From positions 62,001 to 126,000 of the forward strand of contig JAJPHS010000145.1 of the NCBI GenBank assembly GCA_021325175.1: a stretch of 64,000 bases of DNA. Reading direction: 5' to 3'. Source of the stretch: Terriglobia bacterium. Its GTDB lineage: Bacteria > Acidobacteriota > Terriglobia > Bryobacterales > Bryobacteraceae. A model generated the notes under the pieces. It did not search any database, was not told the origin of the DNA, and was given only the letters and a program-made list of their open reading frames with translations. Of this stretch, positions 1 through 64,000 are shown in pieces; position 1 is the stretch's first letter; every line of letters begins with the position of its first letter. The position numbers and the translations under genes are program-made.

Positions 1-524
1 CACGCGCCGGTGCGCGCGATGGCTCCCCACACAGGGAGATGCGTAATTCCGTAAGCCGCCAGCGAAACCAGCGCCGCTCCCATGCCCCACAACGGACCGG
101 CCAAGCCGACGATCGCGCCCTGTTCAACGCTTTTCGCGGCTTCTTTCTGCCAGATCAGCGCGCCGAATCCGGGAATAAACATCGGCGCGGTCGCGGCGAT
201 TCCGAATCGTTTAAGCGCGGCGACATGCCCCATCTCGTGGACGTAAATCGACAAGACGAATCCGGCGGCGAACTCCCATCCCCAGCGCGCCCAGTAGACC
301 CCGAACGATACCAGCATTGATGCGATGGTGCTGAATTTCGTCAGGCCGAGCAGCAGAAGTTTTCCCTTGGTCAGCGCAAGCAGCAGAAATGTTTTGAATT
401 TCCACAACAGCACCGCGAGCGGGCTGGCCTTGCCGAATCGCTTGGCCCAGGGATGCGGATGGCAGCGCGGGCAGTTGGTCTGGCCGACGGCGATGACGGC
501 GCCGCACTGGCTGCAAACGATCAT
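1..524 (-). CDS. M50-family site-2 zinc metalloprotease, N-terminal part (cut by window edge)
   Basis: The reading frame is open to the left edge, so only the first ~174 residues are visible. Translation starts at ATG 524 and opens with a rubredoxin-like zinc ribbon (CSQCG at about residues 4-8, then CPRCH near 18-22). After a hydrophobic stretch comes HEMGH within a membrane helix (codons near 240), the HExxH zinc site of M50 intramembrane proteases. A GLAGPLWGMG segment follows, as in family members. The gene is the last visible one of a minus-strand run that begins with an ECF sigma factor. By family knowledge such enzymes cut transmembrane segments, for instance of anti-sigma factors; that role here is inferred from context. 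The zinc ribbon fused upstream is a known variant of the family. Confidence 0.88.
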   Translation of the reverse strand, partial: MIVCSQCGAVIAVGQTNCPRCHPHPWAKRFGKASPLAVLLWKFKTFLLLALTKGKLLLLGLTKFSTIASMLVSFGVYWARWGWEFAAGFVLSIYVHEMGHVAALKRFGIAATAPMFIPGFGALIWQKEAAKSVEQGAIVGLAGPLWGMGAALVSLAAYGITHLPVWGAIARTGA

Positions 525-606
525 CTGCTGCGATGGTAGCAGACGCCCGGTGTTTTGCTTACAAATTCGCCGCCATTCGTCCTGCCCCGCCGTTTGAATC
601 GACCGG

Positions 607-1368
607 CTATTCCATTCGATCGTCGTCGTTTAGCGATGCCGTGAGGGTTATTTCCTTGTGATCGCGGACGATGGCGAGCGCTATCGGCTTGCCGCGCGAC
701 ATCCGGATGCGGCTCCACAGATCTGCTGGCGTGGCGACCTTCGCATCGCCCACGCGGGTGATCACGTCGCCGGCGCGGACTCCGGCGCGTTCCGCCACCG
801 AACCCTTCGAAACCGAGCGAACCAGAACGCCCCGCTTCACGCCGAAATAATCGGCAAGCTGGCCTTCCAGGGTTTCGCATTCGATCCCCAGCGCGGAGTT
901 GCGCCAGGTCATGAAGCTGCGGGGAATATCGGGCATGCGCAGTTCCATGGGCGGCGTCATCGGCATGGGGGGGATCGCGTACGGCGCCTGCGGCGCGCGG
1001 CGCGCGGCCACGGTGACGCTGACCGTCAGCGGCGAGCCGTCCCGGTAAATTTGCATTTTCACTTCCCGGCCCGCCGGAGTTTCGCGCACCAGACGCGAAA
1101 ACTGCTCGATTCCGGCGACGCGCTCGCCGTTGTATTGCATGACCACGTCGCCAGGTTTCAATCCGGCGCGCTCGGCCGGGCTATCGGGCTCGACGCGGGT
1201 GATCTCGACGCCCGCTTCCTCGGGTAGTTTGAGCGCCTTGGCGCGAGCGCTATCGATCTCCTGCATCATCACGCCGACATAGCTGGTCCCATGAGCCGAA
1301 GAGGGCTGCGGGGATGACTGCGCGGCCAGAATTGCGGCCGCGATGAAAAAAAATATCGCGTTTTTCAT
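607..1368 (-). CDS. Exported protein with two PDZ domains
   Basis: I place the start at ATG 1368, because it gives a clean signal peptide (MKNAIFFFIAAAILAAQ) preceded by GGAAG; the longer frame to 1407 adds a charged leader. The mature protein has one PDZ domain near residues 30-120, with a RAGLKPGDVV signature, a proline/methionine-rich linker, and a second PDZ near 155-245 with RAGVRAGDVI. There is no trypsin-like catalytic domain, so this is not a complete DegP/DegS protease. It lies 43 bp after the DUF4097 gene and 82 bp before the site-2 protease gene on the same strand. A role as periplasmic peptide sensor for that protease is inference. Confidence 0.85.
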   Translation of the reverse strand: MKNAIFFFIAAAILAAQSSPQPSSAHGTSYVGVMMQEIDSARAKALKLPEEAGVEITRVEPDSPAERAGLKPGDVVMQYNGERVAGIEQFSRLVRETPAGREVKMQIYRDGSPLTVSVTVAARRAPQAPYAIPPMPMTPPMELRMPDIPRSFMTWRNSALGIECETLEGQLADYFGVKRGVLVRSVSKGSVAERAGVRAGDVITRVGDAKVATPADLWSRIRMSRGKPIALAIVRDHKEITLTASLNDDDRME

Positions 1369-1411
1369 GGCAACTTCCACGGCAAGCCGCGGCGCCTGCC
1401 GCTCCACTCAC

Positions 1412-2569
1412 TTACTTCTTTTTCAAATAAATCACTCCACCGGAGGTATCCAGCATCAGGACCGGACCGCCGCCGTTAATTGCGCCCTCAAAGACCGCCG
1501 CCTGGCGGAGGCTTGCCGGACGGGCGCGCAGCTCGGAAAAGTCGGAAAAGATGCGAGGGCTCGCCCCCGAATCGTTCCGGGCCACAACCGACAACGCCAG
1601 ATTGGATGGAATCAATACCGTAATGTCGCCCGAGCCGGCCAGCAGCGACGAATTGTTTAGGCGCGATCCTGACAACAGCTCGGCCAGAATGCTGCCCATC
1701 GCCGTTTCGATCTTCAAGGGGCCGGCGGAGGCTTTGACGCGAACCATTCCGGCGGCCGACTGGCAGTTGGCGCCGCTGGCTCCGCCGACGTCGATGGCGC
1801 CGCCCCGCGTATCGGCCAGAACGGCGCCGGCCGCGCGCACGATCTGGATGGTTCCCTCGCCCGTGTGCGCCTCCACCGATGAGCCGGCGCGATCCACTTC
1901 GATATTGCCGCCTTCGGTGGAGAGCGTGAGCGGTCCGCCGGCGTCGCGCACCTGAATTTCGCCGCCGGCGGTGCGGCAGACGGTCTCTCGCGCGGCGCTA
2001 TCGATGAGGATCGATCCGGCCGCGGAGATGCATCGCGCGGGCCCTCCGACGCGCCCCAGGCGAATCTCGCCTCCGCCCGTGTTGGCCTCCACGCCGCCGC
2101 CGATGCGATCGCAGTGGACCTGCCCGGCCGCCGTATCGACATGCACGGAGCCGTCAAGATCGTAAGCCTCGACGTCGCCGATCTGCGTGCTGATCAGCAG
2201 CGAGCCGATGCGCCGGGGCACGTTCAGATTCCACTCGACGGCCACGGGTTCGGCGGACATGGGCAGAAGCGTCAGGGTCATCGCGGCGTCGCGGCGCATC
2301 ATGGTCGCGATCACCTTGCCGAAAAGCCGCTGCGCGTTCTCAAGCGTTCGCGCCCGGACGCGTTCGGTGAGCATATAGCCGACGCGGTCCCCGCCCGCGC
2401 CGCGGACGATGACGTGGCCGCGCGTGATCAGGCGAAGCGTCGCGCCCGGCGGCGAAACAAATTCGCCGGAATATGTTTTTACCCAGTGGGACGGCTGCTC
2501 CTCCACGACCCTGGCTTCCTGCGCCAGCAGCGATCCGGCCAACGCCACGATGCATGCGCCGAGCATCAA
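1412..2569 (-). CDS. DUF4097-type secreted beta-helix/adhesin-like protein
   Basis: This 385-residue protein begins with a signal peptide (MMLGACIVALAGSLLAQ). Its body is a run of short repeats rich in Gly, Ala and beta-branched residues, of the form 'GGxIxVxxAGG', from about residue 130 to 330. This is the pattern of DUF4097 proteins, which are predicted right-handed beta-helices. Its start overlaps the anti-sigma gene stop by 4 bp (ATGA), so the two are translationally coupled. In acidobacteria and Bacteroidetes DUF4097 genes often sit beside ECF sigma/anti-sigma pairs. The molecular function is not known; a surface or periplasmic sensing role is a guess from position. Confidence 0.8.
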   Translation of the reverse strand: MMLGACIVALAGSLLAQEARVVEEQPSHWVKTYSGEFVSPPGATLRLITRGHVIVRGAGGDRVGYMLTERVRARTLENAQRLFGKVIATMMRRDAAMTLTLLPMSAEPVAVEWNLNVPRRIGSLLISTQIGDVEAYDLDGSVHVDTAAGQVHCDRIGGGVEANTGGGEIRLGRVGGPARCISAAGSILIDSAARETVCRTAGGEIQVRDAGGPLTLSTEGGNIEVDRAGSSVEAHTGEGTIQIVRAAGAVLADTRGGAIDVGGASGANCQSAAGMVRVKASAGPLKIETAMGSILAELLSGSRLNNSSLLAGSGDITVLIPSNLALSVVARNDSGASPRIFSDFSELRARPASLRQAAVFEGAINGGGPVLMLDTSGGVIYLKKK

Positions 2570-3468
2570 TACGTCTCCGCTGAGGCGTTCACCGCGCGCA
2601 GCACGCGCAGGCAGCGCTCCCGGACATATCCCAACTGCTCGCCGCGAACCATCAGTTCCTGTAGCGTGCCGACCACTTCCCGGTCCACGTCGCCGTGGGT
2701 TAAAAGATCGATCGCCTTGGTGCGCAGCCCCGGATTGGAATCGCCCAACAGCACGACGGTAAGGGCGTTGCGCACTTCCGGATCGGCGGCGTAAGGCGCC
2801 AGGCCGCTCATCGCTTTTTCGCGCACGCCCGCGTTGCCATCGTGCTCCAGCGCGTAGATCAGCGCGCCGCGGACGTCGGCCGAGGCGGCCTGAGCGTTCA
2901 AAATTCCCAGCGTCTCCGCGCGCAGGCCCGGATCGGAGGGGTCTTTCGCGGCGGCCAGCAGCAGGCCGCGAATCGGCGCCTCGTCGAGTTTGCCGGAAAT
3001 GACGCGCTGCCGCGTCACATCGACAACAATCTGCACGCGGCCCGCGCCCGCCGGCTCGACGTAGCGCACGCGCTCGTCGCCCGCCGCCGAGGCGGCGTTA
3101 AAATTTCCATTCAGATTGGCGTAGGGAAGAATGCGCGCGGCGAAGAATCCCATCGCCACCAGCGTCAGCGCGCCAACCGGCCGCAGGAAGCCGGATTGGG
3201 GAAGGAGGCGCTCCCACCATGGCGCGCGGGGCGGCGCGGCTTCCATGAGCCGCATGCGCAGGTCGTCGCGGCACCGCCTCAGCAGCGAGGGCGACGGCTC
3301 GATCTCGATTGCGCCGAAGGCGGCGTGCAGCGCTTTTTCGCGCTCCAGCGCCGCGCGGCACTCGGCGCAGCGATCCAGATGCGCTTCCACTTTTTCCTCG
3401 TGATCGAAGGAAAGCTCGCCGTATAAAAGCAGCGCGAATTGTTCGCGCGACCAATTGCACTCCGTCAT
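2566..3468 (-). CDS. Membrane anti-sigma factor: zinc-finger ZAS domain plus HEAT-like repeats
   Basis: The N-terminus carries a zf-HC2/ZAS motif, H30-x3-C34-x2-C37, which in this class binds the cognate ECF sigma factor in the cytoplasm. One membrane helix follows at about residues 94-113. The C-terminal ~110 residues form three or four HEAT-like helical repeats (for example VREKAMSGLAPYAADPEVRN), which would face the periplasm. It overlaps the sigma gene upstream and the DUF4097 gene downstream by 4 bp each (ATGA), a strong sign of a coupled operon. The HEAT-like extension is an uncommon sensory domain for an anti-sigma factor and could bind a protein partner; the ligand is unknown. Confidence 0.88.
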   Translation of the reverse strand: MTECNWSREQFALLLYGELSFDHEEKVEAHLDRCAECRAALEREKALHAAFGAIEIEPSPSLLRRCRDDLRMRLMEAAPPRAPWWERLLPQSGFLRPVGALTLVAMGFFAARILPYANLNGNFNAASAAGDERVRYVEPAGAGRVQIVVDVTRQRVISGKLDEAPIRGLLLAAAKDPSDPGLRAETLGILNAQAASADVRGALIYALEHDGNAGVREKAMSGLAPYAADPEVRNALTVVLLGDSNPGLRTKAIDLLTHGDVDREVVGTLQELMVRGEQLGYVRERCLRVLRAVNASAETY

Positions 3469-4085
3469 ATGAAATCTCCCAAAGCAGCCCGCATTTTCTG
3501 CGTGGCGCGAAACAGGCAGTTTTTCGCGGCTTCTTCCGAGGTCCCCAAAACTTCCCCGATTTTTCGCAGCCGCAAGCCCTGATAGTGTCGCAGCTCAAAG
3601 ACCACGCGCTCGCGCGGCGTCAGCTCCCCCAGCACTTCCTTGATTTTCCGCCGCAACTGGCCGCTGAACAGATAACGCTGCGGATCGCCGTCCACCCTTT
3701 CCTCCGGCACCGCGTCCATCCGGTCCATGGGCCCTTCGGCGGTGGCGAGCACGGTCGGCTCCTCCTTGCGAACCTTTCGTTTCCGCATCTGATCCAGGCA
3801 CAGATTGGTCACGATCCGGAACAGCCAGGTATGAAAGCTGCAATCGAAGCGGAACGCGTGCAGGTTGCGATACACCCGTAGAAAAGCTTCCTGATAAACA
3901 TCGTGCGCGTCTTCGGGCGATCGCAGAAGGTTCATGGCGAGCCTGAGCACACCCTGGTCGTAGGCGCGGACGAGCTGCTCGAAGGCGGCGTGATCGCCAT
4001 CCTGAGCCGCCCGGATCAGCGCCGCTTCGTCCAGCTCAAGGGACGGTTTTGAGGCCAAGGCGGCTCCACTCTTCCGGGGCAACAC
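3465..4085 (-). CDS. ECF-family RNA polymerase sigma factor
   Basis: The 206-residue protein has the two conserved sigma-70 parts and nothing more, which defines the ECF group. Region 2 spans about residues 22-95 (DAHDVYQEAFLRVYRNL, then FHTWLFRIVTNLCLDQMRKR). Region 4 spans about 150-200 (LTPRERVVFELRHYQGL with a helix-turn-helix and a C-terminal RATQKMRAAL). The start is GTG at 4085. It is the first gene of a five-gene minus-strand run and overlaps the anti-sigma gene by 4 bp. By family knowledge it directs transcription of an envelope or stress regulon and probably its own operon. I could not find a convincing GGAAC-type -35 upstream. Confidence 0.95.
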   Translation of the reverse strand: MLPRKSGAALASKPSLELDEAALIRAAQDGDHAAFEQLVRAYDQGVLRLAMNLLRSPEDAHDVYQEAFLRVYRNLHAFRFDCSFHTWLFRIVTNLCLDQMRKRKVRKEEPTVLATAEGPMDRMDAVPEERVDGDPQRYLFSGQLRRKIKEVLGELTPRERVVFELRHYQGLRLRKIGEVLGTSEEAAKNCLFRATQKMRAALGDFI

Positions 4086-4128
4086 TAATTAGGACGGCAG
4101 GGTCGGGAAAAGGTAACGGACAACATGA

Positions 4129-4158
4129 TTGGTCGATGCCGAGGGGCTATGGTATACT
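4129..4158 (+). promoter_or_regulatory. Probable sigma-70 promoter of the PD40 propeller gene
   Basis: TTGGTC at 4129-4134 and TATACT at 4153-4158 are separated by 18 bp. The -10 box ends 9 bases before the chosen ATG at 4168, so the transcript would begin within a few bases of the start codon (leaderless or nearly so). No purine-rich ribosome binding site is visible. Confidence 0.5.
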
Positions 4159-4167
4159 CGCGCAGCC

Positions 4168-5913
4168 ATGAAGATCCTGCTCCTGCTCTGCCTTCTGGGC
4201 TGGGACGCGGCCAGCGCCGCCGATCCCGCCCGCTTGCTGTTTACGCGGATCGGGCCGGCGCAGACGGGTTTGTTCGTTGCGAATGCGGACGGCACAGGCG
4301 AGCGCCCGCTTCTGCCCGCCAACGGTCTCGACTATAATCCCTCCTTTTCGGCGGACGGCAAGTGGGTTGTGTTCACGTCCGAACGAGCCGGTTCCGCCGA
4401 CATTTACCGGGTGCATGCCGACGGCAGCGGGCTCGAACGGCTCACCGATGACCCTGCTTTCGACGATCAGGCGGCGCTGTCGCCCGAGGGATCGGAGCTC
4501 GCGTTTGTCTCCTCGCGCGAAGGCGGCTTTGCCAATATCTGGGTTCAGGATCTGTCGAGCGGGCGCGCGAGGCCGATCGCGAAGACGAACGCGGGCAGCT
4601 TTCGGCCGAGCTGGTCGCCGGACGGCAGGTGGATCGCTTTTACTTCGGATCGCGACACCCACCGCGCCAGATGGGATGGCGGATGGGAGTTTCTTCAATC
4701 GACCGGCCTGTATGTGGTTCGCGCCGACGGAACTTCGCTGCGGCGGCTGACCGGGCCGGGCGGCTACGCCGGCTCCCCGCGTTGGAGCGCGGACGGGCGG
4801 CGAATCCTCTTTTACCGGTCGACGCCGAAAGATGTCTATCCGGGGCGGCTTGGACGCAACCGGCCGGCGGTATCGCAGATCGTCTCGATTGAAGTGGAGT
4901 CGGGCGCCGTGCGCGAATATACTTCAGGACCGGGGCTGAAAGTCGCGCCGCAGTGGCTGCCCGGCGGCGAAATCGGGTATCTGCGCAAGTTCGGCGAAGA
5001 CAAAGGACTCGCGTTTGCGTCCGGCAAGAGCGCGGCGCATGGAATCATGCAGAATCCGTCGTGGTCGGCCGATGGCAAGATGGTGGTGTACCACAAACGG
5101 ACCGGCGATAAGCCGGCGTCGGGAATGACTCCGGCGTTCAGCCGCGATCCCGGCTTTTCGCTGTATCGCACCGGCGATTTTCCTTCGTGGTCGCCCGCCG
5201 GAGACCGCTTCGTCGTGTCGATCGAACCGGGCCTCCAGATGTTCGATGCAAAGGGCGGAAATGGCCGAATTATTTACGACAGCAAAGGCCCGCAGGTGGC
5301 GTTCCCGAGCTGGTCGCCGGACGGGAAAACCATCGCCTTCGGGGTCGGCTCCTATTTTAGCGGCCACGCCAAGCCGGCCGTGATCGCGATGGTGAATGCG
5401 GACGGAACAGGGTTCCGGAAGGTAACCGAGGGACCAGGCAATGCCGGCTTTCCAAGTTGGTCACCGGATGGAAAGCGGATCGTTTTCCGGGTGGCCGGGT
5501 CCGAGCAGGGTCTGCGGATCGTGGATCTGGAAAACGGCAACGTCACCAAGCTCACCACGGAATACGACAATTTTCCCGCATGGTCGCCGAAAGGGGATCT
5601 CATCGAATTCACCAGCTTCCGCGACGGCGATTTTGAGATTTATACCATCCGGCCGGACGGCTCCGGCGCGCGCCGGCTGACACAGACGGGCGGTAACGAC
5701 GCGCACGGAATCTGGTCGCCGGACGGGCAGTGGATCGTTTTCAGCAGCTCCCGTCTGGGATGGAAGGACGAAGCGTTCGTCCTCGACAGCGGACCGCAGC
5801 CTTATGGCGAATTATTCGCGATGCACCCCGATGGAAGCGGGCTCCGGCAGTTGACGGACAATCAATGGGAAGATGCGCTTCCCGCGTTTCAGCCGCGCAT
5901 GGCGATTCGCTGA
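4168..5913 (+). CDS. Secreted TolB-like PD40 beta-propeller protein
   Basis: I choose ATG 4168 because it gives a signal peptide (MKILLLLCLLGWDAASAA); an upstream in-frame ATG at 4129 would overlie the promoter. The 581-residue protein consists almost entirely of repeats with the PD40 signature 'PSWSPDGK.IAF', at least eight copies, which fold as one or two beta-propellers as in TolB. There is no peptidase domain and no TolB N-terminal domain, so it is not TolB proper nor a prolyl oligopeptidase. Family members bind proteins or polymers in the periplasm or outside. It stands alone, divergent from the sigma operon and convergent with rpsA. Confidence 0.82.
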   Translation: MKILLLLCLLGWDAASAADPARLLFTRIGPAQTGLFVANADGTGERPLLPANGLDYNPSFSADGKWVVFTSERAGSADIYRVHADGSGLERLTDDPAFDDQAALSPEGSELAFVSSREGGFANIWVQDLSSGRARPIAKTNAGSFRPSWSPDGRWIAFTSDRDTHRARWDGGWEFLQSTGLYVVRADGTSLRRLTGPGGYAGSPRWSADGRRILFYRSTPKDVYPGRLGRNRPAVSQIVSIEVESGAVREYTSGPGLKVAPQWLPGGEIGYLRKFGEDKGLAFASGKSAAHGIMQNPSWSADGKMVVYHKRTGDKPASGMTPAFSRDPGFSLYRTGDFPSWSPAGDRFVVSIEPGLQMFDAKGGNGRIIYDSKGPQVAFPSWSPDGKTIAFGVGSYFSGHAKPAVIAMVNADGTGFRKVTEGPGNAGFPSWSPDGKRIVFRVAGSEQGLRIVDLENGNVTKLTTEYDNFPAWSPKGDLIEFTSFRDGDFEIYTIRPDGSGARRLTQTGGNDAHGIWSPDGQWIVFSSSRLGWKDEAFVLDSGPQPYGELFAMHPDGSGLRQLTDNQWEDALPAFQPRMAIR

Positions 5914-5916
5914 AGC

Positions 5917-6354
5917 TTAGGCTAAATCCAATTCGATCTTTTTCTGCCCCGGATCGATCGCGGCGATGCGAAAACTGCGGACCTGTCCGGCCTTCGGCGC
6001 CTCGGAAGCCGACTGCGTCCCCGCACCCGCTTTCCACTTGGCGGCGAGCATCGCGCCCAGCGCCGACACATCCGCCTTGCCCGGCGCCGCGGTACTCTCT
6101 GGCCCTCTTTGCTCGGTGAGTTTGCATGTCGCAAACACACCTTCGCCCAGCTCCACCTTGGCGCGATTGCCGGAGACGTCGACGATGCGGCCGCTGACCG
6201 AATCGCCGGGTTTGTGCTCGGCGATGTATTCATCGATGCTGGTCGGCTCCAGTTGCTTGATCCCCAGCCGGATGCGGCGGCGTTCTTTATCCGCTTCGAG
6301 CACCTGCGCCTTCACCCGCTCGCCGACCTTCAACGCTTCGTTGGGATGATTCAA
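5917..6354 (-). CDS. rpsA: Ribosomal protein S1, C-terminal fragment after an in-frame stop
   Basis: This frame is the continuation of the S1 gene in the same reading frame after a single TAA at 6361-6363. It holds the second half of the fifth S1 RNA-binding domain (NHPNEALKVGERVKAQVL, ending RIRLGIKQL) and a divergent sixth domain ending ELDLA. Its only visible initiator is TTG 6354, which corresponds to an ordinary leucine codon in S1, and no good ribosome binding site precedes it. I therefore read it as the detached tail of one gene rather than a separate gene. Joined to the upstream part the protein would be about 551 residues, close to the usual S1 length. Confidence 0.8.
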   Translation of the reverse strand: MNHPNEALKVGERVKAQVLEADKERRRIRLGIKQLEPTSIDEYIAEHKPGDSVSGRIVDVSGNRAKVELGEGVFATCKLTEQRGPESTAAPGKADVSALGAMLAAKWKAGAGTQSASEAPKAGQVRSFRIAAIDPGQKKIELDLA

Positions 6355-6360
6355 CCGCTT

Positions 6361-7572
6361 TTACCGGCTGATGTCGCCGATGTGGATCATGCCTTCGACG
6401 CCTTCGCCCAGATCGACGAACGCGCCGAATTTTGCGAGGCTCGTCACCGCCGCTTCGACCACCGCGCCCACCGGATACTTCTTCACCGCCTCTTCCCACG
6501 GATCGCCAAGCGCCTGCTTCAATCCCAGGGCGATGCGCTTCTCCGCCGGATTGACGCCGAGCACTACCACCTCAACCATGTCGCCCACTTTCACAATGTT
6601 TTCGGGCTTGACGTTTTTCCGCGTCCACGACATTTCCGAAACGTGAATCAATCCCTCGATCCCCGGCTCCAGTTCAACGAACGCGCCGAAATCGGCGACT
6701 CGCGTGACTTTTCCCTTGACCCGCGCGCCCTGCGGATATTTTTGAGCAGTCAGACTCCACGGGTCCGGACCCAGTTGCTTTAATCCCAGCGCGATTTTGC
6801 GAGTTTCGCGATTAATCTTGAGGATTTTCACCTCGATCGACTCGCCTGGCGCGACCAGGTCGGATGGTTTGATGCCGCGCTGGTAGGACATATCGGAGAC
6901 GTGAAGCAATCCATCCACGCCGCCCAAGTCGATAAACGCGCCGAAATCCGTCACCATGCGCACCGTGCCGCGGACCACGTCGCCTTCCTGAAGCCGCGCG
7001 AACGCTTCTTCCCTGGCCTGCTTCTCGCGTTCCTCCAGCACGACGCGGCGATCGACCACCACGTCCTCCGACGCCGTATCGAGCTTGATGATCCGGCACT
7101 CGATCGGCTGGCCGACCAGTTTTTCCATCTCCGCCTGATCGCGCGCGCCGCTGCGTGATGCGGGCATGAACGCGCGCACGCCGACATCGACCCGCAGCCC
7201 GCCCTTCACCACTTCGAGCACCGTGCCGCCGATCGTTTTCTTGCTCGCGTAGGCGGCTTCAAGGCCGCTCCAGTCGCGCGGCGTCTCGATCTTGATGGTC
7301 GAGAGCGTGTAGTTGCCCTGCTCGTCGCGCCCGCGGATGGAAACCAGCAGCTTGTCGCCGGCTTTCAGCGGATGCGCCGGATCGGGCGCGAGCACGCCGT
7401 CCATTTTGCGGCCGATATCGACGAAGACGGCGTCGGAGCTAACCGAGACGACCGTTCCTTCCACCGCCTCGCCCCCGTGCTGGTGCGAATGTTCGAATTC
7501 AGAAAGAATTTCGCCGAAAGAGGATTCCGTAGACGTGGATTCGGCCGGATCGCTGAGATTGGACTGGCTCAT
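6361..7572 (-). CDS. rpsA: 30S ribosomal protein S1, N-terminal part ending at a premature stop
   Basis: The 403-residue product contains S1 domains 1 and 2 (ribosome-docking type) and domains 3 and 4 (DFGAFIDLGGVDGLLHVSDMS; DFGAFVELEPGIEGLIHVSEMS). It breaks off inside domain 5 just after GMIHIGDISR, where codon TAA 6363-6361 replaces what is probably GAA (Glu) in relatives. The frame is unbroken on both sides of the stop. S1 binds mRNA on the 30S subunit and is usually essential, although its last domains are dispensable in some bacteria. A one-base sequencing or assembly error, a true nonsense mutation, or readthrough would all fit. It is divergent from the sensor kinase gene. Confidence 0.9.
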   Translation of the reverse strand: MSQSNLSDPAESTSTESSFGEILSEFEHSHQHGGEAVEGTVVSVSSDAVFVDIGRKMDGVLAPDPAHPLKAGDKLLVSIRGRDEQGNYTLSTIKIETPRDWSGLEAAYASKKTIGGTVLEVVKGGLRVDVGVRAFMPASRSGARDQAEMEKLVGQPIECRIIKLDTASEDVVVDRRVVLEEREKQAREEAFARLQEGDVVRGTVRMVTDFGAFIDLGGVDGLLHVSDMSYQRGIKPSDLVAPGESIEVKILKINRETRKIALGLKQLGPDPWSLTAQKYPQGARVKGKVTRVADFGAFVELEPGIEGLIHVSEMSWTRKNVKPENIVKVGDMVEVVVLGVNPAEKRIALGLKQALGDPWEEAVKKYPVGAVVEAAVTSLAKFGAFVDLGEGVEGMIHIGDISR

Positions 7573-7684
7573 TTGAGGAAAAACCGTGGTGTGTCTTTAT
7601 TGTGTCACATCCGGCGCGCGCCGGATGTGGCCTCCGCGCCGCCCGGTTCGCCCCTCCCGCATCTCCAAATTATATGATTGGGAC

Positions 7685-9535
7685 GTGAATGAGTCCTTGC
7701 TCGTCAATACGCTGGGACATTCGGCCGGAGTCCTGATTTTCGGCATTTTCCTTTATCTGCTGATTCAGGATCGCGCCTCGCGCCGTCTGCCCGGCAGCGG
7801 CAAGGCGATGCTGGCGGCGGCTCTCGCTTTGCTCTGGAATCTCGCCTCGCTGATCGTGCTGGCCGCCAATTCGGCGGCGGACGTTTTCACCAGCGTCACC
7901 GTCGCGATCGGATTTTCGGTGCTCAGCCTGCTGCCCGCCGTCCTGTTTGATTTGTGCCTGCGCGCGCGCTTCCGCCTGCTGGTGACGCTCGGCTACGCCC
8001 TCAGCGCGGTTTGCATCGCGCTTCATTTAAGCGAGCTTGCCGCCGGCAACCCCGCCTATCATCGCCTGGGGCTGGCGCTCATCACCATCGGCTACGGCGC
8101 GTTTACCGTCATCGCGGCGTTGCGATTATTCGCCTCGCTCGATGAGAACCGCGGCGTCCTGACTTCGCGCCTGATCGGCACCATGTCGCTGTTCCTTCTG
8201 GCCATGAGCTTCGTCCACCTGCGCAGCGCCCACTTGAATCAGGTCTGGTCGCGCGAGCTGGCCTTTCACCACGCCGCGATCCCGCTGGCTTTGCTGGTGC
8301 TGCTTCAGGATTATCGCTTCGTCCTGTTGGACGCCTTTCTGCGATTCCTCGCCAACGTTCTGCTGGCGGCCCTGTTCACCTTCGGCGCGGTGGTCGCCTG
8401 GCGAGCTGGCCTGGCGCCGCCGCCGGAGACGCCGTTCGCGCAGGCCATGCTGCTCGCCGCCATCTGCCTGGCCCTGATCGTGTTCGCCCTGCTGCGATCG
8501 CGCCTGCAAAGCCTGATGACGCACCTGGTTTTTCGCCAGCCCGATTTGAACCATCTGCTGGATCGCCTGAAAGCGCCGGTGCGCGAGGAGGCCGCCTATC
8601 TGGAATCGGCGGCTCGCGAGCTCGGCCGCTTCATGGGCGCGGAAGCGGCCTTGAGCGACGATCCCAATCTCCCCGATCTCGATCTCGGCCGTCCCGTGCT
8701 GGTTTCCGAGCTGCCGCGAATGCGTGCCGAACTGGAGCAACGCGGCTTCGAGGTGGCGGCCCGCCTGCGCATCCCCTCCGGCGCGCGCTACATCCTCCTC
8801 GGCCGGCGGTCCGGCGGCCGGCGCTATCTGAGCGAGGATTTGCAGGCCCTGGGCCGCGCCGCCGCCCTCATCGAGGAACAAATCGAACAGTACCGCGAAT
8901 CGGAGATGCGGCGACTGGTGGCGCAAGCCGAGCTGCGCGCCCTGCAATCGCAGATTCATCCCCATTTCCTGTTCAACGCGCTGAACACCCTTTATGGCAT
9001 CATCCCGCGCGAAGCCCGCGGCGCGCGCGATACCGTCCTCAATCTCGCCGATATTTTCCGCTATTTCCTCGAAACGCAGAAAACGTTCTCGCGCCTGGAG
9101 GAGGAGCTGCACATCGTCAAGGCCTACCTCGATGTCGAACGATTGCGGCTCGGCCAAAAACTGCGCGTCGAAATCGAGGTGGAACAGAGCGCCCTCGACG
9201 CGCCCATCCCGATTCTTTCCATCCAGCCGCTGGTCGAAAACGCGGTAAAGCACGGGATCGCACCCAAACCCCAAGGCGGCCTGGTGCAATTGAACGCCGC
9301 CTTCGATTCGCGCGGCGATCTGGTAATTACGGTTCGCGACACCGGCGGCGGATTCGCGCCCGCGCGCTCCAAATCCGGCGTCGGACTCGACAACGTCACC
9401 CGCCGCCTCCAGCTCTGCTACGGCCCCGCGGCGCGGCTGCGCATCGATTCGGATTCGCGCGGCGCCGCCGTCGCTTTTTCCGTTCCCGCTTCGTCCATGA
9501 GCTCGATGCGCGCCGCCGAGGCGGTGTCGTCGTGA
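7685..9535 (+). CDS. LytS-like membrane sensor histidine kinase
   Basis: I choose GTG 7685 (MNESLLVNTLGHSAG); the frame is open back to 7586 but that leader is arginine-rich and lies in the divergent promoter region. The first ~270 residues make about eight membrane helices. A cytoplasmic linker follows, then a His_kinase domain with the phosphoacceptor motif QSQIHPHFLFNALNTLYG and an HATPase with PLVENAVKHGI, DTGGGF and GVGLDN. This is the LytS/YehU class. Its stop overlaps the response-regulator start (GTGA), so the two form a two-component pair. The signal sensed is unknown. A TATATG box lies 8 bases before the GTG, so the message may be leaderless. Confidence 0.9.
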   Translation: MNESLLVNTLGHSAGVLIFGIFLYLLIQDRASRRLPGSGKAMLAAALALLWNLASLIVLAANSAADVFTSVTVAIGFSVLSLLPAVLFDLCLRARFRLLVTLGYALSAVCIALHLSELAAGNPAYHRLGLALITIGYGAFTVIAALRLFASLDENRGVLTSRLIGTMSLFLLAMSFVHLRSAHLNQVWSRELAFHHAAIPLALLVLLQDYRFVLLDAFLRFLANVLLAALFTFGAVVAWRAGLAPPPETPFAQAMLLAAICLALIVFALLRSRLQSLMTHLVFRQPDLNHLLDRLKAPVREEAAYLESAARELGRFMGAEAALSDDPNLPDLDLGRPVLVSELPRMRAELEQRGFEVAARLRIPSGARYILLGRRSGGRRYLSEDLQALGRAAALIEEQIEQYRESEMRRLVAQAELRALQSQIHPHFLFNALNTLYGIIPREARGARDTVLNLADIFRYFLETQKTFSRLEEELHIVKAYLDVERLRLGQKLRVEIEVEQSALDAPIPILSIQPLVENAVKHGIAPKPQGGLVQLNAAFDSRGDLVITVRDTGGGFAPARSKSGVGLDNVTRRLQLCYGPAARLRIDSDSRGAAVAFSVPASSMSSMRAAEAVSS

Positions 9536-10242
9536 AGGTTCTGATCGCCGACGACGAGCCCATCGCCCGCCAGATTCTGCGCGAGCACGTCGAATCCATC
9601 CCCTCGCTTCAGGTCGCGGCCGAAACCTCGACCGGCGCCGAAACGCTGGCGCAAATTCTCGAAACCGATCCGGATATCGTGTTGCTCGATCTTCAAATGC
9701 CGGAGCTGGACGGCCTCAGCGTGGTCCGCAATCTGCGGCGGGATCGAAAGCCCGCCATCATTTTCGTTACCGCCTTCGAAAATCACGCGCTCGAGGCCTT
9801 CGATGTCGGCGCGGTCGATTATCTGCTGAAGCCGGTGCGGCGCGAGCGCCTGGAAAGGGCCATCCTCAAGGCCGGCCGCCACCTGAAGGGCGCCAGTCCC
9901 GCCGCTCCGGCGCCGCCCAAAAAAATCATCGGCCGCCGCGGCGAGAATCTCTATCTGCTCGACCCCAAAGAGATCGTCGCCTTTCAGGCCGAAGGCGAGC
10001 TGGTGCATTTGATCACCGTGTCGCAGCGCTATTTCGCCGATCCGCCGCTCAAGGCCATTGAGGAAAAATTGGAGCAGCCGCGCTTCCGCCGCATCCATCG
10101 CCGCACCATCATCAACACCGATCACATCCGTCGCATCTCGCCGTTATCGAGCAAGCGCTGGCTGCTGATCATGTCCAACGGATTCGAAGCGGTGGTGAGC
10201 AAGCGTCTGGCCAGCGCGATCCGCGACCAGGCCCGCTGGTAA
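9532..10242 (+). CDS. LytTR-family response regulator
   Basis: The start is GTG 9532, overlapping the kinase stop by 4 bp. The receiver domain covers residues 1-120 with acidic pocket D7/D8, phosphoacceptor D53 (LLDLQMPELDG), T80 and K100. A linker with several prolines leads to a LytTR DNA-binding domain at about 135-232 (FQAEGELVHLITVSQRYF, then FRRIHRRTIINTDHI). By family knowledge it binds direct repeats upstream of target genes after phosphorylation by its partner kinase. I could not identify its binding sites in this window. Confidence 0.94.
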   Translation: MKVLIADDEPIARQILREHVESIPSLQVAAETSTGAETLAQILETDPDIVLLDLQMPELDGLSVVRNLRRDRKPAIIFVTAFENHALEAFDVGAVDYLLKPVRRERLERAILKAGRHLKGASPAAPAPPKKIIGRRGENLYLLDPKEIVAFQAEGELVHLITVSQRYFADPPLKAIEEKLEQPRFRRIHRRTIINTDHIRRISPLSSKRWLLIMSNGFEAVVSKRLASAIRDQARW

Positions 10243-10290
10243 CGCGGTACATCGCTCTCCGGCGCTGAACGCTCCGCGCGAGATCACATC

Positions 10291-10320
10291 TTGAGTTTTG
10301 CTTTGCTCCATTCTTATGAT
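10291..10320 (+). promoter_or_regulatory. Probable promoter upstream of the formiminotransferase gene
   Basis: TTGAGT at 10291-10296 and TATGAT at 10315-10320 are 18 bp apart. The ATG at 10348 lies 27 bases further on, leaving room for a short leader. The match is by eye and partial at the -35 box. Confidence 0.45.
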
Positions 10321-10347
10321 CGTACAGGCGATCCGGCCCGCCCCATC

Positions 10348-11205
10348 ATGATCGAATGCGTCCCTAACTTTTCCGAAGGCCGCGATGAGCAAAAAATACG
10401 CGCCATCGTCGAGGCCATCGCCGGCGCCGGCGTGCTGCTGCTCGGCTGGGAGTCCGACGTCGATCACAACCGCAGCGTCGTGACTTTCGCCGGCGACCCC
10501 CACGCCGTGCTCGAAGGCGCCGTCCGCGGCGCCGGGCGGGCGGCCGAATTGATCGATCTGACGGCGCATCAGGGCGTGCACCCGCGCGTCGGCGCGGCTG
10601 ATGTTATTCCATTCGTTCCCCTCGAGGGATCGACCATGGAAGAATGCGTCGCCCTCGCCAATCGCGCCGGAGAAGAAATCTGGCGGCGCTTCCGCGTGCC
10701 GGTTTATTTTTACGAAGCGGCGGCGAAAATCCCCGGGCGGCAGCGGCTGGAAAACGTGCGCCGCCCCGGGTTCGACGGCCGCCCGCCCGATCTCGGCGAC
10801 TCGCGGGCGCATGCCACCGCGGGCGCATCCATCGTCGGCGCGCGCGGCTTTCTGATCGCCTTCAATGTCGATCTGGCCACCACGGATCTTGAAACCGCCA
10901 AAGCGATCGCGCGTAAAATCCGCGAATCCTCGGGCGGGTTCCCGTTCGTCAAGGCGATCGGCCGCTATCTTCCCTCCCGCGGCTGCGCGCAGGTGGCCAT
11001 CAATTTCACCAATTTCGCGGAAACGCCGCTCGAGCGGGTCTATCAGGCCATCGCCGCCGCAGCTCCCGTGCGCTCCTGCCAACTCGTCGGCTTCATCCCG
11101 CGGCGCGCTTTTGAAATGGCTCCCGATTTTTTCCGCCGCGCCGAAAATTTCAATGATTCGCGCATAATCGAAACACGAATCGACGCGTTAAAGTCCCCGA
11201 AATGA
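10348..11205 (+). CDS. ftcD: Glutamate formiminotransferase (FtcD-like)
   Basis: The chosen ATG 10348 gives MIECVPNFSEGRD, the characteristic N-terminus of the family. The 285-residue protein spans both formiminotransferase subdomains and lacks the cyclodeaminase domain found in animal enzymes. Conserved family stretches include DHNRSVVTFAG, GVHPRVGAADVIPFVP and the catalytic-loop region with HATAGAS. The reaction transfers the formimino group of N-formimino-glutamate to tetrahydrofolate, the last step of one histidine degradation route. No other hut genes are nearby, so a stand-alone folate one-carbon role is also possible. It converges on the DUF1552 gene with an 8-bp gap. Confidence 0.9.
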   Translation: MIECVPNFSEGRDEQKIRAIVEAIAGAGVLLLGWESDVDHNRSVVTFAGDPHAVLEGAVRGAGRAAELIDLTAHQGVHPRVGAADVIPFVPLEGSTMEECVALANRAGEEIWRRFRVPVYFYEAAAKIPGRQRLENVRRPGFDGRPPDLGDSRAHATAGASIVGARGFLIAFNVDLATTDLETAKAIARKIRESSGGFPFVKAIGRYLPSRGCAQVAINFTNFAETPLERVYQAIAAAAPVRSCQLVGFIPRRAFEMAPDFFRRAENFNDSRIIETRIDALKSPK

Positions 11206-11213
11206 TGTTTCCT

Positions 11214-12533
11214 TCAAATCTCCAGTCTCGTATCCGCATCCCCGAAGCGGTCGAGCTTCAGTCCCATCCGGTCCATGATCGCCAGAAACAGGCTGCACAT
11301 CTTTCGCTCCTCATCCGGCCGCCGCGTAAAATCGAGCGCCCGGCCGGTCTTCAGCGTACCGCCCAGCCCGCCCGCCAGCACCAGCGGCAATCGCGAGTTA
11401 TCGTGCTTGCGTCCCGACCACAAATTCGACAGCCACATCAGGCAGGAATGATCGAGCACTGTCCCATCGCCCTCCGGCATCTCGTCGAGCTTCCGCGCCA
11501 GATACGCAAACTGCCCCAGATGAAAACGCGCGATCCGTTCGTAGCCGTCGGAAAGATTGTTGTGGGAAGCGGCGTGGTGGCCCTCGCGCACATCGAGGAA
11601 AGGATAGTAGCAGGCCGATAAATCGCGCGCCAGCAGCAGCGACGCGACACGCGTTTTGTCGGTTTGAAACGCGATGGCGATCAGGTCGCACATCAGCCGC
11701 GTGTGCTCGCGAAAATCCTCGGGCATCCCGTTGGCCGGACGCTCCATCGTGAACAGCGGGCGGTTTGCGCCCTTCGCCGCGTCGTGCGCTTTTTCAAAAC
11801 TCTTGCGCATCCCTTCGACCCGCGTCTCCACTTCGCGAACGCTGTAAAGATATTCGTCCAGCCGCATCCGGTCGCCGGAGCTGACTTGCCGCGTCAGCGC
11901 TTCGGCCCGATCCTTCACCCGGTCCAGGATGCTCAAATTGCGCAGATTGCCGCGATTTTCAAACAAAGTATCGAAGGCCAGCGAGGGATAAACCTCCACC
12001 GGCACCGGCGAATCCGGACTGTGCCAGGAGATGTGCGAGCTGTAGGCCAGCGAAAAATTCGTTTCGTGATAGCCGGTCATCGGCTGCTCGCAGGCGAGCA
12101 CCAGGCTGGGAATCGGCGTCTCCTGGCCCGTCCAATCGGCGATCTTCTGATCTACCGAAACGCCGGAATGAATCATCGCGCCCTTCTGAATGTGCGTGCC
12201 GGTGAGCAGGCCGCCGGTCTGCGCCGGATGAATCCCCTGGCCCGTCATGTTCTTGTTGAACAGGCCGTCGATCACGTTGATTTTTTCGCGGATCGGCTCC
12301 AGCACCGAAAGCGTTTTGCTCAGCTTCAGATCCCCGGCTTCGCCCTGCGCGCTCCAGTGATTTTCATTGATGCCGTTGCCCATGAACAGCACCGCGAATC
12401 TTTTTGGAAAGACCTCCGGCGTGTGGGCATCGGCCAGCGCCGAAAAAGATTCCAGCCAGGGCAGCGCCATGGTAACGCCGGCGCCCCGTAAAACCGCCCG
12501 GCGGGAAATCGAAAGAGAAGATTTTCGCGACAT
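11214..12533 (-). CDS. DUF1552 exported protein with Tat signal
   Basis: The N-terminus SISRRAVLRGAGVTMALPW is a twin-arginine signal, so the folded protein is probably exported through Tat. The rest matches the DUF1552 pattern common in Planctomycetes and Acidobacteria (FMGNGINENHW near the start, SSHISWHSPDSPVP in the middle, LSNLWSGRKHDNSRLPLVLAGG late), a family distantly related to sulfatase/alkaline-phosphatase-like DUF1501 proteins. It starts 2 bp after the stop of the DUF1592 cytochrome gene and is surely co-transcribed with it. The reaction is unknown. Confidence 0.9.
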   Translation of the reverse strand: MSRKSSLSISRRAVLRGAGVTMALPWLESFSALADAHTPEVFPKRFAVLFMGNGINENHWSAQGEAGDLKLSKTLSVLEPIREKINVIDGLFNKNMTGQGIHPAQTGGLLTGTHIQKGAMIHSGVSVDQKIADWTGQETPIPSLVLACEQPMTGYHETNFSLAYSSHISWHSPDSPVPVEVYPSLAFDTLFENRGNLRNLSILDRVKDRAEALTRQVSSGDRMRLDEYLYSVREVETRVEGMRKSFEKAHDAAKGANRPLFTMERPANGMPEDFREHTRLMCDLIAIAFQTDKTRVASLLLARDLSACYYPFLDVREGHHAASHNNLSDGYERIARFHLGQFAYLARKLDEMPEGDGTVLDHSCLMWLSNLWSGRKHDNSRLPLVLAGGLGGTLKTGRALDFTRRPDEERKMCSLFLAIMDRMGLKLDRFGDADTRLEI

Positions 12534-12535
12534 GG

Positions 12536-15500
12536 TTAATCCGCTTTCCTCCGCGTCGATGTTTCTTCGCTCCTTCGCCGATCCAAAAACTGCGGGCTGG
12601 TTACGATCATATCCACTAGCGTGGAAAAACGGTAGCCCGTCGCGGCCAGCCGCGTTTCCATGCGCTGCACCAACGGCTCGTCGGAAAGCATCAGAGACCG
12701 GCTCAGCGCGAAACTCAGCAGTTTTCGCGTGAAATTATCGATGAAATCCTTCTGGCGATGCTCGCGGATGTACTGCTCGACGCCGGCCAGCCCGTCGATT
12801 TCGGCGCCATCGGGCAACTGCACGTCCGTTTCCACCCGACGCCCGGCCAGATCATGGGTTCGCGCTTCCCCCACCGGACCGTAGCCTTCAAACGCCAGGC
12901 CGAATCCGTCGAATCGCGCGTGGCAGGAGGCGCACAGCGGATTTTTTCGATGCTCGGCCAGCGCGTCGCGAATCGGCAGCGCGGATTTGGACTCATCGGC
13001 CGGCAGTTCGGGAACCACCGGCGGCGGCGGCGGAATCACTTCGCCAAGCACGCGCCGCACCACCCAATAGCCGCGCTTCACCGGGCTGGTTCGCAACCCC
13101 GGAGAACTTTCCGTGAGGAAAACGGCCATTCCCATCAGCCCGCCGCGATGATACCGGCTGGCATTGTCGACGCGAACCCAATGATCGTTGCCGCCGGGAA
13201 CAGCGGGCATTCCGTAATGCCTTGCGAGCACCGGATTCACGAACGTATAGTCGCCGTAGAGGAGATCAAGCAGGGAGCGATCATTCACCATCACGTCCTG
13301 AAGAAATCGCACCGGCTCCTCGAACATCGCCTGGCGCAGATTGTTGTCGAACATCGGAAAGCGCTGGCGGTCGACGCCGTTAAAATCCTCGAACTGGCGG
13401 AAGTCGAGCCAGTTTCCGGCAAATTCGGTGAGAAAACCGCGCGCGCGATCGTCTTTGAGCATCCGCCGGACCTGCGCCAGCAGCGCGCGGCGCTTTTCCA
13501 GCTCGCCCGACGCCGCCAGATCGAGCAGTTCCTGATCGGGCATCGTGGACCACAGGAAGTAACTCAGACGGCTCGCCAGCGCGTACGCCGAAAGCGGGCG
13601 GACCGGCACGGCGCTCTTGGCTGAAACGCGGCGCAGCGGTGTTTGCGGCGCCGGATCGAGAAGATCCAGGCGGAAACAAAAATCGGGCGACATCAAAATA
13701 TCGACGATCGATTCGCGCATCGCCTGTTCGTGCGTCATCTCGTCTTCTTTGCGAAGTTGATGGTAGTAGGCGAGAAGGCTCTCGCCTTCGGCGGAAGAAA
13801 GCGGCCGCCGGTACGCCCGGGCCGCGAAGTCGAGAAGAAACTTTAAATGCGCGGGCTCGGCGTCGCGCCGCATTTTTTCGATGCGCCGCATCTGCGCGTT
13901 GATGCCGTCGAAGTGCCGGCGAATCGCTTCGACGGCGATGGGGTCGTTTTGCGGATTCGACTTCGCCTTGGCGATATAGGCGTCGCGCAGTGCGAAAATC
14001 ATTTCCGGATCGGTGATGGCTTTACCGGCGGGACGCGGCGTGCCGGATTCGGCGCCTTTGCCCGCCACCTCGCCGCTTTGATTGTCGAAATATTGAATCC
14101 AGGTGCGCGCGGTGTAATCGGCGATGAAATCGAATTCGTCCCACAGCCGGTTGAGTTGCCGCTGGCCTTTTTCATCGAGGATCAGCTCCATCAACGGCTG
14201 ATCGTCGCGAAAATATCCCATCACGTTGTGATAGCCCGCGCTCAGCAGGCGGCCCTTATCTTCGGAATCGTCCGGAAAATAGCGGCCGCGTTCCTTGACG
14301 TAAAACGCGTCCGGGAATATCGAGGCGAAGCGCGCAAACGACGCCTGATAGCGCGCGAATTCGCCGCGTGGCACGGCTAAATCGGGATCGTCGAGCTGAA
14401 AATTCCGCATCATCGCGGCCCAGCGCGGCGCCGCTTCCTGATGCAGGCCGGGATATTTGGGAATGCGCGGAGCGTCGGGGGCGGGCTCGTCGTCGTAGCG
14501 CAGCGCGTTCGGGTCCGATTCCCGGCGATGAGATGCGTATTGTTCATTTTTAAAATGAAGCAAGGGCTGCGATCCGGGCGGCAGACCGCGCACCAGGGGA
14601 GCGGCGAACTGAAGCGACGTATCGCGGCGGATTCGCGCTACAAAATCGCGCATTTCGATGCATTTTTCGCGCAAATTGGCCGCATTTGCAGGCGAAGGCA
14701 GCGCGCGCCACATGCTTTGCAATTTCGCGATCGGTCCCACTTCGCCGCGCGCCGCCTCCGCTGGTTCTTCAAGCAGCAACCACAGCGTTTTTAAATACTT
14801 CGCGCTGATTCTCGCCTCCGCGGCGATGGAGTCGAGCGTCGCCGCGGAATTTCCCAATTCGCGCCGGCGCCGGTAGCGCCACGCCGCTTCAAAATAATCC
14901 GCGTAATCGGTGGGCTGGGCTTCGTAAAATTTCACGATGCGCTCGATCGAATAGCGATCGCGATCGGTTTCGACCAGCATCGGAAAGGGCGCAAAGCTCA
15001 CTCCATCGGGAGTGAGCACCATGTGATCGGCCACCTCGCGCGCCGCCTGCAAATATTTCTGGAGCAGCGTCGGCGACATGGAAAGCGATTCGGCTGAGTT
15101 TTCAAAACCCGCCGGATTGGCGGGATCGACGGGAAATTCGCGCGCCGGGCGAAGATCGACGCCGGTCAAATCGCGAATGGTGTAGTTGTACTCGGCGTTG
15201 CTGAGCCGGCGCGCCAGCACCGGGCCGGGATCTCCGGAGTTTTTGCGCGCTTCATTCAGGCGCATGGCTTGGATCCAGGAGATCACTGCGCGGCGCTGAT
15301 CGGCGCCCGGTTGGGGCATGCCGTTGGGCGGCATTTTTTGCGAGGAAAGCTTGTCGATCACCGTGCCCCAGCGCACGTAATCCTGCGCGACCATGGCGAC
15401 AGTCGAATACGATTTCAGATCGAAGCCGGCGGCGGCCGACGCTCCGCCGTGGCAGGCGGCGCAATATTGCGCGATAAAAGGGCGAACAATGCGGGCGAAC

Positions 15501-15586
15501 TGCTGCTCGATGGCGGCATCGCCCGGCGCCGAAAGAGCGATCGAGCCGGCCAGGATCGCCGCGCAAAACAGCCGCGTTTTCCGCAT
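12536..15586 (-). CDS. Large exported multi-DUF cytochrome protein (DUF1587/1592/1588/1585 type)
   Basis: This 1016-residue protein has a signal peptide (ILAGSIALSAPGDA), then a haem-binding CAACHGG near residue 42, the planctomycete-type cytochrome domain, DUF1587 (RRLSNAEYNYTIRDLTGVDL), a DUF1595/DUF1592 core (YALASRLSYFLWSTMPD), DUF1588 with a second CASCH haem site and ARFDGFG, and a C-terminal DUF1585. Domain order and length match the standard acidobacterial and planctomycete form. These proteins are thought to be periplasmic redox or polymer-processing enzymes; no substrate is proven. It is followed by DUF1552 with a 2-bp gap, the usual pairing. An extra ~200-residue segment in the middle (about 245-450) is unusually long and of unknown role. 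Confidence 0.9.
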   Translation of the reverse strand: MRKTRLFCAAILAGSIALSAPGDAAIEQQFARIVRPFIAQYCAACHGGASAAAGFDLKSYSTVAMVAQDYVRWGTVIDKLSSQKMPPNGMPQPGADQRRAVISWIQAMRLNEARKNSGDPGPVLARRLSNAEYNYTIRDLTGVDLRPAREFPVDPANPAGFENSAESLSMSPTLLQKYLQAAREVADHMVLTPDGVSFAPFPMLVETDRDRYSIERIVKFYEAQPTDYADYFEAAWRYRRRRELGNSAATLDSIAAEARISAKYLKTLWLLLEEPAEAARGEVGPIAKLQSMWRALPSPANAANLREKCIEMRDFVARIRRDTSLQFAAPLVRGLPPGSQPLLHFKNEQYASHRRESDPNALRYDDEPAPDAPRIPKYPGLHQEAAPRWAAMMRNFQLDDPDLAVPRGEFARYQASFARFASIFPDAFYVKERGRYFPDDSEDKGRLLSAGYHNVMGYFRDDQPLMELILDEKGQRQLNRLWDEFDFIADYTARTWIQYFDNQSGEVAGKGAESGTPRPAGKAITDPEMIFALRDAYIAKAKSNPQNDPIAVEAIRRHFDGINAQMRRIEKMRRDAEPAHLKFLLDFAARAYRRPLSSAEGESLLAYYHQLRKEDEMTHEQAMRESIVDILMSPDFCFRLDLLDPAPQTPLRRVSAKSAVPVRPLSAYALASRLSYFLWSTMPDQELLDLAASGELEKRRALLAQVRRMLKDDRARGFLTEFAGNWLDFRQFEDFNGVDRQRFPMFDNNLRQAMFEEPVRFLQDVMVNDRSLLDLLYGDYTFVNPVLARHYGMPAVPGGNDHWVRVDNASRYHRGGLMGMAVFLTESSPGLRTSPVKRGYWVVRRVLGEVIPPPPPVVPELPADESKSALPIRDALAEHRKNPLCASCHARFDGFGLAFEGYGPVGEARTHDLAGRRVETDVQLPDGAEIDGLAGVEQYIREHRQKDFIDNFTRKLLSFALSRSLMLSDEPLVQRMETRLAATGYRFSTLVDMIVTSPQFLDRRRSEETSTRRKAD

Positions 15587-15686
15587 ATCAGGCTAATTTT
15601 AAAAAAACCGAATTTATTCTATCACTTCCGCCGCTACGGATTTCTCCGGCGTAAGTACAAGACGGGTTTCCGCCGAACAATTGCAT

Positions 15687-16235
15687 ATGACGTGGGTTTT
15701 GCTTTTTCTGATCCAGGATGCTGAGCGGATTCGCGCGGCGATGGAAAATTCGCTCGCGCAGCAGCGCGCCTCCGTGCAGCGGCAGGCGGAAGCGGCGGGC
15801 GTTTCGATCCCCTGGACCGCGCCGCGGCCAGCATCGGCCGGGTGCGATCCGATTCCGCTTGCGGAATTGTCCAAAATGATCGACGAAACCTCGCAAAAGC
15901 AGGGGATTGATAAGAATCTGGTCCGGGAAGTGGCGCGCCAGGAGTCGGGCTTCCGGCCGTGCGCGGTATCGAGCAAGGGCGCCGAAGGGCTGATGCAGCT
16001 TATGCCGCAGACGCAGGCGCAGTTTCAGGTGGACGATCCGTTCGATGCCAGGCAAAGCCTGGAAGCGGGCAGTAAGTTATTGAAACAACTGCTCGATCGC
16101 TACGACGGCGACCTTACTAAAGCCCTCAGTGCCTATAACGCCGGCGCGCGGCGCGTCGATGAATCGGGCGGGGCGCCTGATATCTCCGAGACCAAGGCCT
16201 ATGTTCTAAGTATTCTCACCCGGTACTTGAAATAA
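15687..16235 (+). CDS. Lytic transglycosylase (SLT domain)
   Basis: I choose ATG 15687; a TTG two codons earlier is equally in frame. A short hydrophobic start (MTWVLLFLIQ) may be a signal sequence or anchor. The SLT domain begins near residue 70 with the catalytic glutamate in REVARQESGF, followed by SSKGAEGLMQLMPQTQAQF and ALSAYNAGA, which are goose-lysozyme-fold signatures. By family knowledge it cleaves the MurNAc-GlcNAc bond of peptidoglycan forming 1,6-anhydro-MurNAc. It is divergent from the DUF1592 gene and precedes a response regulator by 35 bp. Confidence 0.9.
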   Translation: MTWVLLFLIQDAERIRAAMENSLAQQRASVQRQAEAAGVSIPWTAPRPASAGCDPIPLAELSKMIDETSQKQGIDKNLVREVARQESGFRPCAVSSKGAEGLMQLMPQTQAQFQVDDPFDARQSLEAGSKLLKQLLDRYDGDLTKALSAYNAGARRVDESGGAPDISETKAYVLSILTRYLK

Positions 16236-16270
16236 ATTTTTCCTAACTTGCCGCCGATAAGTAATCAGGC

Positions 16271-16978
16271 GTGGCGATCCAGACTAAGAAACCCGCGGCG
16301 AAGGAACTGATTATTCTGCGGCCGGACATGCACGTGCCGCGATGGGAAAGCGTGCTGGAGGACGCCGCGCAGGCGCCCGCGATCCTGATCGTCGATGACG
16401 TCGACCTGAACCGGCGTCTGCTCAAAGCCATTCTCAAAACGGCAAATTATCGAATTTTCGAAGCGAAACGGCCCTCGGCGGCGATGGCGATTCTGGAGCG
16501 CGAAAAAATCGACCTGGTGGTGATCGATCTGGTGATCCCGGAGATGTCCGGACCCGAATTTTCCCGGATGCTCAAGAACGACCGCAAAACGCAGTTGATT
16601 CCGATTCTGATGACCACCAGCGTTCAGGGCACGGAAAACGAAGTGGCCGGCATTGAATCGGGCGCCGACGAATTTCTGCTCAAGCCGCTGCAGCCAAGCA
16701 TCGTACGGTCGCGCGTTCGCGCCATGCTGCGCAATAAAGCCCTGATCGATTCGCTTGAAGAAGCCGAGACGATTCTGTTGCGCTGGCGCAATCGGTGGAG
16801 CATCGCGATAAATACACGGGCATGCATTGCGAGCGGCTGGCGAGCTACAGCATCGCGCTCGGCCGCGCGCTGGGTCTGCCGCGACAGGATCAGCTTGCGC
16901 TCTATCGCGGCGGATATTTGCACGATATCGGCAAGATCGGGATTCCGGATTCGATTCTGTTCAAGCGCGGGCTGCTGA
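16271..16978 (+). CDS. Response-regulator receiver domain of a frameshifted HD-GYP regulator
   Basis: The frame starts at GTG 16271. After ~35 residues comes a receiver domain (AILIVDDVDLNRRLL, acceptor aspartate in LVVIDLVIPEMSG, then TTSVQG and EFLLKPLQP). The sequence stays typical up to SLEEAETIL at about 16777; beyond that this frame turns into arginine/serine-rich noise until 16978. In the next frame, immediately from 16780, the expected continuation ALAQSVEHRDKYTGMH appears, so one base seems to be missing at about 16778-16780. The intact protein would be ~375 residues, a receiver plus HD-GYP c-di-GMP phosphodiesterase. Confidence 0.8.
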   Translation: MAIQTKKPAAKELIILRPDMHVPRWESVLEDAAQAPAILIVDDVDLNRRLLKAILKTANYRIFEAKRPSAAMAILEREKIDLVVIDLVIPEMSGPEFSRMLKNDRKTQLIPILMTTSVQGTENEVAGIESGADEFLLKPLQPSIVRSRVRAMLRNKALIDSLEEAETILLRWRNRWSIAINTRACIASGWRATASRSAARWVCRDRISLRSIAADICTISARSGFRIRFCSSAGC

Positions 16979-17397
16979 CAGACGAGGAGTGGCAGGCGAT
17001 GCGGCTGCACACGATTCGCGGCGAGGAGATCTGCCGGCCGATGAAGACGCTGGCGCCGGTGCTGCCGATCATCCGCAGCCATCATGAGCGCTGGGACGGG
17101 ACGGGTTATCCGGACCGGCTGGCGGGGGAAGAAATTCCGCTGCTGGCGCGAATTCTGCAAGTGGCCGACATTTACGACGCACTCACCACGGCGCGGCCGT
17201 ATAAGCCGGCGTTCACCCATCAGCACGCCGTCGAGATCATGCTGGAGGAGGCGCGGCGCGGGTGGCGCGATCCGGAGCTGGTGCCGTTATTCGCCGAAAT
17301 ATGCCAAAAGCCGTACGTCGACGAGCTGAATCCGGCGGCAAGTAGCGTTACAATGCAGCAATCGCTTGAAAATATGCGGCGGGAGCTGTCGAAATAG
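16795..17397 (+). CDS. HD-GYP cyclic-di-GMP phosphodiesterase domain (second half of frameshifted regulator)
   Basis: This 200-residue frame carries all HD-GYP landmarks: GYLHDIGKIGIPD with the HD metal ligands, the HHERWDGTGYP segment that gives the family its name, and ILQVADIYDALTT. The frame is open back to about 16780, where it abuts the receiver domain in the other frame. The GTG at 16795 is a possible independent start but has no clear ribosome binding site. By family knowledge the domain hydrolyses c-di-GMP to GMP or pGpG. Whether it is expressed as a separate protein, through frameshifting, or is one gene misassembled here, cannot be told from sequence alone. Confidence 0.82.
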   Translation: MEHRDKYTGMHCERLASYSIALGRALGLPRQDQLALYRGGYLHDIGKIGIPDSILFKRGLLTDEEWQAMRLHTIRGEEICRPMKTLAPVLPIIRSHHERWDGTGYPDRLAGEEIPLLARILQVADIYDALTTARPYKPAFTHQHAVEIMLEEARRGWRDPELVPLFAEICQKPYVDELNPAASSVTMQQSLENMRRELSK

Positions 17398-17443
17398 CAT
17401 GGCGGTGTACACTTTCGGCTACGCGGCGCCGTCTGACGGATGA

Positions 17444-18133
17444 ATGGGTAAGCTGCTGGCGGCCCTGTTTTTTGTTGGAACGGCGGGCGCCCAGCCCCCG
17501 GACGGCACAGAGGCGAAGAACGACGTGGCGATCGAATCGGCGCGGTCGAAAGACGAAAAACACATCCTGGGCGTCGTGCCGAATTACATGACGGTGAACG
17601 ATCCGTCGAAAAGCCATGGGCCGCTGACGCCGGGTCAGAAATTCATTCAAGCCAATCACGACACGTTCGATCCTTTCAACTGGGTGATCGCCGGGGTGTA
17701 CGCGGGCGTGTATCAGGCGCAGAACACGTATCCGCAATGGAAGCAGGGCGGCGCGGCGTATGCCAAGCGCTACGGCGCGACGTTCGCCGATGGCGCGGTC
17801 AGCTCGTATCTGAGCGAAGGCGTTCTGCCGACGCTGCTGCATGAAGATCCGCGCTATTTCCGGATGGGCGGGGGCAGCAAGTGGCGGCGGGCGGCGTACG
17901 CGATGAGCCGCGTGCTGATCACCAAGACCGACGCGGGGAAATTGCGCTTCAATAATTCCGAAATCGAGGGCAATCTGATCGCGGCCTCGCTCGGAAATCT
18001 GTATTATCCTTCGGGCAGCCGCAGCGCGGGCGACACCTTTGATAAATTCGGAATCAACGTGGTGAGCGACGCCGGGTTCAACGTGCTGCGCGAGTTCTGG
18101 CCGGACATGCGGCGGCGCGTGCTGCATCGATAA
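17444..18133 (+). CDS. Exported protein of unknown function, acidobacterial type
   Basis: The 229-residue product has a signal peptide (LLAALFFVGTAGAQ) and then a conserved-looking body with the segments VPNYMTVNDP, LTPGQKFIQANHDTFDPF, GAAYAKRYGATFADGAV, LPTLLHEDPRYFRMG and NLYYPSGSRSAGDTF. I recognise this as a family frequent in Acidobacteria, often annotated hypothetical, but know no function. The body alternates aromatic/Gly-rich and alanine-rich stretches and has no cysteine outside the signal region. It lies 46 bp after the HD-GYP gene and 30 bp before the PLP decarboxylase gene. Confidence 0.72.
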   Translation: MGKLLAALFFVGTAGAQPPDGTEAKNDVAIESARSKDEKHILGVVPNYMTVNDPSKSHGPLTPGQKFIQANHDTFDPFNWVIAGVYAGVYQAQNTYPQWKQGGAAYAKRYGATFADGAVSSYLSEGVLPTLLHEDPRYFRMGGGSKWRRAAYAMSRVLITKTDAGKLRFNNSEIEGNLIAASLGNLYYPSGSRSAGDTFDKFGINVVSDAGFNVLREFWPDMRRRVLHR

Positions 18134-18163
18134 TCGAAATATCCTGTTTCGAGGATCGCTGTC

Positions 18164-19513
18164 ATGACAGACAGTCTGATGGAGGACGCGGCGGCGCGCG
18201 CGGCGCGTTATGTTCGAGGGGTCGGGCGGCGGCGCGTGGCGCCCACGGCCGAAGAGATTCGGGGGCTGGAGGCGCTGGCGGCGCCGCTGGGCGACAATCC
18301 CTGCGGCGAGGAAAGCGTGCTGGCGATGCTTGACGAGGCGGCGTCGCCGGCCACGATGGCTTCGACGGGCGGGCGTTATTTTGGGTTTGTGACCGGCGGG
18401 TCGCTGCCGGCGGCGATGGCGGCGAGCTGGCTGGCGGCGGCGTGGGATCAGAACGCGGCGCTGTTCAGCCAGTCGCCCGCCGGGGTGCGAATCGAGGAGA
18501 TCGCGGCGGATTGGCTGCGCGAGATTTTCGGTTTTCCCGCCGATTGCGGCGTGAGTTTTGTGACCGGGGCGACGATGGCGAATTTCACGGCGCTGGCGGC
18601 GGCCAGACACGCGCTGCTCGAACGGGCCGGGTGGGACGCGGAGGATCGCGGGCTGTTCGGCGCGCCGGAGATTCGGGTGATCGTGGGCGCGGAGGCGCAT
18701 GTTTCGCTGCTGAAGGCGCTGGCGCTGGTTGGTTTCGGGCGGGGGCGCGTGGTTTCGATTCCGGCGGACGATCAGGGCCGGATGCGGGCGGAACTTCTGC
18801 CGGGACTCGATGAGCGGACGCTGGTGTGCCTTCAGGCGGGCAATGTAAATAGCGGAGCGTTCGATCCGGCGCGGGAAATTTGCGAGCGCGCGCGGCAGGG
18901 CGGGGCGTGGGTGCATGCCGATGGCGCGTTCGGATTGTGGGCAGCGGCGGCGCCGGAGCGAGCGCATCTGATGAACGGCTTTGCTCTGGCGGATTCGTGG
19001 GCGACGGATGGCCACAAGTGGCTGAATGTTCCTTACGATTCCGGGCTCGCGTTCGTGCGGGAGGAAAAACATCTGCGCGCGGCGATGGCGTTAAGCGCGG
19101 CGTATCTGGCGATGACGGAGCATCGCGAGCCGGCGCTTTATACTCCGGAAGCGTCGCGTCGGGCGCGCGGGGTGGAGATTTGGGCCGCGCTGCGATCGCT
19201 GGGGCGGCGCGGCCTGGCGGACATGATCGAGCGGAATTGCCGGCACGCGGCGCGCTTTGCGGAGCGGCTGCGCGATGCCGGGTTTGAGATTTTGAACGAG
19301 GTGGGGCTGAATCAGGTGCTGGTGTCGTTCGGCGGGGATGAAAAAACGCGGCGCGTGATTCAAGCGGTGCAGGAGGATGGGACCTGCTGGTGCGGCGGGA
19401 CCGAATGGCGTGGGCGAGCGGCAATGCGGATCAGCGTGTCATGCTGGGCGACGACGGAGGAAGACGTCGAGGCGAGCGTGGCGGCGATCTGCCGCGCGGC
19501 GCGCCAAGCGTAA
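18164..19513 (+). CDS. PLP-dependent group II decarboxylase-like enzyme
   Basis: The 449-residue protein has the fold-type I, group II decarboxylase pattern: GRYFGFVTGGSLPAA near residue 68, SFVTGATMANFTAL (phosphate-binding region), EAHVSLLKAL, HADGAFGLWA with the PLP-ring aspartate, and TDGHKWLNVPYD with the Schiff-base lysine K285. These enzymes decarboxylate glutamate, aspartate or aromatic amino acids; the substrate is not evident here. The ATG at 18164 is preceded by GAGGA about 10 bases upstream. It converges on the efflux adaptor gene with a 5-bp gap. Confidence 0.88.
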   Translation: MTDSLMEDAAARAARYVRGVGRRRVAPTAEEIRGLEALAAPLGDNPCGEESVLAMLDEAASPATMASTGGRYFGFVTGGSLPAAMAASWLAAAWDQNAALFSQSPAGVRIEEIAADWLREIFGFPADCGVSFVTGATMANFTALAAARHALLERAGWDAEDRGLFGAPEIRVIVGAEAHVSLLKALALVGFGRGRVVSIPADDQGRMRAELLPGLDERTLVCLQAGNVNSGAFDPAREICERARQGGAWVHADGAFGLWAAAAPERAHLMNGFALADSWATDGHKWLNVPYDSGLAFVREEKHLRAAMALSAAYLAMTEHREPALYTPEASRRARGVEIWAALRSLGRRGLADMIERNCRHAARFAERLRDAGFEILNEVGLNQVLVSFGGDEKTRRVIQAVQEDGTCWCGGTEWRGRAAMRISVSCWATTEEDVEASVAAICRAARQA

Positions 19514-19518
19514 GGCGG

Positions 19519-20736
19519 TTATTCCAAGAAAACGGGCTTGACCACCATGCCGTCGTGCAGGTCGCGATCGGTGTAGAGCGCCACGGCGTCGCCTTCTTTC
19601 AAGCCATCGATTTGGGTGCGCGTGGTGTTGGCGAGGCCGAGGGAAACTTTCTTCCACTCGACATGATCGCCGACCAGAAGATAGACGCCGCTTTGGCCGT
19701 GCTCGGTGCGAATCGCTTCCTTGGGGACGCTGAGCGCGTTTTCGACGGTTTGGGCGCGAATTTCGACATTGACGTTGGTTCCGGGAAGCAGATCGCGATC
19801 GGGATTGCGGATCACGCAGACGACTTCGCCGACCTGGCGCGTGCCGAGCGCCTGCACCTCGGTAGGGGTGCGATCCACGTCGCCTTCCCATTGATGACCG
19901 GGCAGCGCGTCCCAGGTGATCAGGACCGGCATTCCTTTCTTGACGCGGCCGAGATCGGGCTCATCGACGTAGACGTTGACGCGGACCTGATCCATACGGC
20001 CGATGGAGGCGACGGCGTCGCCGGCGTTGAGGTAAGCGCCGGGTTTCAAATCGAATTGATAAACGACGCCGGCGACCGGAGCGGGGATGATGCTCTGATG
20101 GATCTGCGCTTCGGCGACGCGGGCGGCGGCCTGGGCCTCATTTAGGCGCGCTTCGGTTGCGGCGCGATCGGCAGTGCTGGCGAGCGCGGCGCGTTTCCGC
20201 TCGAGCGACTGGATCTGCAAATTGGCTTCCTCGAGGCGCGCTTTGGCGGCGTTTACTTCCTGCGCGGTAGCGGCGTTTTTGGCGGCCAGGCGCTGCTCGG
20301 TTTCGTAATTTTGCCGGGCTTGATCGAGATCGAAGCGGGCCTTGGCGAGGCCGTTCTGAATCTCGGCGAGGTCGGTGGCGCGGCCGCCGTGATCGATGAT
20401 GCTGAGGTCGGCCTGGGCCTGGGCGATGCGGGCCTGAGCGGCGAGAAGATTGGCGCGGGCTTCGGTGGAATCGAGCTCCACCAGGGGCTGGCCCTTGGCG
20501 ACCTGCTGGCCCAGATGGATCAGGATTTTTTCGACGGGTCCGGGGCGTTCGGCGCGCGCGACGGCCCATTCGATCGGCTCCACTTTGCCGTTGGTGGCGA
20601 CCGAGCTATGGACGTCCTGGCGGGTGACGCGAACGAAGCGCACTTGGGGTGGCTGGGCTCGCCAGCGGGCGAGTCCCCAGGCGAGGCCGCCGGCGGCGAT
20701 GAGGCCGGCCAGAGCGAGGAACCAGCGCGCGTTCAC
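19519..20736 (-). CDS. RND/HlyD-type periplasmic adaptor of an efflux or export system
   Basis: I choose GTG 20736, which overlaps the preceding gene's stop by 4 bp (GTGA); the ATG at 20772 would overlap by 40 bp. The protein has an N-terminal membrane anchor (WFLALAGLIAAGGLAWGLA), a barrel-sandwich/biotinyl-lipoyl half (VATNGKVEPIEWA, GQQVAKGQPLVELDS), a long alpha-helical hairpin rich in Ala/Gln/Glu (about residues 95-205) and the second lipoyl and beta-barrel parts (PVAGVVYQFDLKPGAYL). It would link an inner-membrane pump or ABC transporter to an outer-membrane channel. No pump gene is present within the window beside it, which is unusual. Confidence 0.88.
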   Translation of the reverse strand: MNARWFLALAGLIAAGGLAWGLARWRAQPPQVRFVRVTRQDVHSSVATNGKVEPIEWAVARAERPGPVEKILIHLGQQVAKGQPLVELDSTEARANLLAAQARIAQAQADLSIIDHGGRATDLAEIQNGLAKARFDLDQARQNYETEQRLAAKNAATAQEVNAAKARLEEANLQIQSLERKRAALASTADRAATEARLNEAQAAARVAEAQIHQSIIPAPVAGVVYQFDLKPGAYLNAGDAVASIGRMDQVRVNVYVDEPDLGRVKKGMPVLITWDALPGHQWEGDVDRTPTEVQALGTRQVGEVVCVIRNPDRDLLPGTNVNVEIRAQTVENALSVPKEAIRTEHGQSGVYLLVGDHVEWKKVSLGLANTTRTQIDGLKEGDAVALYTDRDLHDGMVVKPVFLE

Positions 20737-21287
20737 CGCGGCCTCGCGCAATGATCGAACAGGATTTGCCACTCGGCGCGCTGGATTTCAAGGGCCGCGC
20801 GCTCCTGCGCCGATCCGGGCTGGGCGCGCGCCCGCTCGCAAAAGGAGATGAAGGCGAACGGATCCCAGCGTCCGGCGCGAAACTCCGCGCCGGGATAGCT
20901 TTCAAGAATTCTGGCGGCCTGACGCGCCAAGGCCGGATAAATGGGATGGGTTCCCACCTTACGAAACCAGTATGCCGCGTTTCCGGCGTCGGGTTCCTGG
21001 CGATGGAGAATGGCGTGCCACAGTTCGCAATCGGGCGAGCCGGAGTCCTGCGCGATCTGGTGGGCTTCCTCGAAGCAGGAAAAATAGAGCCAGAGTCCGG
21101 CGAGCGCGGCTTCGCGATTGGGCGCGTCCGGCAACAGATCGGCCGCGGTTAGCGTCTTCAGGATTTGCGAGGCTTCGGGGCTGGAGCAGCCGCCGCAGGT
21201 GAGCGGGATGAGGCGTTTGCCATTGGCGTCGAGGGCGAGAAGGCGAACCACCGCCGCGCCATAACGATTGGGATCGAAATCTTCCAT
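20733..21287 (-). CDS. Unknown cytoplasmic protein, about 184 residues
   Basis: No signal or membrane segment is evident. The protein is largely helical by composition, with a CGGC motif at about residues 31-34 and further single cysteines in an 'SCFEEAHQIAQ' helix and near the C-terminus. The middle (FSCFEEAHQIAQ, ELWHAILHRQEPD, NAAYWFRKVGTHPIYPAL) resembles proteins that are found in several acidobacteria as hypothetical. It precedes the efflux adaptor with a 4-bp GTGA overlap, so the two are co-translated. I cannot assign a function. Confidence 0.7.
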   Translation of the reverse strand: MEDFDPNRYGAAVVRLLALDANGKRLIPLTCGGCSSPEASQILKTLTAADLLPDAPNREAALAGLWLYFSCFEEAHQIAQDSGSPDCELWHAILHRQEPDAGNAAYWFRKVGTHPIYPALARQAARILESYPGAEFRAGRWDPFAFISFCERARAQPGSAQERAALEIQRAEWQILFDHCARPR

Positions 21288-21332
21288 TGAAGCGGTTACG
21301 CTCTTATTGTAAAAGGAGCCGCAAGCGAGGCG

Positions 21333-22076
21333 ATGAGCGATAGGAGAAAAACGGCGCTGGTATTATCCGGAGGGGGGATGTTCGGAGCCTGGCAGGCGGG
21401 AGCGTGGCGGGCGCTGGCGGCGAGTTTTCATCCGGATCTGGTGGTGGGCGCCTCGGTGGGATCGCTGAACGGATACGCGATCGCGGGCGGCGCTTTGCCC
21501 GGGGATCTGCTGGAGTTCTGGCGGCGTCCGGAGACGGGCTCGCTGCGCCGGCTGCCGGATACGATTCGCGGGCTGATGGCTCGCTACCCGGCGGTGGAGA
21601 ACTACGCGGTGGTGCTTACGGACGCGATGCGGATGAAGCCGAAAATTTTTTGGGGCGAGGAGGTGACGTGGCGGCATCTGGCGGCGTCCTGCGCGGTCCC
21701 GCTGGTGCTGCGGCCGTACCGGATCGGTGCGCGCTGGTATTGCGACGGAGGGTTGTTGAATCCGGTACCGGTGTGGGCGGCGATTGAGCTGGGCGCGACG
21801 CGGATCGTCGCGTTGAACGTGCTGTCGCGCCTTCCGGCGAAGTGGCTGCGGCCGCTGGCGTCGGGGTTCCTGCGGGTGGCGGGATACGATCCGCCGCGGC
21901 CGGAGGGAATCGAGGTGCGGACGATCGGGACGCCGGAACCGCTCGGGTCGCTTCGGGATTCGCTGCAATGGAGGCGGGAAAATATCGAGCGCTGGATGGA
22001 GGAAGGGTTTGAAGCGGCGAAGACATTTCTTTCGGGAAATGATTTAGGCGATAATTTCCGGTATGCCCTGTTATAA
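21333..22076 (+). CDS. Patatin-like phospholipase
   Basis: The 247-residue protein shows the patatin catalytic set: oxyanion loop LVLSGGGMFGAWQAG near residue 10, nucleophile elbow GASVGS (Ser about 43) and the dyad aspartate in YCDGGLLNPVPVW (about 137). By family knowledge such enzymes hydrolyse acyl chains of phospholipids or other lipids, often as a cytoplasmic or membrane-associated activity; bacterial members resemble RssA. It ends inside the next gene (14-bp overlap), which suggests coupling to the small unknown protein. A GAGGCG precedes the ATG closely. Confidence 0.92.
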   Translation: MSDRRKTALVLSGGGMFGAWQAGAWRALAASFHPDLVVGASVGSLNGYAIAGGALPGDLLEFWRRPETGSLRRLPDTIRGLMARYPAVENYAVVLTDAMRMKPKIFWGEEVTWRHLAASCAVPLVLRPYRIGARWYCDGGLLNPVPVWAAIELGATRIVALNVLSRLPAKWLRPLASGFLRVAGYDPPRPEGIEVRTIGTPEPLGSLRDSLQWRRENIERWMEEGFEAAKTFLSGNDLGDNFRYALL

Positions 22077-22395
22077 GATCCACCGGCTGAAGGATCATTT
22101 GCGCGCGGCGTTTCGCGCGGCTCCGCACGTCAGCGGGACGGCGGAGGTGAAGCCGCGCGATTACACGGCGGGCGGCGAGGTGGAGGCGAGTTCGCCGTAC
22201 GCGGCGTATTTCGCGCTGCGCGAATCCGGTTCGCCGTTGCAGGTGGGCGACATTTTGGAAGCGGCGGATGGGCCGCGGATCTGCAAATTCGTGGGATTCG
22301 AGGAGGCGCGGTGGCTGGCAGCGGAAACGCCGGGCGCGGCATCTAATTTTGCGGAAACGGCGGCGCGCCAAGCGGGCCCTGTCGCGTTAGAATAA
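22063..22395 (+). CDS. Small unknown protein coupled to the patatin gene
   Basis: The 110-residue product starts at ATG 22063, overlapping the patatin gene by 14 bp in another frame. It begins MPCYKIHRLKDHLRAAFR and contains ASSPYAAYFALRESGSPLQVGDIL and FVGFEEARWL. The pattern of a short beta-rich domain with conserved Tyr and Trp looks like a conserved acidobacterial unknown; it has no membrane segment. Overlap on one side and a 6-bp gap to the 2H phosphoesterase on the other place it inside a three-gene operon. No function can be given. Confidence 0.72.
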   Translation: MPCYKIHRLKDHLRAAFRAAPHVSGTAEVKPRDYTAGGEVEASSPYAAYFALRESGSPLQVGDILEAADGPRICKFVGFEEARWLAAETPGAASNFAETAARQAGPVALE

Positions 22396-22401
22396 GCAAA
22401 G

Positions 22402-22962
22402 ATGGGCTGTTGTAACGGCGAGGGAAGTCCGATCAACTCCTTTGCCCTGGTTTCTTACTTACCCGAGCCGCTGGCGGGTTTTCTCGATCGTTTACGTCAT
22501 GAGCTGGTGCCGCAGTGCGAGCCGCGGGCGCACGTCACGGTTCTGCCGCCGCGGCCGCTGATCGTGAGTCCGGAGGAAGGCTGGCGGGAGCTGGTGGAGG
22601 CGCTGCACGACTTTGAGCCGATCCGCGTGGAGCTGGGTGAGGTAGAGGTTTTTCCGGTGACGCAGGTTTTATATCTGTCGATCAAGGCGGGGCACAACGA
22701 GCTGAAGCGGCTTCACAACGCGCTCAACCGCGGGCCGCTGTATTTCGAGGAGCCGTTTTCCTATCATCCGCACGTGACGCTGGCGCAGGATCTGGAACCG
22801 CAACAGGTGCCCGGGGCGGTGGAGATCGCCGGCGAGCGCTGGCGAGGGTTCAGCGGATCGCGAGGGTTTACCGTGGACCGGCTTACGTTTGTGCAGAACA
22901 CGCTGGAGAATCGGTGGACGGACCTGCGCGGCTGCGCGCTGTCGAGCCGCGTGAGGATTTGA
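22402..22962 (+). CDS. 2H phosphoesterase (2'-5' RNA ligase-like)
   Basis: Two H-x-T motifs, AHVTVLPPRPL near residue 47 and PHVTLAQDL near residue 128, mark the 2H phosphoesterase superfamily that includes bacterial 2'-5' RNA ligase ThpR and cyclic phosphodiesterases. The length (186 residues) is typical. The reaction usually opens 2',3'-cyclic phosphates on RNA ends; the real substrate here is unknown. The first 10 residues (MGCCNGEGS) contain adjacent cysteines, which is unusual. A TAGAAT box sits 8 bases before the ATG, so a leaderless internal transcript is possible in addition to read-through from the patatin gene. Confidence 0.88.
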   Translation: MGCCNGEGSPINSFALVSYLPEPLAGFLDRLRHELVPQCEPRAHVTVLPPRPLIVSPEEGWRELVEALHDFEPIRVELGEVEVFPVTQVLYLSIKAGHNELKRLHNALNRGPLYFEEPFSYHPHVTLAQDLEPQQVPGAVEIAGERWRGFSGSRGFTVDRLTFVQNTLENRWTDLRGCALSSRVRI

Positions 22963-23029
22963 TCGATTTTCGCGATCTGATGCGAAAATTCCGGCGTCCG
23001 ATGTTAATCTAGGAGGGGAGCCGTCCCTC

Positions 23030-23572
23030 ATGTCTGTCGATAATATCGAGCATATGGAGAAGACTCAGCCGGATCAGGGTGGTACGCAGGATGCCGCCGC
23101 TTCGCTGGCCGCCATGACGGCGGAGCGCGACCAGCTCGCCAGCGAAAAGGCCGAATTGCACGACCGCCTGCTGCGTAGCCAGGCCGAATTTCAGAATCTG
23201 CGCAAGCGCACGGAAAAAGAACGGGTGGAGCTGTTTGAGTACGCCAGCATGGAAGCGGTGCGAGTGCTGCTGCCGGTGCTGGACGATTTCGAGCGCGCGA
23301 TGAAAGTGGAAACGGCGGACAAGGAATACGTCGCCGGCATTGAGCTGATCTATAATCGCTTCTACGACACGCTGAAGAAATTGGGCCTGGAGCCGATGGA
23401 ATCCAAGGGACAGCCGTTTGATCCGCAGATTCACCACGCCGTAGACATGGTGGAGACCGAGGAAGCGCCCGACCACACGGTCCTCGATGAATTTCAGCGA
23501 GGATATAAGTTCAAGGGGCGCCTGCTGCGGCCCGCGATGGTGAAGGTGGCGGTGCAGCCAACGTCGAAATGA
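23030..23572 (+). CDS. grpE: Nucleotide exchange factor GrpE
   Basis: The 180-residue protein has the usual GrpE layout: a disordered N-terminus, a long coiled-coil ([34 protein letters not shown], residues ~33-70) and the C-terminal beta domain with [14 protein letters not shown] and [17 protein letters not shown]. It releases ADP from DnaK. A strong AGGAGGGGAG lies upstream of the start. Its stop overlaps dnaJ by 4 bp (ATGA). dnaK is not in the window. Confidence 0.97.
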
Positions 23573-24690
23573 GCGTGGCAAAACGCGATTACTATGAGGT
23601 GCTCGGTGTCGAGCGCGGGTGCGACGAGCAGGCGCTGAAGGCGGCCTATCGCAAGCTGGCATTGCAGTACCATCCGGACCGCAATCCCGGGGATCGCAGC
23701 GCCGAGGAAAAATTCAAGGAAGCGGCGGAAGCCTACAGCATTTTGAGCGATCCGCAAAAGCGTGCGGCTTACGATCGCTTCGGGCATCAGGGGATCTCCT
23801 CGAGCGCGGGCGGCGCCGGATTCGACGGGTTTCCGGATCTGGGCGACATTTTAAGCGACGTGTTCGGATTTTCGGACATGTTCGGCGGGGGAACGCGCCA
23901 GCGGCGCAACCGGGCGCAGCGCGGCGACGATCTCCGCTACGATCTGGAGATCTCGTTTGAGGATTCGATGCGGGGCTTGACGGCCGATATTCAGGTGCCG
24001 CGCCTGGAAGAATGCGGCCGGTGCCACGGCAAGGGCGCCGAGCCCGAGGACGGCTTAACCACGTGTCCCACGTGCCGCGGGCGCGGCGAAGTGATTTATC
24101 AGCAGGCGTTCCTTTCGGTGCGCCGCACCTGCACGCAATGCGGCGGGCGCGGCCAGATCATCCGCCGTCCGTGCAAGGAATGCAAAGGCGAAGGCTATCT
24201 CCGCCGCGAACGGAAGCTGAAGGTGAATATTCCGGCGGGCGTCGATAACGGCACGCAACTGCGGCTCTCGCACGAGGGGCAGCCGGGAGTGAACGGAGGT
24301 CCGCCCGGGGATCTGTTCGTGGTATTGAAAGTTGCCGAGCACCCGGTGTTTGAGCGGCACGAAAATGACCTGCATTGCACCGTGCCGGTCAACGTGGCGC
24401 AGGCGGCCTTAGGCGCTTCGGTCGATCTTCTGACCTTCGACGGCTTGCAGACGGTGAAAATTCCGGAAGGCGCGCAGCCGGGAACGCGGGTGAAGCTGAA
24501 GGGTCTGGGCGTGCCGCACGTGCATGGCGGCGGCCGCGGCGATTTGTACGTTCACGTGGATGTGCGCGTTCCCACCAAGCTTACGCGCGAGCAGCGCAAG
24601 CTGTTCGAGCAGCTCAGGGAGCTGCTTCCGACGGAAAACGAGCCGAGCGAAAAAGGCATTTTCGATAAAGTCAAAGATTATTTCATGTAA
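23569..24690 (+). CDS. dnaJ: Chaperone DnaJ
   Basis: The full-length DnaJ architecture is visible: J domain at residues 6-72 with HPD in [10 protein letters not shown], a Gly/Phe-rich stretch (about 75-115), four zinc-finger repeats of type CxxCxGxG ([32 protein letters not shown]) and the C-terminal substrate-binding domains. The 373-residue length is normal. It stimulates DnaK ATPase and delivers clients. Translation is coupled to grpE by an ATGA overlap. Confidence 0.98.
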
Positions 24691-24734
24691 GAGGCGGGCT
24701 CAAGTTCCTCTCCGGTTCGACCGATGGAACAGCG

Positions 24735-26678
24735 ATGCTTCATCGGACCGGCGCTTTTCTCCTCATCGCCGCGAGCCTGGCCGCGCAGCGAAAAGATCCC
24801 GCGGTGAATTTGAGGCCGGAAGTGTCGAGCGCGCGCGAAATGCCGCCGAGCCGGAGGCTGGCGCTAAGTGCGCCGGCGATCGCTCCTCTGGGCGCACTAA
24901 CGGCGGCCGAACGGAGCAAAATCGGGGTGGTCAATCACCTGCGGCGGATCGGCGTTCATCGTGAAATTCCCGATGGATTTTTAAATCGCGGCGCGTGGAC
25001 GCAAATCCCGGGCGGATGGCTGTGGCGGCTTCGGTTGCAATCCCCCGGGGCGGCGGGAATCCGGCTGGAGTTCACGAATTTCGACGCGGGCGCGGCGAAG
25101 GTTTGGATTCACTCCGGGAATTCGATCGATGGGCCGTATACCGGCCGCGGTCCTTATGGCAACGGCGATTTCTGGAGCGCGACGGTGCGCGGCGAGGAGG
25201 CCACGATCGAGCTTCTGGCGAACCAGCGAATGCCGGCGCCGCCATTTCATCTGCACAAGATCGCGCATGAAGCCGTCGAGGCCGCGACGGCGCAGCCGCT
25301 CGCGGATTACGCGGCCTATTGCGAGCTCGATGTGAATTGCTACCCGGATTGGGCGGTGGCGAAAAAATCCGTCGCGCACATCCAGTTTGAAGAGACGCAG
25401 GGAGCCGAGCAAGGGACGTTTGTCTGTTCCGGAGCGGCGGTGGGCACGCGCGACAACAGCTTCAAGCCGTATCTGCTGACGGCCGGCCATTGCATTCATG
25501 ACGAGCCGGCGGCGCGGTCGCTTGAAACCAACTGGGATTATGAATCGGCCGGCTGCAATTCGGGTCCGCCGAATGGTTTGGGAACGTTGAATTCGCAGAA
25601 CGGCGGGAATCTGGTCGCATGGGCGCCGTTCGAGCAGGGAGATTTCAGTTTGGTCCTGCTGCCGAATATTCCCGCCGGGGTGGTTTTCGCGGGATGGGAT
25701 ACGGGTGATCCCGATATCGGCTCGCCGGTCACCGGCATCCATCATCCGCTGGGTTCCTACAAGCGAATCTCGTTCGGCGCGACGATCCCCAGCCAGGATG
25801 TTTTCATCGGAACCGATCTGGCGCCGGCGGCGCTGTATCATCTGGTCAACTGGGCCGATGGGCTCACTGAGCCGGGCTCTTCGGGCTCGCCTTTGTTTAG
25901 CGCGCCCGGAGTGATCGTGGGCATGCTGACCTACGGTCCGGACGAGCCGGGAGATTTTCTTTGCACGGCGGGCGGCATCAGCGGATACGGAAAATTTTCG
26001 AATGCGTATCTCCGGTTGCAGCCATATCTGGAGGATTTTCCGGTGACGATCGTACAGCCGTCGGCGACGGCGGTCGAGTTTGACGGGCAGAATCATCAGA
26101 TTGTGGGAGGCGCGACGCAAACGGTGAATTTGACGGTTCAGAGCGCGTCGCCGGTGACCTGGAGCGCGCGCGCCGATGCGCCCTGGATTACGCTGTCGCC
26201 GGTTTCGGGCACGGTGTCTTCGTCGCAGCCGGCGGCGCTTGAAATCACGGTGAATCCGCTGTATTTCGCCGCCGCCGATACCTACGCCGGCACGGTGACG
26301 ATTCTGGCCGGCGCCGCGCCGCCCGAGTACATCAACGTTCAGATGACGATGCGGATCGATGCGTCGAACGTGGTGGCGAGCGCGAGTCCGAATCCGGTGG
26401 GGGAAGCGGGCGGCGAGTGGCAGCTTTCGCTTCAGTTGCAGGAAACGGGCGGAGCGGCGACGCAGTTGACGCAAATGAAAATCGACGGGGTCGATTATTC
26501 GGCGAATCTGCCGGTCTGGTTCGGTACGACGCTGCTTCCCGCCAATGGCGCGCTGAGCGCGGCGATTCACACCAGCGGTCTGGTGGTTCCGGTGACGAAA
26601 TATTTCGAATTCTGGGGCAAGGACGTGCTGAGCGGCAATACGTGGTACCGGCTGCTGACGGTGACGTTCACGCCGTAA
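24735..26678 (+). CDS. Secreted trypsin-fold serine protease with BACON-like C-terminal domain
   Basis: A signal peptide (MLHRTGAFLLIAASLAAQ) leads to an S1-like protease resembling lysyl endopeptidases: catalytic His in LLTAGHCIHDE (about residue 255), Asp in QGDFSLVLLPN (about 302) and Ser in TEPGSSGSPLFSAP (about 385). Cysteines in the N-terminal part (YCELDVNCYPDW) and around FVCSGAAVG are placed as for disulfides. After about residue 440 comes a BACON-like immunoglobulin domain (SPVTWSARADAPWITLSPVSGTV) and another beta-sandwich to the end. It is probably extracellular and acts on proteins; Lys specificity is inference. It stands between dnaJ and a small unknown gene. Confidence 0.85.
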   Translation: MLHRTGAFLLIAASLAAQRKDPAVNLRPEVSSAREMPPSRRLALSAPAIAPLGALTAAERSKIGVVNHLRRIGVHREIPDGFLNRGAWTQIPGGWLWRLRLQSPGAAGIRLEFTNFDAGAAKVWIHSGNSIDGPYTGRGPYGNGDFWSATVRGEEATIELLANQRMPAPPFHLHKIAHEAVEAATAQPLADYAAYCELDVNCYPDWAVAKKSVAHIQFEETQGAEQGTFVCSGAAVGTRDNSFKPYLLTAGHCIHDEPAARSLETNWDYESAGCNSGPPNGLGTLNSQNGGNLVAWAPFEQGDFSLVLLPNIPAGVVFAGWDTGDPDIGSPVTGIHHPLGSYKRISFGATIPSQDVFIGTDLAPAALYHLVNWADGLTEPGSSGSPLFSAPGVIVGMLTYGPDEPGDFLCTAGGISGYGKFSNAYLRLQPYLEDFPVTIVQPSATAVEFDGQNHQIVGGATQTVNLTVQSASPVTWSARADAPWITLSPVSGTVSSSQPAALEITVNPLYFAAADTYAGTVTILAGAAPPEYINVQMTMRIDASNVVASASPNPVGEAGGEWQLSLQLQETGGAATQLTQMKIDGVDYSANLPVWFGTTLLPANGALSAAIHTSGLVVPVTKYFEFWGKDVLSGNTWYRLLTVTFTP

Positions 26679-26755
26679 AAATTTTCTCTTCTCGTTTCAG
26701 GGATTTCGCGCCTCGGGCGGAGCGGATCGGGCACGGCCCTCCGCAAGCTTGAGGC

Positions 26756-26989
26756 ATGAAGAAATATATCCGGGAAATGCTCGACGATTTGCGGAAAAAG
26801 CACAAGGATTTTGTTCCGCCGATTCCCCAGGCTCCCGCGGACGCCCCGACGGTGAATCTGGATACCGCGCCGCCGCCGCCCTTGCCGCGGGATCTGGAAA
26901 ATCAAATCCTTTCAACCAATCCGAAAGAGCGCGTGCGGCAGCTTGATTTTCAGGCGCAGCAGAGCGAGGAAGAACAGACGATCGGGTAG
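26756..26989 (+). CDS. Small charged and proline-rich unknown protein
   Basis: The 77-residue product starts with MKKYIREMLDDLRKKHKDF, has a proline-rich middle (PPPPLPRDLENQ) and ends with a Gln/Glu-rich tail. TTGAGGC stands just upstream of the ATG. It has no membrane segment or cysteine. Its composition is unlike a chance frame in high-GC DNA (many Lys, Asp and Gln), which supports it as real, but I do not recognise it. Confidence 0.62.
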   Translation: MKKYIREMLDDLRKKHKDFVPPIPQAPADAPTVNLDTAPPPPLPRDLENQILSTNPKERVRQLDFQAQQSEEEQTIG

Positions 26990-26993
26990 TATT

Positions 26994-27036
26994 GGGTATT
27001 GGGCGCTGGAGGCGGCATGAGCAGCTCCCAATACCC
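26994..27036. repeat. Perfect 10-bp inverted repeat before mtnA
   Basis: GGGTATTGGG at 26994-27003 is exactly complementary to CCCAATACCC at 27027-27036, with 23 bp between that can add four more pairs after one mismatch. It overlaps neither flanking gene and ends 9 bp before the mtnA start. No T-run follows on either strand, so it is not a standard intrinsic terminator. Confidence 0.75.
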
Positions 27037-27045
27037 TGATTCCGA

Positions 27046-28053
27046 ATGATAGAAACGATTCAATGGACCGAGGCGGGCGTGGTGATGATCGATCAGCGGC
27101 GGCTGCCGCGCGAGCAGGTTTTCGTAACCTGCCGGACGTATCGCGAGGTGGCCGACGCGATCCGGTCGATGGTGATTCGCGGCGCGCCGGCGATCGGCGT
27201 AGCGGCGGCGATGGGGGTCGCGCTCGGGGCGCGCGAGGGGGCGGACTGCGAGGAGGTTTGCGCAACGCTGGCGGCGACGCGTCCGACCGCGGTGAACCTG
27301 TTCTGGGCGATTGAGCGGATGCGGCGGGTTTGGGCCGGGTCCAGGGGCGACGCCAGGACGCTGATCGAGGAGGCGCAGCGAATCCGGCTGGAAGACATCG
27401 CAATCTGCCAGGCGATCGGGCGCAATGGCGCGGCTCTGGTGCCGGATGGAAAAATGGTCCTGACGCACTGCAATGCCGGCGCGCTGGCGACGGCCGGATA
27501 CGGGACCGCTCTGGGGGTGATTCGCGCGGCGGTTTCGGCGGGAAAGAAAATCGAGGTGCTGGCGGATGAAACCCGGCCGTTCCTGCAAGGAGCGCGGCTG
27601 ACGGCCTGGGAGCTTCAGCACGACGGCATCCCGGTGAAACTGATCACGGACAACATGGCCGGACACTTTCTGCACTCGGGCCGCGTCGGGTGCGTGGTGG
27701 TGGGCGCGGACCGGATCGCGGCGAACGGGGATGTCGCCAACAAAATCGGGACCTATTCGCTGGCTGTGCTGGCGAAGGAAAACGGCGTGGCATTTTACGT
27801 GGCCGCGCCGCTTTCGACACTGGATCTGAAGACGGCTTCCGGCGCGGAGATTCCGATCGAGCAGCGCGCCGCAAGCGAAGTGACGCACGTCTTCGGCGTG
27901 CCGGTGGCGCCGGAAAATGTCGGCGTGGAGAATCCCGCCTTCGACGTGACGCCGGCGCGATACATCACCGCGATCGTCACCGAGCGCGGCATTGCGCGAG
28001 CGCCGTATGAATCGTCGCTGCGGGAGTTGGCCGCGGAACGATCGGCGGCGTAG
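27046..28053 (+). CDS. mtnA: S-methyl-5-thioribose-1-phosphate isomerase
   Basis: The 335-residue protein matches the MtnA/eIF2B-alpha family with the sugar-phosphate isomerase signatures: [18 protein letters not shown] near residue 45, [18 protein letters not shown] with the catalytic cysteine, [21 protein letters not shown] with the catalytic aspartate, and [14 protein letters not shown]. It isomerises methylthioribose-1-phosphate to the ribulose form in the methionine salvage pathway. No other salvage genes are adjacent. The ATG is preceded by an inverted repeat (26994-27036). Confidence 0.95.
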
Positions 28054-28058
28054 GATTG

Positions 28059-28688
28059 TCAGCGAATTTCTGAAGCGGATTTCGTCAGGGCGCGGGAGAT
28101 CCCGTAGAGCGCGGCGGCGGCGATGATAAGACACAGCAGCGCCGCCTGAGGGGCGACATCCGGCAACGACTCCGAGCGAAAAAAGAACAGCGCCAGCAGC
28201 AGCAGGAAGACGATGCGCAGCAGGCGGCGCGCGGCCGGCGCCGATGCGTAGAGCGTGATCCATCCGGCGAGGCTGGCGGTGGCAAGCGAAGCGGTGAAAC
28301 CCAGGAAAATTGCGCCGGGCAAAGTTCCCAGATCCGGGGCAAAGGCGTAGCGATGAGCGATGTAGATGGTGGCGAACGCGGCCAGTAGGACGAGCGCCGA
28401 CATGAGCTCGCCGTAGGCCGTCGCCAGAGCGACGCGCGCGAAGGCTTCGGGGGTTGTCCGCGGGCGCTCGAGCCCGAAAGCCTGCGCCGCCGCGGGTCCG
28501 GCGAAGAGGAGTCCCAGGCAGGCATAGGCCGCCGTGACAACGGGGTTGAGAAAAACGGCCGGACGCATCCAGGGAAAGACGAGGCCGAAGACGGCGATGA
28601 TCGCAAGGTGAACGAAGAGCATGCTCGCGCCGCCGCGCGGCCGGACACTCTCGCTTTGGCGGCGAAGGTGATATGCGAAGTTTCCCAT
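28059..28688 (-). CDS. Multi-pass membrane protein of unknown function
   Basis: About six hydrophobic segments fill the protein from residue ~22 to 205 (FVHLAIIAVFGLVFPW, VTAAYACLGLLFAGPAAA, LMSALVLLAAFATIYI, GAIFLGFTASLATASLAGW, LLRIVFLLLLALFFF, ALLCLIIAAAALYGI). An internal start at M23 (28622) is possible; the upstream residues are Arg/Gln-rich. It converges with mtnA (5-bp gap). I see no recognisable motif. Confidence 0.65.
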   Translation of the reverse strand: MGNFAYHLRRQSESVRPRGGASMLFVHLAIIAVFGLVFPWMRPAVFLNPVVTAAYACLGLLFAGPAAAQAFGLERPRTTPEAFARVALATAYGELMSALVLLAAFATIYIAHRYAFAPDLGTLPGAIFLGFTASLATASLAGWITLYASAPAARRLLRIVFLLLLALFFFRSESLPDVAPQAALLCLIIAAAALYGISRALTKSASEIR

Positions 28689-28777
28689 CGGCCGCTATGG
28701 TACCAACGGACCGCGTTAGCATAAGTAAGGACCCTCTAAATCCCTATAGGGCAATTTATTCGGGAGTACCTCGGGGC

Positions 28778-28801
28778 GAGCCGCTAATTGTCGTGCGGCT
28801 C
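28778..28801 (+). other. Hairpin in the leader of the PilZ gene
   Basis: GAGCCGC (28778-28784) pairs perfectly with GCGGCTC (28795-28801) over a 10-base loop. It ends 22 bases before the PilZ start codon, just upstream of its ribosome binding site (AGGTGGA). A separate 10-bp palindrome CCCTATAGGG lies at 28742-28751 in the same intergenic stretch. The role is unknown; it could affect translation or mRNA stability. Confidence 0.55.
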
Positions 28802-28823
28802 CGGGCCGATTAGGTGGATAGAT

Positions 28824-29198
28824 ATGTTGGACAGGCGTATTGAACCGAGGATGTTGTGCGCGGACCTGGTGGACGTGCAGTGGAGAGATCCGGCGGGGCG
28901 GACGCGTCGCGGCGTGGCGAATCTGGAGGACATTTCACTTTCAGGGGCATGCCTGCAAGTGGACCGGCCGGTGCCGCTCGGCACCGCGTTTCGCATCAGC
29001 TATCCCAATGGGGAGCTGCTCGGCAAGGTGAAATACTGCGTGTTTCGCGAGATCGGATATTTTCTGGGGATCGAATTTGAGCCGGGTTCGCGATGGTCGC
29101 AGCGCAGCTTCCGGCCGCAGCATCTGCTCGATCCGCGGCGCCTGGTGAGCCGGGTGACGAATCGGCTGAGGTCGGAGTCGCCGGCGATTCCGAATTAG
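28824..29198 (+). CDS. PilZ-domain protein
   Basis: I choose ATG 28824 (MLDRRIEPRMLCADLVDV) because AGGTGGA precedes it at good spacing; a TTG at 28788 is further out and lies in a hairpin. The short protein (124 residues) has the PilZ pattern: an arginine-rich start (RRIEPR), NLEDISLSGACLQVDRPVPLG and IGIEFEPGS-like strands. Known PilZ domains bind c-di-GMP through RxxxR and D/NxSxxG; here R4-R8 and D-I-S-L-S-G are present, so binding is plausible. It converges on mrdA. Confidence 0.85.
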   Translation: MLDRRIEPRMLCADLVDVQWRDPAGRTRRGVANLEDISLSGACLQVDRPVPLGTAFRISYPNGELLGKVKYCVFREIGYFLGIEFEPGSRWSQRSFRPQHLLDPRRLVSRVTNRLRSESPAIPN

Positions 29199-29259
29199 CG
29201 GTGCTTGCCGGGCTCGAATCGAGCGTGGAGAGCGCGGCCCTGCGGGCTCCGGATCATTT

Positions 29260-31119
29260 CTAGTGGACGAAGAGCGCCATTTGCTGGGGTTTGGGCATTG
29301 CCTGGCGCGCTTTTTTGTCGAAATACGCTTTGATCACGTCGCGGGCGATAGGGGCGGAGAGGTTGCCGTGCTCGGCGTTTTCCCAGAGGACCGCAACCAC
29401 GATCTCCGGATTCTGGCGGGGGGCGAAGGCGACAAACCAGGAGTTGTCCTTCATATCCTTGGTGGCTTTGCCGGATTTGGCGAGCTGGTTTGAGATTCTC
29501 TGCGCGCTGCCGGTTTTCCCGCAAATGGTAATGCCCGGAATGGCGGCGGAAACGCCGGTTCCCCCGCCTTCGTTCACGACGCCGTACATGCCGTCGAGGA
29601 CCCGATCGACGTTGGCGGGATTCAGATTGGCGCGGCGCGGCTCGCCGGGATCTTCGCCCTTGACCAGATGCGGACGATACCAGACGCCGTGCATGGCGAG
29701 GCCGCCGATCGCGTAGGCAAGCTGGATGGGGGTCACGGTCAATGCGCCCTGGCCGATGGCCACCGAGATGGTTTCACCGGCGTACCACTTTTCGCGGAAA
29801 TTGCGCAGCTTCCATTTCGTCGAAGGCACGACGCCTTCCGCCTCACCGGGCAGATCGATTCCGGTTTTATGGCCGTAGCCGGCCATTTCCGCGTACTCGG
29901 CGATGGTGTCGATTCCGGTCTTGTTGCCGATGTTGTAAAAATAGACGTCGCAGGAGTGGACCAGGCCGGTGTGCAAGTTCATCGGCCCGTGCGCGCCCTT
30001 TACCCAACATTTGAAAACGCGGCCGTACCAGAGTGCCGAGCCGCCGCAGCGAACGGTGTAGTTTTCATCGATGGCGCCGGATTCAAGACCGGCGAGGGCG
30101 ACGATCGGCTTGAAGGTGGAGCCGGGAGCCAGTTGGGCTTGAATGGCGCGATTCAGCAGCGGATTGCCCGGATCGGTGGTGAGATTTTTCCAATCATCGG
30201 CGCGGATTCGCGTAGCGAAAAGATTGGGATCGAAAGCCGGGCGGCTGACCATCGCCAGCACTTCCCCGCTGCGCGGATCGAGGGCGACGACGGCGCCGCG
30301 GCGTCCTTCCATGCCCAGTTCGGCGACGGCTTGCAGATCGAGATCGAGCGTCAACTGCAAGTTGTGGCCGGGAGTGGGTTCGACGTCATCGAGAACCTGG
30401 CGCTCGCGGCCCATGCTGTCGACGACGACGCGCTTCTGGCCGTCGATGCCGATCAGCGTGTCGTTATATTGCCGCTCGAGGCCGAATTTTCCGACCATGT
30501 CGCCCTGGGAATATTTGGCGAATTCGGGGGAATCGAGCTCCTGTTCGCTGACCTCGCCGACGTAGCCGATAACGTGCGCGGCCAGGCCGTTTCGCGGGTA
30601 GAGGCGGCCTTCGTGCTGGATCAGCTCCAGCTCGGGGAAGGTTTGGGCGTCGCGGTGGGCTTCGACGAAGGCGAGCTCGCCGGGCGTGAGTTCCTGCTTG
30701 ATGGTGATGGGGACGTAGGAGGGCCGGGAGGCGAAGCGGCGCAGTTTGGCGCGAATGTCGTCGGCGTCCAGATGCAACCCGGCGGCGATGGCGTCGATGT
30801 GTTCGGGTTTGAGATTTTCTCGGCCGAGGCGAACTTCCCAGGCGAGGTGATTATCGACGATGACGCGGCCGTCGCGATCGAGCATTTTTCCGCGGGGCGC
30901 GAGCAACGGAACGGTTTTGACGCGGTTGCGCTCGGCCAACTCGTCGTTGGCGGCGTGCTCGCGGACTTGCAGGATCCAGAAGCCGGAGATGAGCAGCAGA
31001 AAAATGGCGACGGCGAGATATTGAAAGACGACGATGCGTCCCAGGGCGAAGCGCGTGTCGTCGCGGAGCTGCCGTGGCGTTTCCGGGACTTGGCGTTCGG
31101 TCTCGATCGGTGTCAGCAT
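29260..31119 (-). CDS. mrdA: Penicillin-binding protein 2 (elongasome transpeptidase)
   Basis: The 619-residue class B PBP has an N-terminal membrane helix (VFQYLAVAIFLLLISGFWI), the dimerisation domain, and the transpeptidase domain with GSTFKPIVALAG (SxxK serine), SCDVYFYNIG (SxD/N region) and CGKTGSAQRI (KTG). Family knowledge: it crosslinks septum-independent side-wall peptidoglycan with RodA. It is the last gene of mreB-mreC-mreD-mrdA and follows mreD by 10 bp. rodA is not in the window. A C-terminal AMPKPQQMALFVH tail is unremarkable. Confidence 0.96.
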   Translation of the reverse strand: MLTPIETERQVPETPRQLRDDTRFALGRIVVFQYLAVAIFLLLISGFWILQVREHAANDELAERNRVKTVPLLAPRGKMLDRDGRVIVDNHLAWEVRLGRENLKPEHIDAIAAGLHLDADDIRAKLRRFASRPSYVPITIKQELTPGELAFVEAHRDAQTFPELELIQHEGRLYPRNGLAAHVIGYVGEVSEQELDSPEFAKYSQGDMVGKFGLERQYNDTLIGIDGQKRVVVDSMGRERQVLDDVEPTPGHNLQLTLDLDLQAVAELGMEGRRGAVVALDPRSGEVLAMVSRPAFDPNLFATRIRADDWKNLTTDPGNPLLNRAIQAQLAPGSTFKPIVALAGLESGAIDENYTVRCGGSALWYGRVFKCWVKGAHGPMNLHTGLVHSCDVYFYNIGNKTGIDTIAEYAEMAGYGHKTGIDLPGEAEGVVPSTKWKLRNFREKWYAGETISVAIGQGALTVTPIQLAYAIGGLAMHGVWYRPHLVKGEDPGEPRRANLNPANVDRVLDGMYGVVNEGGGTGVSAAIPGITICGKTGSAQRISNQLAKSGKATKDMKDNSWFVAFAPRQNPEIVVAVLWENAEHGNLSAPIARDVIKAYFDKKARQAMPKPQQMALFVH

Positions 31120-31129
31120 TCGCCGTTGA

Positions 31130-31663
31130 CTATCCGGTAACCTTCAGCTTATCCAAAATGTGAAACAGCGGGACCGCGACGGCCGCGTTCAACATGGCCA
31201 AAACGATGGTCTGCTGCGGGTCGAAATCGAGGCCTTCTCCGAGCAGGGCCCGGGCGAGGACCCAATAAAAGAACTGGTGAAAGAAGCAGAAAAAAAACGC
31301 GAGAATGAGGCGCACCAGGGGATTTTCGACTTCAAAGCGCTGGCTCATCGAGGCGGCGAAATATCCGACCAGGGTTTTGACGATGCCGAACATGCCGAGC
31401 GGGTGCGAGGAAAGAGAATCCTGTGCGAGGCCGATGCCGGCTCCGAACAGAACGCCGGCGATCGGCGAGCGCTTCATCAGGGAAAAATAGACGGTGACGA
31501 GCAGCGGCAGCTCTAAATACGAAAGATATTTGATGAATTGCGGGACATAAACCTGAAAAAGGATGGCGACCAGCGGGATGGCGATGATGGCCGCGGCGCT
31601 GAAGCGCGAAGCGGCATCCCGTTTCTTGCGGGGTTCGGTGAACGTGCCGGTGAACTCCGTCAT
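31130..31663 (-). CDS. mreD: Rod-shape determining protein MreD
   Basis: The 177-residue membrane protein has five or so hydrophobic segments, a length and pattern typical of MreD, and lies between mreC (28 bp away) and mrdA (10 bp). MreD is part of the elongasome in the inner membrane. Sequence motifs in this family are weak (GAGIGLAQDSLSSHPLGMFG is the conserved loop), so the call rests on that loop and on gene order. Confidence 0.92.
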   Translation of the reverse strand: MTEFTGTFTEPRKKRDAASRFSAAAIIAIPLVAILFQVYVPQFIKYLSYLELPLLVTVYFSLMKRSPIAGVLFGAGIGLAQDSLSSHPLGMFGIVKTLVGYFAASMSQRFEVENPLVRLILAFFFCFFHQFFYWVLARALLGEGLDFDPQQTIVLAMLNAAVAVPLFHILDKLKVTG

Positions 31664-31691
31664 GGGGCAACCTTTTCAATGGCGGTCCGGC

Positions 31692-32801
31692 TCATTGGTT
31701 CTGTTTTGGTTTGGGCGCCTCGGCGGGCTTTGCGGCGTCGAGCGGCAGGTTGAAATCGGGAGCGCCGCGGCCGCGGACGCCCCATTCATGTTTTTCGGCG
31801 ATGCCGATCTGGCGGTAGCGATCGAGGATGCGATCGGCGTCGGAAAGGGGAACGGTGGATGGCGGGGTTGCAGCGGGCGGGCCGGAAGGTCCGGATGCGC
31901 CGCCGGGCTGGACCGCGCTGGTTTCCGGAGGCGGCGGAGGCTGCACGTGGATCTGTTGATTGGGCGCGGGCAGCTCGGGAATCGGAGCGTGGACGCCTTC
32001 GATGATGATGAGCACCTCCTCGAGGCCGTTCTGGAATCCGCTGGGGGAGAGAATAATTTCTTTTTTTGATTTGCCGGGGTGGACGGAGGTCACCTCGCCG
32101 GCAGGCAGTCCCTTGGGAAAGATGCCGTCATCGCCGCTGGTGTAAAACCATTCTCCCTGATCCACGTTTTCCTCGTTCTGGACATAATCGACGATAACTT
32201 TTGTTCCGCCTTGTCCCTTAAGCGTGCCGTGGACGCGATTTTTTTGAGAAATCACCCCGGCGGCGAAGCTTGGATCGGTGGCCAACAGAACGAAAGAGGC
32301 GGTGGGATACACATCGACCACCTTGCCGACGATTCCATCGGGCGTGATCACGGCCATTTCTTTCTGCACGCCGCTGGTCGAGCCGCGATCGACGATAACG
32401 GTCTTGGCGCCGGAGCCGGTGGTATTGCCGATGATGTGCGCGGCGATGGTTTTGGATGGCGAACGCGACTGGAAGATCGCCAGCGATTTGGCGCGGTCCG
32501 CGGTATCGAGTTCGCTGCGGAGAAACTGATTGTCCATGTTGACGCGATCGAGCTCTTTTTTGAGGCGCTTGTTTTCCTCGCGCACGTCGAGCAGGACGAA
32601 ATAATCGGAGAAGAAGCGCGAGGCGGCGCCGCGAGCGCCTTCAATGGCGCGGGCCAGGGGAGTAACGGCGGTGACGGCCCAGACGCGAATGAGGCGGACC
32701 TCGCCGTTGCTTTTGACCTGATAGGCCAGCAGGATCAGTTGCGCGAGAATCGCCAGGAGCAGGACGCTCAGATTGCGATAGCGGTTGAGCAGGTACTCCA
32801 T
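31692..32801 (-). CDS. mreC: Rod-shape determining protein MreC
   Basis: The 369-residue protein has one N-terminal membrane helix (LSVLLLAILAQLILLAYQV), a coiled-coil region (REENKRLKKELDRVNMDNQFLRSELD, about 72-98), the periplasmic beta-domains with ITPDGIVGKVVDVYPTAS and VRGTLKGQGG-like strands, and a proline-rich C-terminal tail of ~90 residues that is longer than usual. MreC couples MreB filaments to PBP2. The start codon sits 8 bp after a strong GC hairpin in the mreB-mreC gap and has no clear Shine-Dalgarno motif. Confidence 0.94.
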   Translation of the reverse strand: MEYLLNRYRNLSVLLLAILAQLILLAYQVKSNGEVRLIRVWAVTAVTPLARAIEGARGAASRFFSDYFVLLDVREENKRLKKELDRVNMDNQFLRSELDTADRAKSLAIFQSRSPSKTIAAHIIGNTTGSGAKTVIVDRGSTSGVQKEMAVITPDGIVGKVVDVYPTASFVLLATDPSFAAGVISQKNRVHGTLKGQGGTKVIVDYVQNEENVDQGEWFYTSGDDGIFPKGLPAGEVTSVHPGKSKKEIILSPSGFQNGLEEVLIIIEGVHAPIPELPAPNQQIHVQPPPPPETSAVQPGGASGPSGPPAATPPSTVPLSDADRILDRYRQIGIAEKHEWGVRGRGAPDFNLPLDAAKPAEAPKPKQNQ

Positions 32802-32808
32802 ACTGCGC

Positions 32809-32828
32809 CCCCGCCGTTGCGGGCGGGG
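32809..32828 (-). other. Strong GC hairpin between mreB and mreC
   Basis: On the minus strand CCCCGCC and GGCGGGG (32828-32822 and 32815-32809) form a 7-bp all-GC stem over a 6-base loop, in a 40-bp gap. It lies at the position where the mreC ribosome binding site should be and has no following T-run. It could reduce mreC translation or protect the mreB message end. Confidence 0.6.
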
Positions 32829-32841
32829 CTCAATAAACTCC

Positions 32842-33867
32842 CTATTCGATGGCGATGCGGCGAAGCAGCTTGAATTCAGTCAACATCTTTCCTGTACCTA
32901 ATACTACCGAGGCCAGCGGGTCCTCGGCGATGGAGACGGGAAGTCCGGTTTCCTGGCGGATCCGTTTGTCGAGATTTTTGAGCAGCGCGCCGCCGCCGGT
33001 GAGGACGATGCCGCGGTCACTGATATCGGCGGAAAGCTCGGGCGGAGTGCGCTCCAGCGCGACGCGGATGGCGTTCATGATGGTCGCGACGCACTCTGAA
33101 AGCGCCTCGCGAATCTCGGTGTCATCGACGGTGATCGTCTTAGGAACTCCTTCGATCAGATTGCGGCCCTTTATTTCGATCGTCAAGGGCTTATCCAAAG
33201 TGTAGGCCGAGCCGATCGACATTTTGACCTTTTCGGCGGTTGTTTCCCCGATGAGCAGATTGTACTTGCGCTTCATGTACTGCATGATGGCGTCGTCCAT
33301 CTCATTTCCGGCGACGCGGACCGAGCGCGAGTACACGATGCCGCTCAACGAGATCACAGCCACGTCGGTGGTGCCGCCGCCGATATCGACCACCATATTT
33401 CCGGAAGGCTCGGTGATGGGCAGACCGGCGCCGATGGCGGCCACCATGGCCTGCTCGACCAGATACACTTCGCTCGCCTTGGCATGATAGGCGGAGTCGA
33501 TGACGGCGCGCTTTTCCACCTGTGTGATCTCGCTGGGAACTCCGATGATAATGCGCGGATGCACCAGCATTTTCCGGCCGTGGGCTTTTTGAATGAAATA
33601 ATTGAGCATCCGCTCGGTGACTTTGAAGTCGGCGATGACGCCGTCCTTCATGGGGCGAATGGCGACGATATTGCCCGGCGTGCGGCCCAGCATTTCCTTG
33701 GCTTCCTTGCCGACCGCCTCGACTTCACCGCTGTTTTTGTTGATCGCGACGATCGACGGCTCATTGACGACGATCCCTTTTCCCTTCGCGTAGACCAACG
33801 TGTTGGCAGTGCCCAGATCGATCGCAAGATCGGAGGAAAAAATACTGAACAGCGACCGCGTATTCAT
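32842..33867 (-). CDS. mreB: Rod-shape determining protein MreB (actin homologue)
   Basis: I take ATG 33867 ([26 protein letters not shown]); the frame extends to 33930 without family similarity. Actin-type nucleotide motifs are complete: phosphate 1 [17 protein letters not shown], phosphate 2 [15 protein letters not shown], and the adenosine region [12 protein letters not shown]. The 341-residue length is standard. It polymerises on the inner membrane face and directs side-wall synthesis. It heads the mreBCD-mrdA operon. Confidence 0.98.
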
Positions 33868-34061
33868 ATGAAAACTAGTATTTAGGACGGCATGGAGGGG
33901 GGAACAACCAGCCTCATCTGAAGGTACCACAGGTACGGCGTAACGCGAAATTTTTTGTATTTTAGCGGGCAGTTTCGTATCGGCGGAGCGATCGGCGTAT
34001 CCGGTAAACGATCAGCCGGCGAACTCGAAAAAAATTGCTTCTACCCGTTACACTGGACGAG

Positions 34062-35156
34062 ATGGTTTCGCGTCGAGCGGTGGTTGCGCTTGCCCTGAGC
34101 GTGGCTTGCGGGCGGCGGCGAATGGCGGGCTATCAGGGATACGCGTTTGTCGCCAATCAGGAGGGGCAGGCGATCGCTGCGGTCGATCTGGAGGCGATGG
34201 CGGTGGTGCGGCACATTCCGCTGGACGGGTCGCCAGCGCAGGTGATCGCGGCGGCGAAGCGCCCGTCGGTTTTCGCGCTGACGCCGGATACGGGATCGAT
34301 TCACGAAATTGAAGTGGATCGGCTGACGGCGCGGCGGAAAGCGACGGTGGCGTCGTCGGCAATCGCGATGCACCTGGACGCGGCCGAGCGCGAGCTGTGG
34401 GTGCTGGCTCGCGATCCGAGAGCCGTGATTCGGGTCTCGCTGGATTCCTTTGCAGCGACCGGCAGAATTCCGCTGGCCGAAGATCCGGTCGATTTCGCGC
34501 TGGCTTCCGAGGGTGGGGCGGCGGCGGTTTCGGGCGGCGGCCTGGTGCGATTTCTCGATTTGGGAGCCATGCGCGCGGGCGCGCCGCTTGCTTCGGGGGA
34601 CTTCGGATCGGTGAGATTCCGCAAGGACGGCAAGATGATGATCGCGGCCGACCTTGGAGCGCGCTTGTTGTGGCTGTGGGACGCGCCGGCCGAGCGGCTG
34701 ATGACGAAGCTGCCGCTGGCGGCGCGGCCGGATCATCTCTGCTTCAGCCAGGATGGCGGTCAGTTGTTCATCACCGGCGAGGGACTGGACGGGGTGGTGA
34801 TCGTGTTTCCGTATCACACGCCGGAGGTGGATCAGACGGTGCTTGCCGGGCATGGTCCGGAGGCAATGGCGGCGTCGCAGGCGCTGCTGTTTATCGCCAG
34901 CCCGCAATCGGGCGATGTCAGCGTGTTGAGCATCGACGACCGCAAGGTGATTTCGGTGGTGCGGGTGGGGAGCGATCCGGGTTTTGTGGCGGTCACGCCG
35001 GATGACCGCTATGCGCTGGTGCTGAATCGAAAATCGGGCGACATGGCGGTTTTGCGGGTGAACGGGGTGCAAACTCGCGGATATCCAGCGCCGGTGCTGA
35101 CGGTGATTCCGGTGGGGTCGCGTCCGGTGAGCGCGGCGATTCGAGCAGTGTCGTAG
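34062..35156 (+). CDS. YVTN-type beta-propeller protein
   Basis: I choose ATG 34062, 7 bases after a TACACT box; a TTG at 34035 is also in frame. The N-terminus (VSRRAVVALALSVACG) is a signal or lipoprotein-type sequence with a twin arginine but an imperfect lipobox. The body is a run of YVTN-like repeats: FVANQEGQAIAAVDLEAMAVVRHIPL, RYALVLNRKSGDMAVLRV, IASPQSGDVSVLSIDDRKVISVVRVG. Such proteins form periplasmic propellers of unknown binding role, common in soil acidobacteria. Confidence 0.75.
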   Translation: MVSRRAVVALALSVACGRRRMAGYQGYAFVANQEGQAIAAVDLEAMAVVRHIPLDGSPAQVIAAAKRPSVFALTPDTGSIHEIEVDRLTARRKATVASSAIAMHLDAAERELWVLARDPRAVIRVSLDSFAATGRIPLAEDPVDFALASEGGAAAVSGGGLVRFLDLGAMRAGAPLASGDFGSVRFRKDGKMMIAADLGARLLWLWDAPAERLMTKLPLAARPDHLCFSQDGGQLFITGEGLDGVVIVFPYHTPEVDQTVLAGHGPEAMAASQALLFIASPQSGDVSVLSIDDRKVISVVRVGSDPGFVAVTPDDRYALVLNRKSGDMAVLRVNGVQTRGYPAPVLTVIPVGSRPVSAAIRAVS

Positions 35157-35157
35157 A

Positions 35158-35475
35158 TTATGGCTCGGGGGCCGATTTCCAGCCCTGGTGGACGGCGCGG
35201 ACCAGAGCTTCGGCCGATTGAGGGACGGCTTCGGCGGCGTGCGGGACTACCGGTGAAGGCGCTGCCGGGGCGGCTTCGGTGTTCCGTTTGATGGCGCGCA
35301 GCAGTTCCTTTACTTCACCGACGTCGTTGCTGATCTGGAAGACCTTATAAACGGCGAACAAAACCATCGAATAGACAATCAAGGTAAGGATGCCGCTGAC
35401 GACAAGCTGCAAGGGTCCCATGGGAGGAAGATCGGCGAGGGAAATGTAAGGCTTTAGGTTAGCGCCGGTGACCAT
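35158..35475 (-). CDS. Small single-pass membrane protein of unknown function
   Basis: The 105-residue protein has one membrane helix (LQLVVSGILTLIVYSMVLFAVYKVF, about 22-46), a short conserved helix after it (QISNDVGEVKELLRAIKRN) and an alanine/proline-rich disordered tail. The layout looks like a membrane anchor with a small cytoplasmic domain. It converges with the YVTN gene almost without gap (stops at 35156 and 35158). No function is known to me. Confidence 0.68.
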   Translation of the reverse strand: MVTGANLKPYISLADLPPMGPLQLVVSGILTLIVYSMVLFAVYKVFQISNDVGEVKELLRAIKRNTEAAPAAPSPVVPHAAEAVPQSAEALVRAVHQGWKSAPEP

Positions 35476-35546
35476 AGATCCCTGGCCTGCGGAGAAGCGT
35501 AAATTGCACGTCCCTCTTCCGGCCGAAAGCGATGGATGGGGTGATG

Positions 35547-35623
35547 TGGCGCGCCCGGAGAGACTCGAACTCCCGACCTACTGGTTCGAAGCCAGTCGCT
35601 CTATCCGGCTGAGCTACGGGCGC
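35547..35623 (-). tRNA. tRNA-Arg, anticodon UCG
   Basis: The cloverleaf is complete on the minus strand: acceptor GCGCCCG paired with CGGGCGC, D-arm GCTC...GAGC, anticodon stem ACTGG/CCAGT with loop CTTCGAA (anticodon TCG), and a T-arm with TTCGAGT. The 3' CCA is encoded (35549-35547). It reads CGA and probably CGG arginine codons. Confidence 0.97.
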
Positions 35624-35628
35624 ACTCA

Positions 35629-35650
35629 ATCAAGATCGTATCATCTTGAT
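35629..35650. promoter_or_regulatory. Perfect palindrome between tRNA-Arg and the CYTH gene
   Basis: ATCAAGAT (35629-35636) and ATCTTGAT (35643-35650) are exact inverted repeats separated by 6 bp. The site lies 6 bp upstream of the tRNA gene and 4 bp before the CYTH start codon, overlapping candidate -10 boxes for both (TACGAT on minus, TATCAT on plus). It could be an operator or simply a hairpin. Confidence 0.6.
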
Positions 35651-35654
35651 AGGG

Positions 35655-36218
35655 ATGTCTGTTGAGAACGAGGTGAAGGTCCGGTTCCCCGGTGACGCGG
35701 AACAGGCGCGCGCGCGAATCGAGGCGCGCGGCTATCGTCTCATTCAACCGCGAACGCTCGAATCCGATTGCGTCTTCGACCGCGGCGGCGAGCTGCGGCG
35801 CTCCGAACAGCTTTTGCGGCTGCGCCGCCAGGGAGACCGGTTCCTCCTCACTTATAAAGGTCCACCGCGAGCCGGGCGGCACAAAAATCGCGAGGAGATT
35901 GAGTTCGAGGTCTCCGACGGTGACGCGCTTGCTGCCGTGCTCGAAAGGTTGGGATATGACGTAGCCTTCCGTTACCAAAAGTACCGGACGAAATTTCGCG
36001 CCGAAAGCGAGCCGGGGATCATCACGATCGACGAAACGCCGATGGGGGTATTTCTGGAGTTGGAAGGTCCGCCGGATTGGCTGGATGCTACGGCGGCGCG
36101 CTTAGGCCTTTCTCCGTCGGAATACTTAACGGCGAGCTACGCAAAACTATACCAGGAATATCGCCGTGCTCGTCCGGGGTTAACGAATGACATGGTTTTT
36201 GATGATTCCGCCGATTAG
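35655..36218 (+). CDS. CYTH-domain protein (class IV adenylate cyclase CyaB-like)
   Basis: I choose ATG 35655 preceded by TAGGG; a TTG at 35646 is also possible. The 187-residue protein has the CYTH signature NEVKVRF (E-x-K near residue 4), LLRLRRQGDRFLLTYKGP, EEIEFEV and a late DETPMGVFLELEG. This family contains adenylate cyclase CyaB and triphosphatases acting on thiamine or inorganic triphosphate; which one cannot be told. It is divergent from tRNA-Arg and follows a palindrome. Confidence 0.88.
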   Translation: MSVENEVKVRFPGDAEQARARIEARGYRLIQPRTLESDCVFDRGGELRRSEQLLRLRRQGDRFLLTYKGPPRAGRHKNREEIEFEVSDGDALAAVLERLGYDVAFRYQKYRTKFRAESEPGIITIDETPMGVFLELEGPPDWLDATAARLGLSPSEYLTASYAKLYQEYRRARPGLTNDMVFDDSAD

Positions 36219-36329
36219 GACTCCTCAAAAACAACCTTAGTACGCAAAAATTTATTGATCGTTGCGGGGGCGAATGGTATGCTTCCTTGTAACCAAAATG
36301 GCAAATGCGCATCGGAATCGAGGCAGCAA

Positions 36330-36773
36330 ATGATGGAGCTCATCGCCACCGTCGTGATTACCGCAAGCAGCCTGTTCTTGTTCGTCTATTGGTTCCGGTA
36401 CACCTGCCTGCTGATCCTGAGCGCGCGAACCAGCCGCGACTACGCTGCGCCCGTTGCGGTCGCCAACCAGCTTGGATTTCTGGAAGTGCAGTCCGCGCTG
36501 CGGCAGGAATCGGATCTGGATCGGCTCAAGGATATGCTGGATCGCGATTATCGCGTGCTGACATATTTGTTGAAGAATGCGGCGAATCCTTCGCGGGGAG
36601 AGAACGCGGTTGAAAATCGGATGCTTGAGATTGACTACCGCGTGATGCGGGTGTGGTATTCGATGACCCGCCGGATTTCGCCCTCTGCCGCCATGAAAGC
36701 TCTGGAGGAGATGTCGCAAGTGATCGAGCACTTCGCCAACGCGATGGGTGAGCGCTCGGCGGCGGCTGCTTAA
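36330..36773 (+). CDS. Membrane-anchored unknown protein
   Basis: I choose ATG 36330 (the next ATG at 36333 is equally good), preceded by GAGG; the longer frame from 36255 has no such site. The protein is one membrane helix (IATVVITASSLFLFVYWF) followed by about 110 mostly helical residues (LDRLKDMLDRDYRVLTYLLKNAA, YRVMRVWYSMTRRISPSAAMKALEEM). I recognise no domain. The small frame 36298-36333 overlaps its start as ATGA. It converges on the TamB gene with an 11-bp gap. Confidence 0.7.
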   Translation: MMELIATVVITASSLFLFVYWFRYTCLLILSARTSRDYAAPVAVANQLGFLEVQSALRQESDLDRLKDMLDRDYRVLTYLLKNAANPSRGENAVENRMLEIDYRVMRVWYSMTRRISPSAAMKALEEMSQVIEHFANAMGERSAAAA

Positions 36774-36784
36774 GCTCGGCCGGC

Positions 36785-39700
36785 TTAGCGAAACTGCTTC
36801 TTCCAGAAGAAATCAACGCTAAAGACGCCGTTTTCATCGCGCGTCGCGACTGCTGAAAATTGCGGCGCAAGCTCCCACTCGATCCGAACCAGCTCGGAAT
36901 TGGCCTGACTCACGTCCTGCGAATAAGTGAAAGTTACGTTCTGCGTCACCTGCTGTTGCAGAGTGATCCGCGCTTGCGGCAGGGCAGTTCCACTCACAAA
37001 CGTCGGGGCGATAGTGAGCTGGCTGACGCCGAAAACGCGCTGTAGCCGGCTGGCCACAGGATTGGCGACGGCGGCGCCCACCAAAGCCGATTCGCCCATC
37101 TCCATCGCCGATTGATCCGGTGCGGCGGGCTGATTGGAAGCGATCGTCGGGTCCGGCGGAGTTTTTCCCGCCGCCAGCAGCGCGACGATATCCTCAAATT
37201 TCAAAGGCGGGTCGGAGCGATAGCTTAGTTTCAAATTATCCATCGGACCAGCCACGGTGAGGTTCACATCGACGCCCTGCGCGACGGTTTCCAAATCGAT
37301 ATCCAAAACAGGCTGAATCGAGGTCGGATCGTAAAAGGAAATCGTGCCGTGGTTCACCGAATATTTATTCGCGAAAAAGATAAGTGTTCCGCTGTTGATG
37401 GTAATTCTGCCCAGCATGCCCGGATTCGCCAGCGATCCAAGTAAATCCAAATTGGCTGTGGCGGAAAGCTGCTGGGCGAGCGTCGTCTGAAAGAGAGCGT
37501 CAGGCGCGGTCTGAATACGCACGCTGGCGCGAATGAAAGATAATACGCCGCTCGAGGACGACGGCGGCGCCGGCGGCTTCGTCGCAGCGGAAAGAATCGA
37601 GCCGATATCGCTCTGCTGGCCGTAGCCGACGCGCGAGATCGTGACCGTTCCACTCAATAAGCCGCTGCGGCCCGTTCCAGAAAGACGAAGAGCGGCATTG
37701 GCAGTTACGGAAACACCGGAGTATCGCGTTCTCACCTGGTGTGCGTCGGCCTGAAAGTTATAGCTCAAGCGCGAGCCGCTTATGGAAAAAAATCCCGTGG
37801 CACTTACTTTGCCGCCGCCGGATTCGGCTGTTAGCGACTGGATTTGACCGCCGCTTCCAGTCAGCAGAATCACCATATTCGCCTTGTACAGCCCGTTAGG
37901 CCAATCGGCGAGTTGCAAAGATCCATCGCTCAACTGAATGCGCCCGCCGAGGACCGGGCTTGCAAGCGTTCCGCGCACCGAGACTTTGGCGTTGGCAACT
38001 CCGGCGGCGACCGAGCCGGGGAAAAGCGTCTTGATCACGGCCAGATCAGCGTTCGCGTTCACATCAATGTCGATTGAGCTTGCCCTGCGAAGCGGCACAC
38101 TACCGGAAATCACAAGATCCATTGACGAGCCGCTGATGCGGGCGCTTGCGATTTGAATGGTTCCATGAACCAGGTTCAGCACGATCGGGCGATCGTTTTT
38201 AAACGAAATTCCGCTGGTGGCGCTGACGTCAAGCTTTGTTACCTGTAGCTGCGCTGTTGCCTCCCCCGGCGCCTTCAACGGACCATCGAAGCGGGCGTTC
38301 GCGTCCAACGATGCCTCAAGCAAAAGCTGGGATGTCGACAAAAAAGGCTTAATGGCGGCGTAAGTCAGATTGTTAACTCCAAGCTGGGCGTGTGTGACAA
38401 AGTCTCCCGATAACGCGATGTCTGCATCTCCCCGAATCGATCCAGTTGAAAGATTCGATTGAAAAGTTACGTTCAGAATTTTGTTATTCGTTTGGGCTTT
38501 CACTTCCAGGCTGCCCATCGGCTGATGATTCAACGCGACATCGTGAATTGTGCCTTCTGCCGTAAAACGAATCGGAGTGACTTGAAAATGATTCAGCTCA
38601 GTCAGGCCATCCGCGGTAAGCGAGGCAGTCCCGCTCAGGCCCGAACGAAAGTTCTCCAAATAAGACAGCCGGGCGAGATTCGCTTGGCGAATCGCGATAT
38701 GAAACGCGAGCCGGCCGTCGGCAAAGGAAAACTGCGGATGCGAAAAAGAACCACTCGCATCGGCGCGCCCGGCGGGCGTAGTCATTTGCAGCGAAGAAAC
38801 GACCAGCATTGTGTTGCTGTAATCGCCCGCAACTGTAAGTTGATCGACACGCTGTCCAAACATTTCCGCGCGAGTCAGTTGGAAGTTAAGTTTTGCTCTA
38901 GGATCTCGAGGCGTGCCGTCCAGATGCGCGCTCAGGCTGGTGTTTCCCTTGATCGGCAAGTTCAAGTGAGCCAGCGCGAAGATCTTTTCCAATGCAAGAT
39001 GACTCACCGATAAATCGGCCGCAAATGGAAAATCGCCCGCAAGGCGAACCGATCCGCGAAGCTGTGTTGCTGAATTCGCGAGTGAAGATGCAAGTGAAAC
39101 AATTGCGTCCTGGCCACGAGAGTGAACCGACGCGGTGAGATCGCCAAAGTTTTCCTGGCTATCGCGAAGTCCAGTGGCCTTAAAGTCGCCGTTCAAGTTC
39201 GTCACTGACCAGACAAACGCACCGGCGCGGCGCGAAATCTCGCCGGCCGCTGCTAGGCTCATCTCGGCATTACCCGCAAATCCCGCACGAGCCGATTGAA
39301 GCGTCCCGCTCTTGCTTAAATCGAGCAATGTAGTAGACACTTCCGCCTGAATGGTACCGTAGTTAAGATCGCCGGAACGATGAAAGAACGAAGCCTGCGC
39401 CTTCAGCGTTCCGGCCGGCGCCGTCACAATCAGTGAGGTCAACTGAATGAGTTGATCGGACAAACTTGCGCTGAGCTGCGCGGAACTAATCTGTTCCTGG
39501 CGGTAATGAGCAGCGGCGATCGCGAGGTTAATGTTTCCTTGCGGTCTGTTGAGCGTGCCGGAAACGTGAGCGGACGCGTTGATATCTCCTGCGGCTTGTA
39601 TATCACTGTTTCCGGTAAGCAGCAAAAAATCGGCGAGATGACCGTTCTGAATTATCGCGTCGGTCGCAATCGCGCTCGCGGCCTCCGGCTTCCAGTCAAA

Positions 39701-41536
39701 CAAACCGAGCGAACCCGCGAAGCGAACCCGCGAAGCTCCGCTATCGAGCGATGCGTTCCTAATAACGACTCCGCTTGCTGAAGCGGCAAAGCTGGCAGAA
39801 AGTTCATCAAAGCGCCGGCCGCCGATAATGAAACCAGTTAGCTTGATCGATCCTGAAAGCTGCGACCGTTTAAGCGGTCCGCGCGCGCGAGCATCGAGTG
39901 CCCCCGAGCCGCCGTGCAAAGCCGGACTACCCGGCGAGGAAAAGTACCGGAACAAGGGGGAAACATCGCTGAGATCATGCGACTGAAATGTGAGTCGTGT
40001 CTCAATGCCCGGTTCACCAACTAAACTAAAAGTGGAGTGTGGAAGATAAATTGTGGATTCGGGTACGGCGATCGTGCCTGTTTCAACCTTGTAAGTCACG
40101 CTGAGGTGACCATTGACCGGGACTCCGGAACCGGCCGGAGAAATTGTCACGCGCGCTACAACTTCGGGGGTCTTGATCGGACCTTGTGCATGAAATGAAG
40201 CGGAAATCTCGCCAGCGTAAGCAATCGGCTTTTCGGCAACAATTCGCGCCGCATCTGAAATCGTAAGCCGCTGAAGAGCCGCGTTCGCCTCGATCGTGTT
40301 AAAATCGCGAACCGCCGCCGATCCATTTATGGCGGTGTGCATCGCGGTGAAATGCAGATCCGCCAGCGAGATTAGGTTTGGCTCGATACGGAACGACGAA
40401 GAAAATGTCGCTGTGCCCAACTCCCTGTCCGGAAGAATTAAACGCGCGGTGGATAGCGATCCCTGAATGAAATAGTTCGGAAATGTCAGCCGGGCATTAC
40501 CAGATAAGTTCAGGGCTCCGGCAGGAGCTTTAGAAATCGTGAATAGGCGCCTGATCTCATCGAGCGAAATAGAACCCCGAAAAACAGTCGTGTCGGCGGA
40601 TGCGGCAGCCTCCAAATAAGATGCGCCAAGGCGCAAGTCCGCATGTTGAATCGTGACGCTGTCGCGTGTAGCATTGAACGTAGTCTGCAAGTCGACCGCG
40701 GTTGCGGCTTTTTGGTCGACGTGAACCGGAATCGCAAGTGAGGCGCGAAGTTCGCCGACGCCAAGATGCGCATCAACGTGGGCGGAAACGCGCGGCGACT
40801 TTAAATCGTACAACTCGGCCGTGACCACGATGTTCGATTGCGGACTCTGAAGCCGGGCCTCATTCAGAACGATTCCGCCCCGCCGCAAAACAAAAGGTAT
40901 AGTTAGCCGGGCAGTTAGCGGCGCCTTATATTGAACATTCACCAACGCGGTAACCTCGCCCCGGTACTCTAATTTGGACGTAAACGCAATGTGAGCCGCG
41001 AAATCGCTGCCGTGAATTGATAAAGGAATCGCTTGGCTGGCGAAGCGTATCTGACCTTCGTTAATGTCAAAGTGTTGAATTGCCAGATTAATAATTTCAT
41101 TTGTATCAGACGCGAAATCGCTCCTTGAAGGTTTAGCGGGCGTAGGAATATTAAGCTCGCCGTTCGAAAGAGTCACAATTGTCACTTCAGGACGGCCTAT
41201 TTCAAGTTGTTTGAAGACCAAAAACCTGTGCTGCGAAAATAAGCCGATTTTCAGCGTCACTAAAGACGCATGGAAAAAAGGCGAAGACTTCTCCGGTTCT
41301 TTTCCGCGAATCGTCATGCCGCGAATCGTAATTGCCAAGCTGCGGACGTCGAATTGAAATGACTCAATACTGGTCGCGCCACCGGTGGCGTGCTCTACGT
41401 AAGCTGCCAATCGGCGCTCCGCATAGCCTTGGAACCAGGAGGTGTGGACGACAATAACAACCGTAATCACCACAATCAAAATTACGGTAGCCAATGCCAG
41501 CGCTAGCCGCAATAGTATCCTTAAGGGGCTACTCAC
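36785..41536 (-). CDS. tamB: TamB-like translocation and assembly protein (DUF490)
   Basis: The 1583-residue protein has an N-terminal membrane helix (LRLALALATVILIVVITVVIVV) and then a very long series of beta-strand repeats ending in the DUF490 domain (VNHGTISFYDPTSIQPVLDIDLETVAQGVDVNLTVAGP, SYRSDPPLKFEDIVALLAAG). TamB-type proteins form a hydrophobic groove spanning the periplasm and pair with an Omp85 protein; proposed roles are outer-membrane protein assembly and phospholipid transport. Here it is the third gene of an operon after an Omp85 gene and a SurA-like gene and overlaps the latter by 4 bp. Its base composition is lower in GC than neighbours. Confidence 0.92.
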   Translation of the reverse strand: MSSPLRILLRLALALATVILIVVITVVIVVHTSWFQGYAERRLAAYVEHATGGATSIESFQFDVRSLAITIRGMTIRGKEPEKSSPFFHASLVTLKIGLFSQHRFLVFKQLEIGRPEVTIVTLSNGELNIPTPAKPSRSDFASDTNEIINLAIQHFDINEGQIRFASQAIPLSIHGSDFAAHIAFTSKLEYRGEVTALVNVQYKAPLTARLTIPFVLRRGGIVLNEARLQSPQSNIVVTAELYDLKSPRVSAHVDAHLGVGELRASLAIPVHVDQKAATAVDLQTTFNATRDSVTIQHADLRLGASYLEAAASADTTVFRGSISLDEIRRLFTISKAPAGALNLSGNARLTFPNYFIQGSLSTARLILPDRELGTATFSSSFRIEPNLISLADLHFTAMHTAINGSAAVRDFNTIEANAALQRLTISDAARIVAEKPIAYAGEISASFHAQGPIKTPEVVARVTISPAGSGVPVNGHLSVTYKVETGTIAVPESTIYLPHSTFSLVGEPGIETRLTFQSHDLSDVSPLFRYFSSPGSPALHGGSGALDARARGPLKRSQLSGSIKLTGFIIGGRRFDELSASFAASASGVVIRNASLDSGASRVRFAGSLGLFDWKPEAASAIATDAIIQNGHLADFLLLTGNSDIQAAGDINASAHVSGTLNRPQGNINLAIAAAHYRQEQISSAQLSASLSDQLIQLTSLIVTAPAGTLKAQASFFHRSGDLNYGTIQAEVSTTLLDLSKSGTLQSARAGFAGNAEMSLAAAGEISRRAGAFVWSVTNLNGDFKATGLRDSQENFGDLTASVHSRGQDAIVSLASSLANSATQLRGSVRLAGDFPFAADLSVSHLALEKIFALAHLNLPIKGNTSLSAHLDGTPRDPRAKLNFQLTRAEMFGQRVDQLTVAGDYSNTMLVVSSLQMTTPAGRADASGSFSHPQFSFADGRLAFHIAIRQANLARLSYLENFRSGLSGTASLTADGLTELNHFQVTPIRFTAEGTIHDVALNHQPMGSLEVKAQTNNKILNVTFQSNLSTGSIRGDADIALSGDFVTHAQLGVNNLTYAAIKPFLSTSQLLLEASLDANARFDGPLKAPGEATAQLQVTKLDVSATSGISFKNDRPIVLNLVHGTIQIASARISGSSMDLVISGSVPLRRASSIDIDVNANADLAVIKTLFPGSVAAGVANAKVSVRGTLASPVLGGRIQLSDGSLQLADWPNGLYKANMVILLTGSGGQIQSLTAESGGGKVSATGFFSISGSRLSYNFQADAHQVRTRYSGVSVTANAALRLSGTGRSGLLSGTVTISRVGYGQQSDIGSILSAATKPPAPPSSSSGVLSFIRASVRIQTAPDALFQTTLAQQLSATANLDLLGSLANPGMLGRITINSGTLIFFANKYSVNHGTISFYDPTSIQPVLDIDLETVAQGVDVNLTVAGPMDNLKLSYRSDPPLKFEDIVALLAAGKTPPDPTIASNQPAAPDQSAMEMGESALVGAAVANPVASRLQRVFGVSQLTIAPTFVSGTALPQARITLQQQVTQNVTFTYSQDVSQANSELVRIEWELAPQFSAVATRDENGVFSVDFFWKKQFR

Positions 41537-42153
41537 GCCAGTGACTTCTCCAAATAGACGATGTGAGCCGATTTGCGGCTTTGATCCAGCCAGCTATTCA
41601 GTAGCTGATTTACGCGCTCTCCGGTAATCGTTTCCGTAATTACTGGTTTCACCGAAGCAAAAGGTTGCTTTTCAAACTGAACGGAGTGCGATTTGTAGTA
41701 ATGCTCAATGTCGGCTTCGGAAACAACGACCTGAGGGCGAAACATCGTGTCGATGAACAGTAACACAGTCAACTGCCAAAACAGGCGCTCGCGTAATTCG
41801 GCGTTAGTAATGCCATATTTGCGAAGCGCCTCGTTTAGCTCAGCGGCACTCCCGTAGCGAGACTCGATGTCGCGAAAAAGGCGATCTGTATCGGCTCGAG
41901 TGGCGAGTGGATACTCTCCTACGCGGATTGCCTGCCGTATAAGCTGCTGATCGATCAGGCGGCTGGCGGCTTGCTTCCGTGAAGCTTCGGTAATTACGGC
42001 TGGCTCCTCATTCAGAAACGCCGTGATTCGGATGTCGCGATCGATTTCGCTATCGAGAATCGGAGTACGATCCACTACGATCGCTGTTCTGTCGATGATC
42101 ACCGCGGTGGCCAATGGCGACAACGCGATATAAAAAAACAGACGGCGCAGCAT
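41533..42153 (-). CDS. SurA-like periplasmic chaperone without PPIase domain
   Basis: I choose ATG 42153, which overlaps the stop of the Omp85 gene as TAATG and starts a signal-like segment (MLRRLFFYIALSPLATA). The mature part (AIVVDRTPILDSEIDRDIRITAFL, ASRLIDQQLIRQAIRVGEYPLATRADTDRLFRDIE, RYGSAAELNEALRKYGITNAELRERLFWQLTVL) matches the SurA/trigger-factor N-terminal chaperone domain. No parvulin domain follows. SurA-type proteins carry unfolded outer-membrane proteins to the assembly machine. Its place between an Omp85 and TamB supports such a role here. Confidence 0.85.
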   Translation of the reverse strand: MLRRLFFYIALSPLATAVIIDRTAIVVDRTPILDSEIDRDIRITAFLNEEPAVITEASRKQAASRLIDQQLIRQAIRVGEYPLATRADTDRLFRDIESRYGSAAELNEALRKYGITNAELRERLFWQLTVLLFIDTMFRPQVVVSEADIEHYYKSHSVQFEKQPFASVKPVITETITGERVNQLLNSWLDQSRKSAHIVYLEKSLA

Positions 42154-45100
42154 TAGAAGGTCTGTCCAATCGAAAAAAAATATTGAAAGTGACTGATGCC
42201 TTGCAATCTCGGCTGGCATTGCGCCGGCAGTTGACTTGGCGGAAGATTCGGATTGCAAGCCAGCAATTGCTGAATCGTGCCCGAGAATCCGTAAAAGCTC
42301 GGTGGGTTCAACCCATAGGCGAGATCGACCCGCAGCGGACCAACCGGCGTCCGATAACGGATCCCGAATCCGACGGCATGCACCATATAGTCGAAATCTT
42401 CGGGATTGCGCTGCCGGTAACGAAATGAAATGCTACTCAGGTTTTCATAAATGTTGCCCATGTCATGAAACAGAACTCCTCCGATATTTTGTCCAATCAA
42501 AGGAAACCGAACCTCCAGATTGTTGATAAAGACAGCATCGCCGCCCAGCGGAAATCCGGTCGGCTCGGTCTGTGTTCCGCCCGGTCCGGCCGGAGAGCCG
42601 ATATCACGCGGGCCTGCCTGGTTTTCCGGAAACGCTCGCAGGGAGATGTCGCCCCCGCCGAAAAACCTTTCGGGTAGCGGCACTGCAACTGCGGCCGTGA
42701 TTCCTGGTTGAGTATTGAAGGGAACGATGCCACCGAAAACAGTTTGACGCGCGAACACGAGTTGCTTTCCGATTCGCGTGTAAGTTGCATTTCTCAAAAG
42801 AAACTTTGTGAAGTTCCGCTGCGAGCCCAACGCCGTAGATGCCACACCGATATCTGCCGTGTTGTATATGCCGCTGTGTGGATCGACGGAGTTATCTCTG
42901 TGGTCCTGCACAATATTAGCCGAAACAATTCCGATTCGCACCGGCTGCAAAAACTGGGGAATTAAAAGCGCGGGAATAACCAGGTCGCTGATGCTGACTC
43001 TTCGATAGGCAAAGCGGAACAAACCCACCGTGCGCCGCGTGAAATGCTCCGCAAACTGAACCGATCCTTCCTCGCGGTGCGACGAAAAAGTACGAATGTC
43101 GCGAGATGTGTCCCAGAGAAAGCTGTAAGTCACCGATCGTGTGGGGCTATCAAATAGCCGCGGCACGATAAAGCTAAGTCCAATCCGCTGCTCAAGCGTC
43201 GACAGTAGTGTTTGCAGCGCCAAAGTGTGACCAACGCCGCCCACATTCAGACGATTGACGTTAACCGAAAGGCGCGGGCTAAAACCGGTCGCGCCCACCG
43301 GCTCGGAGATGGCCGTGGTCGTCGGTCCAAGCTGGGCGATTTCAGCTCCCACTCCCAGATTGAGAGTGTACCGGTGAGCTTCAGTGAAATCGAATAGCAC
43401 GTATTTATAAGTTTCGTCGCCATCGCTGTTTTGAATTGCGGTGTCGATCTCCGCGAAAATTCCGAGATTATACAAGCTGCGCTGGATTTCGCGGTCCGCC
43501 GGCAATGAGAGAGGATCTCCCGGACGAATCGTCACCTGTTTCTGAACTAACTCCGGTTTGGTGGTGTGTAGCCCACTGATCACTACATCTCGTACGAACT
43601 CCTGAGTTCCCGGATTGACTCGATAAGTCAACGCGACTTCATGCGGGCCCGAGGGGGACGCCCGGAATTGAAATGTCGCGTGACGAAAGCCGCGCGCGGC
43701 TGAAGCTTGCAAAATCACGGAGCGATCCTCCGCGATCGTCGTTTCGCTGTAAGGCTGCCCCGGCCCGGCGCCGAGAATGCTCACCAGATGTTCTCCGCCG
43801 ATCCGATCGAGCCCGGTGGCGGAGAACTCTGAAATTCGCCACTGCGCCCCTTCTTCGATGGAAAATACGACAGCAATCTGGGAAGCGTTTCCGCCGTAGC
43901 GTGTTTCGACGCGCGAAGTTACATTGACATCGCGAAAGCCGCTGCTTTTATAAAGATCGGCGATACTCTGTTCATCTTTTTTGCGAAAGGAGTCGCTATA
44001 TCTTCCCCACCGGTCGAAAAGCGACGCGGGTTCCAGATACATCCGCTCGCGAATGGTCACCGTGTCGAAATAGTGATTGCCGCGAATGAAGACGCGCACG
44101 AGTTTGCGCCGCGGGCCTCGCGTGATGAAGTACTCAATCGTCTTCTGATCGTCAGCCGGCGGGAGCTGGCGAAAGGTAACATTTACGTCGGGATAGCCCT
44201 TCGATTGGAAGTAGTCTCGAAGGTTGCGTTCGCCCTCCACCAGAAGATCCGGATCGACGGCGCCTTCCTGATACACTGGCACGAACCGTCTTAAGCGGCT
44301 CTTCGAAACCCGCGCTTCCGGCATCCGGATGTGAACCTTCGGACCGGCATTGATATCGAGTGAAGGTTTCACACGCACGGTTTCCGGATCGTAATCAAGA
44401 GCGGTTAGAGTTGTCGTCGCGGTCAGGCGGTCTTCTTTTTGATACTTTTTCGAAATGCCTTCGATCCCCTCGTTCGTCAGCGCCTGAGTCACTTTTCGCC
44501 ATCGCCCGATAAAGCGAATGCGCCAGCCGGTGGCGCGTACGATCGTCGCATCGGATAGCTTCGGCTCGCCATGAATCGACGGCATCGAATAGCGGGCCCG
44601 GGGACCCGAGTTCACCACGATGCGCACGCCCATCTGTTGATCCGGTTCTTCGATCGTTTCCAGGCGGATGTCGGCATCATAAAGGCCATTCGCGGCGAAA
44701 AGGTGCTCAATGTTTTTCTTGGCTGCCGTCAGCAGGTCCGGATCAAATTGGCTGCCGAGCGGCAACTCCGCCGTGTTGACGATCAGCGCCGGGCTGGGCG
44801 GATTCGAAATCTTTCCGCTCGCCTGCACGTGGCCGAAAAAGCGCGCCGCCGTGGTGCGGAACACAATCGCCACGCCATTCGCGCGCGGCTCCGCATCCAC
44901 TTGAATATCGGTGTAGCGGCCGGTCGCGAACAGGCGATTGATCGCTTCCTCAACGTCTGAGATTTTCAGCGGCGCGCCCGGCACAAGAACGGTCACACGT
45001 TTCAAATCGGCCTCGGCCAGAGGCTGAGTGGATGGTTCGTAGCCGACGGAGACGATCGTCTTGCCCTCAAAAGACGATTGCGCGCGCAACAGCGCGGGCA

Positions 45101-45170
45101 ACACGACGCTACAGGCAGCAGCGTAAACCATCAGGATCCATCGTCGTGCCGCACGCCCGTTCGCTGGCAT
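42153..45170 (-). CDS. Omp85-family outer-membrane assembly protein (BamA/TamA-like)
   Basis: I choose ATG 45170, with GGAAGT before it, giving a signal peptide (MPANGRAARRWILMVYAAACSVVLPALLRAQ); the frame reaches back to 45464 without similarity and over the opposing gene's promoter. The 1005-residue protein has at least five POTRA-like domains in the first ~620 residues and a C-terminal Omp85 barrel with the RFFGGGDISLRAFP loop and DMGNIYENL, ending in Phe as outer-membrane proteins do. Length and operon with TamB point to a TamA-like partner; a BamA role cannot be excluded. It heads the operon with the SurA-like and TamB genes. Confidence 0.92.
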   Translation of the reverse strand: MPANGRAARRWILMVYAAACSVVLPALLRAQSSFEGKTIVSVGYEPSTQPLAEADLKRVTVLVPGAPLKISDVEEAINRLFATGRYTDIQVDAEPRANGVAIVFRTTAARFFGHVQASGKISNPPSPALIVNTAELPLGSQFDPDLLTAAKKNIEHLFAANGLYDADIRLETIEEPDQQMGVRIVVNSGPRARYSMPSIHGEPKLSDATIVRATGWRIRFIGRWRKVTQALTNEGIEGISKKYQKEDRLTATTTLTALDYDPETVRVKPSLDINAGPKVHIRMPEARVSKSRLRRFVPVYQEGAVDPDLLVEGERNLRDYFQSKGYPDVNVTFRQLPPADDQKTIEYFITRGPRRKLVRVFIRGNHYFDTVTIRERMYLEPASLFDRWGRYSDSFRKKDEQSIADLYKSSGFRDVNVTSRVETRYGGNASQIAVVFSIEEGAQWRISEFSATGLDRIGGEHLVSILGAGPGQPYSETTIAEDRSVILQASAARGFRHATFQFRASPSGPHEVALTYRVNPGTQEFVRDVVISGLHTTKPELVQKQVTIRPGDPLSLPADREIQRSLYNLGIFAEIDTAIQNSDGDETYKYVLFDFTEAHRYTLNLGVGAEIAQLGPTTTAISEPVGATGFSPRLSVNVNRLNVGGVGHTLALQTLLSTLEQRIGLSFIVPRLFDSPTRSVTYSFLWDTSRDIRTFSSHREEGSVQFAEHFTRRTVGLFRFAYRRVSISDLVIPALLIPQFLQPVRIGIVSANIVQDHRDNSVDPHSGIYNTADIGVASTALGSQRNFTKFLLRNATYTRIGKQLVFARQTVFGGIVPFNTQPGITAAVAVPLPERFFGGGDISLRAFPENQAGPRDIGSPAGPGGTQTEPTGFPLGGDAVFINNLEVRFPLIGQNIGGVLFHDMGNIYENLSSISFRYRQRNPEDFDYMVHAVGFGIRYRTPVGPLRVDLAYGLNPPSFYGFSGTIQQLLACNPNLPPSQLPAQCQPRLQGISHFQYFFSIGQTF

Positions 45171-45296
45171 ACTTCCGCATTTGCAGCCGCGTAGCCGGCC
45201 GCGATTAGTTTGACGCGGGGTCTTCTGCCGCGTTTCACCCGCATCAAAGGCGTAACGAATCGACGCCGCGGGAGTCGTAATCATGTAGGATCGTCC

Positions 45297-46154
45297 TTGC
45301 GAAGCACGCTTTCGGTGATCGGCGCTACCTTTGCGCGCTGGAGCGATCACGATGGGCAGCGGCTGGGAGCAGCGCTGGCCTTCTACACGCTTCTTTCGGC
45401 CGCGCCGCTGGCGGTGCTGGCTCTTCTCATCGGATCGATGTTCGTGGGCCGCGAAACCGCGCAAGGGCGAATCGCGAGCTTCGGATCGGAGGTCCTGGGT
45501 CCGGCCGGCGCGGCCGCGCTCAATTCAATTCTGGTTCACGCGCGCCAGCCCAGGCAATTCAATATCGCTGCGGCGATCGCCATCTGTGCTCTCGTTTTCG
45601 GCGCCTCCAGCGCCTTCCTCGAACTGCGTGACGACCTCAACCGCATGTGGGATGCGCATCCCAAAAGCAGCGGGTTGATTGGCATCATATTGCAGCGGTT
45701 TTTTTCCTTTCTGCTCGTGCTCGCAGCCGGAGCGGTTTTGATCTTTTCCATGCTCGCCACCGCCGCCGTTTCCGTGATCGCCAGGTTTTTTAACAACGTC
45801 GTGCCCGTGCCGGCATGGGTACTGGAGAGTGCGAATTTCGCCGTATCGGTCGTTTTGCTGACCGCGATCTTCCTGCTGATTTTCCGCTTCGTGCCGGACC
45901 TGGCGCTGCCCTGGAACGCGCTTTGGCCCGGCGCGCTGGCCAGCGCCATTCTTTTCACGGTGGGCAAAGCGGTGCTTGGTTTGTACCTGACCAGGGTCGG
46001 AGTCGGTTCCAGCTACGGCGCCGCCGGATCGATCATCGCCGTCGCCTTCTTCGTTTACTACGCCGCGCAAATTTTTTTGCTCGGCGCTGAATTTACGTAT
46101 CTGTGGGCGCGCCGCAAGCTGCAAACCAAGCGCGAAGCTCTCGCCCGGCGCTGA
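45297..46154 (+). CDS. YihY/BrkB-family membrane protein
   Basis: I choose TTG 45297, because AGGA at 45287-45290 stands 6 bases before it; the frame is open to 45210. The 285-residue protein has about six membrane helices and the family signatures RLGAALAFYTLLSAAPLAVLALLIG and the loop with SSAFLELRDDLNRMWD and SYGAAGSIIAVAFFVYYAAQIFLLGAEFTYLWA. YihY proteins (once called RNase BN) are not nucleases; their role is unknown, perhaps export or lipid transport. It is divergent from the Omp85 operon and precedes a nucleotidyltransferase by 27 bp. Confidence 0.88.
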   Translation: MRSTLSVIGATFARWSDHDGQRLGAALAFYTLLSAAPLAVLALLIGSMFVGRETAQGRIASFGSEVLGPAGAAALNSILVHARQPRQFNIAAAIAICALVFGASSAFLELRDDLNRMWDAHPKSSGLIGIILQRFFSFLLVLAAGAVLIFSMLATAAVSVIARFFNNVVPVPAWVLESANFAVSVVLLTAIFLLIFRFVPDLALPWNALWPGALASAILFTVGKAVLGLYLTRVGVGSSYGAAGSIIAVAFFVYYAAQIFLLGAEFTYLWARRKLQTKREALARR

Positions 46155-46181
46155 CGCCCGCCGATGATATACTTGACCGTT

Positions 46182-46922
46182 GTGAAAGGCATTGTTCTCG
46201 CAGGCGGCTCCGGCAGTCGTTTATATCCGCTCACCAAGATTACGAATAAACATCTGCTGCCGATCTACGACAAGCCAATGGTCTATTATCCCATTCAAAC
46301 TCTGGTGGACGCCGGAATTCGCGATATTTTATTGGTCACCGGCGGCCGTAACTCCGGCGATTTTCTTCGCCTGCTCGGCAATGGCAAAGAGTTCGGCCTC
46401 AAGCACCTGAATTACACCTACCAGGAAGGCGAAGGCGGCATCGCCGAAGCTCTCGCGCTCGCCGAGCACTTCGCCGACGGCGATCAGGTCTGCGTCATCC
46501 TCGGCGACAACCTGATCGAAGGCAACATTCGCGACGCCGTCGACGATTTCCGCCAGCGCGATCGCGGCGCCCGGATCTTTTTAAAGGAAGTGCAGGACGC
46601 GCAACGATTCGGAGTGGCGGAGCTCGATGGCGATCGCATCGTCGGCATCGAAGAGAAGCCGGCCCGGCCGAAGAGCAATTACGCGGTCACCGGAATTTAT
46701 CTATACGACAGCTCCGTCTTCGACAAATGCCGCAATTTGAAACCATCACATCGCGGCGAATTGGAGATCACCGACGTGAACAACGCCTACATCGCCGAGG
46801 GCACCATGACCTTCGCCCTTCTGGACGGCTGGTGGACCGACGCCGGCACCTTCGACTCACTCCTCCGCGCGACGAATCTGGTAGCCCGCAAATTAAAAGT
46901 CGCCGACGCAGCCGCGGACTAA
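46182..46922 (+). CDS. Sugar-1-phosphate nucleotidyltransferase (RmlA-like)
   Basis: I choose GTG 46182, giving MKGIVLAGGSGSRLYPLTK as in relatives; an in-frame ATG at 46164 adds six residues and lies on a TATACT box. Nucleotide-binding G-x-G-x-R, the YDKPMVYYPI motif, VILGDNLIEG and GVAELDGDRIVGIEEKP are all present. It makes NDP-sugars, most likely dTDP-glucose for rhamnose-type polysaccharides, from sugar-1-phosphate. At 246 residues it is shorter than typical RmlA (~290) because the C-terminal extension is missing, so another sugar may be used. It ends within the opposing TIGR03435 gene (30-bp overlap). Confidence 0.88.
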   Translation: MKGIVLAGGSGSRLYPLTKITNKHLLPIYDKPMVYYPIQTLVDAGIRDILLVTGGRNSGDFLRLLGNGKEFGLKHLNYTYQEGEGGIAEALALAEHFADGDQVCVILGDNLIEGNIRDAVDDFRQRDRGARIFLKEVQDAQRFGVAELDGDRIVGIEEKPARPKSNYAVTGIYLYDSSVFDKCRNLKPSHRGELEITDVNNAYIAEGTMTFALLDGWWTDAGTFDSLLRATNLVARKLKVADAAAD

Positions 46923-47732
46923 GCCCGCGCGGTGCTTCACCGATGTCGCCGCCATGCCCACCCTTCCAGGCTGGATTATACAAACGCCGTTGCATCCTCG
47001 CGAAGTCTCTCCCTGATTCTCAGTTGGCGTCTTGCTGCCATCCTCGATCACAATAACGTCAAGCGACATCTTCCGCGGATCGAGTTTAAGTCCCAGCCCC
47101 GCGATCACAGTAAAGATCGACGGCGCGGAATCTTTGCCGCTCTCTTCTCTGCTCATATCGAGCGCGAAATCATAATGTCCGGCGAGCCCGGTGGCATCGA
47201 CAACGGGCCGGCGCAGCATCAGCGATGTAAATTGCGCGAGCGCAGCCATGTTCATGCTCCTCATCTCCCGGCGCCCATCGATCATAACCACGGAGCTATT
47301 CTCGCTGCCTTCGTTCTCGCGCAGCTTAAGTCTCCGGCGTCCCTTGACCAGCGCATAGCCCGGCAATTCCCTGGTTTCATGGTGCAACACGAGTTTGAAT
47401 CGCTCGATCAGCAGTGCCCGCATCATCCGCGGGAACTCCTCTTTCGGAGTATTTTCTGGCGCTTTTGCGGCGATATCGTACCGGTTTTCAAACACCCACG
47501 CAGGGCCGGCAACCTGATTCGCCGATTTCAATTCGAAGGCTCGGGCCAAGGCATTCAACAACGTCGTGTTGTGATAAATGATCGTATTTCCGCGAATCGA
47601 AGTTCGCGCCTCACTCGTGCCTGGCCTGGACGGCTTGATCGTCGCCACTTCGAACGCTGGCGGCGCGGAACGCTGAGCCGATATCGCCGATAACATCGCC
47701 AACCAAATGCTCGCGCCGCGAATCCTTCGCAT
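46893..47732 (-). CDS. TIGR03435-family secreted protein
   Basis: The 279-residue protein has a signal peptide (IWLAMLSAISAQ) and the typical TIGR03435 body: FEVATIKPSRPG, LLNALARAFELKSANQVAGP, RYDIAAKAP, LLIERFKLVLHHETRELPGYALV, VVDATGLAGHYDFALDM and the terminal KTPTEN. The family is specific to acidobacteria such as Solibacter; function unknown. Family members usually end at or just after TPTEN; here about 40 more residues follow and run into the opposing nucleotidyltransferase gene, suggesting the original stop was lost. Confidence 0.85.
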   Translation of the reverse strand: MRRIRGASIWLAMLSAISAQRSAPPAFEVATIKPSRPGTSEARTSIRGNTIIYHNTTLLNALARAFELKSANQVAGPAWVFENRYDIAAKAPENTPKEEFPRMMRALLIERFKLVLHHETRELPGYALVKGRRRLKLRENEGSENSSVVMIDGRREMRSMNMAALAQFTSLMLRRPVVDATGLAGHYDFALDMSREESGKDSAPSIFTVIAGLGLKLDPRKMSLDVIVIEDGSKTPTENQGETSRGCNGVCIIQPGRVGMAATSVKHRAGLVRGCVGDF

Positions 47733-47799
47733 CGAGAGGACAGACGTGTGAACTGCCCCTCCCGTGCAGAAACGCCGCGTCCAAACCGGCGCGAACGCC

Positions 47800-48233
47800 T
47801 CAGTGTGGCAGCGATTTCAGGTACGCCAGCACGGCCTGCGCGTCCTCGCGCGTCATGTGAAACTGGAGCATCGGCGGACGCGGCGCTCTCCCGGTGCGGG
47901 CGATTCCCGTGGTCAACAAGCGAATGATTTCTGCATCCGTCCCCGGCGGCGTGCCCGCAATCCGCGGCAGATCACCGCCCAATCGGGCGACGAATAGGTC
48001 GGCCGGAGCTGCGTCGGACCGCCCATCAGCCAGTGCTCGCGATCGGGAGTGCCGTCGGGATTTCGAGGCGTATGGCACTGTTCGCACATCACCTGATCCT
48101 CGACGATGTAGCGCCCGCGATCGATCAGATCCTTATTGCTCTTCACCGCCTTGACTTGAGCGTGAGAGCTCGACGCCCAGTTCATCATCAGCGCAACCAC
48201 CGGGACAAGGGAAAATCGGAATAATTTATTCAT
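47800..48233 (-). pseudogene. Secreted c-type cytochrome with an apparent frameshift
   Basis: Reading from ATG 48233, a signal peptide (LFRFSLVPVVALMMNWASSSHAQ) leads to CEQCH, a haem-c site, and PTYSSPDWAV up to about 47974. The expected C-terminal part (GDLPRIAGTPPGTDAEIIRLLTTGIARTG, then REDAQAVLAYLKSLPH) is found in the adjacent frame from about 47973. One base appears to be missing at 47973-47977. The intact protein would be ~144 residues, a periplasmic mono-haem electron carrier, common in acidobacteria next to dehydrogenases. It lies 40 bp after leuD on the same strand. Confidence 0.75.
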
Positions 48234-48273
48234 AAGCCGCTTGCGAAGCGGCCCCCGGCGCTGCCCAAGCCGG

Positions 48274-48870
48274 TTAAGCCAACCGGCCCTCGCGCGCCTC
48301 GTACGCCGCGATCGCTGCTTCCTGTTGAAGAATATACCCCAATTCATCGACGCCTTCGAGCAGGCAATATTTCGAAAAAACGTCGATGGGAAACTCCACC
48401 ACGCGGCCATTGGGCAAGGTCAGCGTCTGCGTGGCCAGATCAATGTGCACCCTCGCGCCGGGCGAGCTCACCAGCTCGGCGTGAACCTCCTTCGCCACAA
48501 CGATCGGAAGCAAGCCGTTTTTCAGCGAATTTTGCCGGAAAATGTCGGCGAATGAGGTGCTGGCGACGGCTCGAAAACCGAACTGTAGCAGCGCCCACGG
48601 CGCGTGCTCCCGCGAGCTGCCGCATCCGAAATTATCCCCCGCCACCAGGACCTGCGCGTCTTTCGCCGCCTCCTGATTCAGAACGAATCCCGGATTCGGC
48701 GCGCCCCTGGCGTCATAGCGCCAATCATAGAAAAGCTGATCGCCCAGCCCGCTTTTCGACGTGGTCTTCAGAAATCGCGCCGGGATGATCTGATCCGTAT
48801 CGATGTTGTCGATCGCCAGCACCGCCGTTTTCGCCGAAAATTGCGCCGCAAAGTTCCCCGTCAACTTCAA
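48274..48870 (-). CDS. leuD: 3-isopropylmalate dehydratase, small subunit
   Basis: The 198-residue subunit has the LeuD signatures [31 protein letters not shown] and [22 protein letters not shown]. It forms the heterodimer with LeuC that isomerises 2- to 3-isopropylmalate in leucine synthesis. It overlaps leuC by 4 bp and is the last gene of leuA-leuB-leuC-leuD. The next gene (cytochrome c) is 40 bp on. Confidence 0.97.
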
Positions 48871-50264
48871 AGCAATGTCCTCACATCGGTGATCTTTCCG
48901 GTGACCGCCGCTGCCGCCGCCGTCAGCGGGCTCGCCAGAAACGTGCGGCCGCCTTTTCCCTGCCGGCCTTCAAAGTTGCGATTGCTGGTCGAGACGCTGT
49001 ACTCGCCCGGTTGAAGAATATCGCCGTTCATGCCGATGCACATCGAGCATCCGGCTTCGCGGAAATCCGCGCCCGCCTCGCGGAAAATGCGGTCGAGCCC
49101 TTCGGCGGCGGCCTGCGCCTTCACCTGCCGCGATCCCGGAACCACCATCACCCGCACATTCGGCGCGACCTTGCGTCCCTTCATCACCGCCGCCGCCGCG
49201 CGCAGATCCGAAATTCGCGAATTGGTGCAGCTCCCGATGAACACCACGTCTACCTTATGTCCGGTCAGCGGTTTGCCCGGCTCCAGATCCATATAGCGCA
49301 AAGCCTTGGCGAGCGTGTCGCGTTCGGCGGCGCTCGCTGCGGACTCCGGATGCGGAATCGCCCCCGAAATCGGAATGCCCATGCCCGGATTGGTCCCGAA
49401 TGTAATCATCGGCTCCAGCGCGCCGGCGTCGAGCGAAACTTCGCGATCGTATCGCGCGCCCTCATCGCTCGGCAGCGCGCGCCACTTGGCGAGAGCCGCG
49501 TCCCAGGCAGCGCCCTTGGGCGCGAACGGGCGCCCGGCGATATATTCATACGTCGTTTCATCCGGCGCGATCAATCCCGCGCGCGCGCCCCCCTCAATCG
49601 ACATATTACAGATGGTCATCCGTTCTTCCATCGAAAGCAAACGGATCGTCGAGCCGCAATATTCAAAAACGCATCCCGTTCCGCCGCCCACGCCGATCCT
49701 GGCAATCAGCGCCAGAATAATATCCTTCGCGGTCACGCCCGTTTTCAACGCGCCCTCCACGCGAACGGCGAAGCTTTTCGATGGCCGCTGCAACAAACAT
49801 TGCGAGGCAAGCACATGTTCCACCTCGCTGGTCCCGATGCCGAAGGCAAGCGCGCCGAAAGCTCCGTGCGTCGCCGTATGAGAATCGCCGCACACCACCG
49901 TCATGCCCGGTTGCGTCAACCCCAGTTCCGGACCGATCACGTGAACAATCCCCTGCCGCTCGCTCCATAGGCCGTAGCATTCAATCCCGAACTCGCGGCA
50001 GTTTCGTTCCAGCGTTTCCACCTGGCTGCGCGCGACGTCATCGACGATCGGCAGACCGCGCGGCGTGGTCGGCGTCGAATGATCGGTGGTCGCGATCGTG
50101 CGATCGGTCCGCCGGACTCTCAATCCGCGGCGGCGCAGCCCGTCGAACGCCTGCGGCGACGTGACTTCGTGGACCAGGTGCAGGTCGATATAAAGCAGCG
50201 CCGGCGCGCCTTCCCGCTCGGCCACCACGTGGCGCTCCCAGATTTTTTGCAGGATCGTTTTCAT
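48867..50264 (-). CDS. leuC: 3-isopropylmalate dehydratase, large subunit
   Basis: I choose ATG 50264, which overlaps the leuB stop as ATGA; the frame to 50306 is an overextension. The 465-residue protein carries the aconitase-type [4Fe-4S] cysteines in [14 protein letters not shown] and GCSMCIGMN, plus [22 protein letters not shown]. It works with LeuD in the second step of leucine synthesis. Gene order leuA-B-C-D is compact. Confidence 0.97.
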
Positions 50265-51340
50265 ACCGCGGCTCCCGTCCCTTGAGCGCTTTCCACCGCG
50301 TCGCAAACCGCTTTCGCCACTTCCGATGTCGTCGCAGCCCGCGCCGGATGCAAATCCGCCGTCGCGATACCCGATGCCAGAACGCGCCCCATCGCGTCCT
50401 CAATCGCCCGCGCTTCTTTCGCCAGCCCGAACGAATAATCGAGCATCGCCGCCGCCGAGCCGATCGCGCCGAACGGATTCGCTTGATTCTTCCCCGCAAT
50501 GTCCGGCGCCGATCCGTGCACCGGTTCGTAAAAACCTTTGCCGTCGCCGAGCGAGGCCGACGGCAGCATCCCGATCGATCCGGCCAGCACCGCGGCTTCG
50601 TCGCTTAAAATATCGCCGAACATATTTTCGGTGACGATCACGTCGAAGCGGCGCGGATTCAATACAAGCTGCATCGCGCAATTATCCACCAGTAAATGAT
50701 CGAGCTCGACCTCGGGATATTCGCGCGAAACTTCGCTCACCACTGCGCGCCAGAGCTGCGAATTTTCGAGCACATTCGATTTATCGACGCTGGTGACCCG
50801 CTTGCGCCGGCCGCGCGCCAGCTCGAACGCTTTCCGCGCGATGCGCTCGATCTCGCCGCGCGTGTAACTCATCGTGTTGGTGGCGCGATCGCCGTCAATG
50901 CCGCGCGGCTGGCCGTAATAAAGCCCGCCGGTGAGCTCGCGCACAATCAGCAGATCGGTCCCCACCACGATTTCGTTCTTGAGCGGGGAGGAGTCAATCA
51001 GCGAAGGCCACATCTTCACCGGCCGCAGGTTGGCGTAAACCTGAAGCGCCTTGCGAATCCCGAGCAGTCCTTTTTCCGGCCGCTTTTCCGGAGGAAGCGA
51101 ATCAAACTCCGGCGCGCCGACCGCCCCCAGCAGCGTCGCGCCCGCTTTCATGGCCTTTTCTAGCGTCTCGGCCGGAAGAGGCGATCCGGTTTTGTGAATC
51201 GCCGCGCCTCCGATCAGACCTTCGCTCAGCAGCAGCTCGTGCCCGAATCGCCGCGCGATGGTTTTCAAAACGTCCACGGCGGCGCTGGTCACTTCGGCGC
51301 CGATCCCATCGCCGGGCGCGATCAAAATGTTCAACCGCAT
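50261..51340 (-). CDS. leuB: 3-isopropylmalate dehydrogenase
   Basis: The 359-residue enzyme shows [16 protein letters not shown] at the N-terminus, the substrate loop [10 protein letters not shown], and [23 protein letters not shown] near the C-terminal third. It oxidises and decarboxylates 3-isopropylmalate with NAD to the leucine 2-oxo precursor. It lies 37 bp after leuA and overlaps leuC by 4 bp. Confidence 0.97.
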
Positions 51341-51377
51341 GTCAATTGATTCTAGCGCGCGTGCTTTCTCCGCCCGC

Positions 51378-52556
51378 CTAATCGGCCGCCGCGCCGGAAG
51401 CTTTCAACTGCCCGATCACCTCGCGCGCCAGCGCCGCGATTTCGTCGTTCCGCACGCCCTTCTTACGGTCGGCCAGCGCCGTAAATCGCGTGTAAAGAAC
51501 ATCGAGCTCCTGGCGCGTCAACGGAATGCCCAGATCCTCGCAGCGCCGCGCCAGCGCGTGACGCCCGCTGTGCTTGCCCAGCACCAGCCGCGTTTCCGGC
51601 ACTCCCACCGTCCTCGGCTCGATAATTTCATACGTCGTGCGCTCCTTCAGATAGCCGTCCTGATGAATGCCCGCTTCGTGCGCGAACGCATTCTCGCCGA
51701 CAATCGCCTTGTTCGGCTGCGGGCCGAAGCTGATGATCGAGCTCAGCAACTGGCTGGCGGAGAAAAGATGCTCGGTGGCGATGCGCGTCTCAAACGGCAG
51801 ACGATCGCGGCGCGTGTTCATGGCCATCACCACCTCCTCGAGCGCGGCGTTTCCGGCGCGCTCGCCGATGCCGTTGATGGTGCACTCGATCTGCCGGGCG
51901 CCGGCGTGCAGCGCCGCCAGCGAATTCGCCGTCGCCATGCCCAGATCGTCATGGCAATGCACGCTGACCACCGCCGAATCGCCCAGCGCGCCCGCCATTC
52001 TGCCGATCATCGCCGCATATTCTTCCGGAACCGTATACCCCACCGTATCGGGAAGATTCACCGTGCGCGCGCCCGCCGCCACCACCGCCCGGCAGACCTG
52101 CTCCAGATAATCCGGATCTGTTCGCGTCGCGTCTTCGGCCGAAAATTCGACATCGTCAACATAGCTGCGCGCCAGCGCCACCGCCGCGCACGCCTCCTCT
52201 AAAACCTGCTGCCGCGTCTTTTTCAATTTGTATTGCAGATGAATGTCGCTGGTCGCCAGGAACGTGTGAATCCGTGGCCGGCGCGCCTGCTTCAACGCGC
52301 GCGCGGCTTCATCCACGTCCGCCTTGTTGGCTCGCGCCAGCGCCGCAACGTTGGCCCACGGAAATTCCCTGCTGACCGCCGCCACCGCCTCGGCGTCCCC
52401 TTCGGAAGCGATCGGAAAACCGGCCTCTAAAATATCCACGCCGGTCTCGATCAGCTTCGCCGCCATTTTGATCTTTTCCGGCACGGTCATCGAGCAGCCG
52501 GGCGACTGCTCGCCATCGCGCAGGGTCGTATCGAAAATGTATACGCGTTCGGGCAT
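51378..52556 (-). CDS. leuA: 2-isopropylmalate synthase lacking the C-terminal regulatory domain
   Basis: The 392-residue protein has the DRE-TIM catalytic barrel: FDTTLRDGEQSPGC, the metal-binding VSVHCHDDLGMATANSLAALHAGARQIECTINGIGERAGN, and the helical subdomain with FAHEAGIHQDG. It ends at about the point where the LeuA allosteric dimer domain (~120-130 residues) would begin; E. coli LeuA is 523 residues. Family members of this short kind can be isopropylmalate synthase, homocitrate or citramalate synthase; the leuBCD neighbours favour leucine. Feedback inhibition by leucine would be absent unless another regulator acts. It is divergent from a LysR gene. Confidence 0.9.
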   Translation of the reverse strand: MPERVYIFDTTLRDGEQSPGCSMTVPEKIKMAAKLIETGVDILEAGFPIASEGDAEAVAAVSREFPWANVAALARANKADVDEAARALKQARRPRIHTFLATSDIHLQYKLKKTRQQVLEEACAAVALARSYVDDVEFSAEDATRTDPDYLEQVCRAVVAAGARTVNLPDTVGYTVPEEYAAMIGRMAGALGDSAVVSVHCHDDLGMATANSLAALHAGARQIECTINGIGERAGNAALEEVVMAMNTRRDRLPFETRIATEHLFSASQLLSSIISFGPQPNKAIVGENAFAHEAGIHQDGYLKERTTYEIIEPRTVGVPETRLVLGKHSGRHALARRCEDLGIPLTRQELDVLYTRFTALADRKKGVRNDEIAALAREVIGQLKASGAAAD

Positions 52557-52584
52557 GGCCCAAGAATGGCACCTTACTCCGAAT

Positions 52585-52617
52585 TTGACAAATTTATAAT
52601 TTTCAATATTCTATAAT
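52585..52617 (+). promoter_or_regulatory. Promoter and possible operator between leuA and the LysR gene
   Basis: A perfect TTGACA (52585-52590) and TATAAT (52612-52617) occur, but 21 bp apart; a second -10-like TATTCT at 52607-52612 gives 16 bp. The TATAAT ends 8 bases before the LysR ATG with no ribosome binding site between. TTATA (52594-52598) and TATAA (52612-52616) form a dyad, typical size for a LysR site. The 69-bp gap is AT-rich against a GC-rich background. Confidence 0.6.
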
Positions 52618-52625
52618 CTGTTTTT

Positions 52626-53498
52626 ATGGATCTGAATCCGCTGCGGGTCTTTCTCACGGTCGCCTCTGAAAAAAGTTTCTCACGCGCCGCCGAGAAACTG
52701 CTCCGCACCCAACCGGCTATCTCTCTGGCCATCCAGCGGTTAGAGTCCGAACTGGAGGAAAAACTGATTGACCGCTCGGCCAAGGAGCTGCTGCTTACCG
52801 ACGCCGGACAGATCGTTTTCGACTATGCCCGGCGATTCGACACGTTAGAAAGCTCTCTCGAAAATGCGCTGGCCGAGCTGCGCGACAAATCGGCCGGGCG
52901 GCTGATCATCGGAGCCAACGAATCCTCGACGCTCTATTTACTCGACCACATCGCCCGCTTCCGCGCCCGTTATCCACGGATCAAGCTGCAAATCCGCCGC
53001 AGTTTTTCAAGCAAAATTCCAGCGGAGTTGATCGATGGCGAGCTCGAGCTCGGCCTGCTGAGCTACGATCCCGAAGACGACCGGCTGATCACCACCGTCA
53101 TCTACACCGATCATCTTTCCTTCATTGTGTCGCCGCGGCACCGCCTGGCGTCGCGCGAGGAAGTTTCCATCACCGATCTCGGCGAGGAGATTTTTATCGC
53201 GCACAACGTCATTTCACCCTATCGCGCGCAAGTCATTCGCGAATTCCAGCGTTATAAAGTTCCGCTGCACATGGATGTCGAAATGCCGACCGTGGAGGCG
53301 ATCCGCAGGATGGTGCAGCGCGATCAGGGAGTTGCGTTTCTGCCGCGCATGGTGGTGGATGAAGAGATCCGGCAGGGAACACTGCGCGAGGTTCGGGTGC
53401 GGGAAATCGGGATGGAGCGTCCGATCCGCCTGGCCCATCCCGCCCGCAGGGCGCTGAGCCACGCCGCGGAGGCGTTTCTCGAACTGGTGCGCGCTTAA
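52626..53498 (+). CDS. LysR-family transcriptional regulator, probably of the leu operon
   Basis: The 290-residue protein has the N-terminal winged helix (LNPLRVFLTVASEKSFSRAAEKLLRTQPAISLAIQRLESELEEKL) with the LysR helix-turn-helix, and the two-part effector-binding domain with GRLIIGANESSTLYLLDHIARFRARYP. It is divergently arranged with leuA across a 69-bp AT-rich gap, the usual layout for a regulator of its neighbour. The effector would plausibly be 2-isopropylmalate or leucine, as in other leu regulators, but that is inference. It converges on cutA with a 4-bp overlap. Confidence 0.93.
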   Translation: MDLNPLRVFLTVASEKSFSRAAEKLLRTQPAISLAIQRLESELEEKLIDRSAKELLLTDAGQIVFDYARRFDTLESSLENALAELRDKSAGRLIIGANESSTLYLLDHIARFRARYPRIKLQIRRSFSSKIPAELIDGELELGLLSYDPEDDRLITTVIYTDHLSFIVSPRHRLASREEVSITDLGEEIFIAHNVISPYRAQVIREFQRYKVPLHMDVEMPTVEAIRRMVQRDQGVAFLPRMVVDEEIRQGTLREVRVREIGMERPIRLAHPARRALSHAAEAFLELVRA

Positions 53499-53818
53499 AT
53501 CGCGCCGACCTCGCGATCGAGCCACGTCAGATATTCTTCCGAGCCATCGACGATCGGCATCGCGATCACCTCCGGCAGTTCGTAGGAATGGACGCTTGAA
53601 AGCTCGGCGCGCAGCGCGGCGAAAAGATCGCGGCGCGATTTGATCAGCAGCACCAATTCCCCCGCTTCTTCAATCGCCTCTTTCCAGCGATAGATGCTGC
53701 GGGCGCCCGGCACAATATTGACGCAGGCGGCCAGCCGTTTTTCGATCAGGCGCCGCGCGACCTGTTCGGCCTCTTGTTCGGAATCGCAGGTGGTCAGCAC
53801 GACAATCTTATCCGTCAC
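53495..53818 (-). CDS. cutA: Divalent-cation tolerance protein CutA
   Basis: The 107-residue protein matches the CutA1 trimer family: TTCDSEQEAEQVARRLIEKRLAACVNIVPGARSIYRWKE and SVHSYELPEVIAMPIVDGS are its signature strands. Reported functions are copper or heavy-metal tolerance and signal binding. Its last bases overlap the LysR gene convergently. Confidence 0.95.
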   Translation of the reverse strand: MTDKIVVLTTCDSEQEAEQVARRLIEKRLAACVNIVPGARSIYRWKEAIEEAGELVLLIKSRRDLFAALRAELSSVHSYELPEVIAMPIVDGSEEYLTWLDREVGAI

Positions 53819-53846
53819 TCTTCCACCGATACCATAGTGTCGGGCG

Positions 53847-54125
53847 CTATCCGAGCAAAGCTCGCGCGATCCCCCCCGGTGTTCGCGATTCGATCAGGCA
53901 GCGCGCCGCCCCTTGCCGTCCTTCGACGCGAATAGTTCCGCAGCGTTCCGAGACGCGATACGCGGTCTTCGCGCCGTGGTGCCACAGCAGCGAATCGAGC
54001 GGCCAGTCGGAATCTGCAATCACCCGGATCCCGGATTCGCCAAGCAGGATCGTCAGATCCGAAGCTGAGCCGGCCGATTCTGCCGCCCGAAAAATTTCTT
54101 CCGCCTGCTGGGCGAACCCGCTCAT
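53847..54125 (-). CDS. Small unknown protein, 92 residues
   Basis: The start MSGFAQQAEEIFRAAESAGSASDLTILLGE leads to a beta-rich part (GIRVIADSDWPLDSLLWHHGAKTAYRV) and ends ALLG. I recognise it as a kind of conserved hypothetical seen in acidobacteria but no function. It lies 28 bp upstream of cutA in the same direction. Confidence 0.68.
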   Translation of the reverse strand: MSGFAQQAEEIFRAAESAGSASDLTILLGESGIRVIADSDWPLDSLLWHHGAKTAYRVSERCGTIRVEGRQGAARCLIESRTPGGIARALLG

Positions 54126-54204
54126 AAAGTACTTATCGCAAAATACCCGCGAAACTCGAAGCCGGAGACGGCCGATTCACGAAAAAGTGTTGCTGTGGAG
54201 CCGC

Positions 54205-54645
54205 TTAGGCGTACGCCCGGCCGAGCCATTCGGCAACCAGCGCCGGTTTTTCGCGGCCCTCCACTTCAACCACCACTCCCCAGGCGATTTCCACGCCGCC
54301 TTCGACATCCTTGAGCGAGTTCAGCGTGAAGCGCGCGCGAACGCGGCTGCCGGCCGGGACGGCTCCGGTGAAGCGCAAGCGATTAAATCCATAGTTGATC
54401 GACATGCGAGCGCGCAGCGCCACGGCTTCGCGAATCAGAACCGGCAGCAGCGAAACCGTCAGAAAGCCGTGCGCGATGGTTGCCCCGTAAGGCGACTCGC
54501 GCCGCGCGCGCTCGCAGTCGATGTGAATCCATTGGTCGTCGCCGGTGACGCGCGCGAAATCGTCGATCCGCTGCTGCGTGATTTCGCGCCAGGAACTGAC
54601 GCCGATTTCCTGGCCGGCGCGCGACCGCAATTGGTCGATGGTCAC
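54205..54645 (-). CDS. MaoC-like (R)-hydratase
   Basis: The hot-dog fold is clear: FARVTGDDQWIHIDCERARRESPYGATIAHGFLTVSLLP carries the catalytic Asp and His of (R)-specific enoyl-CoA hydratases (D-x4-H and the following IAHG). It hydrates 2-enoyl-CoA, for example for polyhydroxyalkanoate supply or fatty-acid breakdown. Its start overlaps the stop of the PQQ dehydrogenase gene by 4 bp, so the two are coupled. Confidence 0.9.
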   Translation of the reverse strand: MTIDQLRSRAGQEIGVSSWREITQQRIDDFARVTGDDQWIHIDCERARRESPYGATIAHGFLTVSLLPVLIREAVALRARMSINYGFNRLRFTGAVPAGSRVRARFTLNSLKDVEGGVEIAWGVVVEVEGREKPALVAEWLGRAYA

Positions 54646-56420
54646 TTGCCGTCGATCGAAAAAGCGAGCAGGACGTTGCCCGGCACGCCGCCGAATAATC
54701 CGTAGCCCGAATTCACGTAGACCATGCCATGCGCGATCGTCGGCCCCGGACCGTCAATCGAGCCGCCCTTGGCGTCCACGCCGTTGACGGTGTCGAATTT
54801 GCGATTGGTGTCAAAATTCCACAAAATGGCGCCATTTTCGGCGGAATAAGCGCTAAAACGACCGTTTAGCGCGCCCGAAAAAACCACTCCCGGAATTACC
54901 GATACCGCCGCCGAGTGGCCCTTCATGCCCGGCACATCGGCCGGCGGCGCGAACCATTTCTGCTCTCCGGTGGCGAGATCCAGCGCATAAAGCCCCGGCG
55001 CGCCATCGTTTCGCACCAGGCGATCGGAAATCGCCGCGTAAACCAGATGATCGTCGGCGGCATGGCCCCATTCTACGCCGCCCAGCGCGCTGCCTTTGCC
55101 CAGTCGCTTCTGCCACAAAATCTTGCCTTTATCATCCGGATCGAGACCGTAAACGACGCCGGATTTCTGCCCGGCAATCAGAATATCCTTGCCATCCGGC
55201 AGCGTTTTTAAAATCGTGGATGTGCCGAAATCAAAATCCGGACCCGCTTCTTCCGGGCAATTCGGATTGTTGGGACAGCCGATGATGAAATTATCGTTGG
55301 GCTGCACCTGGCTCGCCCAAAGCAGCCGGCCGGTTTCCAGATCAAAGGCCAGAATCGAGTCGCTGGTGTTGATCGGGACGCCGGTATAGGAGTTTCCGCC
55401 GCTGGCGTAAAGCCGCTTGCGTTTCAAATCGATCGTCGGGGCGGACCAGACCGCGACGCCCGCGGGTCCGTAAAGTTGAGTGCCTTTGCTGTTGGTTTTA
55501 TAGGGCTTGGCGGGATCGGGGACGGTGTACGTTTTCCAGATCAGCTTGCCGGTTGCCGCATCGAGGGCCGAAACGCTGCCGCGAAAAGTGCAGCAAGGAT
55601 AGTTCGGATTCATCGCGGCGGCTTCCTCGGAGATCGAGCTAATCGGCACGTACAGACGGCCGTTGGACAACACCGGCGCGCCGGTGATGCCGGCCACCGG
55701 ATGATCGTCGATTTTGATTTTCCAAAGCAGCGCTCCGGTTTCCACATCGACGGCGTAGGTTGTGGCGCGCTGATCGCCGAAGTAGGCGGCCCATTTGCCG
55801 TTGGGAAGCTTGCCGATGATGACGGCGCTGCGGACGCCCGCCGTCGCCGCAAACGACCAGTAAATGCACCCGGTCCTGGCATCCAGCGAATAAACATTGC
55901 CGGACATGCTGCCGGCGAAGATGCGCCCGCCGGCGACGGTCGGCTGCGCCCAGGCGCGCGCGTCGTTAGGGAATCCGAAAGCCCACTTCAGCTTAAGCTT
56001 CGCTACATCGGAGGCCGAAAGGCCGGGATGGCGCTGATAGTGCGAGTTGCCGGGATCGATGCCCCATCCGTTCCAGTCTCCATCGGCCAGCGAAAATTGC
56101 GGCGCCGGCGCGGAGCACTTTCCCGCGGCGGCGGTGTTGATAGAGGCGGCGAACTCCTTGCCGGTCAGATAGCGCGCGACGGCGCGGCCTTCCTCCTGGC
56201 TCAAGCCTGCCGCCTGCTGGGTCATCGCGCCGTGGAACATCGCGTCGAAAATAAATTCCGGCGTTTTCGCCGCCAGCTCGGAGCGACCCGGCATCCGTCC
56301 CTGCGGAGCGCCGTCGTGACATGCCGCGCAGCGAGCTTTATAAAGCGCGGCGCCGTCGGGAGGAGCGGCGATCAGACAAAGTGCGGCGGGGATTGCAAGC
56401 AGCAGCCGTCGTAGGCGCAT
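54642..56420 (-). CDS. PQQ-dependent dehydrogenase with N-terminal cytochrome c
   Basis: A signal peptide (LLLAIPAALCLIAA) precedes a small cytochrome c with CAACHDG (about residues 31-37) and MPGRSELAAKTPEF. From ~125 an eight-bladed quinoprotein propeller follows with repeats such as GRIFAGSMSGNVYSLDARTG, GRLLWASQVQPNDN and AGQKSGVVYGLDPDDKGKILWQ. The domain order (cytochrome first) and segments near AGPDFDFGTS resemble polyvinyl-alcohol dehydrogenase-type quinohaemoproteins rather than methanol dehydrogenase. It would oxidise an alcohol in the periplasm. It is co-translated with the MaoC gene, an unusual pairing of periplasmic and cytoplasmic enzymes. Confidence 0.9.
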   Translation of the reverse strand: MRLRRLLLAIPAALCLIAAPPDGAALYKARCAACHDGAPQGRMPGRSELAAKTPEFIFDAMFHGAMTQQAAGLSQEEGRAVARYLTGKEFAASINTAAAGKCSAPAPQFSLADGDWNGWGIDPGNSHYQRHPGLSASDVAKLKLKWAFGFPNDARAWAQPTVAGGRIFAGSMSGNVYSLDARTGCIYWSFAATAGVRSAVIIGKLPNGKWAAYFGDQRATTYAVDVETGALLWKIKIDDHPVAGITGAPVLSNGRLYVPISSISEEAAAMNPNYPCCTFRGSVSALDAATGKLIWKTYTVPDPAKPYKTNSKGTQLYGPAGVAVWSAPTIDLKRKRLYASGGNSYTGVPINTSDSILAFDLETGRLLWASQVQPNDNFIIGCPNNPNCPEEAGPDFDFGTSTILKTLPDGKDILIAGQKSGVVYGLDPDDKGKILWQKRLGKGSALGGVEWGHAADDHLVYAAISDRLVRNDGAPGLYALDLATGEQKWFAPPADVPGMKGHSAAVSVIPGVVFSGALNGRFSAYSAENGAILWNFDTNRKFDTVNGVDAKGGSIDGPGPTIAHGMVYVNSGYGLFGGVPGNVLLAFSIDGK

Positions 56421-56465
56421 GGTATGTTCCTCCGGATAAATTTAGCAGATTTATGCCGGAGCGGC

Positions 56466-57932
56466 CTATGCCGGCGAACCGAGCTTTTCGCGAAGCAGGC
56501 GATTCACCGCCGCCGGATCGGCCTGGCCCTGGCTGGCCTTCATCGCCTGGCCGACCAGAAAACCGAGCACCGCCGATTTCCCGGAGCGATACTGTTCCAC
56601 CTGTTTGGGATTGGCGGCGATCACGTCCTCGATGATCTTCATCACCGCCGATTCATCGCTGATCTGCTTCAAGCCCTCGCGATCCATGATGGCCCGCGGC
56701 GATTCGCCGCTCGCGAACATTTTCGGGAAAATTTCCTTGGCCAATTTTCCGCTGATTTGTCCTTCTTTGATCAATGCGATCAGCGCAGCCAGATTTTCCG
56801 CGCTCACCGGAGATTCTTCGATTTCTTTGCCTGCCTGCTTTAACAGCGCCGCCAGATCGCCCATCACCCAGTTGGCCGCCGCGCGCGGATCTTGCGATCG
56901 GGCGGCGGCGGTTTCGAAATAATCGCTCATCGCGCGCGTGGCGGTGAGGACGCCGGCGTCGTATTCGCGCAGCCCGTAGGATTCGACGAAGCGGCGGCGG
57001 CGCGCGGCGGGCAACTCCGGAACCTGTTTGCGAATTTCTTCAAGCCACGCCTCGCTGATCTCGAGCGGGACCAGATCCGGCTCTGGAAAATAGCGATAAT
57101 CGTGCGCCTGTTCCTTGCTCCTCATGCCGGCCGTTTCGCCGGTTTCGACATTGAATAGCCGCGTTTCCTGCATCACGCGCCCGCCGCTTTCCAAGATCGC
57201 GGCCTGGCGCTCGATTTCATGATCGAGCGCCATTTTGAGGAACCGGAACGAATTTAAGTTTTTGATCTCCGCTTTTGTACCGAATTTTTCCTGGCCGCGC
57301 GGCCGCAGGCTCACGTTGGCGTCGACGCGCAGATGGCCCTTTTCCATATCGCAGGTGGAGACCTGGACGTATTGCAGGATTTGCTTCAGCTCGGTCACAA
57401 AGCCATAGGCTTCCTCGGAGCTTCGCATATCCGGCTCGGTCACGATTTCAATGAGAGGCGTGCCGCTGCGGTTCAGGTCCACGTAGCTGTAGCGGTCGGA
57501 ATCCTTGAAGCCCTCGTGAATGCTTTTGCCGGCGTCATCCTCCATGTGGACGCGGGTGATTCCGATGCGCTTTCCGGCGATTTCGATGAAGCCGTGCCCG
57601 GCCAGCGGCTGATCGTATTGAGAGATCTGGTAGCCTTTCGGCAAATCGGGATAAAAATAATTTTTCCGGGCGAAAATGGACCGGCGGTTGATGTGGCAAT
57701 TCAAGGCGAGCGATGCCTGAATGGCCAGCTCCACCGCCCGGCGATTCAAAACCGGCAGCGCGCCGGGCAGTCCCAGGCAGGTGGGGCAGACGTTGGAGTT
57801 GGGCTCGGCGCCGAAGCTGGTAGGGCAGCCGCAGAAAATTTTGCTTCGCGTCGCAAGCTGGACGTGCACCTCCAGGCCGATGACCGGCTCGTATTTGGTG
57901 ATCACGTCCGCGGAGAGAGTGCCGGCGGACAT
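56466..57932 (-). CDS. gatB: Aspartyl/glutamyl-tRNA amidotransferase subunit B
   Basis: The 488-residue protein has the GatB signatures KYEPVIGLEVHVQLAT, FCGCPTSFGAEPNSNVCPTCLGLPG with the zinc cysteines, LPKGYQISQYDQPL and the C-terminal YqeY-like domain. With GatA and GatC it converts misacylated Glu-tRNA(Gln) or Asp-tRNA(Asn) to the amides; those genes are not near. It lies 41 bp after the TonB receptor gene. Confidence 0.97.
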   Translation of the reverse strand: MSAGTLSADVITKYEPVIGLEVHVQLATRSKIFCGCPTSFGAEPNSNVCPTCLGLPGALPVLNRRAVELAIQASLALNCHINRRSIFARKNYFYPDLPKGYQISQYDQPLAGHGFIEIAGKRIGITRVHMEDDAGKSIHEGFKDSDRYSYVDLNRSGTPLIEIVTEPDMRSSEEAYGFVTELKQILQYVQVSTCDMEKGHLRVDANVSLRPRGQEKFGTKAEIKNLNSFRFLKMALDHEIERQAAILESGGRVMQETRLFNVETGETAGMRSKEQAHDYRYFPEPDLVPLEISEAWLEEIRKQVPELPAARRRRFVESYGLREYDAGVLTATRAMSDYFETAAARSQDPRAAANWVMGDLAALLKQAGKEIEESPVSAENLAALIALIKEGQISGKLAKEIFPKMFASGESPRAIMDREGLKQISDESAVMKIIEDVIAANPKQVEQYRSGKSAVLGFLVGQAMKASQGQADPAAVNRLLREKLGSPA

Positions 57933-57973
57933 GCTTCATTATCGCGCGGAATGTGTTTCGGCTTGCGCGCTCT

Positions 57974-60900
57974 TCAGAAGACGATCTGCGCCTTGAGCTG
58001 GATGATACGAGCCGAGGCATCGGCGCCGGCAAACGAGCCCAGGATGCTCGTCGGAGGCGACAAGGCATTGATTATCAGACCGAAATTGGGATCGCTGACA
58101 TCGGCCACGGGCTTATCGAAGTTCGGATGATTGAACAGATTGAAGAACTGGAATCCGACCGAGAAGCGCGCCGATTCCGAGATGGCGAATCCCTTCATCA
58201 CCGCAAGATCCGTATTGAAATAATCCGGCCCCCGGTATTGGTTGCGCGTCTGCTCGCCGAAAGAGGCAGGCTTGGCGGTGGGACCGGTGAACTGATCCGC
58301 GCCGAGACACGGAGCGTTTACCGCGTTTGGCCCGCAGGTCGTGTAGCCAGCCCTCAGCGGCGTGGCGAACAGAAACATCGGACCGGTGCCCGCCGCCGCG
58401 TTGAAGTTATGCGCGCCGAGGGCCGCCGTGCCCTCGTTATCGATCACCGTGAACGGCAGGCCGCTGCGCGCGAAGATCGCGCCCGAAAGCACCCATCCGC
58501 CGAAAATGTGATTCGGTCCCCAACGGAAGATGTGCCGGAACAGATCGTCCCAGACCCAGCTCACGCTGCCGTAGTGGCGGACGTCGTAATCCGCGTTGCC
58601 GTAGTTGTAGAGCTTGAGATTGTAGGGGTCCTGCGCGGCGAGAACGCTGTTGTTGGTTGCGCCGGCGTTGACGTAGGCAAGCGGCTCGAATCCGCCGTTT
58701 GAAACCTCATCCAGAGCATGGCTGAGCGTATAATTCACCTGGAAAGTTAAGCCGCGCGAGAAGCGGCGGCTCAGGCTCGCCACCAGGCCCTGGTAATTCG
58801 AATTGGCTCCGGTGTCGTAAAAATTGACGACGCCGAATCGCGGATCGGGAGCGGTTTGCGGAAGTCCGGCGAATCCGGGGAAGTAGCCGTTTAATCCCGG
58901 ATTGTAGATGAATTCGTGATAGCCGTGATTGCCGACGTAGTTCAGGCTCGCCACCACCTGCTTGCCGAGGCTGTGCTGGACTTCGAAATTCCATTCGAGA
59001 TATCGCGCCTGGTTGTATTTCGGCTCCATGCTGGTGTAGTTGGGCGGGACAAACGCCGGATTGGAAGCCGAAATCGAGGCCAGCGTTCCTCCATTGGCGA
59101 AGGCGCTGCGGAAGGATTGATTGGCTTGGGCGGCTTGCGTAAACAAGCTGTTGGGCGCTCCCGGCGCGATCGCGCCGCCGGAAATCGTGAAGCTGTTCAG
59201 CTCCGGCGAGTTGCGCGCGAACGGTTCGGCCGCGGTCCCGGGATAGGTATCGCCGAAAATCCCGAAACCGGCGCGGATTACGGTTTTGCCGCTGTTTCCC
59301 GGCGTCCAGGCGATGCCGATGCGCGGCTCCCACAGGATATTGGTCGTGGCGCTGAACGCCTGGTGCAGGCCGGTGTCGATCACCTGGTTATAGGGAATCG
59401 CGGGGTTGTGGCTCAACTGATTAAACGGAGCCGTCATGCGCGCAAAACAGTTCGTCTGGCACACCGGATTGGAGTTATGGTCGATGCGCAGCGCCGGGAT
59501 GATTTTGAGCGAGCTTCCGACCTGAATCTCATCCTGGACATATGCGCCCAAATTGTAAAAAGCAAAGGGTTGTTCGGGCGCGGTGGGGAAACGCTGCGTC
59601 AGGGTCGCGGCCGGTCCGCCGCCGTTATAAAAATCGCCGAGATTGGACTCGGTGATGCGGCCGTTGGTGAATTCCTCAAAGCTCAGATCGGTCAAATCGA
59701 CGCGATGAAAGTTGATGCCGGCCTTCAGGTTGTGGTTGCCGTGCGTCTTTGAAAAATCGTCAATCACCTGATACTGGGTGACGCGCCGGCCCTGCGGGAA
59801 TAAGTAGCCTTCGTTGTTCAATCCGTAAAATGCCGAACCCGAAAATTGAAGGGTGGTCGGGAAGGTGCTGGTTACGGTGGACTCGTTCGGCGGCCCGAAT
59901 CTGGCGCTGTAAAATTGGCCGGACAAAATAAAGTTATTGAACGCGGTCGCGCCCAAGGTGTGATTTTCGCTGATTTGCCCGTTCATCTCCGGCTGGGGGC
60001 TGAAGGCGTTAAATACCGGATTGATCGGATCGGTGTAGGTGGGCTGCGTGCCGCGGTCGATCTGAATGCGAACGAAGGCGCGGTCGCGCTCGCTGAAGGT
60101 GTGATCGACGCGCGCGGTGCCGAGATCTTCCTGGGTGCGATTGCCGATGGTGGAGCGGAACTGGACGGCGCAGGGAACGCCCGGGCCCAGGCCGGTGAAG
60201 CTCCCGCAGCCGCCTCCCGGCGTCGGCGTGGCGCGCGAAGCTCCGGGTGCGCCCGCATACAGCTTGAAAATATTCTGATAGAACGGCACTTCGGCAGGAT
60301 TGGCGGTGGCGACATTGGAGAGGGTCGCGGAAGCAAACTGCGGGCTCGGGATGCGAACCAGCTCGTCGGTCGGAAGAACGATCCGCAAGCCTTCATAATC
60401 GGCGAAGAAGAACGTCTTATCCCGCTGGATCGGCCCGCCAATGCTGGTGGCCCACATGTTCACGTTCGAAAACGGGCGCGGCGTATCGCTGGAATTGTTG
60501 AAGAAATTGTTGGCGTTCATGGCGCGGCCGTTCCAGTAATAGATCGCGTTTCCATGAAAAACATTGCCGCCGGATTTGGAAACCATGTTCGTCTGGGTGC
60601 CGGCCAAGCCGCCATATTGTCCGGAATATCCGTTATTGACCACCGCGACGTCCTGGATTTCATTAAATCCGAGCATCAAATTGGACGCGCCGCTATTGTT
60701 TAAATTCAGAAAAACGTCATTGTTCACCTGCCCATTGATGGTAAATACGTTGGAGGTCGCCGGCAGCCCGAAGGCGGAAAAATTCCCGTATCCCGGCGTG
60801 GTGTTCATCTCGACGCCGGGAGCGATTTGCGCGTAATAGGTCAAATCGTTGCCGGGATTGGGCAGATTTTGTACGGTTTCAACGCCGACATTGGTCGTGA

Positions 60901-61297
60901 TATTGGCATTGTCGGTCTGAACCGAGACCGCCGCTTCGCTGACCTGGATGCTGGTGTTTCCGGCGGCGAGGGCGAGCTGAAAATCGACCACCGCTCCTTG
61001 CCCGACGGCGACCGGCGCCGTTTTCTGCTGCGGCTGAAATCCCGACGCGCTGGTGGAAATGGTGTAGCTGCCGGGGGAAACGAAAGAAAACCGATACACG
61101 CCGTCGCTGTTGGTGCGCGTGGTCTGCGTGGCGCCGGTGCCGTTGTTTTTGAGCGTCACAGTCACGTCGCGCAAGACGCCGCCGGTTTGATCGGTGACGG
61201 TTCCGCTGATGTCTCCGGTGGTCAGCGTTTGCGGGAAAAGAATTGGAGCGCTCAGCAACAAGACCGCGCAAAGAAGGAGCCCCCTACTGTATCGCAT
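57974..61297 (-). CDS. Oar-like TonB-dependent outer-membrane receptor
   Basis: The 1107-residue protein starts with a signal peptide (GLLLCAVLLLSAPILFPQ), then a carboxypeptidase-regulatory beta-sandwich (GDISGTVTDQTGGVLRDVTVTLKNNGTG, about 27-110), a plug domain with NAMRNANNFFNNSS-like region and a long 22-strand barrel ending QLKAQIVF with terminal Phe. Acidobacteria carry many such Oar-type receptors, thought to import polymers, and their ligand is not predictable. It stands upstream of gatB. The start at 61297 has an AGGG site before it. Confidence 0.93.
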   Translation of the reverse strand: MRYSRGLLLCAVLLLSAPILFPQTLTTGDISGTVTDQTGGVLRDVTVTLKNNGTGATQTTRTNSDGVYRFSFVSPGSYTISTSASGFQPQQKTAPVAVGQGAVVDFQLALAAGNTSIQVSEAAVSVQTDNANITTNVGVETVQNLPNPGNDLTYYAQIAPGVEMNTTPGYGNFSAFGLPATSNVFTINGQVNNDVFLNLNNSGASNLMLGFNEIQDVAVVNNGYSGQYGGLAGTQTNMVSKSGGNVFHGNAIYYWNGRAMNANNFFNNSSDTPRPFSNVNMWATSIGGPIQRDKTFFFADYEGLRIVLPTDELVRIPSPQFASATLSNVATANPAEVPFYQNIFKLYAGAPGASRATPTPGGGCGSFTGLGPGVPCAVQFRSTIGNRTQEDLGTARVDHTFSERDRAFVRIQIDRGTQPTYTDPINPVFNAFSPQPEMNGQISENHTLGATAFNNFILSGQFYSARFGPPNESTVTSTFPTTLQFSGSAFYGLNNEGYLFPQGRRVTQYQVIDDFSKTHGNHNLKAGINFHRVDLTDLSFEEFTNGRITESNLGDFYNGGGPAATLTQRFPTAPEQPFAFYNLGAYVQDEIQVGSSLKIIPALRIDHNSNPVCQTNCFARMTAPFNQLSHNPAIPYNQVIDTGLHQAFSATTNILWEPRIGIAWTPGNSGKTVIRAGFGIFGDTYPGTAAEPFARNSPELNSFTISGGAIAPGAPNSLFTQAAQANQSFRSAFANGGTLASISASNPAFVPPNYTSMEPKYNQARYLEWNFEVQHSLGKQVVASLNYVGNHGYHEFIYNPGLNGYFPGFAGLPQTAPDPRFGVVNFYDTGANSNYQGLVASLSRRFSRGLTFQVNYTLSHALDEVSNGGFEPLAYVNAGATNNSVLAAQDPYNLKLYNYGNADYDVRHYGSVSWVWDDLFRHIFRWGPNHIFGGWVLSGAIFARSGLPFTVIDNEGTAALGAHNFNAAAGTGPMFLFATPLRAGYTTCGPNAVNAPCLGADQFTGPTAKPASFGEQTRNQYRGPDYFNTDLAVMKGFAISESARFSVGFQFFNLFNHPNFDKPVADVSDPNFGLIINALSPPTSILGSFAGADASARIIQLKAQIVF

Positions 61298-61420
61298 ATC
61301 TTCATGACCCTTTCGTGCTCGGATCCGGAGGCGTTATGCCGCGGAAAACGAGCATGCTTTGCACAGTTAGATATGCTTGGGATGAAAAAGTAACGCGGGG
61401 CTGTTTCGTTTTTCGCGGAA

Positions 61421-62197
61421 TCAGGCAAACGAAGCGGAGACAATCGTGACGTTACCGCGCACGGATATGGCTTGATTTTCTCCAGAATACATCAAAACAT
61501 CTCCGCTTTTCATCGAATTTCCGTCAATTTCGCCCTGGCCGGAGACGGCAATCACAAATCCGGGTTGGCGGAAGGAAAAGTCCAGGCGGTCGCGGACCTC
61601 GAATTTACGGGTTACGAAATGCGGGCAGGTGACCAGCGTTTCCGCATCCGGATCGCGACGGGCAGGATGCGGGCCGAGGCGGCTCACTTCGCAGGCGTGG
61701 TCGAGGTGGAGCTCGCGCGGGCGGCCGTAATCGTAGAGGCGATAGGTGACATCGGAGTTTTGCTGAATTTCCAAAAGCGCGAGCCCGCCGCCGATAGCGT
61801 GCACGGTTCCGGCGGGAATAAAAAACGTATCGCCGGGGCGGGCCTGGTGCCATTCCAGCAACTGCTCGATCGCTCCGGTGCGCGCGGCCTCGCGCAGATC
61901 CTGGCGGGTTAACGGCTCGCGAAATCCCGCCGCGATCCTGGCGCCGGGCTCGGCCGCGAGAATGTGCCACATCTCGGTTTTTCCGCGCGAGCCGTGATGG
62001 CGGCGCGCGTAGTCATCGTCGGGGTGCACCTGCACCGATAATTTTTCAGAAGTGAAGATGAATTTGACCAGCAGGGGCAGCCCGGCGTCAAACCATACTT
62101 CGCCGATTTTGCGGTCGGAATCGGGGAACCATGGCGATAATTTGGTGGCGCCCCAGATTTTTTCGCGGAAATCCGGGCTCAGGCGCCGCGGCCGCAT
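61421..62197 (-). CDS. Phosphomannose isomerase-type protein (class I, short)
   Basis: I choose ATG 62197, which overlaps the aminotransferase by 19 bp; the frame to 62647 is an unrelated extension. The 258-residue protein has the type I cupin landmarks KIWGATKLSPWF, the metal-binding VQVHPDDDYAR, GKTEMWHILAAEPGA with the conserved E-M-W-H, and TVHAIGGGLALLEIQQNSDVTYRLYDYGR. It interconverts mannose-6-phosphate and fructose-6-phosphate. At 258 residues it is shorter than E. coli ManA (391) but the same as the bacterial short form. Confidence 0.9.
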   Translation of the reverse strand: MRPRRLSPDFREKIWGATKLSPWFPDSDRKIGEVWFDAGLPLLVKFIFTSEKLSVQVHPDDDYARRHHGSRGKTEMWHILAAEPGARIAAGFREPLTRQDLREAARTGAIEQLLEWHQARPGDTFFIPAGTVHAIGGGLALLEIQQNSDVTYRLYDYGRPRELHLDHACEVSRLGPHPARRDPDAETLVTCPHFVTRKFEVRDRLDFSFRQPGFVIAVSGQGEIDGNSMKSGDVLMYSGENQAISVRGNVTIVSASFA

Positions 62198-63381
62198 GCG
62201 AGTCGGGATTGAATGAATTTCTGCATGCGGTCCAGCCCGCGCTCCAGCTCCTGCATCGAAGTCGCGTAGGAGATACGGACGTGATCGCCAGTGCCGAAGG
62301 CCTCGCCGGGCACCACGGCCACCAGAGCTTCCGATAAGAGCTTGCCGGCGAATTCGAGCGAATTGGAAATGCCGTTGCGAAACGCCGCGCTCACGTTCGG
62401 ATAGGCGTAGAATGCCCCGTGCGGCAGATTGGCGGTGACACCGTCGATGGCGCGCAGCCGCTCGATTACGTAGTCGCGGCGTTTTTTGTATTCCGCGAGC
62501 ATCGCGCCCACCGATTCCTGGGGGCCGCGCAGCGCTTCGATGGCGGCTTTTTGCGCGATCGAGGTGGGATTGGAGGTGGAGTGGCTTTGCAGCTTCATGA
62601 TCCCGCCGATCACCGGCGCGGGCGCGAGCACGAAGCCGATGCGCCATCCCGTCATCGCGTAGGTTTTTGAAAGCGAGCCGGCGACCACCACCGTTTCCTT
62701 CATTCCGGGGAAGGCGGCCATCGAGTACGGCTCGCCGTCATAGAGGAAGCGATGGTAGCACTCGTCGGTCAGGATCCAGATGCCGCGGTCGCGCGCGATG
62801 GCGGCGATCTGCTCCAGCTCGCGGCGGGCGAAAACGGCTCCGCTGGGATTCGAGGGCGAATTGATGACGATCATTTTGGTGTGCGGCGAAAGATGCCGCT
62901 CCACCATCGCCGCGGTCAGCGCGAAACCTTCCTTTTCGTCGGTATCGACGAACACGCAGGCGCCGCCGGCGTAATTCACGACGTCTTTGTAAGTCACCCA
63001 GTAGGGGACCGAAATCATCACTTCGTCGCCGGGCTCGATCAGAGCCTGCATGAGATTGAAGATGGCGTGTTTACCGCCGACGGTGACGATGCATTCCTTG
63101 GTCGAGTAATCCGTGCCGTAGTCGGTTTGATGGCGGGAGCAGATGGCCTGCTTGAGCTCCTCGACGCCGCCGGTGTTGGTGTATCTGGTGAAATTCTGTT
63201 CGATGGCCTTGAAGGCGGCCTGCTTGATGTTATCGGGCGTGGGAAAATCCGGCTCGCCCGCGCCGAAATCCACCACGTCGGCGCCCTGCCGCCGGAGGCG
63301 GTCCGCTTCGGCCGAAACCGCCATCGTGGACGAAACGCTGATCGTCGAAATTCTCGCGGCCAGCTCCTGTATGGTTTGCAA
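62179..63381 (-). CDS. Aspartate (class I) aminotransferase
   Basis: The 400-residue fold-type I aminotransferase shows VVDFGAGEPDFPTPDNI, INSPSNPSGAVFARRE, and GSLSKTYAMTGWRIGFVLAPAP with the Schiff-base lysine. Length and sequence match prokaryotic-type AspC-like enzymes that transfer the amino group of aspartate to 2-oxoglutarate, some of which also use prephenate. It is followed by the mannose isomerase with a 19-bp overlap and preceded by coaD with a 35-bp gap. Confidence 0.95.
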   Translation of the reverse strand: MQTIQELAARISTISVSSTMAVSAEADRLRRQGADVVDFGAGEPDFPTPDNIKQAAFKAIEQNFTRYTNTGGVEELKQAICSRHQTDYGTDYSTKECIVTVGGKHAIFNLMQALIEPGDEVMISVPYWVTYKDVVNYAGGACVFVDTDEKEGFALTAAMVERHLSPHTKMIVINSPSNPSGAVFARRELEQIAAIARDRGIWILTDECYHRFLYDGEPYSMAAFPGMKETVVVAGSLSKTYAMTGWRIGFVLAPAPVIGGIMKLQSHSTSNPTSIAQKAAIEALRGPQESVGAMLAEYKKRRDYVIERLRAIDGVTANLPHGAFYAYPNVSAAFRNGISNSLEFAGKLLSEALVAVVPGEAFGTGDHVRISYATSMQELERGLDRMQKFIQSRLACGRGA

Positions 63382-63416
63382 TTTACTTCCTCCCTATCCG
63401 CCTATGCGCATTCGGT

Positions 63417-63944
63417 CTAGGCTCCGCCGCGCCGTTCGAAAAAACGGCTCCTGAGCCGCTCCTCGACCAGCGGCGGCACCAAGCCGGAAATGTTTCCGCC
63501 GAGCTTGGCCACTTCCTTCACCAGCCGGCTGCTGATGAACGAGTACGCCTCGCCGGACATTAGGAATGCGGTCTCGATCCGCGGCTGAAGGCGCCGGTTC
63601 ATCAGCGCGGTTTGCAGCTCGTATTCGTAATCGGAGATGGCCCGAATGCCGCGTAAAATCATGTTGGCTCCGCGCTCGCTCGCGTAATCGACCAGCAGGC
63701 CGTGAAACGTTCCCACTTCGACGTTGGCATACGGCTTTACGACCTCTTCGAGCATTGCGGCGCGTTCCTCGACGGAGAACAGAGGCTGCTTGGCCTCATT
63801 CCTTAAAATAGCGACGATGAGCCGGTCCACCAGGCGGCTTCCGCGAGCGATCAGGTCCAGGTGGCCGTTCGTAATGGGATCGAACGAGCCCGGATAAATT
63901 GCGGTGATCTTCTTCGCGGTTCCAGCGACGCTCGCGTCGTTCAA
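63417..63944 (-). CDS. coaD: Phosphopantetheine adenylyltransferase
   Basis: The 175-residue enzyme has AIYPGSFDPITNGHLDLIAR (the nucleotidyltransferase HIGH-like GH motif), NMILRGIRAISDYEYELQTALMNRRL and SSRLVKEVAKLGGNISG, the full CoaD set. It makes dephospho-CoA from ATP and 4'-phosphopantetheine. A short N-terminal leader (MNDASVAGTAKK) precedes the family start. A TACAAT -10 box lies at 63996-63991. Confidence 0.97.
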   Translation of the reverse strand: MNDASVAGTAKKITAIYPGSFDPITNGHLDLIARGSRLVDRLIVAILRNEAKQPLFSVEERAAMLEEVVKPYANVEVGTFHGLLVDYASERGANMILRGIRAISDYEYELQTALMNRRLQPRIETAFLMSGEAYSFISSRLVKEVAKLGGNISGLVPPLVEERLRSRFFERRGGA

Positions 63945-63990
63945 GTTGGCACACCTCGGAGGGCACGGCGAAATCCCGGCTGAATGGACT

Positions 63991-63996
63991 ATTGTA
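63991..63996 (-). promoter_or_regulatory. -10 box upstream of coaD
   Basis: On the minus strand TACAAT occurs about 47 bases before the coaD start, with CCTCCGAGG nearer the start. The matching -35 would lie outside the window. Confidence 0.4.
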
Positions 63997-64000
63997 TCAT

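Follow-up and report, generated by a model that had tools for sequence, protein, structure and literature searches.

The stop codon that interrupts a ribosomal protein S1 frame in the DNA analysed here (the window, a stretch of 64,000 nucleotides at G000:C2:62001-126000, from a soil acidobacterium's draft genome of 178 contigs that is 94.3% complete) lies, to judge by sequence, in a divergent, old S1 paralog, and the canonical rpsA of the genome is elsewhere. The stop is read here as a real and very young nonsense allele, with a probability of roughly one in two, and this reading is favoured over a base error. A truncated essential S1 would have been surprising, but that possibility fails because the canonical copy is intact. 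The most likely outcome is therefore that this spare, ancient S1 paralog carries an ordinary nonsense allele or a base error.

The interrupted frame

The interrupted gene lies on the minus strand and consists of the following parts:

6364..7572, minus strand: S1 paralog, first 403 codons; domains 1-4 by position and about half of the fifth (Pfam reports four S1 stretches)
6361..6363, minus strand: in-frame TAA; GAA in the sister genome, Glu or Asp in 29 of 29 aligned relatives
5917..6360, minus strand: rest of the same S1 frame; the remaining half of domain 5, a degenerate domain 6 and the tail, ending with TAA 5919-5917
6352..6354, minus strand: TTG, possible reinitiation codon; a 145-aa ORF runs from there

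The S1 frame starts with an ATG at 7572 and runs for 403 codons (ORF 7572..6361, 403 aa). After TAA 6363-6361 the same frame stays open, beginning KRLNHPNEALKVG... and continuing up to TAA 5919-5917, so that the protein read through has 551 residues. The ORF from TTG 6354 matches, from its third residue onward, positions 44-74 of the 74 in the Pfam S1 profile, and this places the stop (residue 404) roughly midway through S1 domain 5, about 39 positions into it. In these respects the initial annotation was accurate: the 403-codon frame, the TAA, the continuation to 5917, the normal S1 length of about 551 residues on readthrough and the location of the stop inside domain 5 all hold. A frame left open by chance after the stop was rejected, as the 147 codons that follow it are 89.8% identical to the sister's protein and show a dN/dS of 0.122.

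Comparison with close relatives was carried out on an alignment of 30 genes. The sister genome (G012), whose protein is 92% identical, has GAA at the place of the stop, and the other 28 relatives have GAG, GAA, GAC or GAT; all 29 thus carry a sense codon for an acidic residue there, with no other stop in the aligned frame. The suggestion that changing TAA to GAA, a single base, would restore a common family sequence is borne out. Given the sister's GAA and the Glu or Asp of every aligned relative, the stop is, on this alignment, one base substitution (G to T, coding strand) that converts a Glu codon to TAA. It had also been proposed that GAA in a sister genome would mark the stop as an error; this does not follow, since a recent real mutation predicts the same pattern.

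Two S1 genes in the genome and in the family

The identification of the gene as rpsA did not survive comparison with the rest of the genome, and with it went the proposal of a truncated or recoded essential rpsA. Another S1 gene, on contig C101, is uninterrupted, encodes 574 aa and is canonical, with six Pfam S1 stretches and a TIGR00717 score of 586.5 (cut-off 577). The window gene read through scores 481.8 against TIGR00717, below the cut-off; it has four Pfam S1 stretches (251.2 bits), which shows that multiple tandem S1 domains are present, and it scores 541.4 against NF004952 (cut-off 524) when read through and 471.1 when truncated. In a midpoint-rooted S1 tree of 57 rows (54 of them different), a 100/100 split places the window gene in a group of 26 rows, three of which are duplicate copies of a gene, apart from 31 rows that include the canonical copies. 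The canonical S1 copies of G000 (the window's genome), G012, G040, G047, G057, G058 and G074 are all on the other side of this split. Truncation of the essential rpsA was thus rejected, given the intact 574-aa canonical S1 and the separate paralog group to which the window gene belongs. The paralog group extends to other families of the order and class, and the duplication is therefore old.

Two side observations came from the same searches. In G074 (L197) the paralog and the canonical S1 adjoin on the same strand (4290-5921 and 6720-8537), which suggests an old tandem duplication. Both acidobacterial S1 genes are also present in a public record titled Bordetella parapertussis isolate HRS-HS12-bin-180, a title that looks wrong.

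Almost all genomes of the family have at least part of the paralog. It was found at E up to 1e-128 in 191 of 200 family genomes, 150 of these through the listed family matches; the other 41, and the nine genomes without a match at this level, were searched genome by genome. In four of these nine (G064, G084, G128 and G198) the paralog is present in pieces, which brings to 195 of 200 the genomes with at least part of it, while in G082, G174, G180, G190 and G208 only the canonical S1 was found. G082 is 99% complete, and at E up to 1e-40 nothing but the canonical S1 was found in it, which means that a genome can lack the paralog. Among the 200 family genomes, a stop inside the paralog was seen in G000 only. 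The canonical S1 was matched at 1e-150 in 182 of the 200 genomes searched, and none of the matches listed had a stop. Across 61 genomes, two other members of the class have an in-frame stop in the paralog, each at another place: a TAA in G058 (L045) and a TGA in G037 (L046), the latter gene assigned to the paralog by 60% identity, outside the tree. Both genomes are drafts in which the paralog lies at a contig end. Stops in G033, G011 and G025 were left uncounted, being in short, weak matches within other S1-domain proteins. This pattern of occasional interruption means either that the paralog is dispensable or that drafts err.

Selection, frame breaks and the origin of the stop

Between G000 and G012 the dN/dS of the gene is 0.161 before the stop and 0.122 after it. 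Changes after the stop were sorted to branches using other relatives: the G000 branch has 7 nonsynonymous and 15 synonymous ones, the G012 branch 8 nonsynonymous and 9 synonymous ones, and 3 synonymous changes are unplaced. Neither dN/dS nor the branch counts detected relaxed selection after the stop. Had this part of the gene been unconstrained over the whole G000 branch, 47-56 nonsynonymous changes would be expected in place of the 7 observed, and an old pseudogene was rejected on this ground; the unconstrained share of the branch is at most 13-18% (95% bound). It follows that the stop is very young, or an error, or read through.

In the favoured account, we infer that the base change itself is real. 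The G-to-T change on the coding strand would turn the Glu codon to TAA and end translation after residue 403, leaving a product with domains 1-4 and a half domain 5 presumably unable to complete its barrel. The function of this short product would probably be reduced or lost, and the cell would tolerate the truncation because its canonical S1 is intact. The intact homologs, the intact canonical S1 and the lack of relaxation count for a young allele, as do the absence of the paralog in G082 and the stops at other places in the paralogs of G058 and G037. Against it, the paralog is found in 195 of 200 family genomes and is constrained; being nearly universal and constrained, its loss should carry a cost. 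An error would leave the gene just as unrelaxed, and the stops of G058 and G037 sit at the contig ends of drafts.

The strongest competitor, quite possible although held less probable than a young allele, is that the gene is really intact and that the TAA is a mistake of sequencing or assembly, or a base that reached the draft consensus from a minor strain. The sense codon in the sister and in all 29 aligned relatives is as an error would have it, as are the unrelaxed downstream part, the near universality and constraint of the gene and the draft state of the assembly. Of the 165 single-base changes that would create a stop in this gene, moreover, G-to-T accounts for 58, more than any other kind, and the stop of G037 sits where a Gly codon one G-to-T away is expected. 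Three more frame breaks, which the sister does not have, lie on the same contig:

16265-17394, break at 16779: one base missing in the frame of a response regulator that has an HD (HD-GYP-like) domain; sister frame whole (377 aa)
47803-48200, break at 47967: lacks one base present in the sister; small protein named cytochrome-c-like for its CEQCH motif, without a Pfam hit; close to where the sister's contig ends
C2 near 29063, beyond the window: MFS transporter; two bases net, a cluster of changes

At least one of these breaks, in the MFS gene, is a cluster of changes and no simple slip, which counts against error and for a young allele. Several essential-gene frames of G000 are also whole: rpoB (intact when tested with Pfam), its neighbour of 1412 aa (by position rpoC), the canonical S1, and the frames reading as enolase and phosphoglycerate mutase (pgm). 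This is a weak test of error, as all of them together hold too few residues to serve as a gauge.

The breaks were placed in context by comparing stretches shared by the parts of G000 and G012 that were covered, in which 84 coding ORFs of G012 have a G000 homolog and 94 the reverse. After filtering (ORF of at least 100 aa, identity of at least 70%, third-position bias), the raw breaks numbered 20 for G000 and 9 for G012; most were then set aside by eye as stops upstream of a likely start, wrong-frame ORFs or terminal differences. Five listed pairs were translated, of which the MFS gene was kept; the HD regulator and the cytochrome-c-like gene were translated separately, and the rest were dropped from the table. 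The resulting count of broken genes, 4 of 84 compared in G000 and 0 of 94 in G012, where no gene is broken for certain, gives a Fisher p of 0.048 that rests on this sorting by eye. The asymmetry fits either a weaker assembly or faster gene loss, and to the extent that it could mean the former it weighs against a young allele.

Two further explanations accept the stop as real but give its product, or the sequence beyond it, a function. It is improbable that the 403-residue product is a working four-domain short S1, tolerated or useful in the manner of C-terminally shortened E. coli S1. The first four domains are retained, and E. coli rpsA lacking domains 5-6 is described as viable, slow-growing and cold-sensitive (PMC3858243), so that even truncation of a canonical S1 would have a precedent. 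In the window gene, however, the cut falls inside domain 5 and not between domains. An alignment of 12 sequences shows conservation of domain 5 and of the segment that follows, weaker in the far tail; what lies beyond the stop is constrained, and none of the 29 aligned relatives ends at this place.

Least probable of all is that both halves are made, either because the stop is read through by suppression or recoding or through a restart at TTG 6354. The frame after the stop is still constrained, as this would require, and it has been proposed that prokaryotes often read through in-frame stops (PMC7918605). Nevertheless, a stop is found at this place in 0 of 29 aligned relatives, and TAA also terminates the gene's own frame and that of the sister. 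No stop-reading anticodon was present in 37 typed of 38 tRNA hits, a set without Ile or Asn tRNA from a genome 94.3% complete. The 91 nt of RNA after the stop, searched for a stimulating structure, fold no better than shuffles (z +1.19). As for a restart, its product would comprise only half of domain 5 and a degenerate domain 6. TTG 6354 is an in-frame leucine codon (TTG in 7 of the 30 aligned genes, that of the window included, and CTG in the sister), and no ribosome-binding site before it was evident on reading the sequence. Readthrough and reinitiation, both raised as options at the outset, thus drew no positive evidence from relatives, tRNAs or RNA fold.

Neighbourhood, possible role and comparison with known systems

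The genes flanking the S1 paralog are as follows:

3465..4085, minus strand: ECF-type sigma gene, then a zf-HC2 protein
4129..5913, plus strand: PD40 beta-propeller gene; convergent, separating the S1 paralog from the sigma gene, also in sister G012
7586..9535, plus strand: histidine kinase gene (Pfam His_kinase); divergent, upstream of the S1 paralog
9532-10242: LytTR response regulator, after the histidine kinase gene

Of 39 related loci, 16 have an ECF sigma homolog after the S1 paralog and in its orientation, with the match ends 43-193 bases apart. The 39 remain from 45 loci once those of the window and the sister and four duplicates from genomes already represented are removed, and several of them have too little flank to show a sigma gene. 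The S1 paralog and the ECF sigma gene may therefore share an operon in many relatives, and the zf-HC2 protein after the sigma gene is likely to be an anti-sigma factor. As far as gene order can indicate, the coupling to an ECF sigma gene offers the best hint at the role of the paralog. The second S1 could be a specialised ribosomal or stress RNA-binding protein. No description of it was found in searches of the open-access literature. The most far-reaching proposal is that the class has two ancient S1s, that the divergent member, in many cases linked to an ECF sigma/anti-sigma operon, may serve special ribosomes or a stress-time RNA task, and that it has just been cut to a four-domain form in a lineage in which PD40 separates it from the sigma gene; taken as a whole this is unlikely. 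The conserved second S1 of the family is nonetheless a useful by-product of the analysis and deserves follow-up.

With regard to known systems, the window paralog resembles bS1 (rpsA; TIGR00717, NF004952) in its tandem S1 (OB-fold) domains, its length of about 550 residues when read through and its passing of NF004952, but it differs in falling below the TIGR00717 cut-off, in having four and not six Pfam S1 stretches and in forming a separate group in the tree. With the E. coli rpsA alleles that lack domain 6 or domains 5-6 it shares the C-terminal truncation of an S1-type protein; in those alleles whole domains are removed at the native rpsA locus (PMC3858243), whereas the window case is a second S1 cut within domain 5. 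It is also like an ordinary bacterial nonsense pseudogene, or a draft in-frame stop, in which a single stop interrupts an otherwise intact homologous frame; compared with the ordinary nonsense pseudogene, the window paralog shows no detectable relaxed selection yet.
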